Source: Candidatus Omnitrophota bacterium
Lineage (GTDB): Bacteria > Ratteibacteria > UBA8468 > B48-G9 > JAFGKM01
DNA length: 38,514 bases
Assembly: GCA_023818645.1 (NCBI GenBank)
Contig: JAMWCJ010000008.1
Coordinates: forward strand, 1-38,514
Reading direction: 5' to 3'
Both the position numbers and the translations under genes were made by a program. The number at the start of each line of letters is the position of its first letter. Positions within the stretch are counted from its first letter, which is position 1. Of this stretch, positions 1 through 38,514 are shown in pieces. The notes beneath the pieces were generated by a model. The model did no database searches and had not been told where the DNA came from. It saw nothing but the letters and a program-made list of their open reading frames with translations.

Positions 1-474
1 CCTGTTGTTGATAAAAATTATAAACAGATAGGAGCAAGTGCAATTGCATATAAACAAGTTGTTATTGCCTCAACTCCAATTGATATAAATCTTGCAAAAC
101 AATTAAATATTTTATTACTTGAACTTGGAGTACCTGAAAATAAAATTATTATGGACCCAACTGTTGGAGCACTTGGTTATGGAATTGAATATACTTATTC
201 TGTTATGGAAAGAGATAGGATTGCAGGTCTTCTTCAAGGAGATGATAAACTTGCATTTCCATTATATTGTTATTTATCAAAGGAGGTCTGGAAAATTAAA
301 GAAGTAAATATTCCTGAAAGTTCTGATTTTAAAATTGGAAAAGAGGCTGAAAGAGGAATAATGTTTGAGGCATTAACTGCAACTTTACTTTTACTTGCTG
401 GTGCAGATATTGTTGTTATAAGGCATCCAGAAACAATAAAATTAATAGATGAATTTATAGAAGAGATGAAATGA
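1..474 (+). CDS. acsD: Acetyl-CoA decarbonylase/synthase complex delta subunit, 3' part (partial at window edge)
   Basis: This is the last 157 residues of the small corrinoid iron-sulfur protein subunit, which with AcsC carries the methyl group to acetyl-CoA synthase in the Wood-Ljungdahl pathway. The frame is open from base 1 and no start codon is visible, so the gene begins upstream; the family is usually a little over 300 residues. The visible part matches the C-terminal half of the TIM-barrel fold, with the stretches IIMDPTVGALGYGIEY and MERDRIAGLLQGD that I recognise from AcsD/CdhD. Its stop overlaps the next start by four bases (ATGA at 471-474), so it heads the visible part of one operon with the CODH and ACS genes. 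The other half of the corrinoid protein, AcsC, is not in the window. Confidence 0.88.
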   Translation, partial: PVVDKNYKQIGASAIAYKQVVIASTPIDINLAKQLNILLLELGVPENKIIMDPTVGALGYGIEYTYSVMERDRIAGLLQGDDKLAFPLYCYLSKEVWKIKEVNIPESSDFKIGKEAERGIMFEALTATLLLLAGADIVVIRHPETIKLIDEFIEEMK

Positions 475-947
475 AAAAGGGGAAAATTTTAATTGATTTT
501 GAAAGATGTTTTGCCTGTAAAACATGCGAAATTGAATGTGCTTTTTCTCATAGTCAAGAAAAAGATTTCTTCCAATTTATTGAGAATCCTGATAGAATGC
601 CATCTGTAAGAATTAAAAAAATAGGCCAATACATTACTCCTTTAAGATGTTTGCATTGCGACTTCCCTTCATGTGTAGTTATATGTCCAACGAAAGCATT
701 AAAAAAAGATGAGAATAAAATTATAATTATAGAAAATGAAAAATGTGTTGGATGTGGTATGTGTGTGGTTGTCTGTCCTTATGGAGTACCTCATATAAAT
801 AGAGATAAAAAGATTTATACAAAATGTGATTTATGTATAGAAAGATTGAAAGATGGGCAATTACCTGCTTGTGTTTTAAGTTGTCCAAATAAAGCATTGA
901 AATTTTTTGAATTTGAAGAGAAAAATGAAAAAGTTAGAAGTAGATAA
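471..947 (+). CDS. Four-cluster ferredoxin (CooF/HycB-like electron-transfer protein)
   Basis: A 158-residue iron-sulfur protein of the CooF/HycB/DMSO-reductase beta type, expected to carry electrons between CO dehydrogenase and a partner in the cytoplasm. Four cysteine groups are visible in order: CFACKTCEIEC near residue 13, CLHCDFPSCVVICP near 63, CVGCGMCVVVCP near 93, and CDLCIE plus a later CVLSCP near the C-terminus. This is enough for four [4Fe-4S] clusters. It starts inside the acsD stop codon and its tail overlaps the next gene. In CO-oxidising bacteria a CooF-like ferredoxin is the usual electron acceptor of CooS. Here it precedes NADH-dehydrogenase-like subunits, so it may connect the CODH downstream to them. 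The family is clear; the exact partner is inferred. Confidence 0.88.
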   Translation: MKKGKILIDFERCFACKTCEIECAFSHSQEKDFFQFIENPDRMPSVRIKKIGQYITPLRCLHCDFPSCVVICPTKALKKDENKIIIIENEKCVGCGMCVVVCPYGVPHINRDKKIYTKCDLCIERLKDGQLPACVLSCPNKALKFFEFEEKNEKVRSR

Positions 948-1377
948 AATTTTAGAAAAAAATGGATGGAAGAAAAATAAGATAGTCGGAATTTTACAGG
1001 ATATTCAGGATGTTTATTATTATTTACCAGAAGATGTTCTTATCTATATTTCAGAAAAACTTAATATCCCTCTTTCACAAATTTATTCTATTTCTACATT
1101 TTACAAAGCATTTTCATTAAAACCAAAAGGGAAATATAGAATTAAAATTTGTCTTGGAACTGCTTGTCATGTGAGGGGCGGTTATATAATTTCTGAATTT
1201 CTAAAAAATAAACTTAAAATTTTGCCTGGAGAAACAACAAAAGATGAACTTTTTTCTTTTGAAACAGTCAATTGTCTTGGTGCATGTGCTATTGGTCCAA
1301 TTGTTGTTATAAATGAAAAATATTATGGTCAGATGGATGTTGAAAAGACCGAAAAATTGATTAATAAACTGAAATGA
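925..1377 (+). CDS. NuoE/HndA-like [2Fe-2S] subunit
   Basis: A 150-residue thioredoxin-like [2Fe-2S] protein of the NuoE/HndA/HydC family. Cluster ligands are visible as CLGTAC followed by CLGAC, giving the usual C-x4-C and C-x3-C pattern. The N-terminal helical part (LEKNGWKKNKIVGILQDIQ) is typical of the family. I chose ATG at 925; an in-frame TTG at 907 would add six residues but lies deeper in the upstream gene. The gene overlaps the ferredoxin upstream and shares ATGA (1374-1377) with the NuoF-like gene. In complex I, HndABCD and HydABC this subunit passes electrons to or from the NuoF-like flavoprotein. Confidence 0.9.
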   Translation: MKKLEVDKILEKNGWKKNKIVGILQDIQDVYYYLPEDVLIYISEKLNIPLSQIYSISTFYKAFSLKPKGKYRIKICLGTACHVRGGYIISEFLKNKLKILPGETTKDELFSFETVNCLGACAIGPIVVINEKYYGQMDVEKTEKLINKLK

Positions 1378-3224
1378 AAAAAATAAATGATATTGAAGAA
1401 TTAAAAAAATTGAGAGAAAAATTAATTAAGGGAAAAAATAAAGAAGGAATTGTAATAAGTGTTTGTATGGAGACAGGTTGTATTGCTTCAGGAAGTTATG
1501 AGATTTATAAAGAACTATTAAAAGAGGTTAAAAGATTAAAGGATAAAAAAGTAAAAGTTCTTAAAACTGGATGTCATGGATTTTCTGAAGTTGACCCTGC
1601 AATAGTTATCTATCCTGAAAAAATATTCTACATAAAAGTGAAAGTCGATGATATAGATGAAATAATTGAAAAAACAATTCAAAAAAGAGAAATTATTGAA
1701 AGGTTAACATATAAGGATGAAACAACAGGCGAAATTATACCTTATCTTGACCAAATCCCATTTTATAAAAAACAAAAGAAACTGGTCCTATCATTAAATG
1801 GCTTAATTGATCCTGAAGACATAAATGATTATATTCTCTATGGTGGCTATTCTGCATTATCAAAAGTTCTGTTTGAAATGGAGCCAGAAGAAATTATTGA
1901 GGAAATTAAAAAATCTGGTTTAAGGGGTAGAGGTGGAGGAGGTTTCCCAACAGGTAAAAAATGGGAATATTGTAGAAAAGCAGAAGGAGAACCAAAATAT
2001 GTTATATGTAATGCAGATGAAGGAGACCCTGGTGCTTTTATGGATAGAAGTGTTATTGAAGGGAATCCCCATTCTGTTATAGAAGGTATGATTATTGGTG
2101 CTTATGCTATAGGTGCCAATGATGGTTTTGTTTATATAAGACATGAATATCCTCTTGCTTTAAAAAGATTAAGTTTTGCAATTCAACAGGCAAGGGAATA
2201 TGGCTTTCTCGGAGAAGATATTCTTGGTTCAGGATTTTCTTTTGACATTGATATTGTTAGAGGGGGTGGTGCATTTGTCTGTGGAGAATCAACTGCTTTA
2301 ATGGCATCAATTGAAGGAAAAGTTGGTGAACCAAGAGCAAAATATATACATACAGTTGAAAAAGGCCTTTATGAAAAACCTACCTGTTTAAACAATGTAG
2401 AGACATGGGCAAATGTTCCTTTCATAATAAATAATGGATGGGAAAAATTTGCAGAAATTGGAACTGACACAAGTAAGGGAACAAAAATATTTTCTCTTGT
2501 TGGGAAGGTTAAAAATACAGGGCTTGTTGAAGTTCCAATGGGAATAACTTTAAAAGAGATAATTTTTGATATTGGTGGAGGGATAAAGGGGAATAAAAAG
2601 TTTAAAGGAGTTCAAACAGGTGGACCATCTGGAGGAGTTATACCTGAAAAATATCTTGATTTACCAGTTGATTTTGATAAGTTAAATGAAGTTGGTTCTA
2701 TGATGGGTTCAGGTGGAATGATAGTTATGGATGAAGATACATGTATGGTTGATGTTGCAAGGTATTTTTTGAATTTTTTAAAAGAAGAGTCATGTGGTAA
2801 ATGTGTTCCATGCAGAGAAGGAATAAACCAGATGCTTTCAATTTTAAATAGGATTACTGAAGGAAAAGGCAAAATTGAAGATATAGAAATTTTAAAAGAG
2901 ATTTCTGATTTTATGCAAAAGGCGTCTTTATGTGCTCTTGGGAAAACTGCTCCAAATCCTGTTTTAACAACTATTGAATACTTTTATGATGAATATGTTG
3001 CACATATTGAAAAGAAAAAATGTTATTCTGGTGTTTGTAAGGACTTGATAGAATATTTTATAGACCCTGAAAAATGCACAGGATGTCAGTTATGTGCAAA
3101 GAATTGTCCAGTAAGTGCTATAGAAGGTGAAAGAAAGAAAGTTCATAAGATTGATATAGAAAAATGTATAAAGTGTGGTATATGTTTTAATGTCTGTAAA
3201 TTTAATGCTGTTGAAAGGAAATAA
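1374..3224 (+). CDS. NuoF/HndC/HydB-like NAD(P)H-binding flavoprotein subunit
   Basis: A 616-residue flavoprotein that should bind NAD(P)H and FMN and exchange electrons with iron-sulfur partners. Domains in order: an N-terminal thioredoxin-like domain (residues 30-90), the FMN/NADH domain with GLRGRGGGGFPTGKKWE near 183-199, the NuoF [4Fe-4S] motif with C474, C477, C480 and C520, and a C-terminal two-cluster ferredoxin domain (CTGCQLCAKNCP at 568, then CIKCGICFNVCK). This is the layout of HndC/HydB of electron-bifurcating hydrogenases rather than the shorter NuoF of complex I. One oddity: the N-terminal domain has C31, C36 and C67, but the usual fourth ligand position (GCHGFC in relatives) reads GCHGFS, with Ser71. 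It overlaps nuoE-like by four bases and lies 2 bases before the next gene. Confidence 0.92.
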   Translation: MKKINDIEELKKLREKLIKGKNKEGIVISVCMETGCIASGSYEIYKELLKEVKRLKDKKVKVLKTGCHGFSEVDPAIVIYPEKIFYIKVKVDDIDEIIEKTIQKREIIERLTYKDETTGEIIPYLDQIPFYKKQKKLVLSLNGLIDPEDINDYILYGGYSALSKVLFEMEPEEIIEEIKKSGLRGRGGGGFPTGKKWEYCRKAEGEPKYVICNADEGDPGAFMDRSVIEGNPHSVIEGMIIGAYAIGANDGFVYIRHEYPLALKRLSFAIQQAREYGFLGEDILGSGFSFDIDIVRGGGAFVCGESTALMASIEGKVGEPRAKYIHTVEKGLYEKPTCLNNVETWANVPFIINNGWEKFAEIGTDTSKGTKIFSLVGKVKNTGLVEVPMGITLKEIIFDIGGGIKGNKKFKGVQTGGPSGGVIPEKYLDLPVDFDKLNEVGSMMGSGGMIVMDEDTCMVDVARYFLNFLKEESCGKCVPCREGINQMLSILNRITEGKGKIEDIEILKEISDFMQKASLCALGKTAPNPVLTTIEYFYDEYVAHIEKKKCYSGVCKDLIEYFIDPEKCTGCQLCAKNCPVSAIEGERKKVHKIDIEKCIKCGICFNVCKFNAVERK

Positions 3225-3226
3225 AT

Positions 3227-4000
3227 ATGGAAAATGTTGAAATTATAATTGATGGCGTAAGGAAAGTTGTCCCTAAAAGAATAACAATTCTTAAAGTTGC
3301 ACAAGAACTTAAAATTGAAATTCCTACTTTATGTTATCATCCTGCTATTGAACCATATGGTGCCTGTAGATTATGCACAGTAGAAATTGAAAAAAATAAT
3401 AGGAAAATGTTTGTAACTTCCTGTAATTATCCAATTGAAAATGAAATAAAGATAGAAACAAATAATGAAAATGTTATAAAGATAAGAAAGTTGATACTTG
3501 AATTATTGATTGCAAAAGTTGGATATAAGGGTAAAGTCAAAGAAATAGCAGAAAAATATAATGTAGAACCAAGATTTGGAGTTGGGGATGATGATTGTAT
3601 CTTATGTGGTTTATGTGTAAATGTTTGTAAAGAGATTATTGGAGTAAATGCAATAAGTTTTTCTTCAAGAGGTATAAATAGAGATGTTTCTCCACCTTTT
3701 GGGAAAGAAGCAGTTGATTGTATTGGTTGTGGTGCCTGTGCTTTTTTATGCCCTATTGGAACAATTAAAATTGAAGATTTAAATGAAAAAAGAATAATAA
3801 CAAAAATCAATGCAAATTTAGAACTTGAAAAATGTAAAATATGTGGGAAGTATTTTGTTCCTAAAAAATTTATTGAATATATAAAAAATAAAATTGGGAA
3901 TGTTGAACTTGATGTATTTTTAATCTGTGATGAATGTAAAGGGGAAAATTATATCAAAAGATTGGCATCTTTTTCTTTAACTGGAGGGAAAAATGAATAG
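3227..4000 (+). CDS. NuoG/HydA N-terminal-like iron-sulfur protein without hydrogenase domain
   Basis: A 257-residue iron-sulfur protein matching only the electron-relay part of NuoG, HydA or HoxU. Residues C36, C47, C50 and C66 form a plant-type [2Fe-2S] site. C124/127/130/134 and C165/168/171/175 form two [4Fe-4S] sites. The His-Cys3 cluster region usual between the first and second group is not visible, and the H-cluster domain of [FeFe]-hydrogenase is absent. Instead there is a short C-terminal domain with C203, C206, C234 and C237, which looks like a zinc ribbon or a further metal site. It follows the NuoF-like gene by 2 bases and overlaps cooS by 8 bases. The likely role is to relay electrons between the NAD(P)H-binding flavoprotein and CODH or its ferredoxin; this is inferred from position. 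Confidence 0.88.
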   Translation: MENVEIIIDGVRKVVPKRITILKVAQELKIEIPTLCYHPAIEPYGACRLCTVEIEKNNRKMFVTSCNYPIENEIKIETNNENVIKIRKLILELLIAKVGYKGKVKEIAEKYNVEPRFGVGDDDCILCGLCVNVCKEIIGVNAISFSSRGINRDVSPPFGKEAVDCIGCGACAFLCPIGTIKIEDLNEKRIITKINANLELEKCKICGKYFVPKKFIEYIKNKIGNVELDVFLICDECKGENYIKRLASFSLTGGKNE

Positions 4001-5882
4001 TGAAGAAAAACTGATTTTATTAGATGAAAGATTAAAATTACAACAACCTCAATGCGGTTTTGGAATTCTTGAGATATGTTGTAGAAATTGTGTAATGGGT
4101 CCATGTAGGATAAGTCCTTTTGATGGAGGTCCTAAACTGGGTGTCTGTGGTGCAAATGAGGATACAATTGTTGCAAGGAATTTATTAAGGAAAATTGCTG
4201 TTGGAACAAGTGCACATTCAGACCATGGAAGAGCAGTTGCAGAGGCATTGATTAAAGTTGCAAGAAAAGAGGCACCAGGATATGAAATTAAAGATGAATT
4301 TAAACTTATTAAACTTGCTCTTGAACTTGGAATAGATATAAAAGATAAAAAAACAGAAGAGATTGCTGAAAAAGTCGGTGAGGTATGTTTATCACAATTT
4401 GGAAATCAGGAAGGAGAGTTAATATTTACAAAAAGAGCACCTTTAAAGAGACAGAAAATCTGGAAAGAACTTGGAATAACACCAAGAGGAGTTGATAGAG
4501 AAGTTGTTGAGGCACTTCATAGAACTCATATGGGAACAGACCAAGATTATATAAATTTAATGAAACAGGCACAAAGATGCGCACTTTCAGATGGATGGGG
4601 TGGTTCAATGATAGCAACTGACTTAACAGATGTCTTATTTGGAACACCAGAACCAATTTTAGGACAAGTAAATTTCGGTGTTTTAAAAGAAGATTATGTA
4701 AATATAATTGTTCATGGTCATGAGCCACTTTTATCTGAAATGATTGTTATTGCATCAGAAGACCCAGAACTTATAAATCTTGCAAAAGAAAAAGGAGCAA
4801 AAGGAATAAATATAGGAGGAATATGCTGTACTGCAAATGAGGTTTTAATGAGGCATGGGATTTCAATTATAGGCAATTTTTTAAATCAAGAAATGGCAAT
4901 AACTACAGGAGCAGTTGAAGTTATGGTTGTTGATATTCAATGTATTATGGCATCCTTACCTGAAATTTCATCCTGTTTCCATACAAAAATTATAACAACT
5001 TCAGAAAAAGCAAAAATACCAGGAGCAATACATATACACTTTACAGAAGAAAATGCATTAGAAAAAGCAAAAGAGATAATAAAAATGGCAATTGAAAATT
5101 ACAAAAATAGAAAAAAAGAAAATGTTTTAATACCAGAAAATAAGATGGATTTAGTTGCTGGATTTTCTTATGAAAGTATATATTATATTCTCGGTGGTAG
5201 ATTTAGAGCAACATATAGACCCTTAAATGACAATATAATAAATGGGAAAATAAGAGGAATTGCAGGAGTTGTTGGTTGTAATAATCCAAAAGTAGTCCAT
5301 GACCAGATTCATATAAAACTTGTAAGTAAACTGATTGAAAATGATGTTTTAGTTTTACAAACAGGTTGTTCAGCAGTTGCCTGTGCAAAAGCAGGATTTA
5401 TGGATTCTGTAAAAGGATTAAATTATGCTGGGAAAGGATTAAGGGAAGTATGTGAAGCAGTTGGAATTCCACCTGTTATTCATATGGGTAGTTGTGTTGA
5501 CAATTCAAGAATTTTGTTGGCTGCGACATGTGTTGTTAAGGAAGGCGGGCTTGGAGATGATATATCTGAATTACCTGCTGCTGGAGCAGCACCTGAATGG
5601 ATGAGTGAAAAGGCATTAAGTATAGGTCAGTATTTTGTTTCTTCTGGTGTTTTTGTTGTATTTGGAATTACTTGGCCAACTTTTGGAAGTAAAAATTTAA
5701 CAAAATACTTATTTGAAGATATTGAAAAAGAAGTTGGTGGAAAATGGGCTTTTGAAAATGATCCTGATAAAATGGCTGATTTAATGCTTAAACATATTGA
5801 TGAAAAAAGAAAAAAACTTGGAATAGATAAAGCAAGAGAAAGAGTTCTTTATGATATGGCAATGAGGAGAGAACTTGAATGA
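3993..5882 (+). CDS. cooS: Nickel carbon monoxide dehydrogenase catalytic subunit
   Basis: A 629-residue Ni-CODH that interconverts CO and CO2; in acetogens (AcsA) it feeds CO to acetyl-CoA synthase. Cluster ligands match the family in spacing: C21 and C29 for the D-cluster, and C30, C33, C38 and C52 for the B-cluster. C-cluster motifs follow in order: a histidine in IIVHGHEP, then cysteines in GGICCTANE, VDIQCIM, GVVGCNNPK, LQTGCSAVACAK and HMGSCVDNSR. No key residue appears missing. The length is normal. It overlaps the iron-sulfur gene upstream and shares ATGA at 5879-5882 with the DUF5674 gene. With acsB downstream, AcsA-type function in CODH/ACS is the best reading, though a CooS role coupled to the NuoEF-like module is also possible. 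Confidence 0.97.
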   Translation: MNSEEKLILLDERLKLQQPQCGFGILEICCRNCVMGPCRISPFDGGPKLGVCGANEDTIVARNLLRKIAVGTSAHSDHGRAVAEALIKVARKEAPGYEIKDEFKLIKLALELGIDIKDKKTEEIAEKVGEVCLSQFGNQEGELIFTKRAPLKRQKIWKELGITPRGVDREVVEALHRTHMGTDQDYINLMKQAQRCALSDGWGGSMIATDLTDVLFGTPEPILGQVNFGVLKEDYVNIIVHGHEPLLSEMIVIASEDPELINLAKEKGAKGINIGGICCTANEVLMRHGISIIGNFLNQEMAITTGAVEVMVVDIQCIMASLPEISSCFHTKIITTSEKAKIPGAIHIHFTEENALEKAKEIIKMAIENYKNRKKENVLIPENKMDLVAGFSYESIYYILGGRFRATYRPLNDNIINGKIRGIAGVVGCNNPKVVHDQIHIKLVSKLIENDVLVLQTGCSAVACAKAGFMDSVKGLNYAGKGLREVCEAVGIPPVIHMGSCVDNSRILLAATCVVKEGGLGDDISELPAAGAAPEWMSEKALSIGQYFVSSGVFVVFGITWPTFGSKNLTKYLFEDIEKEVGGKWAFENDPDKMADLMLKHIDEKRKKLGIDKARERVLYDMAMRRELE

Positions 5883-6205
5883 TGAGAATAGTTGAAAAGA
5901 ATAAAAAAATAAAAATGTCGGAATTAAAAAAACTTGCAGAGGAAATGTTTGATATCCTTGTAAAAGCAGTGGTAGATATAGAAAAAGAGATTATGGTTGT
6001 TGGTGGTGAACTACATTCAGATGAAGAGGCATTATTGTTAAACTTAAATTCAAATCAAAAAAATTTGTGGGGTATCAATCTTTATCCTGGAGAAAAAGAA
6101 AAGTTTATTGAATTTGATTCTATAATTAATATAAAACCTTCTTTTGGTAACAAATCAAGAGATGTTGAAAATCTTGAAATAAAAAAAAAATTGAAAAGAT
6201 TGTGA
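5879..6205 (+). CDS. DUF5674 family protein
   Basis: A 108-residue protein that I recognise as DUF5674 from the run AVVDIEKEIMVVGGELHSDE followed by LWGINLYP and a conserved IEFDS...NIKPS segment. No enzymatic motif is apparent; it is acidic in the middle, with no cysteines and no membrane segment. It starts in the stop codon of cooS (ATG at 5879 or the immediately following ATG at 5882), so it is probably translationally coupled to CODH. The position between cooS and acsB is unusual and suggests a connection to CODH/ACS assembly or function, but DUF5674 proteins also occur outside such operons, so this is only inference. Confidence 0.75.
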   Translation: MMRIVEKNKKIKMSELKKLAEEMFDILVKAVVDIEKEIMVVGGELHSDEEALLLNLNSNQKNLWGINLYPGEKEKFIEFDSIINIKPSFGNKSRDVENLEIKKKLKRL

Positions 6206-6220
6206 AGAAACTGGTTATAA

Positions 6221-6562
6221 ATGACTTATTATAAATCATTAAAAGAAGGTAAGTGGTTTGAAATTGATTTTATTGAACAAATGGCAAATATTGGGATTGA
6301 AGTTTTAAGAGGGATGAGATGGAAAAATAAAAATGAAAAATATTTTAATGTTTCAATTGAAAAAGCAATTGAACTTATTGACTTAACAAAAATGGACCAA
6401 AAGAATAAAAAGAGATTGAAAGAAATTTGTAGATTAAAAGAAGTCCTTATTGATTACTTTTATGGTAATAATGAGTTTAAATCAAGCGATAAATTATGGG
6501 AAAATTACTTTAATCCATTTATTTACTATGCAGGTAAAATTAGAGAAAAAAGGAGGTTGTAA
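6221..6562 (+). CDS. Small helical protein of unknown function in CODH/ACS operon
   Basis: A 113-residue, probably all-helical soluble protein. Conspicuous segments are EIDFIEQMANIGIEVLRG near the N-terminus, a central region rich in Lys and Glu (IELIDLTKMDQKNKKRLKEI), and LKEVLIDYFYGNNEFKSSD with several aromatics. I see no cysteine pattern or signal peptide, and I do not assign a function. It follows DUF5674 after 15 bases and its stop overlaps the acsB start (TAATG at 6560-6564). The composition and the even spread of aromatics look like a genuine conserved protein rather than a chance ORF, and it sits in an otherwise gapless operon. Confidence 0.7.
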   Translation: MTYYKSLKEGKWFEIDFIEQMANIGIEVLRGMRWKNKNEKYFNVSIEKAIELIDLTKMDQKNKKRLKEICRLKEVLIDYFYGNNEFKSSDKLWENYFNPFIYYAGKIREKRRL

Positions 6563-8766
6563 TGTCAAAAATAATTGCTTCTGCTGCTATAAATGGAGCA
6601 AATAAAATAGTAAATATGGCAGAAAGAAAATGGAGAGAAGCAATTGATAAATATGGACCAAATCAAGATGTTGCCTTTCCAGATACTGCTTATTATTTAC
6701 CAATAATTTATGGAATACTTGGAATTCCCATATCAAAACTTTCCCATATGGAAAAAGTTTTTAAAATATGTAAAGATTTATTACCAGAACCTGTTCATAA
6801 AGATTGTCATTTACCTTATTTAGGACCTGTTTTAGATGCTGGAATGGCTACTTTATTTGCTGAAGAAATGATGGAAGCAATAAGATATATTGAAAACCCA
6901 GATTTTTATTTCCCGGAAGAAGAACCACCTGAAGAAAAATTATGGCTTGGAGCAGCAAATGATATAATTTTGAGGAAAAGAGGGATTGAATTTGTTGATG
7001 GAACTGCTCCTGGATTTGCTGCAGTTGTTGGTTCTGTACCTGATAACGAAACAGCAGTAAAAATAGCAACTGAATTAATAGAAAAGAACTTATATGTTTT
7101 TATGTGTGCTGAATATAATGGTAAAAGATTTGCAGAACAACTTAAAGATGCAGGTCTTCAACTTGGCTGGCCTGTCCGACTCGTTCCTTTTGGTCCTGAA
7201 ATTTATCAAGCGGTATTTGCACTTGGTTTTGCAGTAAGGGCTGCTATGAGTTTTGGAGGAATTGAACCAGGAGATTATAGAAGGATTTTGATTTATAATA
7301 AGGATAGAATTTTTGCCTTTGTTCTTGCTTTTGGATATGTGAATGAAGAATGGTATGCAAATGCAGCAGGAGCAATAAATTTTGGTTTTCCAACAATTGC
7401 AGACACTCCTATTCCTCAAATTTTACCAACTGGTATATGTACTTATGAGCATGTTGTTTCAAATATTCCACATTCTGAAATTGTCTCAAAAGCAGTTGAA
7501 GTAAGAGGATTAAAGGTTACTGTTTCAAAAGTTAACATTCCTGTTCCTTATGGTCCTGCATTTGAAGGAGAAAGGGTAAGAAAAGAGGATTTATATGTTG
7601 AGAGTGGAGGAGGAAAAAGTTTATCCTGTGAATGGACAACAAGTTTACCTTTAGAAGAAGTTGAGGATGGAAAAATAGAAGTTATAGGACCGGAAATTGA
7701 TGATATCCCTGAGGGAAGTGCAATACCAATGGCAACTCTTGTTGAAGTTGCAGGTAGAGAAATGCAGGAAGATTTTGAACCAATACTTGAAAGACAAATT
7801 CATGATTATATTAACTATATAAATGGAGTTATGCATATAGGGCAGAGAGATATTGTTTGGATAAGGATAAGTAAAAAAGCAAAAGAGAAAGGACTAAAAT
7901 TCAAACATCTTGGAGTGGCAATTCATGCAAAATACCATGAGGTATTTTCAAATATCCTTGATAAAGTTCAGGTTAAAATTTATACTGATGAAGAAAAAGT
8001 TAAAGAAATTCTTGAAAAAGCAAGGAAGGTATGGAAACAAAGAGATGAACGACTTGCAGGAATTACTGATGAAGAAGTTGATACATTTTATTCCTGCACA
8101 CTTTGCCAGTCGTTTGCTCCGAATCATGTATGTATAGTAACTCCTGAAAGGACAGGTCTTTGTGGTGCATTTTCTTATCTTGATTGTCGCGCTTCAAACA
8201 GGATAAATCCAACAGGCCCAAATCAGCCAGTAAAAAAAGGAAAGATTCTTGATGAAAAGTATGGCCAATGGGAAGGAATAAATGAATTTGTAAAAAAAGC
8301 AAGTAGAGGAGCAATTGAAAAAGTAAGTGTTTATAGTTTAATGCTGGACCCTATGACAACTTGTGGATGCTGTGAATGTATTGCAGTAGTTCTTCCTTTA
8401 TGTAATGGGATAATGACAGTAAATAGGGAATATAAAGGAGAAACTCCCTGTGGAATGAAATTTACAACTCTTGCTGGTAATGTTGGTGGGGGAAGACAAA
8501 TCCCAGGATTTCTTGGACATTCAAAATTTAATATAACTCAGAAGAAATTTCTTCAAGCAGAAGGTGGAATATTGCGTCTTGTATGGATGCCTAAAATGTT
8601 AAAGGAAGAAATAAAAGAAAGATTTATAAAAAGAGCAGAAGAAGTTGGAATACCTGATTTGCTTGATAGAATTGCAGATGAAACAATAGGTATAACAGAA
8701 GAAGAAATTTTACCATTTTTACAGGAAAAAAAGCATCCAGCGCTTGAACTACCCCCAATTATGTAA
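6562..8766 (+). CDS. acsB: Acetyl-CoA synthase (CO-methylating) beta subunit
   Basis: A 734-residue bacterial acetyl-CoA synthase that joins CO, a methyl group from the corrinoid protein, and CoA. The A-cluster is visible: a [4Fe-4S] set in CTLCQSFAPNHVC followed by GLCGAF, and the nickel-binding C-G-C in TTCGCCECI. The full N-terminal domain is present (TAYYLPIIYGILG and later the Rossmann-like region), as in Moorella-type AcsB and unlike the shorter archaeal CdhC. It is preceded by a good ribosome site (AGGAGG near 6550) and overlaps the upstream stop. It is the last gene of the operon; the next gene is convergent. Confidence 0.97.
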   Translation: MSKIIASAAINGANKIVNMAERKWREAIDKYGPNQDVAFPDTAYYLPIIYGILGIPISKLSHMEKVFKICKDLLPEPVHKDCHLPYLGPVLDAGMATLFAEEMMEAIRYIENPDFYFPEEEPPEEKLWLGAANDIILRKRGIEFVDGTAPGFAAVVGSVPDNETAVKIATELIEKNLYVFMCAEYNGKRFAEQLKDAGLQLGWPVRLVPFGPEIYQAVFALGFAVRAAMSFGGIEPGDYRRILIYNKDRIFAFVLAFGYVNEEWYANAAGAINFGFPTIADTPIPQILPTGICTYEHVVSNIPHSEIVSKAVEVRGLKVTVSKVNIPVPYGPAFEGERVRKEDLYVESGGGKSLSCEWTTSLPLEEVEDGKIEVIGPEIDDIPEGSAIPMATLVEVAGREMQEDFEPILERQIHDYINYINGVMHIGQRDIVWIRISKKAKEKGLKFKHLGVAIHAKYHEVFSNILDKVQVKIYTDEEKVKEILEKARKVWKQRDERLAGITDEEVDTFYSCTLCQSFAPNHVCIVTPERTGLCGAFSYLDCRASNRINPTGPNQPVKKGKILDEKYGQWEGINEFVKKASRGAIEKVSVYSLMLDPMTTCGCCECIAVVLPLCNGIMTVNREYKGETPCGMKFTTLAGNVGGGRQIPGFLGHSKFNITQKKFLQAEGGILRLVWMPKMLKEEIKERFIKRAEEVGIPDLLDRIADETIGITEEEILPFLQEKKHPALELPPIM

Positions 8767-8773
8767 CCCTTTC

Positions 8774-8788
8774 CCACCTACGAGGTGG
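8774..8788. terminator. Hairpin between convergent genes
   Basis: CCACCT and AGGTGG form a perfect 6-bp G+C-rich stem with a 3-base ACG loop, 8 bases after the acsB stop. No T-run follows on either strand, so it is not a textbook intrinsic terminator, but it is the only strong hairpin in the 63-base convergent gap. A wider pair, AACCCTTT at 8765-8772 and AAAGGGTT at 8840-8847, encloses the gap. Confidence 0.4.
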
Positions 8789-8829
8789 CCACTGGAAATG
8801 TAGATTTGACAATGGATTTGAAAATTGTA

Positions 8830-10641
8830 TTAAATTATCAAAGGGTTAAATTCAATTTTGAAATCGATTTTTTCTTTTAGTGCCATTATTTCATCATAAG
8901 GTAGTTTTTCATCCTTTTTTAATTTAAAAATTATTTTGAAAAATTTTTTATTTTTTCTCCCATTTGTAATATCAGAAAAAAGAATCTCAAATTTATTTCG
9001 TTCAATTATATCTCTTAAAAGATTAACTCTATTTTCAAATGTCGGACTTCTCTTAACAGGTATCTCAATAGCAATTATATCTGAGAATGGTGGATAACCT
9101 AAAATTTCTCTCGTTTTGAGTTCCTTTTCATAAAAAATCTCATATTTCTTTGTTTTAAAAAAAGTAAATATTTCAAAATTTGGATTTTTTGTTTGAATTA
9201 TTATCTTTGCATTTTTGTTTTTCAACCTACATATAAACTCATTGACAATAAAAAAGAAAATCTCTTCTGAATTATATTCAGGGATATTAAAAAATGACTC
9301 TGCATGTGGGAAAATAATCAATCCAAAATCAAATATATCAAGAATATTTTTTAAAACAGAAGAACCTACAATGATATCACTTTCTTTTTCAATATTTTTT
9401 TCTTCTGCTGTGAATTTTTGTATCTTAAAATCAGGATAAACATCCTTCAATTTTCTATACATTTTTTCAATACCAATTATCCTTTCAATTATATTTTTAC
9501 TTCTACAATTAGGACATTTCTTTACAAAATTTTCTGAAGTTCTGCAATATTTACAGTATAATTTATTTTCTTCATTTAGTATAAGAATAGAAGAACATTC
9601 TTTACATCTTAATACATGGTCGCAATTATCGCATTTAAATGTTTTCCAATTCCCTTTTCTATTATGAATAATCCCAACTTTTTTCCCTTTCAAAATAGTT
9701 TCTTCAAGCATAGAGACAGAAAATTTAGTAAGAAAATCTAAATTTTTATCAATCTGTTCCCATTTTTTATCTAAAATAAAAATCTCAGGAGTTCCTTCAA
9801 ATGACCTTTTATCAAATAAAGTAATTTTTTTATTTTTAACTTCAAAATAATCATTTATAGAAAGAGTATGAGAAGTCAAAATTAGTGGTATATTTAAAAA
9901 TTTGCATCTTTCTTCTGCAACATCAACAGCATTATATTTAGGATGTTTTTTTTCTCTGTAGGAACTATCAATGTAGGAATCAACAATTATTGCGCTAAGA
10001 TCTAAAAAGGGTAAAAAAACAGAAATTCTTGAGCCAATAACTATTAAATTTTTATTATTTAAAATTTCAAGATATCTTTCCATCCTTTCTTTTTTTTTCA
10101 TCTCACCATAATATTTCAAAACCTTTTTTTCTACTTTTCCTTCAATCATTTGATAATAATCCTCTATTATTGAAATTTCAGGAAACAAAAAAAGTAAAGA
10201 ACCATTTGTTTGTTTTATTAAATCAATGTAAAACTCTAACTTTTCTTCTTTACTTTGATAAAGATAAATCTTTTTTTCAAATTTTTGAAATAATTGGGTA
10301 GATAAAGTTTTTTCAATCTCTAATTTTTTTTTACAGTGTTTTAAAGGTAGATTCCCAATTATTGAGAAAATAACTTGACCAAGAGAAATACAATATCTTC
10401 TTGCAATAATTTTAAAAAATTCAAAATCTTCATTGTTTATCAAAGGACTTTCATCATAGACTTTTTTTATAAATTTAAAATCATTTTCTTTCTCTGTATC
10501 TTTAACATTTATCGCAAAACCTTTTCTATTTTTTTTCCCAAGAGGAGTCAAAACACGTACAAAATTATTTATTTCCTTTTCATAAAGGTAAAAAAAACTT
10601 CTTTCTAAAGGTATATCAAAAACAATTTCAACAAGTTTCAT
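8830..10641 (-). CDS. PriA-like primosomal protein N' with degenerate helicase motifs
   Basis: A 603-residue homologue of PriA, which normally reloads the replisome at stalled forks using a DEAH-type helicase and a zinc domain. The zinc domain is intact, with four CxxC pairs at C337/340, 346/349, 363/366 and 376/379. Collinear PriA segments are clear, such as FLFPEIS at 152, GSRISVFLPF at 203 and LGYPPFSD near the end. The helicase core is not intact. The Walker A position near 125-138 reads YLYQSKEEKLEF with no GxGKT. The Walker B DEEHD position reads DSYID at 221-225. The late GRAGR motif reads FICRLKN near 469. The protein is over 100 residues shorter than typical PriA. It follows the methyltransferase by 8 bases in the same operon. 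Actinobacterial PriA also lacks helicase motifs, so a structural loading role is plausible. Confidence 0.82.
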   Translation of the reverse strand: MKLVEIVFDIPLERSFFYLYEKEINNFVRVLTPLGKKNRKGFAINVKDTEKENDFKFIKKVYDESPLINNEDFEFFKIIARRYCISLGQVIFSIIGNLPLKHCKKKLEIEKTLSTQLFQKFEKKIYLYQSKEEKLEFYIDLIKQTNGSLLFLFPEISIIEDYYQMIEGKVEKKVLKYYGEMKKKERMERYLEILNNKNLIVIGSRISVFLPFLDLSAIIVDSYIDSSYREKKHPKYNAVDVAEERCKFLNIPLILTSHTLSINDYFEVKNKKITLFDKRSFEGTPEIFILDKKWEQIDKNLDFLTKFSVSMLEETILKGKKVGIIHNRKGNWKTFKCDNCDHVLRCKECSSILILNEENKLYCKYCRTSENFVKKCPNCRSKNIIERIIGIEKMYRKLKDVYPDFKIQKFTAEEKNIEKESDIIVGSSVLKNILDIFDFGLIIFPHAESFFNIPEYNSEEIFFFIVNEFICRLKNKNAKIIIQTKNPNFEIFTFFKTKKYEIFYEKELKTREILGYPPFSDIIAIEIPVKRSPTFENRVNLLRDIIERNKFEILFSDITNGRKNKKFFKIIFKLKKDEKLPYDEIMALKEKIDFKIEFNPLII

Positions 10642-10649
10642 AATTTTAT

Positions 10650-11534
10650 TTAGAAAAATTTAATTAAAACATCTTTAAGATTTTTTATATAAGAAGGTGT
10701 AGTCCCACAGCACCCACCAATAAATTTTACTCCCTTTTCAACAATTTTTAAACAATTTTCAGTAAATTCATCTATATTTTCCTGATATTCAATTTTGCCA
10801 TTCACAATCCTTGGTTTTCCTGCATTTGGTTTTATCCATAATGTTAAATCTGTTAAATCCTTCATTATTTCCACCAAACCCAACATTTCTTTTGAATTTA
10901 AACCGCAGTTTGACCCGACAATTGAAATCTTGTTATTTTCTGCCCATTTTATATACTCCTCTACTTTCTGACCCATTAAAGTTCTGTATTCCTTACCCAA
11001 ATTAAAAGTCAAACAAGGAATAATTAAAAAAGATGTGCTTTCCTTCAATGTTTCATAGGCAATCTTTAGTTCTTCAATATCCTGAAATGTTTCAAGAACT
11101 AAAAAATCAACTTTTGTTTTTCCAAAAACTTTACCAACTTCATAAAAAATTTCTTTTGCTTCTTTTATTCCGACATCACCATATGGCTGAAGAAATTCAC
11201 CTAAAGGACCTATATCACCTCCAATAAATATATCTTTAAATTTATCCTTCACTTTCAGAATTATATCAACTCCTTTATAAATTATATTGTAAAATTTGTC
11301 TTCAATTTTCTTTTTATTTAAAATTTTTCTATTTGCTCCAAATGTATTTGTTAAAATTATTTCTGAACCACTTTCACAATACTCTAAATGAATTTTTTCA
11401 ACAATCTCTGGTCTCTCAATATTAGCAATTTCAGGAGTAATACCTTTAAATCCTTTCTTTTCTATATATGTTCCAAAGGCACCATCTAAAATTACAAAAT
11501 TTTTATTTCTAAATTTTTCAAATATTTTTTCCAT
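10650..11534 (-). CDS. Homocysteine S-methyltransferase family protein
   Basis: About 294 residues of the zinc-dependent homocysteine/betaine methyltransferase barrel, which moves a methyl group to homocysteine or a related thiol. Visible motifs are LDGAFGTYIEKKG at the start, TNTFGANR, the first zinc cysteine in GSNCGLN, and the paired zinc cysteines in GGCCGTTP near the C-terminus, so all three zinc ligands are present. I chose the ATG at 11534; the frame stays open to 11567, but those extra residues lie inside the upstream gene. It is a stand-alone barrel without the cobalamin domains of MetH. The methyl donor (methionine-type, betaine or methylfolate) cannot be told from the sequence. Confidence 0.88.
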   Translation of the reverse strand: MEKIFEKFRNKNFVILDGAFGTYIEKKGFKGITPEIANIERPEIVEKIHLEYCESGSEIILTNTFGANRKILNKKKIEDKFYNIIYKGVDIILKVKDKFKDIFIGGDIGPLGEFLQPYGDVGIKEAKEIFYEVGKVFGKTKVDFLVLETFQDIEELKIAYETLKESTSFLIIPCLTFNLGKEYRTLMGQKVEEYIKWAENNKISIVGSNCGLNSKEMLGLVEIMKDLTDLTLWIKPNAGKPRIVNGKIEYQENIDEFTENCLKIVEKGVKFIGGCCGTTPSYIKNLKDVLIKFF

Positions 11535-14445
11535 ATTTTTGTATAATTGAAATTCTACCAAGTCCAAAAGGTACAGTTGAATAATCTAAAGTTCGTTCTT
11601 TACTTCTAAACCATTTTTTACCATAATCAATAAATGAAAATGGACCTACAAATTTAGGATTATGTTCTTTGGTATGATGTGGACCTAATAAATTTCTTAA
11701 ACTTGAAAAAAGTTCAATCTCAATTGTATTTCTATCTTCTTTTATATATTCAGTTATTTCTATTTCATAAGGAGGCAAATAAATAAGACCAACTTCATAT
11801 CCATTTATTTTAACTTTTGCCACTATACATTTAAATTCTTCAAATTTTAAAAATTTTTTCCCTCCTCCTTTAATTTCAATATCACAAACTGCCTTTAAAC
11901 TCCCAGAGTAAAAAGGGTATCCTTGTAAATTTAGGTCTTCTTCACTTATTTCTTTATCTTTTTCTGCAATAACAAAATTATTTAGATAATAACCACCATT
12001 TTTATATTCAACCTTTCTTGCCTTTACAACAAAATTACCAAGCAAATATATATTTTCAATCTCAGTACCATCTTTTCTAAAAATTAAGGTATTTTTAAAT
12101 TTAGGTGGAATAAAAGTAATTTCCATCTCAATTTTGTTTTTCCCTCTTTTAATATAATCTTTTGAAATTTTAACTTTTTTAAAACAAGGGTCTATCCACT
12201 GTTCCATATTTTTTTCTTTTATACTTTTATTATTTATCCTTACTCTATATTTTTCTAACATTTCTGCAACTAAATATAAATCATTATTAAAATTTTCATT
12301 CTCAAATTCAAAAAGTAAAGTTACTTTCTGTCTTTTATTTTCTTTTTCCAGAATCTCCTGAACTTGTAAAACAGGTATTTTCCCTGACAATCTTTTATCT
12401 TTTTTTCTTTTAAACTTACAAAAATCAATTACAAGAATATTTTCAGAAGTTAATTCAATTTTCCAATTTCCTATATCAAATTTCAAAACTTCTTCTTCCT
12501 TTTTATTACCTCTCAAAATTGAAGGTTTTTCACTTTTATCAATCAAAAAAAGAGAAGAACCAATAGGTGGAAAAAAATCTTCAATTAGAATTCCATTATT
12601 TTGTTTTTTTACATCTATTACACTTATCTCTCCTTTAAATGGATCGAGTTTATAAACCTTACCTTCATATTTCAGAGTTATAAAAGTTTTATATGATTTT
12701 TCAAGTGAAATATTATTCAGAAAAATCAATTCAATATCTCCATCAATTTTTCTTCTATGAACGAAAATATTGGAAATCTCTTGGTTGTTTTCTTCATAAA
12801 TCTCAATATCTCTTTTTACATACTTATTTAATTTTTCAATTAAGTACTGAATAGAAGAATATAAAATGCATTCATTTTTAATATCAATATTTTTTCTCTC
12901 CCCTTCTATTAAATATGGGAAAAATACTTCTGAAGCAAAAACTTTACCACCCTCATCTATAAATTTTTTTATCAATTCAATTGTTTTCTCCCTTAGAGTT
13001 GCCATTGGAGGTAAAATTAAATATTCATATTCACACCTTCCTATTTTAAACTTCCCATCTTTCACTTCTCCATATTTTTTAATTAAATTTTCATTTCCAA
13101 ATTCGTATTCAAATTTATTTTCAAGAAGTTTTTGTGTTAATTGAAGTAATAATTCATCATAATCTTTAAGTTTTTTAGACCCTTTTAAAACCCATGCAGT
13201 TTCAATAGGATGAATAACAAGAATATTTGCTATAAATTTTCCATTACTCATAATAAAATTTATTCTTGCAAAATAATCTTCAAGTTCTTTTTGATACTTC
13301 CAGTATGGTTGATGATGAGAAATTGTTGGAGGAAAATCTCTTTTCCTGCATCCTTTTAATGAATATAAATATAAATGTGGACAGAAAAAATTTACTCCAA
13401 GAGAAATATGCCAATCCCCAATCCATTTTCTTTCTGCAAGTGTAAAATTCTGACCTGAACAACCATATAATTCACTTAATACTCTTTCTTTCCCAAGTTG
13501 ATTTGCTACAGAACTACATTGTTTTAAAGTTAATGGATTGTTTAAATCTCTTCCAAGATGATCAACTCCAGGCCATTGCATAAATTCGTACAAACTCATA
13601 GCATCTCCGATAGAATCTACTTGACTTGTTAAATTATCTTCTTTTAAATAATGTCCTGTTAGAAAAATTTTGTTTTTTTCACAGAAATTGTATATGTTTT
13701 CACCAAAATTTTTAATAAAAAGTTCTACTATTAATTTTGAATATTGATATCTTAATAATTCAAATCCATCTTTTTCTTCAATAAGTAAATTTATTTTTTG
13801 ATAGATATCATAACCATACTTTTGTTTGAATATATTCCTGAAATTTTTTGACCATGGGAAATAATAAGAATTTTGCGATTTTTTTACTGTTCTATGATGA
13901 AAATAATTGGGTTCATCTGTAAAAATTGCAGGTACTGTATCAGGAATATAATTTTTTAAAAATTTTATATATCTTTCATATGTTGACTTTATAAAATCAT
14001 TAATTGTTTTTTCATTCATTGTATCGACATAAGTCAAACCATTGTACCACTCAGATTTTTCCCCTTCAATAACTTTTTTCTTCCATTTTTTGCCTTTTTT
14101 CCAGATTTTTAGAATTTTAATTCTATTTTCTTTTTTCTTTGATACAATCCCTCCAGCAAAACCACTTGGCCATCTATCTTCATCATATAAATACATTTTC
14201 ATTCCCTTTTGATTTGCATATTTAACAATTTCTTTTATACATTCCATCCAACCTTCTGATAAGTAAGGTGTAATAAGACCAATTCTTGAATGCATAAAAC
14301 CCCCTCCAAATCCACCTTCTTCCATCTTGTCTATTTGAAACTTTAATTGTTCAATTTTTAACTCATCATTCCAAGACCAAAAAGGAGCCGCTCTATAAAT
14401 AAAATCAGGATTTTCAAATCCATCAATCAATCTTTTCTCTATCAT
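11518..14445 (-). CDS. GH106-like glycoside hydrolase family protein
   Basis: A 975-residue protein of the large family annotated as glycosyl hydrolase or alpha-L-rhamnosidase-like (GH106-related). The N-terminal barrel begins with FIYRAAPFWSWND, GGFGGGFMHSRIG and MYLYDEDRWPSGFAGG, which are hallmarks of that family; TDEPNYF near residue 190 and GQNFTLAERKWIGDWH further on are probable active-site regions. C-terminal parts look like beta-sandwich domains (for example IEIELFSSLRNLLGPHH). No signal peptide or membrane segment is visible, so it is predicted to be intracellular. I chose ATG at 14445 because AAGGGAAGG lies just upstream; ATG at 14469 is an alternative. It overlaps the HDAC-like gene by 23 bases and the methyltransferase by 17. 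The substrate is unknown. Confidence 0.8.
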   Translation of the reverse strand: MIEKRLIDGFENPDFIYRAAPFWSWNDELKIEQLKFQIDKMEEGGFGGGFMHSRIGLITPYLSEGWMECIKEIVKYANQKGMKMYLYDEDRWPSGFAGGIVSKKKENRIKILKIWKKGKKWKKKVIEGEKSEWYNGLTYVDTMNEKTINDFIKSTYERYIKFLKNYIPDTVPAIFTDEPNYFHHRTVKKSQNSYYFPWSKNFRNIFKQKYGYDIYQKINLLIEEKDGFELLRYQYSKLIVELFIKNFGENIYNFCEKNKIFLTGHYLKEDNLTSQVDSIGDAMSLYEFMQWPGVDHLGRDLNNPLTLKQCSSVANQLGKERVLSELYGCSGQNFTLAERKWIGDWHISLGVNFFCPHLYLYSLKGCRKRDFPPTISHHQPYWKYQKELEDYFARINFIMSNGKFIANILVIHPIETAWVLKGSKKLKDYDELLLQLTQKLLENKFEYEFGNENLIKKYGEVKDGKFKIGRCEYEYLILPPMATLREKTIELIKKFIDEGGKVFASEVFFPYLIEGERKNIDIKNECILYSSIQYLIEKLNKYVKRDIEIYEENNQEISNIFVHRRKIDGDIELIFLNNISLEKSYKTFITLKYEGKVYKLDPFKGEISVIDVKKQNNGILIEDFFPPIGSSLFLIDKSEKPSILRGNKKEEEVLKFDIGNWKIELTSENILVIDFCKFKRKKDKRLSGKIPVLQVQEILEKENKRQKVTLLFEFENENFNNDLYLVAEMLEKYRVRINNKSIKEKNMEQWIDPCFKKVKISKDYIKRGKNKIEMEITFIPPKFKNTLIFRKDGTEIENIYLLGNFVVKARKVEYKNGGYYLNNFVIAEKDKEISEEDLNLQGYPFYSGSLKAVCDIEIKGGGKKFLKFEEFKCIVAKVKINGYEVGLIYLPPYEIEITEYIKEDRNTIEIELFSSLRNLLGPHHTKEHNPKFVGPFSFIDYGKKWFRSKERTLDYSTVPFGLGRISIIQKYGKNI

Positions 14446-15319
14446 TGCCTTCCCTTTTTTTAATAACACTATTAAAACCAGAAATAAAGCAATAGATAAG
14501 ATTTCCTATTTTAAATATATTGTATCCACCTTCTAAAATCAAAAATATTTTTTTGCCAAGATTATTTATCTTTTTACCTATTATATAATAATCAGTTTCA
14601 GTTAGAGAAAGTTGTAATAATGGATCTTCTCTAAAAGTATCAAAACCACAAGAAACGGCAATAATATCTGGTGAGAAGTTTTTTATTATCTCAAGTGCAA
14701 TATCAAGTTTTTCAATGTATTTTTTTGAACTTGAAAAAGGCGGAACAGGGAAATTATAACAGTTTTCAAAAGAATATTTACCTGTTCCTGGATAAGCAGG
14801 AAATTGATGAATTGAAACATATATTACATTTTCTTCATCTTTTAAAATCTCTTCGGTTCCATTACCATGGTGTCCATCTATATCAAGAACTGCTACTTTA
14901 TAATTTTTTAATAAAAGTTTTTTTACAGCAATTGCTATATTATTAAAATAACAAAAGCCACCAAGATTATTTTTACCTGCATGATGTCCTGGAGGTCTAC
15001 CAAGAGAAAAACCAATTTTTCCTTCAAGAGAAATCTCGCTTGCTTTTATAGAAGCACCAACAGATAAACAAGCATAGTAGAATATATCTTTTATATTTGG
15101 ACAATCAGGATCAAAAAAATTATTTTCTTTCACTTTTTTAACCAGTTCATAACTGTGAACAAGGTATAAATCTTCTTCTTTACATGGTTCTGGTTTGACA
15201 AATTTAAAATTACCTTTTCTACAAAGATAATTAACTATTCTCTCTATCCTTTCAGGTGATTCTGGATGTGACTCTTCTTTGTATTTTAGAAATTCTTCAG
15301 AGTAAACAAACTCAATCAT
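14423..15319 (-). CDS. Histone deacetylase family (AcuC/HDAH-like) amidohydrolase
   Basis: A 298-residue zinc deacetylase of the arginase/HDAC fold. Features in order: HPESPERIERI at 18-28, GRPPGHHAG with the catalytic His pair at 112-113, GGFCYFNN, LDIDGHHGNG with zinc ligands D148 and H150, CGFDTFREDP supplying the third Asp, and LEGGYN with the active-site Tyr. All catalytic residues appear present. Bacterial members act on acetylated polyamines, acetoin metabolism targets or acetyl-lysine; none can be chosen here. Its ATG overlaps the kinase stop by four bases, so the two are probably co-translated. It also overlaps the GH106-like gene downstream. Confidence 0.92.
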   Translation of the reverse strand: MIEFVYSEEFLKYKEESHPESPERIERIVNYLCRKGNFKFVKPEPCKEEDLYLVHSYELVKKVKENNFFDPDCPNIKDIFYYACLSVGASIKASEISLEGKIGFSLGRPPGHHAGKNNLGGFCYFNNIAIAVKKLLLKNYKVAVLDIDGHHGNGTEEILKDEENVIYVSIHQFPAYPGTGKYSFENCYNFPVPPFSSSKKYIEKLDIALEIIKNFSPDIIAVSCGFDTFREDPLLQLSLTETDYYIIGKKINNLGKKIFLILEGGYNIFKIGNLIYCFISGFNSVIKKREGNDREKID

Positions 15320-16074
15320 TCAATTTTCCTGGTTTCAAGGATATAAACTATTCCTTCCATACTTTCAAATCTATTTTCAGGTTTAGGGTCTGTTGCTATT
15401 CTAATTATATTTTTTATTTTATCATTTAAAGGGAAATTCAATTCTTTATAAATTTTTTCAATTGTCTTTCCAAATGAATATATATCACTCTTTTCATCAC
15501 CAGGTCTACCTTCGTAAATCTCTGGTGCTATATATCCCTCAGTACCTCCTTTAAACTTACCCCTGTTAAAAATCCATCTCCCTATCTGAGAAAGACCAAA
15601 ATCAGTAATTTTAATCTTTTCGAGAGAATAAGTTATCAAAATATTTGAAGGATTGATATCTTTATGAACTATACCATTTTTGTGAATATATGAAATACCC
15701 TTTGCTGCTTTAACAATTATATCAATTATATTTTTTTCATTAAAAATGTTTTTTTTAGCTCTTATCGCTTTCATTAAATCGGTATCAAGGTATTCCATTA
15801 AAATGAAAAAATTTCCGTCCTCCTGAATTACATCAAAAACTTTAACTATATTTGGGTGTTCAAGTGACTTTGCAATTTTACCTTCTTTAACAAACTGTCT
15901 AATTTGATTTCTTTCAAGTCGTCTTGGATGTAAAACCTTAACAGCAATAATTGAATTATATAAAGGAAATGGCTCTATTGACTCTGCTCTATAAACAGTT
16001 GAAAATCCACCAGAACCAACCATTTCTTTCAAAATGTAATTTTTTACTATATAACCTGTCCTTATTTTCTCCAA
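15316..16074 (-). CDS. Ser/Thr protein kinase (single soluble kinase domain)
   Basis: About 252 residues comprising just a Hanks-type kinase domain. Visible motifs are the glycine loop GSGGFSTVY, the ATP-binding Lys in IAVKVL, the catalytic loop VHKDINPSN (Lys in place of the usual Arg of HRD), DFGLS, and APE preceded by a GGTEGY activation segment. There is no transmembrane segment, PASTA or other sensor domain, so it is cytoplasmic. The start is TTG at 16074, because GAGGAG sits 6 bases upstream; another TTG at 16092 would make that ribosome site part of the gene. It leads a five-gene overlapping run, so it may act on one of the products downstream, but no target is indicated. Confidence 0.88.
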   Translation of the reverse strand: MEKIRTGYIVKNYILKEMVGSGGFSTVYRAESIEPFPLYNSIIAVKVLHPRRLERNQIRQFVKEGKIAKSLEHPNIVKVFDVIQEDGNFFILMEYLDTDLMKAIRAKKNIFNEKNIIDIIVKAAKGISYIHKNGIVHKDINPSNILITYSLEKIKITDFGLSQIGRWIFNRGKFKGGTEGYIAPEIYEGRPGDEKSDIYSFGKTIEKIYKELNFPLNDKIKNIIRIATDPKPENRFESMEGIVYILETRKIE

Positions 16075-16097
16075 TTTTTTCTCCTCAAACAATTTTA

Positions 16098-16103
16098 ATT
16101 ATA
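16098..16103 (-). promoter_or_regulatory. Possible -10 box for the kinase operon
   Basis: TATAAT on the minus strand, 23 bases upstream of the chosen TTG start, which gives a short leader containing GAGGAG. No convincing -35 hexamer is seen at normal spacing, so this is a weak call in A+T-rich DNA. Confidence 0.3.
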
Positions 16104-16183
16104 AACTATTTTTTTTTACTTTAAAATATTTCTCTTTTTAAAAATTACAGGTAGAATAAAAATAAGAAAAAGAAAAATTCAAA

Positions 16184-16816
16184 ATGGTAAGCATTGATAC
16201 TCTGAAAGAAATTAGAAAAGTTAGTGTGTTTATAGATAATGAAAAAATAAATGGAGAAATAATTGATATTGACAAATGGGGGAAGATGATAATTTCTGTC
16301 CCCCAAATAAAAAAGACAATTCCAGTAGAACTTGGTAAAAGAGGAGAAATATTTTTTGAAAAGGATGGAGTAGAATATTTTATTTCAGGAAAGATATTTT
16401 CTCAAGGGACTACAAGAATGATATTTCTACCTGAAACAGATATTTTGACTGAAAAAAGAAGAAAGGAAAGATTTGAAACACCATTTATTAAGTCCGATTT
16501 AATAAAACTTTCAGGTAGATTTCATAAAGAAATAATAACAGGAAATATTATAAATATCTCTCTTTCTGGAGTAAAAATTGAAACAAATATACCATTAATT
16601 GAAAATTCTATTTATGAGTTAAGGACTACTTTTGTTATAGCACATAAAAGTTATTTCTTCAGGGCAAAATGTAAATCAATATATTCAAAAAAAATGAGAA
16701 ATGTTTTTTTAAGTGGACTTGAATTTATTGAAATTGATTATTTTTCTCAGGAAAATTTGAATAAATATATTAAATACCTTTTAAATCAACTAAAAAAAGA
16801 TGCGTTAAATTTCTAA
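16184..16816 (+). CDS. PilZ domain protein, YcgR-like architecture
   Basis: A 210-residue protein with an N-terminal beta-rich domain resembling the YcgR N-terminal domain (residues 1-95) and a C-terminal PilZ domain. The c-di-GMP-binding signature is visible: RRKERF near residue 93 (RxxxR) and NISLSGVKIE near 126 (the NxSxxG element). It therefore probably binds c-di-GMP and tunes motility or surface appendages. It is convergent with the GspE/PilB ATPase gene and their stop codons overlap (16813-16816). The pseudopilin genes lie just beyond, so a role in pilus or secretion control is likely. No membrane segment is present. Confidence 0.85.
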   Translation: MVSIDTLKEIRKVSVFIDNEKINGEIIDIDKWGKMIISVPQIKKTIPVELGKRGEIFFEKDGVEYFISGKIFSQGTTRMIFLPETDILTEKRRKERFETPFIKSDLIKLSGRFHKEIITGNIINISLSGVKIETNIPLIENSIYELRTTFVIAHKSYFFRAKCKSIYSKKMRNVFLSGLEFIEIDYFSQENLNKYIKYLLNQLKKDALNF

Positions 16817-18489
16817 TCCTCTTTTCTTGTTGTATAAAGAACTTCTGAAATTGTTGTTATTCCTGCAAGAACTTTTTTTATACCGTCTTCCCTTAAAGTT
16901 TCCATACCAGATTTCCTTGCAACTTCCTTTATTTCTGAAAAATCAGGATTTTTTATAATCACTCTTCTTAATTCTTCATTTATAACCATTAATTCAAAAA
17001 TTCCAGTCCTGCCACCATATCCAGTTCCATTACATATATGACAACCCTTACCTCTATAAAATTTTAAATTTTCTTTTTCAGTTAAAGATGGTTCAAGCAT
17101 TTTCACTTCTTCAAGATAAGGTTTATATTCCTCTTTACATGAATTACATATACTTCTTACAAGTCGCTGATTTAATACTCCTATCAAAGAAGAAGAAATT
17201 AAATATGGTTCAACTCCCATATCTAAAAGTCGTATAATTGCTCCTGGAGCTGTATTTGTATGTAAAGTTGATAAGACTAAATGACCTGTTTGTGCTGCTC
17301 TAAAAGCAATTTCTGCTGTTTCTATATCTCTTATCTCTCCAACCATCACTATGTCAGGATCCTGGCGTAAAATTGACCTTAGTGCAATTGAAAAAGTTAA
17401 ACCTGCCTTTGGATTTATCTGTGTCTGATTGACATTTTTAAGATGGTATTCTACAGGGTCTTCAACGGTTATAATTTTTCTATGAATACTATCAAGTTCA
17501 TTTAATGAAGAATATAAAGTTGTCGTCTTTCCACTTCCTGTAGGTCCTGTAACTAAAATCATACCATATGGTTCATCAAGAAGAATTCTCCATCTATGAA
17601 GAACCTCAGGAAAGAAACCGAGTTGTTCCAATCCCGAAATTATATTTTTTTTATCAAGAACTCTTAAAGCAACCATTTCTCCAAAAATAGTTGGGAAAGT
17701 AGAAACTCTTAAATCAACATCCCTACTATAAAGTTTCATCTTAAAATAGCCGTCCTGTGGAACCCTTTTTTCTGCAATATCAAGATTTGAAAGAACTTTT
17801 ATATGAGACACAATAGATGAATAAAGTTCAAGTGGTGGAGGCGGAAATTCATAAAGAAGACCATTTATTCTATACCTTAATCTTAAGCCCTCTTCCTCTA
17901 TTTCAAGATGAATATCTGTTGCTTTTAATTCAATTGCTTTTGAAACAAGTTCTTCAACAATAGTCACTGCCGAAGATTCTGAAACTTCCCTTACTCTTAT
18001 TGGTTTAAAAACCCTTTCAGGCATATCCTTTTTTTCTAAAGGTGAAATAACATCAATACTACCTTGAGATATCATTGTTTCTATTATCTCTTTTATTTCG
18101 TATTCCTTTGCTAACCTTGTCTCAATTTCCATTCCCGATATTTTCCTTATTTCATTTATAACTTCTTCATCGGTTGGGTCAACCATTGCACAGACAATTT
18201 TATTATTTCCTTTAAATATTGGAACAACTCTATATTTTCTACAGGTAAATTCAGGAAGTAATTTTAAAATCTCCTTATCTATATTCATTTGATTTAATTG
18301 AACTGGAATAGATTTAAGTTCTTTTAAAACAAAATTATACCATCTTTCAGCAGAAATAAGGCCAAATTTTATAAGCAAATAGCCAAAAGGACTACCTGTT
18401 TTTTCTTTCTCTTTTAAAACTATTTCTATCTGATCGTCTCTTATATTCTCTTTTTCTTTTAAAATTTTTATAATTTCTTGTTTTTTCAT
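16813..18489 (-). CDS. Type II secretion/type IV pilus assembly ATPase (GspE/PilB family)
   Basis: A 558-residue hexameric ATPase that powers pseudopilus or pilus extension at the inner membrane. An N-terminal MshEN/GspE-N type domain (residues 1-150) precedes the ATPase core. Visible motifs are Walker A GPTGSGKT at about 315-322, the Asp box ITVEDPVEY, Walker B DPDIVMVGEIRD, the His box GHLVLSTLHTN, and a four-Cys zinc site (CNSC, then CHIC with NGTGYGGRTG). All are intact. The length suits GspE or PilB; the two cannot be separated by sequence alone. It is third in a run with the phosphomannomutase and a small Cys protein, and lies close to a GspG-like pseudopilin. MshEN domains can bind c-di-GMP, and a PilZ protein is encoded next door. 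Confidence 0.94.
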   Translation of the reverse strand: MKKQEIIKILKEKENIRDDQIEIVLKEKEKTGSPFGYLLIKFGLISAERWYNFVLKELKSIPVQLNQMNIDKEILKLLPEFTCRKYRVVPIFKGNNKIVCAMVDPTDEEVINEIRKISGMEIETRLAKEYEIKEIIETMISQGSIDVISPLEKKDMPERVFKPIRVREVSESSAVTIVEELVSKAIELKATDIHLEIEEEGLRLRYRINGLLYEFPPPPLELYSSIVSHIKVLSNLDIAEKRVPQDGYFKMKLYSRDVDLRVSTFPTIFGEMVALRVLDKKNIISGLEQLGFFPEVLHRWRILLDEPYGMILVTGPTGSGKTTTLYSSLNELDSIHRKIITVEDPVEYHLKNVNQTQINPKAGLTFSIALRSILRQDPDIVMVGEIRDIETAEIAFRAAQTGHLVLSTLHTNTAPGAIIRLLDMGVEPYLISSSLIGVLNQRLVRSICNSCKEEYKPYLEEVKMLEPSLTEKENLKFYRGKGCHICNGTGYGGRTGIFELMVINEELRRVIIKNPDFSEIKEVARKSGMETLREDGIKKVLAGITTISEVLYTTRKED

Positions 18490-18507
18490 TTAAAATTCAC
18501 TTTCCCA

Positions 18508-18705
18508 TTAAATCTTTTGTCTTAAAATTTCAAGTTTTTCTTCAATAGAAACCAAATGAGTTATTATACAACATTTATTTTTTAAATCCCACCATGCACA
18601 ATTCTCCTCTATACATAAATCAAAATCCTCTATCTGTTCAGGAACTCCAAATGCTGCCTCTCCAAGAGGTCTTTTTTGGGTTCTTAATCTCAAAGGACAT
18701 TTCAT
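18508..18705 (-). CDS. Small cysteine-containing protein of unknown function
   Basis: A 65-residue protein starting at ATG 18705, chosen because GGGGGGTGAG lies just upstream. It begins MKCPLRLRTQ and carries CIEENCAWWD and KCCII in its second half, giving five cysteines that could bind zinc or an iron-sulfur cluster. The Cys-x4-Cys-Ala-Trp-Trp pattern resembles small conserved proteins seen in several anaerobe lineages, but I assign no function. It lies 26 bases after the phosphomannomutase and 18 bases before the GspE/PilB ATPase, in the same direction, so it is part of that operon. Confidence 0.7.
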   Translation of the reverse strand: MKCPLRLRTQKRPLGEAAFGVPEQIEDFDLCIEENCAWWDLKNKCCIITHLVSIEEKLEILRQKI

Positions 18706-18731
18706 AATTCTCACCCCCCCTTTTTTCAAAA

Positions 18732-20081
18732 TTATTTATATTTTTCAATTATCATAAGAAACTCTTCCTCTATTTTATTTAAAATCTCCTCTGTTTCCCC
18801 TTCAATTCTAACTACAAGCGCAGGTTGAGTATTTGATGCCCTTAGTAAAGCCCAACCATAAGGATAATAAACTTTAACTCCGTCAATATCATTTATTTTA
18901 TATTTATCTGAATAGAATTTTTTTACATTTTCAACTATTTCAAATTTCCTATCATCAGGGACTTCAATCCTTATTTCTGGTGTAGAATAATATTTTCTAA
19001 CTCCTTCAAAAAATTCAGAAATCTTTTTATTTTCTTTATCAAGAATTCTCAATAATCTTAAACAGGAATATATTGCATCATCATATCCAAAGTATTCATC
19101 AGCAAAATAAAGATGTCCAGAAAGTTCTCCTGCAATTGGTGCTTTTTCTAAATGAAGTTTATTTTCAATTAAAGAATGCCCTGTCTTCCACATAATTGGA
19201 ATCCCACCAAGTTTTTCTATTTCCTCTTCAAGAGATTTGCTGCATTTAACATCAAAAATAATTTTTGCTCCTTTGTTTTTACTTAGAATATCTTTTGAAT
19301 ATATTATCATTAATTTATCTCCCCAAAGAATCTCTCCATTTTCATCAATTACAGCGAGACGATCTCCATCTCCGTCAAATCCAAAACCACAATCAAGATT
19401 ATATTTTTTAACCGCTTCTATCAAATCTTTTAAATTTTCAGGGACTACAGGGTCTGGTAAATGATTGGGAAAATTGCCATCACTTTCAATATACAAACCA
19501 ATAAATTCAATACCTATTTTTTTGAAAATTTTTTCAACCAAAGGGCCTGTTGTTCCATTTCCTGTATCAATTCCAACTTTTAATTTTTTATTAAATTTAA
19601 ACCTTTCTACCATAAAATTTATATAATTATCTTCTACATTATTTTTTTCAACTTTACCATTACCCTTTTCAAAATCCTCGTTTTCAATTAAATCAGCAAT
19701 TTTCTGTATCTCCTTTCCATATAAACTACTTTTTCCGACAACCATTTTAAAACCATTAAAATTGGGTGGATTATGGCTTGCAGTAACCATTATACCTGAG
19801 TCAAAATTAAAAAAATGGACAGAAAAATATAAAACAGGTGTCGGAACAATTCCTATATCTCTTACTTCACATCCTGTGTCAACAAGACCTTTTATTAATT
19901 CTTCTTTTATTTCATTTGTAGTTAATCTATTGTCTCCTCCAACGCAAACACTTTTCATATCTTTTCTTTTAATATAAGTACCAAATGCTTTCCCTATAAA
20001 ATATGGTAGGTCCCCCTTTAAATCCTTTTCATAAATACCTCTTATATCATATTCTCTAAATATTGTTCTGTTTATTCTCAT
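18732..20081 (-). CDS. Phosphomannomutase/phosphoglucomutase
   Basis: A 449-residue alpha-D-phosphohexomutase that interconverts hexose 6- and 1-phosphates for nucleotide-sugar synthesis. Four family sites are visible: TASHNPPNFNG with the phosphorylated Ser, the magnesium loop GFDGDGDR, the sugar-binding GELSGH, and the phosphate-binding RASNTQP near the C-terminus. The N-terminal FREYDIRG is typical of the bacterial ManB/AlgC group. I chose ATG at 20081 rather than 20096 because FREYDIRG normally lies close to the N-terminus. A -10 box ends only six bases upstream of this ATG, so the mRNA may be leaderless. It leads the operon containing the small Cys protein and the GspE/PilB ATPase. Confidence 0.93.
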   Translation of the reverse strand: MRINRTIFREYDIRGIYEKDLKGDLPYFIGKAFGTYIKRKDMKSVCVGGDNRLTTNEIKEELIKGLVDTGCEVRDIGIVPTPVLYFSVHFFNFDSGIMVTASHNPPNFNGFKMVVGKSSLYGKEIQKIADLIENEDFEKGNGKVEKNNVEDNYINFMVERFKFNKKLKVGIDTGNGTTGPLVEKIFKKIGIEFIGLYIESDGNFPNHLPDPVVPENLKDLIEAVKKYNLDCGFGFDGDGDRLAVIDENGEILWGDKLMIIYSKDILSKNKGAKIIFDVKCSKSLEEEIEKLGGIPIMWKTGHSLIENKLHLEKAPIAGELSGHLYFADEYFGYDDAIYSCLRLLRILDKENKKISEFFEGVRKYYSTPEIRIEVPDDRKFEIVENVKKFYSDKYKINDIDGVKVYYPYGWALLRASNTQPALVVRIEGETEEILNKIEEEFLMIIEKYK

Positions 20082-20087
20082 ATAAAA

Positions 20088-20116
20088 ATTATACAAAAAA
20101 AATGAAAAATTGACAA
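20088..20116 (-). promoter_or_regulatory. Promoter of the phosphomannomutase operon
   Basis: On the minus strand TTGTCA (20116-20111) and TATAAT (20093-20088) are separated by 17 bases, a near-consensus sigma-70 promoter. The expected transcription start falls at about 20081, the A of the ATG, which implies a leaderless message. Its -35 box overlaps the -35 box of the opposing pilin promoter. Confidence 0.6.
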
Positions 20117-20139
20117 CAAAGAAAGAAAAAAGGTAAAAT
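20110..20139 (+). promoter_or_regulatory. Promoter of the pseudopilin operon
   Basis: TTGACA at 20110-20115 and TAAAAT at 20134-20139 are 18 bases apart. The -35 hexamer shares bases 20111-20115 with that of the divergent mutase promoter. The predicted transcript would start near 20146, in or just before the AGGAGG ribosome site at 20145-20150, which is very short; a start slightly further upstream is possible. Confidence 0.45.
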
Positions 20140-20155
20140 AAAGTAGGAGGGGAGA

Positions 20156-20881
20156 TTGAAAAAAGGATATATTTTAATTGAAGTTGTGGTAGGAATTTTA
20201 ATTTTCTTGATACTCACAAGTGGAATTTTTTTTGGAGTGAAAAATATTATTGATAGGGCAAAAGTAATGAGTGCAAAAGCCCAAATTTCTCAACTTGCCC
20301 TTTTACTTGAACAGGTAAAAAATGATACAAGTTTTTATCCTGCGTTTCTTTCCGATCTAACTTCAAATTCTCCTCCACGTCTTCAAGAAAAGGGCTGGGA
20401 TGGACCATATACAAAAAAAATTCCACTTGATCCATGGGGAAATCCTTATTTTTATTATATTCCACCAACAACCGTCTTTTCATCCCCAAAATTACCAAGA
20501 GTTTATGGAAAACCAGATGAATATAGAGCAAATTTTCAAGCAATAGAAGGAAAAGGAAGAATAAGGGTTGAAAATTATGGAGTTACATCTTGTTCAATAT
20601 ATATAAATGGGGTTGAGGTTGTTAAAGAAAATGAATTTAGAAATAATCCAAGACCTCAAATTATAGAAAAAGAGATAAATTTATTAGATGCGAATAATAC
20701 TGTAACCTGGGCAAGAAGTACACCTGGTGATTTTCTTTATTTTAGTATAGTTGTTGAAAATATGCCAACAGGCGAATATTTCATATTGGGAAGTTATGGA
20801 AAGGATGGAAAACAAGGAGGGAAATTATATAATAAAGATATTGTTTGGGTTTCAAATAAATATCCAAACTTTCAGGAATAG
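20156..20881 (+). CDS. Type II secretion pseudopilin, GspG-like
   Basis: A 241-residue protein with a type IV pilin-like N-terminus: a short basic leader followed by GYILIEVVVGILIFLILTSG, with the Glu at the fifth position of the mature protein if cleaved after the Gly of KKG. The hydrophobic helix is followed by an alpha/beta head containing DPWGNPYFYY, a hallmark of GspG/major pseudopilins. The C-terminal extension past residue 130 is longer than ordinary GspG and of unknown role. The start is TTG, decided by AGGAGG at 20145-20150. The next gene follows after 9 bases, and the GspE/PilB-type ATPase gene is close by on the other strand. Confidence 0.82.
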   Translation: MKKGYILIEVVVGILIFLILTSGIFFGVKNIIDRAKVMSAKAQISQLALLLEQVKNDTSFYPAFLSDLTSNSPPRLQEKGWDGPYTKKIPLDPWGNPYFYYIPPTTVFSSPKLPRVYGKPDEYRANFQAIEGKGRIRVENYGVTSCSIYINGVEVVKENEFRNNPRPQIIEKEINLLDANNTVTWARSTPGDFLYFSIVVENMPTGEYFILGSYGKDGKQGGKLYNKDIVWVSNKYPNFQE

Positions 20882-20890
20882 GGGTGAAAA

Positions 20891-21337
20891 ATGAAAATAC
20901 AAGAAAGAAGGAGAAAGTATCTTGTTAATAAACCTGTTCAGTTTATATGCAGTGGAATTACAATCTACCTTATTATAGTAGTTATAATGCTTGTTGGAGG
21001 GATTACATATTTTATTACTTTGAATACAATTTTAAATCAACTTGAACTTGAAAATAAAATTATAAATGCTTACGAACTTGTTAGAAACATTAATTTTCTT
21101 TTAGCGAAAAGAATTGGTATTCTTATATTATTACTTATAATTCTTACTTTTTACCTTGAAATTAGATTTCTCCATAGAATTGTTGGGCCATTGTATAGAA
21201 TTGAAAAAGTTTTTAATGAAATTATAGAAGGAAAAGATGTTGAAAAGATAAAATTAAGAAAAAAGGATTTTTTTAAATCCTTTGCTGAAACAGTTAATAA
21301 ATTAATAGATTATATAAATAAAATAAAAAAATCTTAA
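20891..21337 (+). CDS. Two-TM membrane protein with HAMP-like region
   Basis: A 148-residue membrane protein: a basic N-terminus (KIQERRRKYLVNKPVQF), a first transmembrane helix at about 20-45, a short outside loop, a second helix at about 73-95, and a cytoplasmic tail starting IVGPLYRIEKVFNEIIEGKD, which resembles a HAMP linker followed by a short coiled region. It lacks any kinase, cyclase or methyl-accepting output domain, so it would act through a partner. It follows the pseudopilin gene with the ribosome site AGGGGTG. Its stop overlaps the convergent rsfS stop (21334-21337). Confidence 0.7.
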   Translation: MKIQERRRKYLVNKPVQFICSGITIYLIIVVIMLVGGITYFITLNTILNQLELENKIINAYELVRNINFLLAKRIGILILLLIILTFYLEIRFLHRIVGPLYRIEKVFNEIIEGKDVEKIKLRKKDFFKSFAETVNKLIDYINKIKKS

Positions 21338-21672
21338 ACTTCAACGACTTTAGCATCAGCCCACAGTTTTTCAAGTTTATAATAGTTTCTTGTTTCTTCT
21401 AAAAAAATATGGATTATTATTTCACCATAATCTATAACTATCCATTTACCATCTTCTAACCCTTCAATAGATATTGGTTGTTGTTTAAAATTTTCAATTA
21501 TATTTTCTGCTATTGCTTTTGTCTGAATTAATGAATCCCCTGAAGTAATAATAAAATAATCTGTAATCCATGTTAAGTTTTTTAAATCAAGAACTATTAT
21601 CTTTTCCCCTTTTTTATCATTTATTAACATTACTATTTTCTTTATTTTCTTCAGTTCTTCATTACTTCCCAT
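21334..21672 (-). CDS. rsfS: Ribosomal silencing factor RsfS (Iojap family)
   Basis: A 112-residue RsfS protein, which binds uL14 on the large ribosomal subunit and blocks subunit joining when nutrients are low. Family motifs are visible: DLKNLTWITDYFIITSG, EGLEDGKWIVIDYGEIIIHIF and NYYKLEKLWADA. The length is normal. It is the last gene of a four-gene run (DUF362, mnmG, Gfo/Idh, rsfS). A TATAAT box ends six bases before its ATG, so it may also have its own leaderless transcript. Confidence 0.95.
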   Translation of the reverse strand: MGSNEELKKIKKIVMLINDKKGEKIIVLDLKNLTWITDYFIITSGDSLIQTKAIAENIIENFKQQPISIEGLEDGKWIVIDYGEIIIHIFLEETRNYYKLEKLWADAKVVEV

Positions 21673-21678
21673 TGAAAT

Positions 21679-21684
21679 ATTATA
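21679..21684 (-). promoter_or_regulatory. Possible internal -10 box for rsfS
   Basis: TATAAT on the minus strand with exactly six bases between it and the rsfS ATG, the same spacing as at the phosphomannomutase. No good -35 is seen at 16-18 bases, so this is tentative. Confidence 0.3.
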
Positions 21685-21686
21685 CC

Positions 21687-22655
21687 TTAAAAATCTTTAA
21701 CTTTTACAATATTTTTCTCTTTTGCTGAAACTTCAGCGCATAAACAAATTTTTAATATTTTTCTTGCCTCAATTGCTCTTTCTACATTAGTTTCAACTTT
21801 ACTTACTTCTTTCAAAAAATTAAATGTATCAATCTCAATATTCACCTTTTCCATTTCAATTTCTTTTTTTCCCTCTTTCTTATTAATAAAGTAAAGTCTA
21901 CCTCTTTCATAATAAAAAAATCCTCCATCACCTAAAAGTTTAATCCTTGTATCTGAAACATCTTTTATTCCCATACCAAATTCAATTGTTGATAAAAGTC
22001 CTGAACCGAATTTAATATTCATAACAGAAAAAGTTGAAGACATAACTCCTTCTGAAGAATATTCAATATTCTCAAAAACGCTTATTTCTTCAGGATCTTT
22101 AAATAAATCAAGCAATTGACTAACAAAATGAAAGTGTTGCCATAAATATATAGGACCTGACAAAGAGATCTGTGAATACCATCCGGATAAGGAAGAAGAT
22201 ATATAAGAAAGATAATAGAATAATGGCCTTTCTAAAAGATTTAAATTTTTCTTTATTGTATAATGGGGATTTTCAAGAAGTTGTGTTAAACTTACCCAGT
22301 ATACAAGTCTTTTTTCTTTTGCTAAATTTATAAGTTCGTCAAGTTGCTCAATTTTTAAAGTCGGTGGATATTCTACAAGAATATTTTTATTATTTTCAAG
22401 TCCTTTTTTAGTAATTTCATAGTGAGTTGCATTAGGAGTGGAAATTGTTATTGCTTCAATTTCTGGATTATATAATATCTCTTCAAGAGAAGTTGTATAT
22501 TTTATTTGATACTTTTCTGAAAAATTTTTAACCTCCTCTTCAAAAGGTGAATAAACAATTACAGGTTCTCCTATATTACTTTCAAGAATTGATTTTGCCT
22601 GAAAATTCGCTCTTCCACCCGCGCCTATTATTCCAATTTTAATTTTCTTATTCAT
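21687..22655 (-). CDS. Gfo/Idh/MocA family oxidoreductase
   Basis: A 322-residue NAD(P)-dependent dehydrogenase. The N-terminal Rossmann motif is IGIIGAGGRANFQAKS, followed by AITISTPNATHYEITKKGLENNKNIL and the family's Glu-Tyr-Pro (EYPPT) in place of the usual EKP. The C-terminal half is the alpha/beta sheet domain of the family. Substrate cannot be predicted; sugars, inositols or related compounds are typical. No strong ribosome site precedes the ATG. It lies 25 bases after mnmG and 14 bases before rsfS. Confidence 0.85.
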   Translation of the reverse strand: MNKKIKIGIIGAGGRANFQAKSILESNIGEPVIVYSPFEEEVKNFSEKYQIKYTTSLEEILYNPEIEAITISTPNATHYEITKKGLENNKNILVEYPPTLKIEQLDELINLAKEKRLVYWVSLTQLLENPHYTIKKNLNLLERPLFYYLSYISSSLSGWYSQISLSGPIYLWQHFHFVSQLLDLFKDPEEISVFENIEYSSEGVMSSTFSVMNIKFGSGLLSTIEFGMGIKDVSDTRIKLLGDGGFFYYERGRLYFINKKEGKKEIEMEKVNIEIDTFNFLKEVSKVETNVERAIEARKILKICLCAEVSAKEKNIVKVKDF

Positions 22656-22680
22656 TATTCTTATTTAGAATATCATAAAT

Positions 22681-24474
22681 TTAAATTTTAGAAAATTTTT
22701 TAAGATAAATCATAAGGATTGAAATTGCTGAAGGAGTAATACCTGAAATCCTGCTTGCCTGTCCAAGATTTAATGGCTTAAATTTTGAAAGTTTTTCTTT
22801 TATTTCAAGTGATAAACCAGGTATGTTATTATAATCAATATCAGGAGGTATTTTAATCTTTTCAAGATTTCTGAACTCCTCTATCTCTCTTAAATTTCTT
22901 TCAATATAAGGAGCATATTTAATTTCCACTTCAGCAGTAAAGACAGCATCTTCTCTATAACCGTTTACAAAATCAGCAAGTTTAACTCCTGGTTTTTTTA
23001 TATACTCAAAAAGGGATACTGCTTTACTATTTATTTTAATTTTTTTATTTTTCAATTCTTTTTTAATTTTTTCAATCATCTCAACCTTTTCCTTTGTTTT
23101 CTCCCATTCTTCTTTACTTACAAGTCCAAGTTTATAACCAATTTCCCTTAACCTTATATCTGCGTTATCCTCTCTTATTAACAATCTATATTCAACTCTT
23201 GAAGTAAACATCCTGTATGGTTCATCTGTCCCTTTCGTTGTCAAGTCATCAATTAAAACCCCTATATAACTTGTAGTTCTATCAAGAATTAAAGGTTGCA
23301 TATTTTTAACTTTCAAAGAAGCATTTATACCTGCAATCAATCCCTGACATGCTGCCTCTTCATAACCTGTTGTTCCGTTAATTTGTCCTGCTAAAAAAAG
23401 ATTTTCAATAATCTTTGTTTCAAGAGTTGGATATATCTGTAAAGGATTTACAACATCATGTTCAATCCCATAACCATATCTCAAAATTTTCACATTTTCA
23501 AGCCCCTTTATTGTGTGAATAAATTCGTCCTGAACATCAACTGGTAAACTTGTTGAAATTCCATTTGGATAATATACATTTGTATCCTTTCCCTCTGGTT
23601 CTAAAAATATATGATGTCGTGTATGATGAGGGAATTTCACAACTTTATCTTCTAATGAAGGACAGTACCTTACTCCTTTCCCTTTAATTATACCGGTAAA
23701 TAGAGGGCTCCTATCAAGATTTTCTCTTATAATCTTATGTGTCTTTTCATTCGTGTATGTAATATAACAGGGAATTTGTTCAATCTCAATCTTATCTGTT
23801 GAAAATGAAAAAGGTTTTATTTTTTCATCTCCATATTGTGGTGTAAGTAATGAAAAATCAATTGTATTACCATCAATCCTTGCACAGGTTCCTGTCTTAA
23901 ATCTTAAAATTTCAAATCCAATTTCTTTTAGTTTTTCAGAAAGTTTACTTGATTTTTTATCTTCAATCCTTCCGCCTTTAAAACATTCAAGACCTATATG
24001 TATAACTCCATTCAGAAAAGTTCCAGATGCAAGGATTACACATTTTGAAAATATTATTTCTTCCCCATTTATCTCTACTCCAACACAAGTTTTACCTTTA
24101 ATAATTAAATCTGTAACTTCGCCTTCAAAAATTTCAATATTCTTTTCAACTAAATCTACCATATATTCATTATACTTTTTTCTGTCAACCTGAGCCCTTG
24201 TTGACCAAACAGCAGGACCCTTTGAACTATTTAAAGTTCTAAATTGAATAGATGTTTTATCCGTTGCCTTTGCCATCTCTCCACCAAGTGCATCAATCTC
24301 TTTAACAATTTGTCCCTTACCAACTCCCCCAATTGCAGGATTGCAGGACATATATCCAATTTTTTGTTTTTCAAATGTAATGAGTAAAACATCCATCCCC
24401 ATTTTCTTACAGGCAAAAGCACTTTCAATTCCTGAATGGCCTCCACCAATTACAACAATATCATATTTTTTCAT
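22681..24474 (-). CDS. mnmG: tRNA uridine-5-carboxymethylaminomethyl modification enzyme MnmG (GidA)
   Basis: A 597-residue FAD enzyme that, with MnmE, modifies U34 in tRNAs. Visible features: the FAD-binding GGGHSGIESAFACKKMG at the N-terminus, CNPAIGGVGKGQIVKEIDALGG, the later RYCPSLEDKV, the second nucleotide-binding segment LFLAGQINGTTGYEEAACQGLIAG, and the C-terminal helical domain ending SGITPSAISILMIYLKK. The length is slightly short of the usual 620-630. The partner gene mnmE is not in the window. It follows the DUF362 gene by 21 bases. Confidence 0.97.
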   Translation of the reverse strand: MKKYDIVVIGGGHSGIESAFACKKMGMDVLLITFEKQKIGYMSCNPAIGGVGKGQIVKEIDALGGEMAKATDKTSIQFRTLNSSKGPAVWSTRAQVDRKKYNEYMVDLVEKNIEIFEGEVTDLIIKGKTCVGVEINGEEIIFSKCVILASGTFLNGVIHIGLECFKGGRIEDKKSSKLSEKLKEIGFEILRFKTGTCARIDGNTIDFSLLTPQYGDEKIKPFSFSTDKIEIEQIPCYITYTNEKTHKIIRENLDRSPLFTGIIKGKGVRYCPSLEDKVVKFPHHTRHHIFLEPEGKDTNVYYPNGISTSLPVDVQDEFIHTIKGLENVKILRYGYGIEHDVVNPLQIYPTLETKIIENLFLAGQINGTTGYEEAACQGLIAGINASLKVKNMQPLILDRTTSYIGVLIDDLTTKGTDEPYRMFTSRVEYRLLIREDNADIRLREIGYKLGLVSKEEWEKTKEKVEMIEKIKKELKNKKIKINSKAVSLFEYIKKPGVKLADFVNGYREDAVFTAEVEIKYAPYIERNLREIEEFRNLEKIKIPPDIDYNNIPGLSLEIKEKLSKFKPLNLGQASRISGITPSAISILMIYLKKFSKI

Positions 24475-24495
24475 TGTTATTGAATAAATTTAAAA

Positions 24496-25542
24496 TTAAA
24501 AAACTATCAATTTATATTTTGTAGAACCAAGTCCAATTTTTTCTGCATAGTAAAACTGATAGGTATAATCTAAATTTGGCCTTATTTCCAAAAATACATC
24601 TTTTCCATTTACTTCCTTTATTAAATCTGATGAACATTTATCAACTGCAACAGGATCTTCAGAAACACATACACCTATATCCTTTGAAATTATTCTACCC
24701 GGGTTTGAAGCACAATCACAATCTTCTGCAATATTTATTAAAAAATTTATTGCTAAAAATTTGTCTTTATAGAATTCTATAAAACCATAAGCATATTCAA
24801 CAATTCTTTCCTGAAATTCTTTTGTAGAAACACTTCCCCAAGATATATTTATTGCACCTGAAGGACAGATATGAATACACCATGCACATCCTTTACATAT
24901 TTCTTTATCAATATATGCTTTATTTTCCTTAAGAGATATTGCTTGAAAATGACATTCTCTAACACATTTTCCACAACCAGCGCATTTAGAGATATTTATA
25001 ATAGGAGTTATATTTGAATGCATAGCAAATTTCCCTCTTCTTGAAGCACAGCCCATACCAACATTTTTTATTGTTCCTCCTATCCCTGCAAGTCCATGCC
25101 CTTTAAAATGAGTTATTGGGATAATGCCGTTAAATTTTTGATATTCCTTTGCATAATAAAGTTTTTTAAATTGTTTGCCGTCTATATCTATTTCAAATTC
25201 ATAATCAGCATCAAAACCTCCTGCAATCAAAATTGGAACGCCAAGTTTGTGATAACCATTTTTGTAGATAACTTCTAAATGAGAAAAAGTATCATCTCTT
25301 TCCCCGCGATATAAAACATTTGTATCTGTTAAAAAACTAAATACCTTTTTCTCTTTCAATTTATTAACAACTGGAAAAACAAAATCAGGTAAAACTTGAT
25401 TTTTATGATTTGAATTACCAAAATGCATTTTAAGACCAACTTTATCATTCTCTTTAAATTTTTCATCAAAAATTCCAAATTTATCAAAAAATTCTTCAAG
25501 TTTATTTATCTTTTCAATTGGTAAAAAATAAACATTTACCAT
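24496..25542 (-). CDS. DUF362 domain protein with two [4Fe-4S] clusters
   Basis: A 348-residue protein with the DUF362 domain (KVGLKMHFGN near the start, HFKGHGLAGIGGTIKNVGMG in the middle) and an inserted ferredoxin domain with CAGCGKCVRECHF and CKGCAWCIHICPSGAI. Such proteins are common in anaerobes and are annotated as putative iron-sulfur oxidoreductases, with no fixed function. The start at 25542 is supported by GGGGGTAAG just upstream. It heads the mnmG-Gfo/Idh-rsfS run, although a functional link to tRNA modification is not obvious. Confidence 0.88.
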   Translation of the reverse strand: MVNVYFLPIEKINKLEEFFDKFGIFDEKFKENDKVGLKMHFGNSNHKNQVLPDFVFPVVNKLKEKKVFSFLTDTNVLYRGERDDTFSHLEVIYKNGYHKLGVPILIAGGFDADYEFEIDIDGKQFKKLYYAKEYQKFNGIIPITHFKGHGLAGIGGTIKNVGMGCASRRGKFAMHSNITPIINISKCAGCGKCVRECHFQAISLKENKAYIDKEICKGCAWCIHICPSGAINISWGSVSTKEFQERIVEYAYGFIEFYKDKFLAINFLINIAEDCDCASNPGRIISKDIGVCVSEDPVAVDKCSSDLIKEVNGKDVFLEIRPNLDYTYQFYYAEKIGLGSTKYKLIVF

Positions 25543-25564
25543 TCTTACCCCCAGTTTTTTATAG

Positions 25565-25594
25565 ATTATATTGTAAAAAGTTAAAATTAATCAA
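25565..25594 (-). promoter_or_regulatory. Possible promoter of the DUF362-mnmG-rsfS operon
   Basis: On the minus strand TTGATT (25594-25589) and TATAAT (25570-25565) are separated by 18 bases. The -10 lies 22 bases before the ATG and leaves room for the GGGGGTAAG ribosome site. The -35 matches consensus at four of six positions. Confidence 0.45.
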
Positions 25595-25597
25595 GAT

Positions 25598-27217
25598 TTA
25601 AACTCTTTCTAAAACTAAAATCCAATCCTGATAAATGGGCAGTTTTAATGAACTATTTTTAACTAATACTGGTAATTCCCAGTTACCTTCTTTATCTGGC
25701 TTTACTATCCCCTTATCTATTATTTCACCATTTTCGGGATTGAAAAGTAATGCTTTGTATTTAATGTTTTTTTCTATTTTTTTAATTTTAAAATGCTGGT
25801 AAAAAAACGGAAGATAAATAATCCTTACTTCTCCAGGGATACCTGCAACATAAGGATAGTAATTTCTTTCTTTATTTTCAGGACTTATATCTACTTCAAT
25901 CCAGTCAGGCCTTATTTGAAAATCCCACCATCTATATTTTTCAAGTAATTTTTTAGATATTCCTATCTGTTCTGAACCAGGAAATCTCATTGCCTTGTCC
26001 CACGGAGTATTCCCCCAGCACATTCCATGAGGGCTTGGACCAAAAGGTTCTTCTTTTCTATTTACCTGCCATATCCCATTTGCTCCATATGTATATCCAC
26101 AGGCACCATTTAAAATAGATGCCCAAAAAGATAACCTTTGAATTTGTTCTTTACATTGCCCACCTATCCCTTCATAAGCGACTTCTCCAACTACAACTGG
26201 CATTGTTGGTTTTGCTTCATATGATTGCTTTACTCTATAAACAGTATTTTTAATAGAACTATCTGAATGGCCTGTCTGAAGCATATCAAAATCAAGTATT
26301 TCTGAATAATATTCAACTTCTCTTGTAAAACTGCCTGGATGAATAGTCACAGGATTTTTATACGGGTCTATTTCTTTTATAAATTTAATTATTTCCAGCC
26401 ATCCTCTCCTTTGAAAATTCTGATCCTCATGTTTTGTCTCAGATAGATAATAAGCCATATCATATTCACCAGCAGCACACCAAACAACAGGATAAGAAGA
26501 ATATCTTGCAATTAGATATTTCCAGTGCTTTTTCATTTTTTCAATACCCATCCATTTTAAATAATATCCCCAGCATCCAACAATACAAGGGATTAAACCA
26601 GAATTTATTAAATGGAAAATTCTTAAGTCGGCCATATCAAAATAATAGGGATTAATTTTTTTATAATTTTTATCCCAAGGATATCCACCTTCATTCTCAC
26701 CTCTTTTATCAGGGAAATCCATATCCGGATAAAGACCGGCAACTATTTGTATCACTGTAAAACCCTTTTTTACTCTATCATATGTTAACTCTTTGAATTC
26801 TTCAGGCCATTTCAATCTTTTACATAATCCCATCCACCAAGTATCTCCAAGCCAGAAAAATGGTTTTCCATTCTGATGGCATAAATATCTTTTATTTTCT
26901 GAAATTTTTAATCTTCCATATATAAATAAAGGATTTTTACCTTTATATTTTACAACCTTTATTTTTCCTTTCTTTCCGTTCAAACCTTTATCATCTTCAT
27001 TTGAACATATACTTTCCCATTCATAAATCCCCTCTTTTGAAAATGAAACTCTCACTCCAAACTCATTTTCACCTTTCCAGAAACAAGGCACTTTAAACTT
27101 TTCTCCATTTGAAGAAGTGAAAAAAATATCAACTTCAACATCATTAAAAATATCTTTATATTTTTTCTCACTTTTTAAAGAAAACTCCAAAGGAATATTT
27201 GTTTCAGTAAATAACAT
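25598..27217 (-). CDS. Apiosidase-like glycoside hydrolase (DUF5060-DUF4038)
   Basis: A 539-residue protein with an N-terminal beta-sandwich (DUF5060-like, residues 1-105), a DUF4038/apiosidase-like TIM barrel beginning at GKPFFWLGDTWW, and a C-terminal sandwich (residues 450-539) resembling the putative collagen-binding domain often paired with DUF4038. In the barrel, ARYSSYPVVWCAAGEYD and MPVVVGEVAYEG each place an acidic residue where this clan has catalytic carboxylates. No signal peptide is visible. The ribosome site GGGGAG precedes ATG 27217. It is transcribed divergently from the sialidase-like gene, suggesting joint use on glycans. GH140 apiosidases share this architecture, but the substrate is not known here. 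Confidence 0.82.
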   Translation of the reverse strand: MLFTETNIPLEFSLKSEKKYKDIFNDVEVDIFFTSSNGEKFKVPCFWKGENEFGVRVSFSKEGIYEWESICSNEDDKGLNGKKGKIKVVKYKGKNPLFIYGRLKISENKRYLCHQNGKPFFWLGDTWWMGLCKRLKWPEEFKELTYDRVKKGFTVIQIVAGLYPDMDFPDKRGENEGGYPWDKNYKKINPYYFDMADLRIFHLINSGLIPCIVGCWGYYLKWMGIEKMKKHWKYLIARYSSYPVVWCAAGEYDMAYYLSETKHEDQNFQRRGWLEIIKFIKEIDPYKNPVTIHPGSFTREVEYYSEILDFDMLQTGHSDSSIKNTVYRVKQSYEAKPTMPVVVGEVAYEGIGGQCKEQIQRLSFWASILNGACGYTYGANGIWQVNRKEEPFGPSPHGMCWGNTPWDKAMRFPGSEQIGISKKLLEKYRWWDFQIRPDWIEVDISPENKERNYYPYVAGIPGEVRIIYLPFFYQHFKIKKIEKNIKYKALLFNPENGEIIDKGIVKPDKEGNWELPVLVKNSSLKLPIYQDWILVLERV

Positions 27218-27256
27218 TTTCTCCCCTTTTTCTATACATCTTATTTTAAAATTTTT

Positions 27257-27284
27257 TTGAAAAAAATATCAAGTAAATTATAAT
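27257..27284 (+). promoter_or_regulatory. Promoter of the sialidase-like gene
   Basis: TTGAAA at 27257-27262 and TATAAT at 27279-27284 are spaced 16 bases apart. Transcription would begin near 27291, just upstream of the AAAGGAG ribosome site for ATG 27304. Confidence 0.5.
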
Positions 27285-27303
27285 TATGAAAAAAGGAGTG
27301 AAA

Positions 27304-28317
27304 ATGGATAAATTTATTGTTAGCAGGGATGATAGTATTTATGAAGCATTTCCTGATTTAGTTTTACTCCCTTCTGGAAAATTAATATGTGTATTTCTTG
27401 AATGTAAACATCATTCTGACAGGAGTTATTCAAGAGTTGTTTTTACAGAAAGTTTAGATAGAGGAAGAACATGGCAACAAAAAAAACCACTATCAGAAAT
27501 TTCTTCTGGATGGAATTGTCCCAGAATTTCTTTTTTAAAGGATGGTAGAGTAGTTATTATATGTGATAAAGGAGCAGGAGAAAAGGAAATTAAAAAAAGG
27601 AAGTTATATATGTGGTATAGTTGGGATGAGGGTAAAAGTTGGAGCAAAGAGATTGAACTACCTATACCTGGATTTGTTCCTGATAAGTTAAAAGAGATTA
27701 AAAGTGATAGATGGTTAATCGCAACTCAAAGATATAATGAAAAAAAATTTCTTGAGCAGATGTTATATATTTCAGATAATAAAGGTAAAAAATGGGAAGG
27801 ACCAATTTGCATTGCTTCAAAAGAAGGTCTAAATTTATGTGAAGGTTCTATACTTGAATTGCCAAATGGAGAACTTGTTTGTTTTATGAGAGAAAATAGT
27901 TTTATAGGTCTTGACTGTTTTAAAGCAATCTCTTATGATAACGGAAATACATGGGAAGGACCTTATCCTTTTCCAATTCCTGGTTGCCATAGACCTGTAA
28001 GTGGAATATTAAAAAGTGGATATATTTTAATAACACATAGATTCTGTCAAGGAGGAAAAGGATGGCTTGGATGGTGGACACAAAACTTTTTTGCTTCATT
28101 AACAGATATTGAATCAGCACTGGCAAAAGAAAGAAATCAGGCACATACAAGAATAAAACCGATTGATTATGATAGGAGTAAATTTTCAGATACTGGATAT
28201 TCTGGCTGGGTTCAATTTCCTGATGGTGAAATCTATATAGTAAATTACATTGTTGATGATGCACCAAATGGACATATAAGAGGATATTCAATTAGAGAAG
28301 ATGAGTTTATAATTTAA
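27304..28317 (+). CDS. Sialidase-like BNR repeat protein
   Basis: A 337-residue six-bladed beta-propeller protein of the sialidase superfamily. Four Asp-box repeats are visible: SLDRGRTW, SWDEGKSW, SDNKGKKW and SYDNGNTW. The N-terminal SRDDSIYEAFPDLVLLPSG is typical of the family annotated as exo-alpha-sialidase. No signal peptide is present. I chose ATG 27304, preceded by AAAGGAG; ATG 27286 would place that ribosome site inside the gene. The catalytic Arg triad and Tyr of true sialidases cannot be confirmed by eye, so the substrate may not be sialic acid. It ends 4 bases before the convergent dehydrogenase gene. Confidence 0.82.
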   Translation: MDKFIVSRDDSIYEAFPDLVLLPSGKLICVFLECKHHSDRSYSRVVFTESLDRGRTWQQKKPLSEISSGWNCPRISFLKDGRVVIICDKGAGEKEIKKRKLYMWYSWDEGKSWSKEIELPIPGFVPDKLKEIKSDRWLIATQRYNEKKFLEQMLYISDNKGKKWEGPICIASKEGLNLCEGSILELPNGELVCFMRENSFIGLDCFKAISYDNGNTWEGPYPFPIPGCHRPVSGILKSGYILITHRFCQGGKGWLGWWTQNFFASLTDIESALAKERNQAHTRIKPIDYDRSKFSDTGYSGWVQFPDGEIYIVNYIVDDAPNGHIRGYSIREDEFII

Positions 28318-28321
28318 TTTT

Positions 28322-29347
28322 TTATGGATTCACAATTACCTTTATGCAATCTGAATTTTTACCTATATATTCAAGTGCATCTTTTACTTTATCAAGTGAA
28401 AAATTTTTACTTATCAATCTTTTAAGGTCAATCTTATTTTTATCAATTATTTCTATCGCTTTTTTATAAGTATTTACATATCTAAAAATCCCATAGATTT
28501 CTAATTCATCATTTGTTATTTTTGTTACATTAAGGTTCACAAAATCAGTTCCAAGTCCAATAAATACAATCCTTCCGCCTCTTTTAACCCAGTATAATGT
28601 CTCTTCAATTAAACCTGAAAAACCAGAACATTCAAAGACAACATCTACCTTCTCCTTTAATGAATTTTTTATTTCCTTTATTTTTATCTTTTTCGTATCA
28701 AACACATATTCACAACCAAAACTTTTAGCAACTTCAATTCTTTTATCATTTTTTTCTATACCATAAACAATCCCACCATATATTTTGGCAGATAATAACG
28801 AAAGAAGACCAACAGGTCCAAGCCCTGATATCATTACTTTTTCACCTGGTTTTAAATTTACTAAATTGCAGGCATGGATTCCAACAGAAAATGGTTCTAT
28901 CAAAGTTGCTTCATCAAGAGAGATATTTTCAGGTATTTTATAAACAAAATCAGATGGATGAACTATATATTCACAAAATGTTCCATCTATAGGAGGAGTG
29001 GCAAAAAATTTAACATCAGGACATAAATTATATCTTCCTTCTTTACAATAATCACATTTCCTGCATGGAATCCCAGGCTCTATTGCAACTCTTTCACCTT
29101 CTTTTAAATTCTTAACTTTTTTACCAACTTTTTCAATTATTCCTGAAGTTTCATGCCCAAGTATTAATGGTTCTTTTACAACAAAATCACCAATTCTACC
29201 TTCTTTATAATAATGAATATCTGAACCACAAACACCAACACTTTTAACTCTTATCAATACATCATCCTCATTTTTTATATCTGGTTTTTCTATTTCTCTT
29301 ATCTCTATGTTATATGGTCTTGTTAAAAATGCTGCTTTCATTTTCAC
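28322..29347 (-). CDS. Zinc-dependent sorbitol/L-iditol-type dehydrogenase
   Basis: A 341-residue medium-chain dehydrogenase. The catalytic zinc region GVCGSDIHYYKEG with GHETSG, the structural zinc site CRKCDYCKEGRYNLC, and the NAD-binding GLGPVGLL are all present. CGSDIHYYKEGRIGDF strongly resembles sorbitol and xylitol dehydrogenases, which oxidise polyols to ketoses. It is the last gene of a four-gene operon with GH4, GH172/DUF2961 and an amidohydrolase, and its ATG overlaps the amidohydrolase stop. It probably oxidises a sugar or polyol released by the neighbouring hydrolases. Confidence 0.9.
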   Translation of the reverse strand: MKMKAAFLTRPYNIEIREIEKPDIKNEDDVLIRVKSVGVCGSDIHYYKEGRIGDFVVKEPLILGHETSGIIEKVGKKVKNLKEGERVAIEPGIPCRKCDYCKEGRYNLCPDVKFFATPPIDGTFCEYIVHPSDFVYKIPENISLDEATLIEPFSVGIHACNLVNLKPGEKVMISGLGPVGLLSLLSAKIYGGIVYGIEKNDKRIEVAKSFGCEYVFDTKKIKIKEIKNSLKEKVDVVFECSGFSGLIEETLYWVKRGGRIVFIGLGTDFVNLNVTKITNDELEIYGIFRYVNTYKKAIEIIDKNKIDLKRLISKNFSLDKVKDALEYIGKNSDCIKVIVNP

Positions 29348-30141
29348 TCCCTTTTAAAAAGAAGTTTTTCAGCATTGATATATAAAATTTTTTCTTCAAT
29401 TTCAGAAGGTAGTTTCAATTCTTTTAAAAGATTCAATGTATTCCCCTGGTCTGTCCAAGGAGAATCAGTTCCAAATAAAATATATTCGGAAGGATGAGAA
29501 AGAAGCATCCTTCTCGCTCTTTCCTTCTCAAGAAATTCAAGTGAAAAAGATATCTCCATATAAATTTCCTTTCCTATAATAAATCTTTCAACATTTTCCC
29601 AGTCCTTCCATCCTCCAAAATGTGTTGTTACGAGTTTTAATTTGGGAAATGTCTTTTTAATATTTATAACTTTTTCTGGATCCGCAATTCTTATCCTCTC
29701 AAAAGCAAAATCAAATCCTGTATGTAAAACAAGTATCAAGTCCTCTTTACAGATTTTTTCATAAATTTTCATCATCTCTTCCTCATCAATCACAAATTTT
29801 TGATAATAAGGATGCAGTTTTATACCCTTAAATCCTTCTTTTTTTATTTCTTCTATTCTTTTTAATGCAAGTGGGTCATCCTGATGAAAAGATACAAATG
29901 GAATAATTCTATCTGACTTTATCTCTTTTGCCCATTTTAATATTGATTCATATTGAGTAATTTTTGTTGCTATCAAACATATAACGCTTCTATCTATTCC
30001 GTATTTATCCATAGAAGATATTAATGAAGAAATTTTTCCATCAAGAACTGCTTTAATTTTACCTTCCTGTTCAAGTAAATGGATCACTTTTTCTGCCAAA
30101 TTATCTGGAAAAGCATGTGTATGTATATCTATTATTCTCAT
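29344..30141 (-). CDS. Amidohydrolase family 2 (PF04909-like) protein
   Basis: A 265-residue metal-dependent hydrolase of the amidohydrolase/decarboxylase barrel. The N-terminal HTHAF metal motif (IIDIHTHAF), the GIKLHPYYQKF strand, VLHTGFDF, VTTHFGGW and the final FGTDSPW Asp are in the expected order. Members include aromatic decarboxylases and lactonase-like hydrolases; a sugar lactone or similar substrate would fit the operon, but this is inferred. It overlaps the GH172-like gene upstream and the dehydrogenase downstream by four bases each. Confidence 0.85.
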   Translation of the reverse strand: MRIIDIHTHAFPDNLAEKVIHLLEQEGKIKAVLDGKISSLISSMDKYGIDRSVICLIATKITQYESILKWAKEIKSDRIIPFVSFHQDDPLALKRIEEIKKEGFKGIKLHPYYQKFVIDEEEMMKIYEKICKEDLILVLHTGFDFAFERIRIADPEKVINIKKTFPKLKLVTTHFGGWKDWENVERFIIGKEIYMEISFSLEFLEKERARRMLLSHPSEYILFGTDSPWTDQGNTLNLLKELKLPSEIEEKILYINAEKLLFKRE

Positions 30142-31304
30142 ATTTTCCTCTTTTTTTCTCTCATCTCATCCGTTATCAATATTTCTCTTTTTTCTGTCTT
30201 TAAACTATCTGGATTTACAAAAGAAAGTAAAACAGGGTATCTCTTTTCAACAGATAAAATATCAAATTTTCTATGTGGCTCAATCTGGTACCAGTAAGCA
30301 GTTGAAGAGTAATCATTCTGTGTGTGGTTACCGTGTCCTGTTTCAATTGTTACTTTAATTGATTTTTTAAAATGAACTGGATTTGTCAGATGAAAAACAT
30401 ATGAGGTCTGATAACCACCTTGCAATTTCCCATCATAAAGATTATGTCCAAAAATAGAAAAGTTTTCAAAAATTGAAGAACCATTGAATAGAAAAGCGTT
30501 ATTCTGCATTCCCCATGCCTGATTAAAATAGTCCTCACTTCCTGTTCCATGCAAATCAGGTGGCCACTTATACCCATCTACCCAAATCATATCATCTCCT
30601 TCTCCCCACCATGTTCCATGAAAATTTGTAACTGAAATATTACATCCAATATAATGGCCAATCCCTTCTGCATAAAGAATTTCATAATTGTTTTTATATG
30701 CGACCTCTTCTTTATTTACAATATTTACTTCAGGTGTATTAACAGGAATTTCAGGACCCCAACCAGGAGTTGGATTTTCCCTTTTCCAGCATACATGTAA
30801 ATAAGCGATATCCTCTTCAAAATCATTCTCAAAAATTTCATAATCAATATAAAAATACTGATTATATGGTTGATTTCCTTCGTTCTTTATCTCAATTCTT
30901 GCATTTTTTCTGAAAGGCATTGGTAAATAACAGTTTAATGCACATCCAGCACCAAATTTGTAAGGACTTGAAGTCGATGCGGAAAAAGGAAGAGAACAGA
31001 AAGAATTAACAAGAGAATGTCCAAGACAAAAAAAATCACCAAGAGGGACAAGAATACTTGGATTTTCTTCTCCATCCCAATAAAACTTTAAAATTACCTC
31101 TCTATAAAGAAACAAAGTTCCTCCCTGTGTCATCCAGATATGAGTGATGCATCCAGGACCGTCTATTTCAGCAAGTACTTTTGTTTCACCTGGTTCTATT
31201 CTCCATGCATCTCTGTTCCTCCCTTCAACATCATAACTTGAAATCCTTTTTGTCTTTGCTTTTTTAATCTTGCATATATCAAAGAATAAATTTCCAAAAA
31301 CCAT
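30138..31304 (-). CDS. DUF2961/GH172 family glycoside hydrolase
   Basis: A 388-residue single-domain protein of DUF2961, now GH172, whose characterised members act on fructofuranosides or D-arabinofuranosides. Hallmark segments include ISSYDVEGRNRDAWRI near the N-terminus, GPGCITHIWMT, SILVPLGDFFCLGH, the stretch LPMPFRKNARIEIKNEG, and GTGSEDYFNQAWG, which carries a conserved acidic residue. No signal peptide is visible, so it is probably cytoplasmic. It lies 14 bases after the GH4 gene and shares ATGA with the amidohydrolase. Confidence 0.9.
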   Translation of the reverse strand: MVFGNLFFDICKIKKAKTKRISSYDVEGRNRDAWRIEPGETKVLAEIDGPGCITHIWMTQGGTLFLYREVILKFYWDGEENPSILVPLGDFFCLGHSLVNSFCSLPFSASTSSPYKFGAGCALNCYLPMPFRKNARIEIKNEGNQPYNQYFYIDYEIFENDFEEDIAYLHVCWKRENPTPGWGPEIPVNTPEVNIVNKEEVAYKNNYEILYAEGIGHYIGCNISVTNFHGTWWGEGDDMIWVDGYKWPPDLHGTGSEDYFNQAWGMQNNAFLFNGSSIFENFSIFGHNLYDGKLQGGYQTSYVFHLTNPVHFKKSIKVTIETGHGNHTQNDYSSTAYWYQIEPHRKFDILSVEKRYPVLLSFVNPDSLKTEKREILITDEMREKKRKI

Positions 31305-31318
31305 TTTCGCCTCCTTTT

Positions 31319-32719
31319 TTAAATATAATCCTTTAAACTTTGAAATTCAATAGGAATTTCACTTTCATTAATTTCTAAAAATTCCCTCCATAATTTTTTT
31401 GACTTTTTACTCAATTGATTTATTGGATATGAACATAATGCATTATATAAAATCTTTGGATCTCTATAATATATGGCATCTGCAAGTAATGTTTGATGCT
31501 GAGAAATTGAAGAAATTAAACCAAACATATTTTCTGGTATAAAAAGATTTTCAACTGGTTTTATATTTTCCCCTTCAACTACTTGTGAATACTCAAGGAC
31601 AAATCTCTCTGGGAAACTTCTAACAGAATTTTTATTTACCTGACTTGTAACTATTTTTTCTTTTTTACCCATTAACCCCCTTATAATCTTCACAAAAATA
31701 CTATTTTTATCCTTCTTTAAATTTAAATTTTTTAATTTTTTCCACCCTCTTTCCCAGAAATTTTTATCAAGGTTTTCTTTTACCAATGAGAAAAAATTTT
31801 TATCTAAAATTTCTTTCCTTTTTTCCCACTCTTTGATTTCTTTTTTTATTTCTCTCAATGTTTTTTTCTTTTTGTTTCTCAGTATTTCCTGTAAAGTTTC
31901 TTCATAGAAAAGATGACACATTCCATCCCCTTCAGTAGAAAAGAGTAAAACACCAAATTTTTTATAAATCTCTATCACTTTTTCAAGCCCCTTTTCAATA
32001 AAATCTTTTGTTTTTTTACTCCACAAATTACTGAATTTCAATTTTTGACTTTTTTTAGAAATTGATTGATTTAACAATTCAAAAAGGTCTTTTTCCCTAT
32101 ATCTGCCCCTTAAAATAAAACTTAAATGATTAACACCACAAACTTCCACATCAAAATCAGGATTTTCTTCGTCTTTATTAAATATTATTCTATTTAAATC
32201 CCACATATGATTTGTATACCCAGCACATACACCTAAACATTTTATTTTTGTATAATTATTAATAAGAGCACTTATAACAGCAACAGGGTTAACAAAATTT
32301 GCTAAAATCGCATCAGGACAATATTTCTCCATTTTTTTACATATATCAAGGATTATAGGACCTCCTTTTAAAGCAAGGAAGGCACCATTAAATGAAATAT
32401 TATCAGAACTATGAAACCCATAGTTAAGTGATATTTCATTGCAAAGTTCAAATGATAATCTTGTTCCAGGCATAAATACAGTTGAAACAAAATTTGCTCC
32501 ATCAAGAAATTCTTCAAGTTCTCCATTCCAAAGTATCTTACAATTTGCTTTTTTATATTCAGGTGTCTTTTCTATCAATCTTGCCATTCCTTCTGCCCTT
32601 CTTTTATTTATATCATATAAACAGATTTTAAAATCATTATTAGTTTCATCTTCATCAAGTAACCCTCTTATAATTCCAAGATGTCTATGTGCTCCACCTC
32701 CAATAAATACAAGTTTCAT
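31319..32719 (-). CDS. GH4 family NAD-dependent glycoside hydrolase
   Basis: A 466-residue GH4 enzyme, a class that cleaves alpha- or beta-glycosides through NAD-dependent oxidation at C3 and a divalent metal. Visible are the Rossmann start KLVFIGGGAHRHLG, the NFVNPVA motif, the metal Cys in GVCAGYTNH and the His of VCGVNHLSF. The usual GLCH motif here lacks its His (GVCAG), and the QETxGxGG-type segment reads DNISFNGAF, so this is a divergent member. I chose ATG 32719, which has AGGAGGAG directly upstream. It heads the four-gene sugar operon and diverges from the decayed alcohol dehydrogenase locus. Confidence 0.88.
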   Translation of the reverse strand: MKLVFIGGGAHRHLGIIRGLLDEDETNNDFKICLYDINKRRAEGMARLIEKTPEYKKANCKILWNGELEEFLDGANFVSTVFMPGTRLSFELCNEISLNYGFHSSDNISFNGAFLALKGGPIILDICKKMEKYCPDAILANFVNPVAVISALINNYTKIKCLGVCAGYTNHMWDLNRIIFNKDEENPDFDVEVCGVNHLSFILRGRYREKDLFELLNQSISKKSQKLKFSNLWSKKTKDFIEKGLEKVIEIYKKFGVLLFSTEGDGMCHLFYEETLQEILRNKKKKTLREIKKEIKEWEKRKEILDKNFFSLVKENLDKNFWERGWKKLKNLNLKKDKNSIFVKIIRGLMGKKEKIVTSQVNKNSVRSFPERFVLEYSQVVEGENIKPVENLFIPENMFGLISSISQHQTLLADAIYYRDPKILYNALCSYPINQLSKKSKKLWREFLEINESEIPIEFQSLKDYI

Positions 32720-32750
32720 ATCTCCTCCTAATTTCACAATTCATAGAAAA

Positions 32751-32779
32751 ATTAAAATCCAACAATTTATAAAAGTCAA
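32751..32779 (-). promoter_or_regulatory. Promoter of the GH4 operon
   Basis: On the minus strand TTGACT (32779-32774) and TTTAAT (32756-32751) are 17 bases apart, each one mismatch from consensus. The start would be near 32744, leaving a 25-base leader that contains AGGAGGAG. The -35 box lies within one arm of a 15-base inverted repeat. Confidence 0.5.
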
Positions 32780-32789
32780 ATTTTTTGAC
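32775..32789. promoter_or_regulatory. Palindrome between divergent promoters (candidate operator)
   Basis: GTCAAATTTTTTGAC is an inverted repeat (GTCAAA and TTTGAC around TTT) that includes parts of both divergent -35 boxes. A regulator bound here would block both directions. The A+T-rich context means chance is possible. Confidence 0.4.
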
Positions 32790-32812
32790 ATAATATTTAA
32801 AAATAATAAAAT
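32785..32812 (+). promoter_or_regulatory. Promoter towards the decayed dehydrogenase/creatinase-like run
   Basis: TTGACA at 32785-32790 and TAAAAT at 32807-32812 are 16 bases apart. It points into the decayed genes at 32831-33333 and the intact genes after them. Confidence 0.45.
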
Positions 32813-32830
32813 TTCTTCAAAGAGGGAATT

Positions 32831-32920
32831 ATGAAATTTTTTTCCTAAAAAGCATTCAAAATTGTAAATAATTAATATGGTTTTAAGATTGAAAAAGTAA
32901 AAGAAGACCTGTTGATTTAA
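32831..32920 (+). pseudogene. Possible remnant of a deleted gene
   Basis: AGAGGGA is followed by ATG at 32831, but the frame stops after MKFFS. Two stops later, the same frame ends in YGFKIEKVKEDLLI before a final stop at 32918-32920, a plausible C-terminal tail. This may be the two ends of a gene whose middle was lost. It could be chance; the evidence is only the ribosome site, the shared frame and the decayed neighbour. Confidence 0.3.
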
Positions 32921-32937
32921 TTGGAGAAGATAAAAAA

Positions 32938-33333
32938 ATGAAAGTTGCAATAAGTGAAGGAAAAGGAGATGTAAAGATAAAAGAAGTTCCAATCCCTGAA
33001 ATAAATGACTATCAATGTCTATGTAAAACACTTGCCTGTGCAACCTGTTCAGGAACAGATTTAAAAATAATGGATGGAAAAATCTTCTGGTGTAAAAACT
33101 ATCCTGTTATTCTTGGTCATGAAAGTGTTGGAATTGTTGTTAAAAGAGGTAAGAAAGTAAAATATATCAAAACAATTGATTTTTATGAAACGCTTGGATA
33201 TATTAAAAAAAGAATTATAAAAACATCAGAAATGATTACTCATAGATTTAAAGATGATGAATTAGAAAAGGGGTTTGAAATTTTGAGAGATGGTAAAGAG
33301 TTTAATCTTGGAATTCTTTTTTGGTGGAAATAA
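32938..33333 (+). pseudogene. Zinc alcohol dehydrogenase with central part deleted
   Basis: A 131-residue open frame consisting of the first ~75 residues of a medium-chain dehydrogenase joined to its last ~55. The start has the GroES-like fold with ACATCSGTDLK and the zinc motif GHESVGIVV. After VKRGKKVKY it jumps to KTIDFYETLGYIKKRI and THRFKDDELEKGFEIL, which normally lie at the C-terminus. The structural zinc loop and the whole NAD-binding Rossmann domain, roughly 200 residues, are missing. The join keeps the reading frame, so a short protein could still be made, but it cannot bind NAD. A gene of normal family length would be about 340 residues. The next gene is 12 bases downstream. Confidence 0.72.
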
Positions 33334-33345
33334 AGAGGAGGCAAT

Positions 33346-34503
33346 ATGGAATATAGGATACCTGATAGTGAATTTGAGAAAAGATGGAAAAAAGTTATAG
33401 AAGGAGTTAGAGAAAAAGGACTTGATATTTTAATTTGCCATTCAAATGAAGCAGATTTTGCAAATGTAAGGTATTTATCTGATTATTGGCCTGTATTTGA
33501 AACAGCAGGTGTTGCAATTTCTAAAAAAGGAAAACTTGCTTTACTTATTGGACCTGAAAGCGAAACATTTGCAGAAGATAGAAGCAAAATAAAAAAGATT
33601 TATAAAATCCTTCAATATAGGGAAAGTGCAGAACCAAATTATCCAGATATGAAACTTGATGATTTTTCTATTGTTTTTAAAGAACTTGTTGGAGATAAAG
33701 TTAAAAAAATTGGAATTTCTGGTTATCAAATATTTCCATTACCTGTTTATGAAGCAATTAAAAAAGCAGCACCTGATGCTGAAATAATAAAAAGTGATGA
33801 GATAATTGATAATTTAAGAATAATAAAAAGTGAGATAGAACTGAAAATTATGAAAAGAGCATTTGAAATATCAGAAATTGCTTTAGAACAAACACTAAAA
33901 TCTATAAATCCGGAAATGACTGAAATTGAGGTTGTTGGAATTATAGAAAAAGCAATATATGAAAATGGTGCAGAATATGAAGGACATCCTCAATATGTTC
34001 TTTCAGGAAAAAATTCAACTCATGCAATAGGAAGACCAAAATATGAAAAGATTGGTAAAAATAAGTTAATTCAGTTAAATATAGGAGCAAGAGTAAGTGG
34101 TTATTCTTCAAGTGTTGGAAGACCTATCTGTATTGGAAAATTCAAATCAGAGGATAAAAAACTTGTTCAGAAAGGACTTGATATGCATTTAAAAACAATT
34201 GAATGGATTAAATCAGGAATAAGAGCAAATGAAATTGTTAAAAAATTTTATGAATATGGAGAAAAAATTGGAGTTAGTAAAAATATACTTTATGGACCAT
34301 GTCATGGAACAGGTATGATGGAAGTTGAAAAACCATGGATGGAACTAACGTCTGAATATTATCTTAAGGAAAATATGACTTTTCAAGTTGATACATTTCT
34401 ATATTGTGAAGAATTTGGTTTAAGATGGGAAAATGGTGTTATAGTAAAGAAATATGGTGTAGAACTGCTTTCTCAAAAACTAACAGAAATAATAGAATTA
34501 TAA
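33346..34503 (+). CDS. Creatinase-like M24 family protein without the metal aspartates
   Basis: A 385-residue two-domain protein of the M24 pita-bread fold, which includes Xaa-Pro aminopeptidases and creatinase. The creatinase N-terminal domain (residues 1-135) is followed by the catalytic domain. In metal-dependent members a motif of the form DxG....GYxSDxTR supplies two aspartates; here it reads N245, then GYSSSVGR with S256, so both are replaced. His in GPCHGTG, Glu in MMEVEKPW and Glu in RWENGVIV are kept. Creatinase itself is a metal-free member with similar replacements, so a hydrolase of the creatinase type is more likely than a peptidase. AGAGGAGG precedes the start. The next gene encodes a creatininase-family protein. 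Confidence 0.85.
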   Translation: MEYRIPDSEFEKRWKKVIEGVREKGLDILICHSNEADFANVRYLSDYWPVFETAGVAISKKGKLALLIGPESETFAEDRSKIKKIYKILQYRESAEPNYPDMKLDDFSIVFKELVGDKVKKIGISGYQIFPLPVYEAIKKAAPDAEIIKSDEIIDNLRIIKSEIELKIMKRAFEISEIALEQTLKSINPEMTEIEVVGIIEKAIYENGAEYEGHPQYVLSGKNSTHAIGRPKYEKIGKNKLIQLNIGARVSGYSSSVGRPICIGKFKSEDKKLVQKGLDMHLKTIEWIKSGIRANEIVKKFYEYGEKIGVSKNILYGPCHGTGMMEVEKPWMELTSEYYLKENMTFQVDTFLYCEEFGLRWENGVIVKKYGVELLSQKLTEIIEL

Positions 34504-34515
34504 AAAGGAGTTTTT

Positions 34516-35253
34516 ATGAGATATGAAATGATGTTCGCAGATGATTTAAGAAAAGCAATTAAAAATAATATACCATTTGTTATACCTGTTGGAGTTCTTG
34601 AATATCATTCTGAACATTGTGTTTTTGGTGTTGATACAATTCTTATTATAAAGGCACTTGAGATTATGGAAAAGGAAATGGATATTGTTATATGTCCACC
34701 CTTTTATTATGGTTCAGCAAGTTATGCAGTTGAACCACCAGAAAATAATGGAACAATTCATATTACAAGTAATACAGTTTATATTTTTGCAAAAGACCTT
34801 TTTAAATCAATGCTTCGCATAGGAATCAGAAATATACACATATTTATTCATCATCAAAGTGAAAATTTTGTTGATGGTATGCCAACAGACCTTGCATTTA
34901 AACTTGCAGCAAGAGAATCAATATTTGAATATCTTGAAAAAGAATATGGTGAGGGATGGTGGGGAAAAGAACAGATGAGAGAATATTACAAAATGCACAA
35001 AGAAAGAACTGACCCATTCAGATGGATAAAAATTCATCCTTTTATAGATGAAGAAACGCAGAAAAAATTTCCTATTGACCATGCAGGAAAACAGGAGACA
35101 TCTCTTATGCTTGCTTTTTGCCCTGAAGGTGTTGATATGAAGAAATTTAAAGAAAAATGGTACAGTGAAGGAGCAAAGGAAGCATCTTTAGAATATGGAC
35201 TTAAAGCAAAAGAGATTATTTTAAAGAAAATGAAAGAAAGATTAACGAGATGA
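34516..35253 (+). CDS. Creatininase family amidohydrolase
   Basis: A 245-residue protein of the creatininase family, whose members open cyclic amides using a two-metal site. Glu29, His31 and Asp40 in VGVLEYHSEHCVFGVD keep the spacing of the creatininase ligands. DHAGKQETSLMLAFCPEGVD matches the family's HxGxxETSLMLA block. The second metal motif, HYEN in creatininase, reads QSEN here (within HHQSEN), so the Glu is kept while the His position is Gln with two His just before it. AAGGAG lies before ATG 34516. It follows the creatinase-like gene by 12 bases and overlaps the next gene by 4, forming one operon. Confidence 0.88.
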   Translation: MRYEMMFADDLRKAIKNNIPFVIPVGVLEYHSEHCVFGVDTILIIKALEIMEKEMDIVICPPFYYGSASYAVEPPENNGTIHITSNTVYIFAKDLFKSMLRIGIRNIHIFIHHQSENFVDGMPTDLAFKLAARESIFEYLEKEYGEGWWGKEQMREYYKMHKERTDPFRWIKIHPFIDEETQKKFPIDHAGKQETSLMLAFCPEGVDMKKFKEKWYSEGAKEASLEYGLKAKEIILKKMKERLTR

Positions 35254-37034
35254 AGGGAATATTTGAAATAAGAATTATAAGGTCACCATATGGGGATTTC
35301 TATGGGAAGGATATAGAAAACTCAATAAAAAACCATCCTGACTGGTATCTTGAAGAAATATCAAAAGAAGGTTTTAATGCTGTTTGGCTTCATTGTATTT
35401 TAAGAGATATTGTTTCCTGTAACATATTTCCTGAATTTGGTAAAAAAGAAAAACAACAGATATCAGCATTAAATAATTTTGTTGAAAAAACAGAAAAATA
35501 TGGATTAAAAGTATTTTTATATCTATGTGAACCAAGAGGATTTCGTGAAGATAACCTATTCTGGAAAAACCATCCTGATGTAAAAGGGCAATCTTGTGAA
35601 TTTTATGGGATTGGAAATCTTTCTGGAAAATATTATGCTTTATGTTCATCTACACAGAAGGTAAAGGACTATCTTTATCAGAGTAGTTATAAACTTTTTA
35701 AAAAAGTTGAAGGATTGGGTGGTGTATTTATGATAACTGCAAGTGAATTCCATACCCATTGCTATTCACATTATCCAAAATGGCGGCTGAAATCTGCTGA
35801 CCCTTTAATAGAAGAATGGGCGAGGAAAAAATTTGAGTGTAAAAGGTGTGAAAAAAGAGAAGCATATGAAGTTGTATCTGAAATAATAACTTTGATAAAT
35901 AAGGGAATAAAAGATGCAAATCCAAAAGCAAAGGTAATTGCATGGAACTGGTCATGGTATATAATTGAACCAGACCCACAGGAAAACCTTATAAGCAAAA
36001 TCCCTAAGGATGTAATAATTCTGGGTGATTTTGAAAGGGGAGGATATAAAAAGATACTGGGAAAGAGATTAGAGATAGATGAATATAGTTTATCATATAC
36101 AGGCCCATCTCCAAGATTTAAAAAATTATTCTATATTGCCAAAAAAAGAGGAATGAAGGTTATTGCTAAACTTCAGATTGGCTCAACTCATGAACTTGTT
36201 ACAGTCCCATATATACCTGTTTTATATAAAATTGCTGAAAAACTTTACAAATTGAAAAAGATTGATGCCGATGGATACTTAGGATGCTGGATTTTTGGAG
36301 GGAATATCTCTCCTATGAGTAAAGTAGCGGGTAAAATTTCAATCTCCCCTTTTCTTTCTCCCGTAAAAGCAGTAAAACAGGTTGCAATTGAGGAATTTGG
36401 TAAAAAGCAGGCAGAATATGTAATTAAAGGATGGAAACTTTTTTCCTATGCCTGGAATTTTTATCCTTTCAGTATCCCTTTCCTTTACTCATCACCAATA
36501 AACTATGCAACTGCATATCCTTTCAAACTTTCAGATAAAGAAACTAAATCAATTCCTTCATGGCTACCACTTCCAAGAGATAAATATGGACATATAATTT
36601 CAGGAGATAACCTAAAAGAATGGATTAAACCATTTAATTCTCAATTTGTCGTAAAAACATTTAAAAAACTTCTTTCAGAATGGCAAAAAGGAATAAATGT
36701 TCTAAAGGAAGGAGAAAAATATTTTAAAGATGATAGATATAAAAAGGAAATTGACCTTGCAATCCATATATCTCTATTAATCAGAAGTACTATCAACATT
36801 ATTAAATTTTACAAACTTCTTAAAAAATACAGGAAAGGGCAAAGGAAAGCAAAATCAGATTTAAAAAAATTGCTCTCAGAAGAATTGACAATTGTAGAAA
36901 AGGAGATAAAGATTATAAAAAAGAATAATGATTTTGGTTATCACCCTGAAGCAAATGAATATTTTATAACAGAAAAAGACCTAAAATATAAAATAAACCT
37001 TCTTAAAAAACAGATTAAAAAACTCTCTGATTGA
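35250..37034 (+). CDS. Large unassigned protein, probably a glycoside-hydrolase-like barrel
   Basis: A 594-residue protein that I cannot place in a named family. The N-terminal 350 residues look like a TIM barrel of the glycoside hydrolase type: WYLEEISKEGFNAVWLHCILRD, YGLKVFLYLCEPRGFRE, GVFMITASEFHTH, AKVIAWNWSWY and ADGYLGCWIFGG resemble successive barrel strands, with acidic residues at their ends. CKRCEKR near residue 200 may bind a metal. The C-terminal 200 residues are Lys-rich and helical, with coiled-coil character. No signal peptide is seen. It overlaps the creatininase-family gene by four bases, so it belongs to the same operon and may act on the same compound or on a glycoside that releases it. 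Confidence 0.7.
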   Translation: MKGIFEIRIIRSPYGDFYGKDIENSIKNHPDWYLEEISKEGFNAVWLHCILRDIVSCNIFPEFGKKEKQQISALNNFVEKTEKYGLKVFLYLCEPRGFREDNLFWKNHPDVKGQSCEFYGIGNLSGKYYALCSSTQKVKDYLYQSSYKLFKKVEGLGGVFMITASEFHTHCYSHYPKWRLKSADPLIEEWARKKFECKRCEKREAYEVVSEIITLINKGIKDANPKAKVIAWNWSWYIIEPDPQENLISKIPKDVIILGDFERGGYKKILGKRLEIDEYSLSYTGPSPRFKKLFYIAKKRGMKVIAKLQIGSTHELVTVPYIPVLYKIAEKLYKLKKIDADGYLGCWIFGGNISPMSKVAGKISISPFLSPVKAVKQVAIEEFGKKQAEYVIKGWKLFSYAWNFYPFSIPFLYSSPINYATAYPFKLSDKETKSIPSWLPLPRDKYGHIISGDNLKEWIKPFNSQFVVKTFKKLLSEWQKGINVLKEGEKYFKDDRYKKEIDLAIHISLLIRSTINIIKFYKLLKKYRKGQRKAKSDLKKLLSEELTIVEKEIKIIKKNNDFGYHPEANEYFITEKDLKYKINLLKKQIKKLSD

Positions 37035-37303
37035 TTTTCAAATATTTTTATAATCAAATCATTCAGCAGTTTAAGAATTTTAGAAATCACAAAATTTGAG
37101 ATACATATGTATCTATGAAAAGGATTGTCCAACCTTCATAACTTTCTCCTTTTAAAAATTTCTTTTCCAGCATCTATCAAAAGAATTTATTCCAAGCATC
37201 TATTCGTGCTCATCTGCACACAATATTCCATCTAAATTCAGATATCCCAATCACACACCAAGGTCTCTTATAGACCATAAATATTTAAGAATTTTGATAA
37301 AAC
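37035..37303. other. Gene-free stretch with relict features
   Basis: The 328 bases between the barrel-like gene and the LacI-type gene carry no convincing gene. On the minus strand AAGGAG (37146-37151) precedes ATG at 37139, but that frame ends after MKVGQSFS, so it looks like a relict start or a tiny peptide. Other items are a 16-base perfect palindrome at 37099-37114, a repeated AGCATCTAT (37169-37177 and 37195-37203) and an inverted repeat GGTCT/AGACC at 37262-37276. Confidence 0.45.
37099..37114. repeat. Perfect 16-base palindrome
   Basis: AGATACATATGTATCT reads the same on both strands. It could be an operator for a dimeric regulator or a chance feature; it is about 190 bases upstream of the LacI-type gene's promoter and downstream of the barrel-like gene. 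Confidence 0.5.
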
Positions 37304-37332
37304 TTGACAAAAATTAAATTATATAGTATAAT
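37304..37332 (+). promoter_or_regulatory. Consensus promoter of the LacI-type regulator
   Basis: TTGACA at 37304-37309 and TATAAT at 37327-37332 are separated by 17 bases, an exact consensus sigma-70 promoter. The repeat AGTATAATA occurs at 37326-37334 and again at 37340-37348, overlapping the -10 and the start region, and could be a site for self-regulation. A ribosome site CAGGGTGA precedes ATG 37363. Confidence 0.7.
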
Positions 37333-37362
37333 ATTTTAGAGTATAATAATCAGGGTGATAGA

Positions 37363-38367
37363 ATGAAGAAAAGGCCAAGTTTAAAAGATATAGCAAAACT
37401 GGCTGGCACATCAAAGGTAGTTGTCTATACTGTCTTAAAGGGAAGAGAAAATAAAGGGATATTTGTAAGTAAAAAAACAAAAGAAAAAATATTAAAAATA
37501 GCAAACCAACTTGGATATGTTCCACCAAAGAGTGCAAAAGAATTATTTACAGGAAGAAGTGATACAATTGGAATAATATTCCATCGTCTAACTCCATATT
37601 TTTCATCTCTTGTTGAATTAATTCAGATTGAGGCATTAAAAAATGGGTTTGAAATAACACCTTATATAACAAATGGCAATTGGAAACTTGAAAAACATTA
37701 TCTTGAATTATGCAGGGATGGAAGGGTTGACGGTATAGTAACAATTGCTCATACTGATAAAAGTATTGAATTATACAAAGAATATACAAAACCACCATTT
37801 AATTTAAAATTAATTTCATATGGTCCTCCAATAGAAGGAATTTCAACAATACAATTTGATGAAGAAAAAGCAGGTAGATTAGCAGCAAGTCATTTAATAG
37901 AAATAGGATGTAAAAGTTTTGCTTTTTTTGGTGGAGAAAGAAATTCTGGAAGATGCAATGGATTTATTAATTATTTAAAAGAAAAAGGATTTGAACCGGT
38001 TATATTTGTTAAGGATAAATTTGTTGGATATTATGATGATGGATTAAAACTTGCACAAGAATTTTTCAGCCAGAAAGAAATTCCTGAGGGTGTATTTTCA
38101 AATAATGATATACTTGGAGCAGTTTTAATAAAAGAAGCAAAAAAGAGAAACATAAAAGTTCCGGAAAGATTGGCAGTAATTGGATGTGATAATACAGAGG
38201 TCTGTTTATATACAGAACCAGAATTAACAAGTATAGATACAAATATTAAAAAAACTGCGAAAAAGACAATAGAGTTGATGAAAAAATTAATAAGTGGAGA
38301 AAAAATACCTCAAATTACAAAAATAGATGTGAAATTAATAAAAAGAAAAAGTACAGAAAGGAGGTGA
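37363..38367 (+). CDS. LacI family transcriptional regulator
   Basis: A 334-residue repressor. The N-terminal helix-turn-helix is clear (SLKDIAKLAGTSKVVVYTVL, residues 5-24), followed by the hinge region (GYVPPKSAKELFTGRSDTIG) and a periplasmic-binding-protein-like sensor domain with ISTIQFDEEKAGRLAASHLIEIG, VFSNNDILGAVLIKEA and RLAVIGCDNTEVC. Such regulators usually respond to a sugar and control nearby catabolic genes; the GH4 operon and the creatinase-like run are candidates, but no shared operator was established. The stop codon lies within the ribosome site of the next ORF. Confidence 0.92.
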   Translation: MKKRPSLKDIAKLAGTSKVVVYTVLKGRENKGIFVSKKTKEKILKIANQLGYVPPKSAKELFTGRSDTIGIIFHRLTPYFSSLVELIQIEALKNGFEITPYITNGNWKLEKHYLELCRDGRVDGIVTIAHTDKSIELYKEYTKPPFNLKLISYGPPIEGISTIQFDEEKAGRLAASHLIEIGCKSFAFFGGERNSGRCNGFINYLKEKGFEPVIFVKDKFVGYYDDGLKLAQEFFSQKEIPEGVFSNNDILGAVLIKEAKKRNIKVPERLAVIGCDNTEVCLYTEPELTSIDTNIKKTAKKTIELMKKLISGEKIPQITKIDVKLIKRKSTERR

Positions 38368-38372
38368 ACAAA

Positions 38373-38514
38373 ATGAAAAATAAAGGTTTTAACTATGTGG
38401 TTTTGAGGAATTTATTATACTCTCATATTCACCTCTTTGTCAAAATTTTCTTTTCAAGCAATTTTATCCGATATAAGCACTCAACTATTCGCGGTCAAAG
38501 CCGCACCAGGTCTA
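38373..38514 (+). CDS. Truncated ORF at right edge, possibly an extended-leader pseudopilin
   Basis: An open frame of 47 codons running off the window, beginning MKNKGFNYVVLRNLL. It has the strongest ribosome site in the window, AAGGAGGTGA at 38358-38367, which contains the stop codon of the LacI-type gene. The start resembles the KGF of type IV pilin-like leaders, but no FTLIELLVV helix follows; instead the frame is basic and hydrophobic in turn and ends in GQSRTRS. In some Lentisphaerae-like lineages pilin-like proteins have long extra leaders before FTLIEL, so that helix may lie just past the edge. This is recalled rather than shown. The last ~30 bases are richer in G+C than their surroundings. 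Confidence 0.5.
   Translation, partial: MKNKGFNYVVLRNLLYSHIHLFVKIFFSSNFIRYKHSTIRGQSRTRS

Follow-up and report, generated by a model that had tools for sequence, protein, structure and literature searches.

A motor-dead PriA, probably a fork-binding clamp, is kept across an order of uncultivated bacteria

Here we describe a PriA with a dead helicase motor, encoded in the 1.97-Mb MAG (93% complete) of an uncultivated hot-spring bacterium; the whole stretch of DNA that we analysed, 38,514 nucleotides in length, is referred to as the window. We consider it likely (a probability of about three in four) that the gene encodes the only PriA of the organism, and that this pseudohelicase is a fork-binding clamp that helps to reload DnaB without unwinding DNA. 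The motor-dead PriA is not a one-off: it is common to the whole order (28 genomes in families f1–f3, Ratteibacteria/‘Omnitrophota’ MAGs), and PriAs like it are found in two further phyla. PriA is regarded as a near-universal helicase, with one experimentally shown exception in the literature that we searched. The protein reported here is most likely a variant of that already known kind, the PriA pseudohelicase, for which Deinococcus radiodurans is the precedent.

The window gene descends from PriA (Table 1). Its open reading frame, strand, length and coordinates were found to be right, and with 241 bits the protein exceeds the cut-off of 230 for TIGR00595, the curated PriA model, which places it in the PriA family. 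PF17764, the model of the 3′ DNA-binding domain (3′BD), also matches, and only PriA chains are found among the closest sequence relatives in the PDB (E about 1e-36). An AlphaFold2 model built on the window protein together with ten relatives (mean pLDDT 81, pTM 0.77) is predicted to have the full PriA fold. A comparison of the predicted structure with known PriAs had been proposed in a preliminary description of this DNA; in Foldseek, the top nine PDB matches of the model are all PriA (6dcr, E 5.7e-38), with a TMq of 0.76 for the fork-bound form (8fak) versus 0.60–0.70 for other PriA entries; over the structural alignment, identity to canonical PriA is about 20%. The profile score, the 3′BD and the fold bear out the earlier identification of a PriA homologue with an intact frame of 603 codons. 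A viral origin was considered and rejected: two patterns searched in viral contigs gave no relatives.

Apart from the winged helix, the whole PriA architecture is kept: the 3′BD, two RecA-like lobes, the zinc region and the C-terminal domain. All eight zinc cysteines (C337, C340, C346, C349, C363, C366, C376 and C379) align with those of canonical PriA, as first reported. PF17764 identifies the 3′BD in all 19 order members that were scanned; PF18074, which represents the C-terminal domain, is not called in the window protein and matches in 4 of the 19. The winged-helix domain is absent in the alignment. Because it is also reduced or mostly missing in the motor-intact PriAs of the sister families f4 and f5, its loss is not diagnostic and is older than, or separate from, the loss of the motor, of which we rejected it as a part.

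Table 1 Features of the priA-derived gene and its product in the window
Feature	Residues	Window coordinates	Strand	Basis
priA-derived pseudohelicase gene, 603 codons plus stop		8830..10641	(-)	ORF; TIGR00595; Foldseek against PriA
3′ DNA-binding domain (3′BD)	1-95	10357..10641	(-)	PF17764, E 1.1e-15
Linker replacing winged-helix domain, mostly disordered in model	96-121	10279..10356	(-)	Alignment; pLDDT < 50 at residues 101-117
First RecA-like lobe, motifs I-III lost	122-277	9811..10278	(-)	Alignment, AF2 model, Foldseek
Walker A (motif I), destroyed, YQSKEEKLEFY	128-138	10228..10260	(-)	Alignment, pattern search
Motif Ia, kept, FLFPEIS	151-157	10171..10191	(-)	Alignment, pattern search
Motif Ib, kept, IVIGSRISVFLP	200-211	10009..10044	(-)	Alignment, pattern search
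Motif II, destroyed, IIVDSYIDSS	218-227	9961..9990	(-)	Alignment, pattern search
Conserved segment after motif II, kept, YREKKHPKYNAVDVAEER	228-245	9907..9960	(-)	Alignment
Motif III, destroyed, LTSHTLSIN	255-263	9853..9879	(-)	Alignment, pattern search
Second RecA-like lobe, first part	278-334	9640..9810	(-)	Alignment, AF2 model
Motif IV, kept, IIHNRKG		9652..9672	(-)	Alignment, pattern search
Cysteine-rich (zinc) region, 8 Cys	335-386	9484..9639	(-)	Cys aligned with canonical PriA
Second RecA-like lobe, second part, motifs V and VI destroyed	387-494	9160..9483	(-)	Alignment, pattern search
Motif V, destroyed		9331..9375	(-)	Alignment, pattern search
Motif VI, destroyed		9217..9243	(-)	Alignment, pattern search
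C-terminal domain, FYEKEL..R..GYPPF..., near-terminal NP	495-603	8833..9159	(-)	Alignment, AF2 model

Where the sister families have GVTASGKTEVY in motif I, DEEF or DEEH in motif II, GTATPSLES in motif III, GTQLLAKGHHFP in motif V and QVAGRAGR in motif VI, the window PriA has YQSKEEKLEFY, DSYI, TSHTLSIND, GSSVLKNILDIF and EFICRL with a two-residue gap, respectively. It carries none of the hallmarks of an active SF2 motor (Walker A, DEEH, GSATP, motif V and QxxGRxGR). The preliminary description had raised the possibility that the motifs are displaced but intact; Walker A, DExH and GRxGR patterns were absent from the entire protein in a pattern search, so the motifs are not displaced. The same description held every helicase motif to be degenerate, which is correct for motifs I, II, III, V and VI but too strong as a general statement because Ia, Ib and IV are kept, as is the segment that follows motif II. 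This segment (SYREKKHPKYNAVDVAEER), which we take to be a candidate aromatic-rich loop, remains recognisable, and its P234 and Y236 are invariant in 19 order members. Over the 126 columns that are conserved in 44 motor-intact PriAs, family f1 retains 87% of consensus residues in the 3′BD, 70% in the zinc region, 67% in the C-terminal domain and 67–76% in motifs Ia, Ib and IV and in the segment that follows motif II; retention in the motor motifs is 26% (I), 31% (II), 30% (III), 36% (V) and 8% (VI). Outside the kept motifs, the residues of the lobes have drifted, so that contacts with DNA may have been lost there as well. Chance is excluded as the source of the motif losses because they are common to 22 aligned proteins of the order.

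Canonical PriA (Escherichia coli and K. pneumoniae; 8fak, 6dgd and 4nl4; TIGR00595 and PRK05580) has in common with the window PriA the 3′BD, the RecA-like lobes, the eight-cysteine zinc region, the C-terminal domain, motifs Ia, Ib and IV and the segment after motif II; in contrast to it, the window PriA lacks motifs I, II, III, V and VI and the winged helix. The actinobacterial type of PriA (PRK14873) is described as having no usable helicase motifs and a retained zinc region. Among NCBIfam models, the best PRK14873 model gives 84 bits and the PRK05580 model (PRK05580.1-3) 261 bits, so the window PriA does not belong to the actinobacterial subfamily. The actinobacterial precedent invoked earlier has to be replaced: no actinobacterial paper was found in the literature searched, and the documented case is D. 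radiodurans (PMC4504706). The window PriA resembles the Deinococcus–Thermus pseudohelicase (PMC4504706) in its PriA ancestry, in motifs I and II that are unfit for ATP hydrolysis, in the DNA-binding parts that are kept, in a basic residue (Arg in Deinococcus–Thermus) at the place of the Walker lysine and in its DciA-type genome (Thermus and Deinobacterium controls match DciA). Three features of a D. radiodurans-type pseudohelicase are found here: no canonical copy beside it, unfit motor motifs and maintenance by selection. In the D. radiodurans protein, motifs I and II match poorly and a Lys is replaced by Arg (PMC4504706), whereas the window PriA has also lost the P-loop and motifs III, V and VI. 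The window PriA also differs in coming from another phylum and in having no winged helix.

A second, complete priA, for which a search had been suggested in the preliminary description, was not found by profile search in the same genome, where the other TIGR00595 matches that we checked as candidates are Mfd, RecG and UvrB, and the 28 genomes of the order yielded no canonical PriA. Degraded PriA is present in 23 of these genomes (22 full-length aligned proteins and that of G027, which is interrupted at the zinc region by a gap); one has an N-terminal fragment alone (G013, 104 amino acids), and the four genomes that have no PriA match are 54–86% complete. The phylum is represented by seven other genomes, in families f4 and f5, and six of them encode canonical PriA (528–624 bits). 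TIGR00595 scores in the order are mostly 166–261 bits, with about half of the members below the cut-off, and fall to 90–92 bits (best piece) in genus g9. In this genus, the zinc region is deleted from the dead PriA (G020, C23 9672-11264, L035; G027, C7 10-1338), and the frame is intact in G020. Two species (G018 and G023) have each lost one zinc cysteine; the remaining 19 of the 22 aligned members keep all eight. Docking at the zinc region can therefore not be essential across the order. Those loci that lie in named records mostly carry the label Candidatus Omnitrophota, and one that of Candidatus Ratteibacteria. As a separate observation, one MAG (G033) that already has a PriA carries a second canonical-looking one (contig C61 33-1580, L083; 862-amino-acid frame), either a contaminant or a paralogue.

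Across this order, in which canonical PriA was not found, the gene is maintained by purifying selection. Compared with the nearest relative (G003), dN/dS is 0.18 at a dS of 0.36, with 0.07–0.20 for neighbouring genes. Whole-gene values in the other measurable pairs across the order are 0.12–0.29; most domains are constrained in most pairs, and the linker is the least constrained part.

The loss of the PriA motor recurs more widely than is apparent from the literature that we searched. A scan with the window PriA family also gave Rokuibacteriota PriA with dead motifs; the homologue scan of genome contigs used a closer alignment (A2), so its breadth was limited. In the Rokubacteria phylum, 46 of 67 PriA-bearing genomes score low (126–286 bits) and 21 are canonical (366–634 bits), and among 80 genomes sampled from the Elusimicrobium phylum 41 score 477–647 bits and 37 score 124–405 bits (37 of the 78 with a match are thus low), a low score serving only as a proxy beyond the 9 Rokubacteria and 21 Elusimicrobiota proteins whose motifs were inspected. 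Those nine Rokubacteria PriAs have lost motifs I, V and VI and keep Ib, most of Ia and the eight cysteines; the dead forms mostly have a three-residue gap in the P-loop (clade loci L074:944-2806, L091 and L119–L126). Motif VI is lost and the eight cysteines are present in all 21 inspected Elusimicrobiota proteins, five of which have GKT in motif I (loci L077:7570-9540 and L157–L176). In this phylum the motor is in graded decay, as some forms have GKT without motifs V and VI and others are fully dead. The degraded PriAs of both phyla resemble the window PriA in the motifs that are lost or eroding and in the elements that are kept; unlike it, the Rokubacteria clade has better-kept motif III and part of motif II, and some Elusimicrobiota forms still have the GKT that is absent from all Ratteibacteria forms. 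Together, the order and the two phyla offer natural experiments on the role of PriA that separate fork recognition and DnaB loading from unwinding, and the graded decay in Elusimicrobiota may reveal the sequence in which motor motifs are lost. The annotation ‘replication restart helicase PriA’ is misleading for such proteins, which are most unlikely to be helicases.

Work on other PriAs indicates how a protein of this kind could function. E. coli PriA binds forks through several domains, with the zinc region, HD2 and the C-terminal domain closing into a pore around lagging-strand single-stranded DNA (ssDNA), and its restart partner PriB docks on the zinc region; in vivo, PriA–PriB restart in E. 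coli does not depend on ATP hydrolysis or unwinding by PriA, and K230A variants were used for DnaB loading in vitro (PMC10175261). The D. radiodurans PriA neither hydrolyses ATP nor unwinds DNA, yet binds ssDNA, forks and DnaB (PMC4504706). The genome studied here encodes DnaB (562 bits) and a short DciA, as well as DnaA, RecG, Mfd, UvrB and a PcrA/UvrD-type helicase. Candidates for a DnaC/DnaI loader were rejected, as the PF01695 matches in the genome are PhoH and DnaA, and the Bacillus-type primosome protein PF07261 has no match there. Because DnaB and DciA are present and neither a DnaC/DnaI loader nor a PF07261 protein was detected, DciA is likely to be the loading partner of this PriA. 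We propose that the 3′BD would recognise abandoned forks through the 3′ end of the nascent leading strand, and that the lagging-strand ssDNA would be held by the dead RecA lobes, the zinc region and the C-terminal domain as a static clamp or pore. The clamped PriA would then mark the site at which DnaB is reloaded, probably with DciA, and duplex lagging arms would require another helicase. The kept 3′BD, motifs Ia and Ib, zinc region and C-terminal domain are compatible with such a clamp. The preliminary suggestion of a helicase-dead restart loader is right in that an intact, motor-dead PriA is kept; fork binding and the recruitment of DnaB and DciA are putative functions.

An alternative that we regard as distinctly unlikely is that the protein has been repurposed to bind forks or ssDNA, protecting or regulating forks or D-loops without loading DnaB, and that restart proceeds through DciA and DnaA or by another route. 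The genome encodes DciA and DnaB, which could manage reloading by themselves, and the zinc region, which in E. coli docks PriB (PMC10175261), is deleted in g9 and eroding in G018 and G023; however, the eight zinc cysteines persist in the other 19 of 22 order members and in each of the 30 dead PriAs inspected in the two other phyla, and the D. radiodurans pseudo-PriA still binds DnaB (PMC4504706). We think it very improbable that a residual, atypical ATP-binding switch operates through a basic residue in the Walker-lysine column and the aspartate of motif II. The P-loop glycines and threonine are gone, the Rokubacteria loop is mostly gapped, motif VI is deleted, and an arginine at this position abolishes the activity of the E. 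coli protein (K230R, PMC4504706). The column nevertheless remains basic in the window PriA and holds K or R in 22 of 22 order members, in 9 of 9 Rokubacteria forms and in 16 of 21 forms from Elusimicrobiota, and Arg in Deinococcus–Thermus PriAs (PMC4504706); the window PriA and 20 of 22 order members also retain the first Asp of DEEH. The retained K or R is suggestive only, because the segment is rich in basic residues, so that one at this place is not improbable, and because the rows are related. Least credible of all is that the gene is a pseudogene decaying slowly under relaxed selection: it has a low GC content (23.5%, against 29.1% in the window) and evolves faster than most of its neighbours, but the frame is open in all 22 aligned order members, cysteines and C-terminal residues are invariant, no other PriA was found that would relax selection, and dN/dS is low. 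The gene is not a decaying pseudogene, and the earlier statement that it is not simply one agrees with this selection and with its presence across the order.

A further alternative concerns origin rather than function: the PriA of the order may already have been dead when it was acquired from an Elusimicrobiota-like donor, which we consider rather unlikely. In a PriA tree calculated under a site-heterogeneous model with motif columns removed and with Actinobacteria and Deinococcus PriAs left out, the dead PriAs of the order form one clade (100/100) that adjoins the dead Elusimicrobiota forms (86/97) and not the motor-intact f4 and f5 of its own class. A constraint that unites it with f4 and f5 costs 25 log units (p-AU 0.056), so vertical descent is not rejected at 0.05; moreover, long, fast branches attract each other, and several dead Elusimicrobiota forms have the GKT that all Ratteibacteria forms lack. 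The Rokubacteria dead clade is placed beside live PriAs of its own phylum (66/77), far from the Ratteibacteria clade, and a constraint that joins all dead PriAs as one clade gives a p-AU of 0.059. At least two changes to a dead PriA would be needed on the best tree. Motor loss in Ratteibacteria may have been independent, or an event or transfer shared with Elusimicrobiota. The proposal that the dead state was reached independently therefore agrees with the tree as regards the Rokubacteria clade and, as regards the actinobacterial type, with model scores only, and is qualified by the adjoining Elusimicrobiota clade. Tentatively, and at somewhat less than even odds, we suggest that losing the PriA motor is a recurrent route in bacteria that use DciA and not DnaC. 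On this view, one set of ATPase elements decays in separate lineages and the parts for fork binding and zinc persist. The conserved task of PriA would then be structural, a fork clamp for DnaB loading, with unwinding as an optional add-on, and g9 would have gone one step further by dropping the zinc region.

Eight bases upstream of priA lies a homocysteine S-methyltransferase-like gene (10653-11567(-)), and this adjacency occurs in all nine family-f1 relatives tested. Genes for alpha-L-rhamnosidase-like, histone-deacetylase-fold and PknB-like kinase proteins follow in a row upstream of the pair (window 11521-16092(-)). Elsewhere in the window (151-8766(+)), a CODH/acetyl-CoA synthase cluster with NuoE/NuoF-like and hydrogenase-type Fe–S subunits points to Wood–Ljungdahl chemistry.
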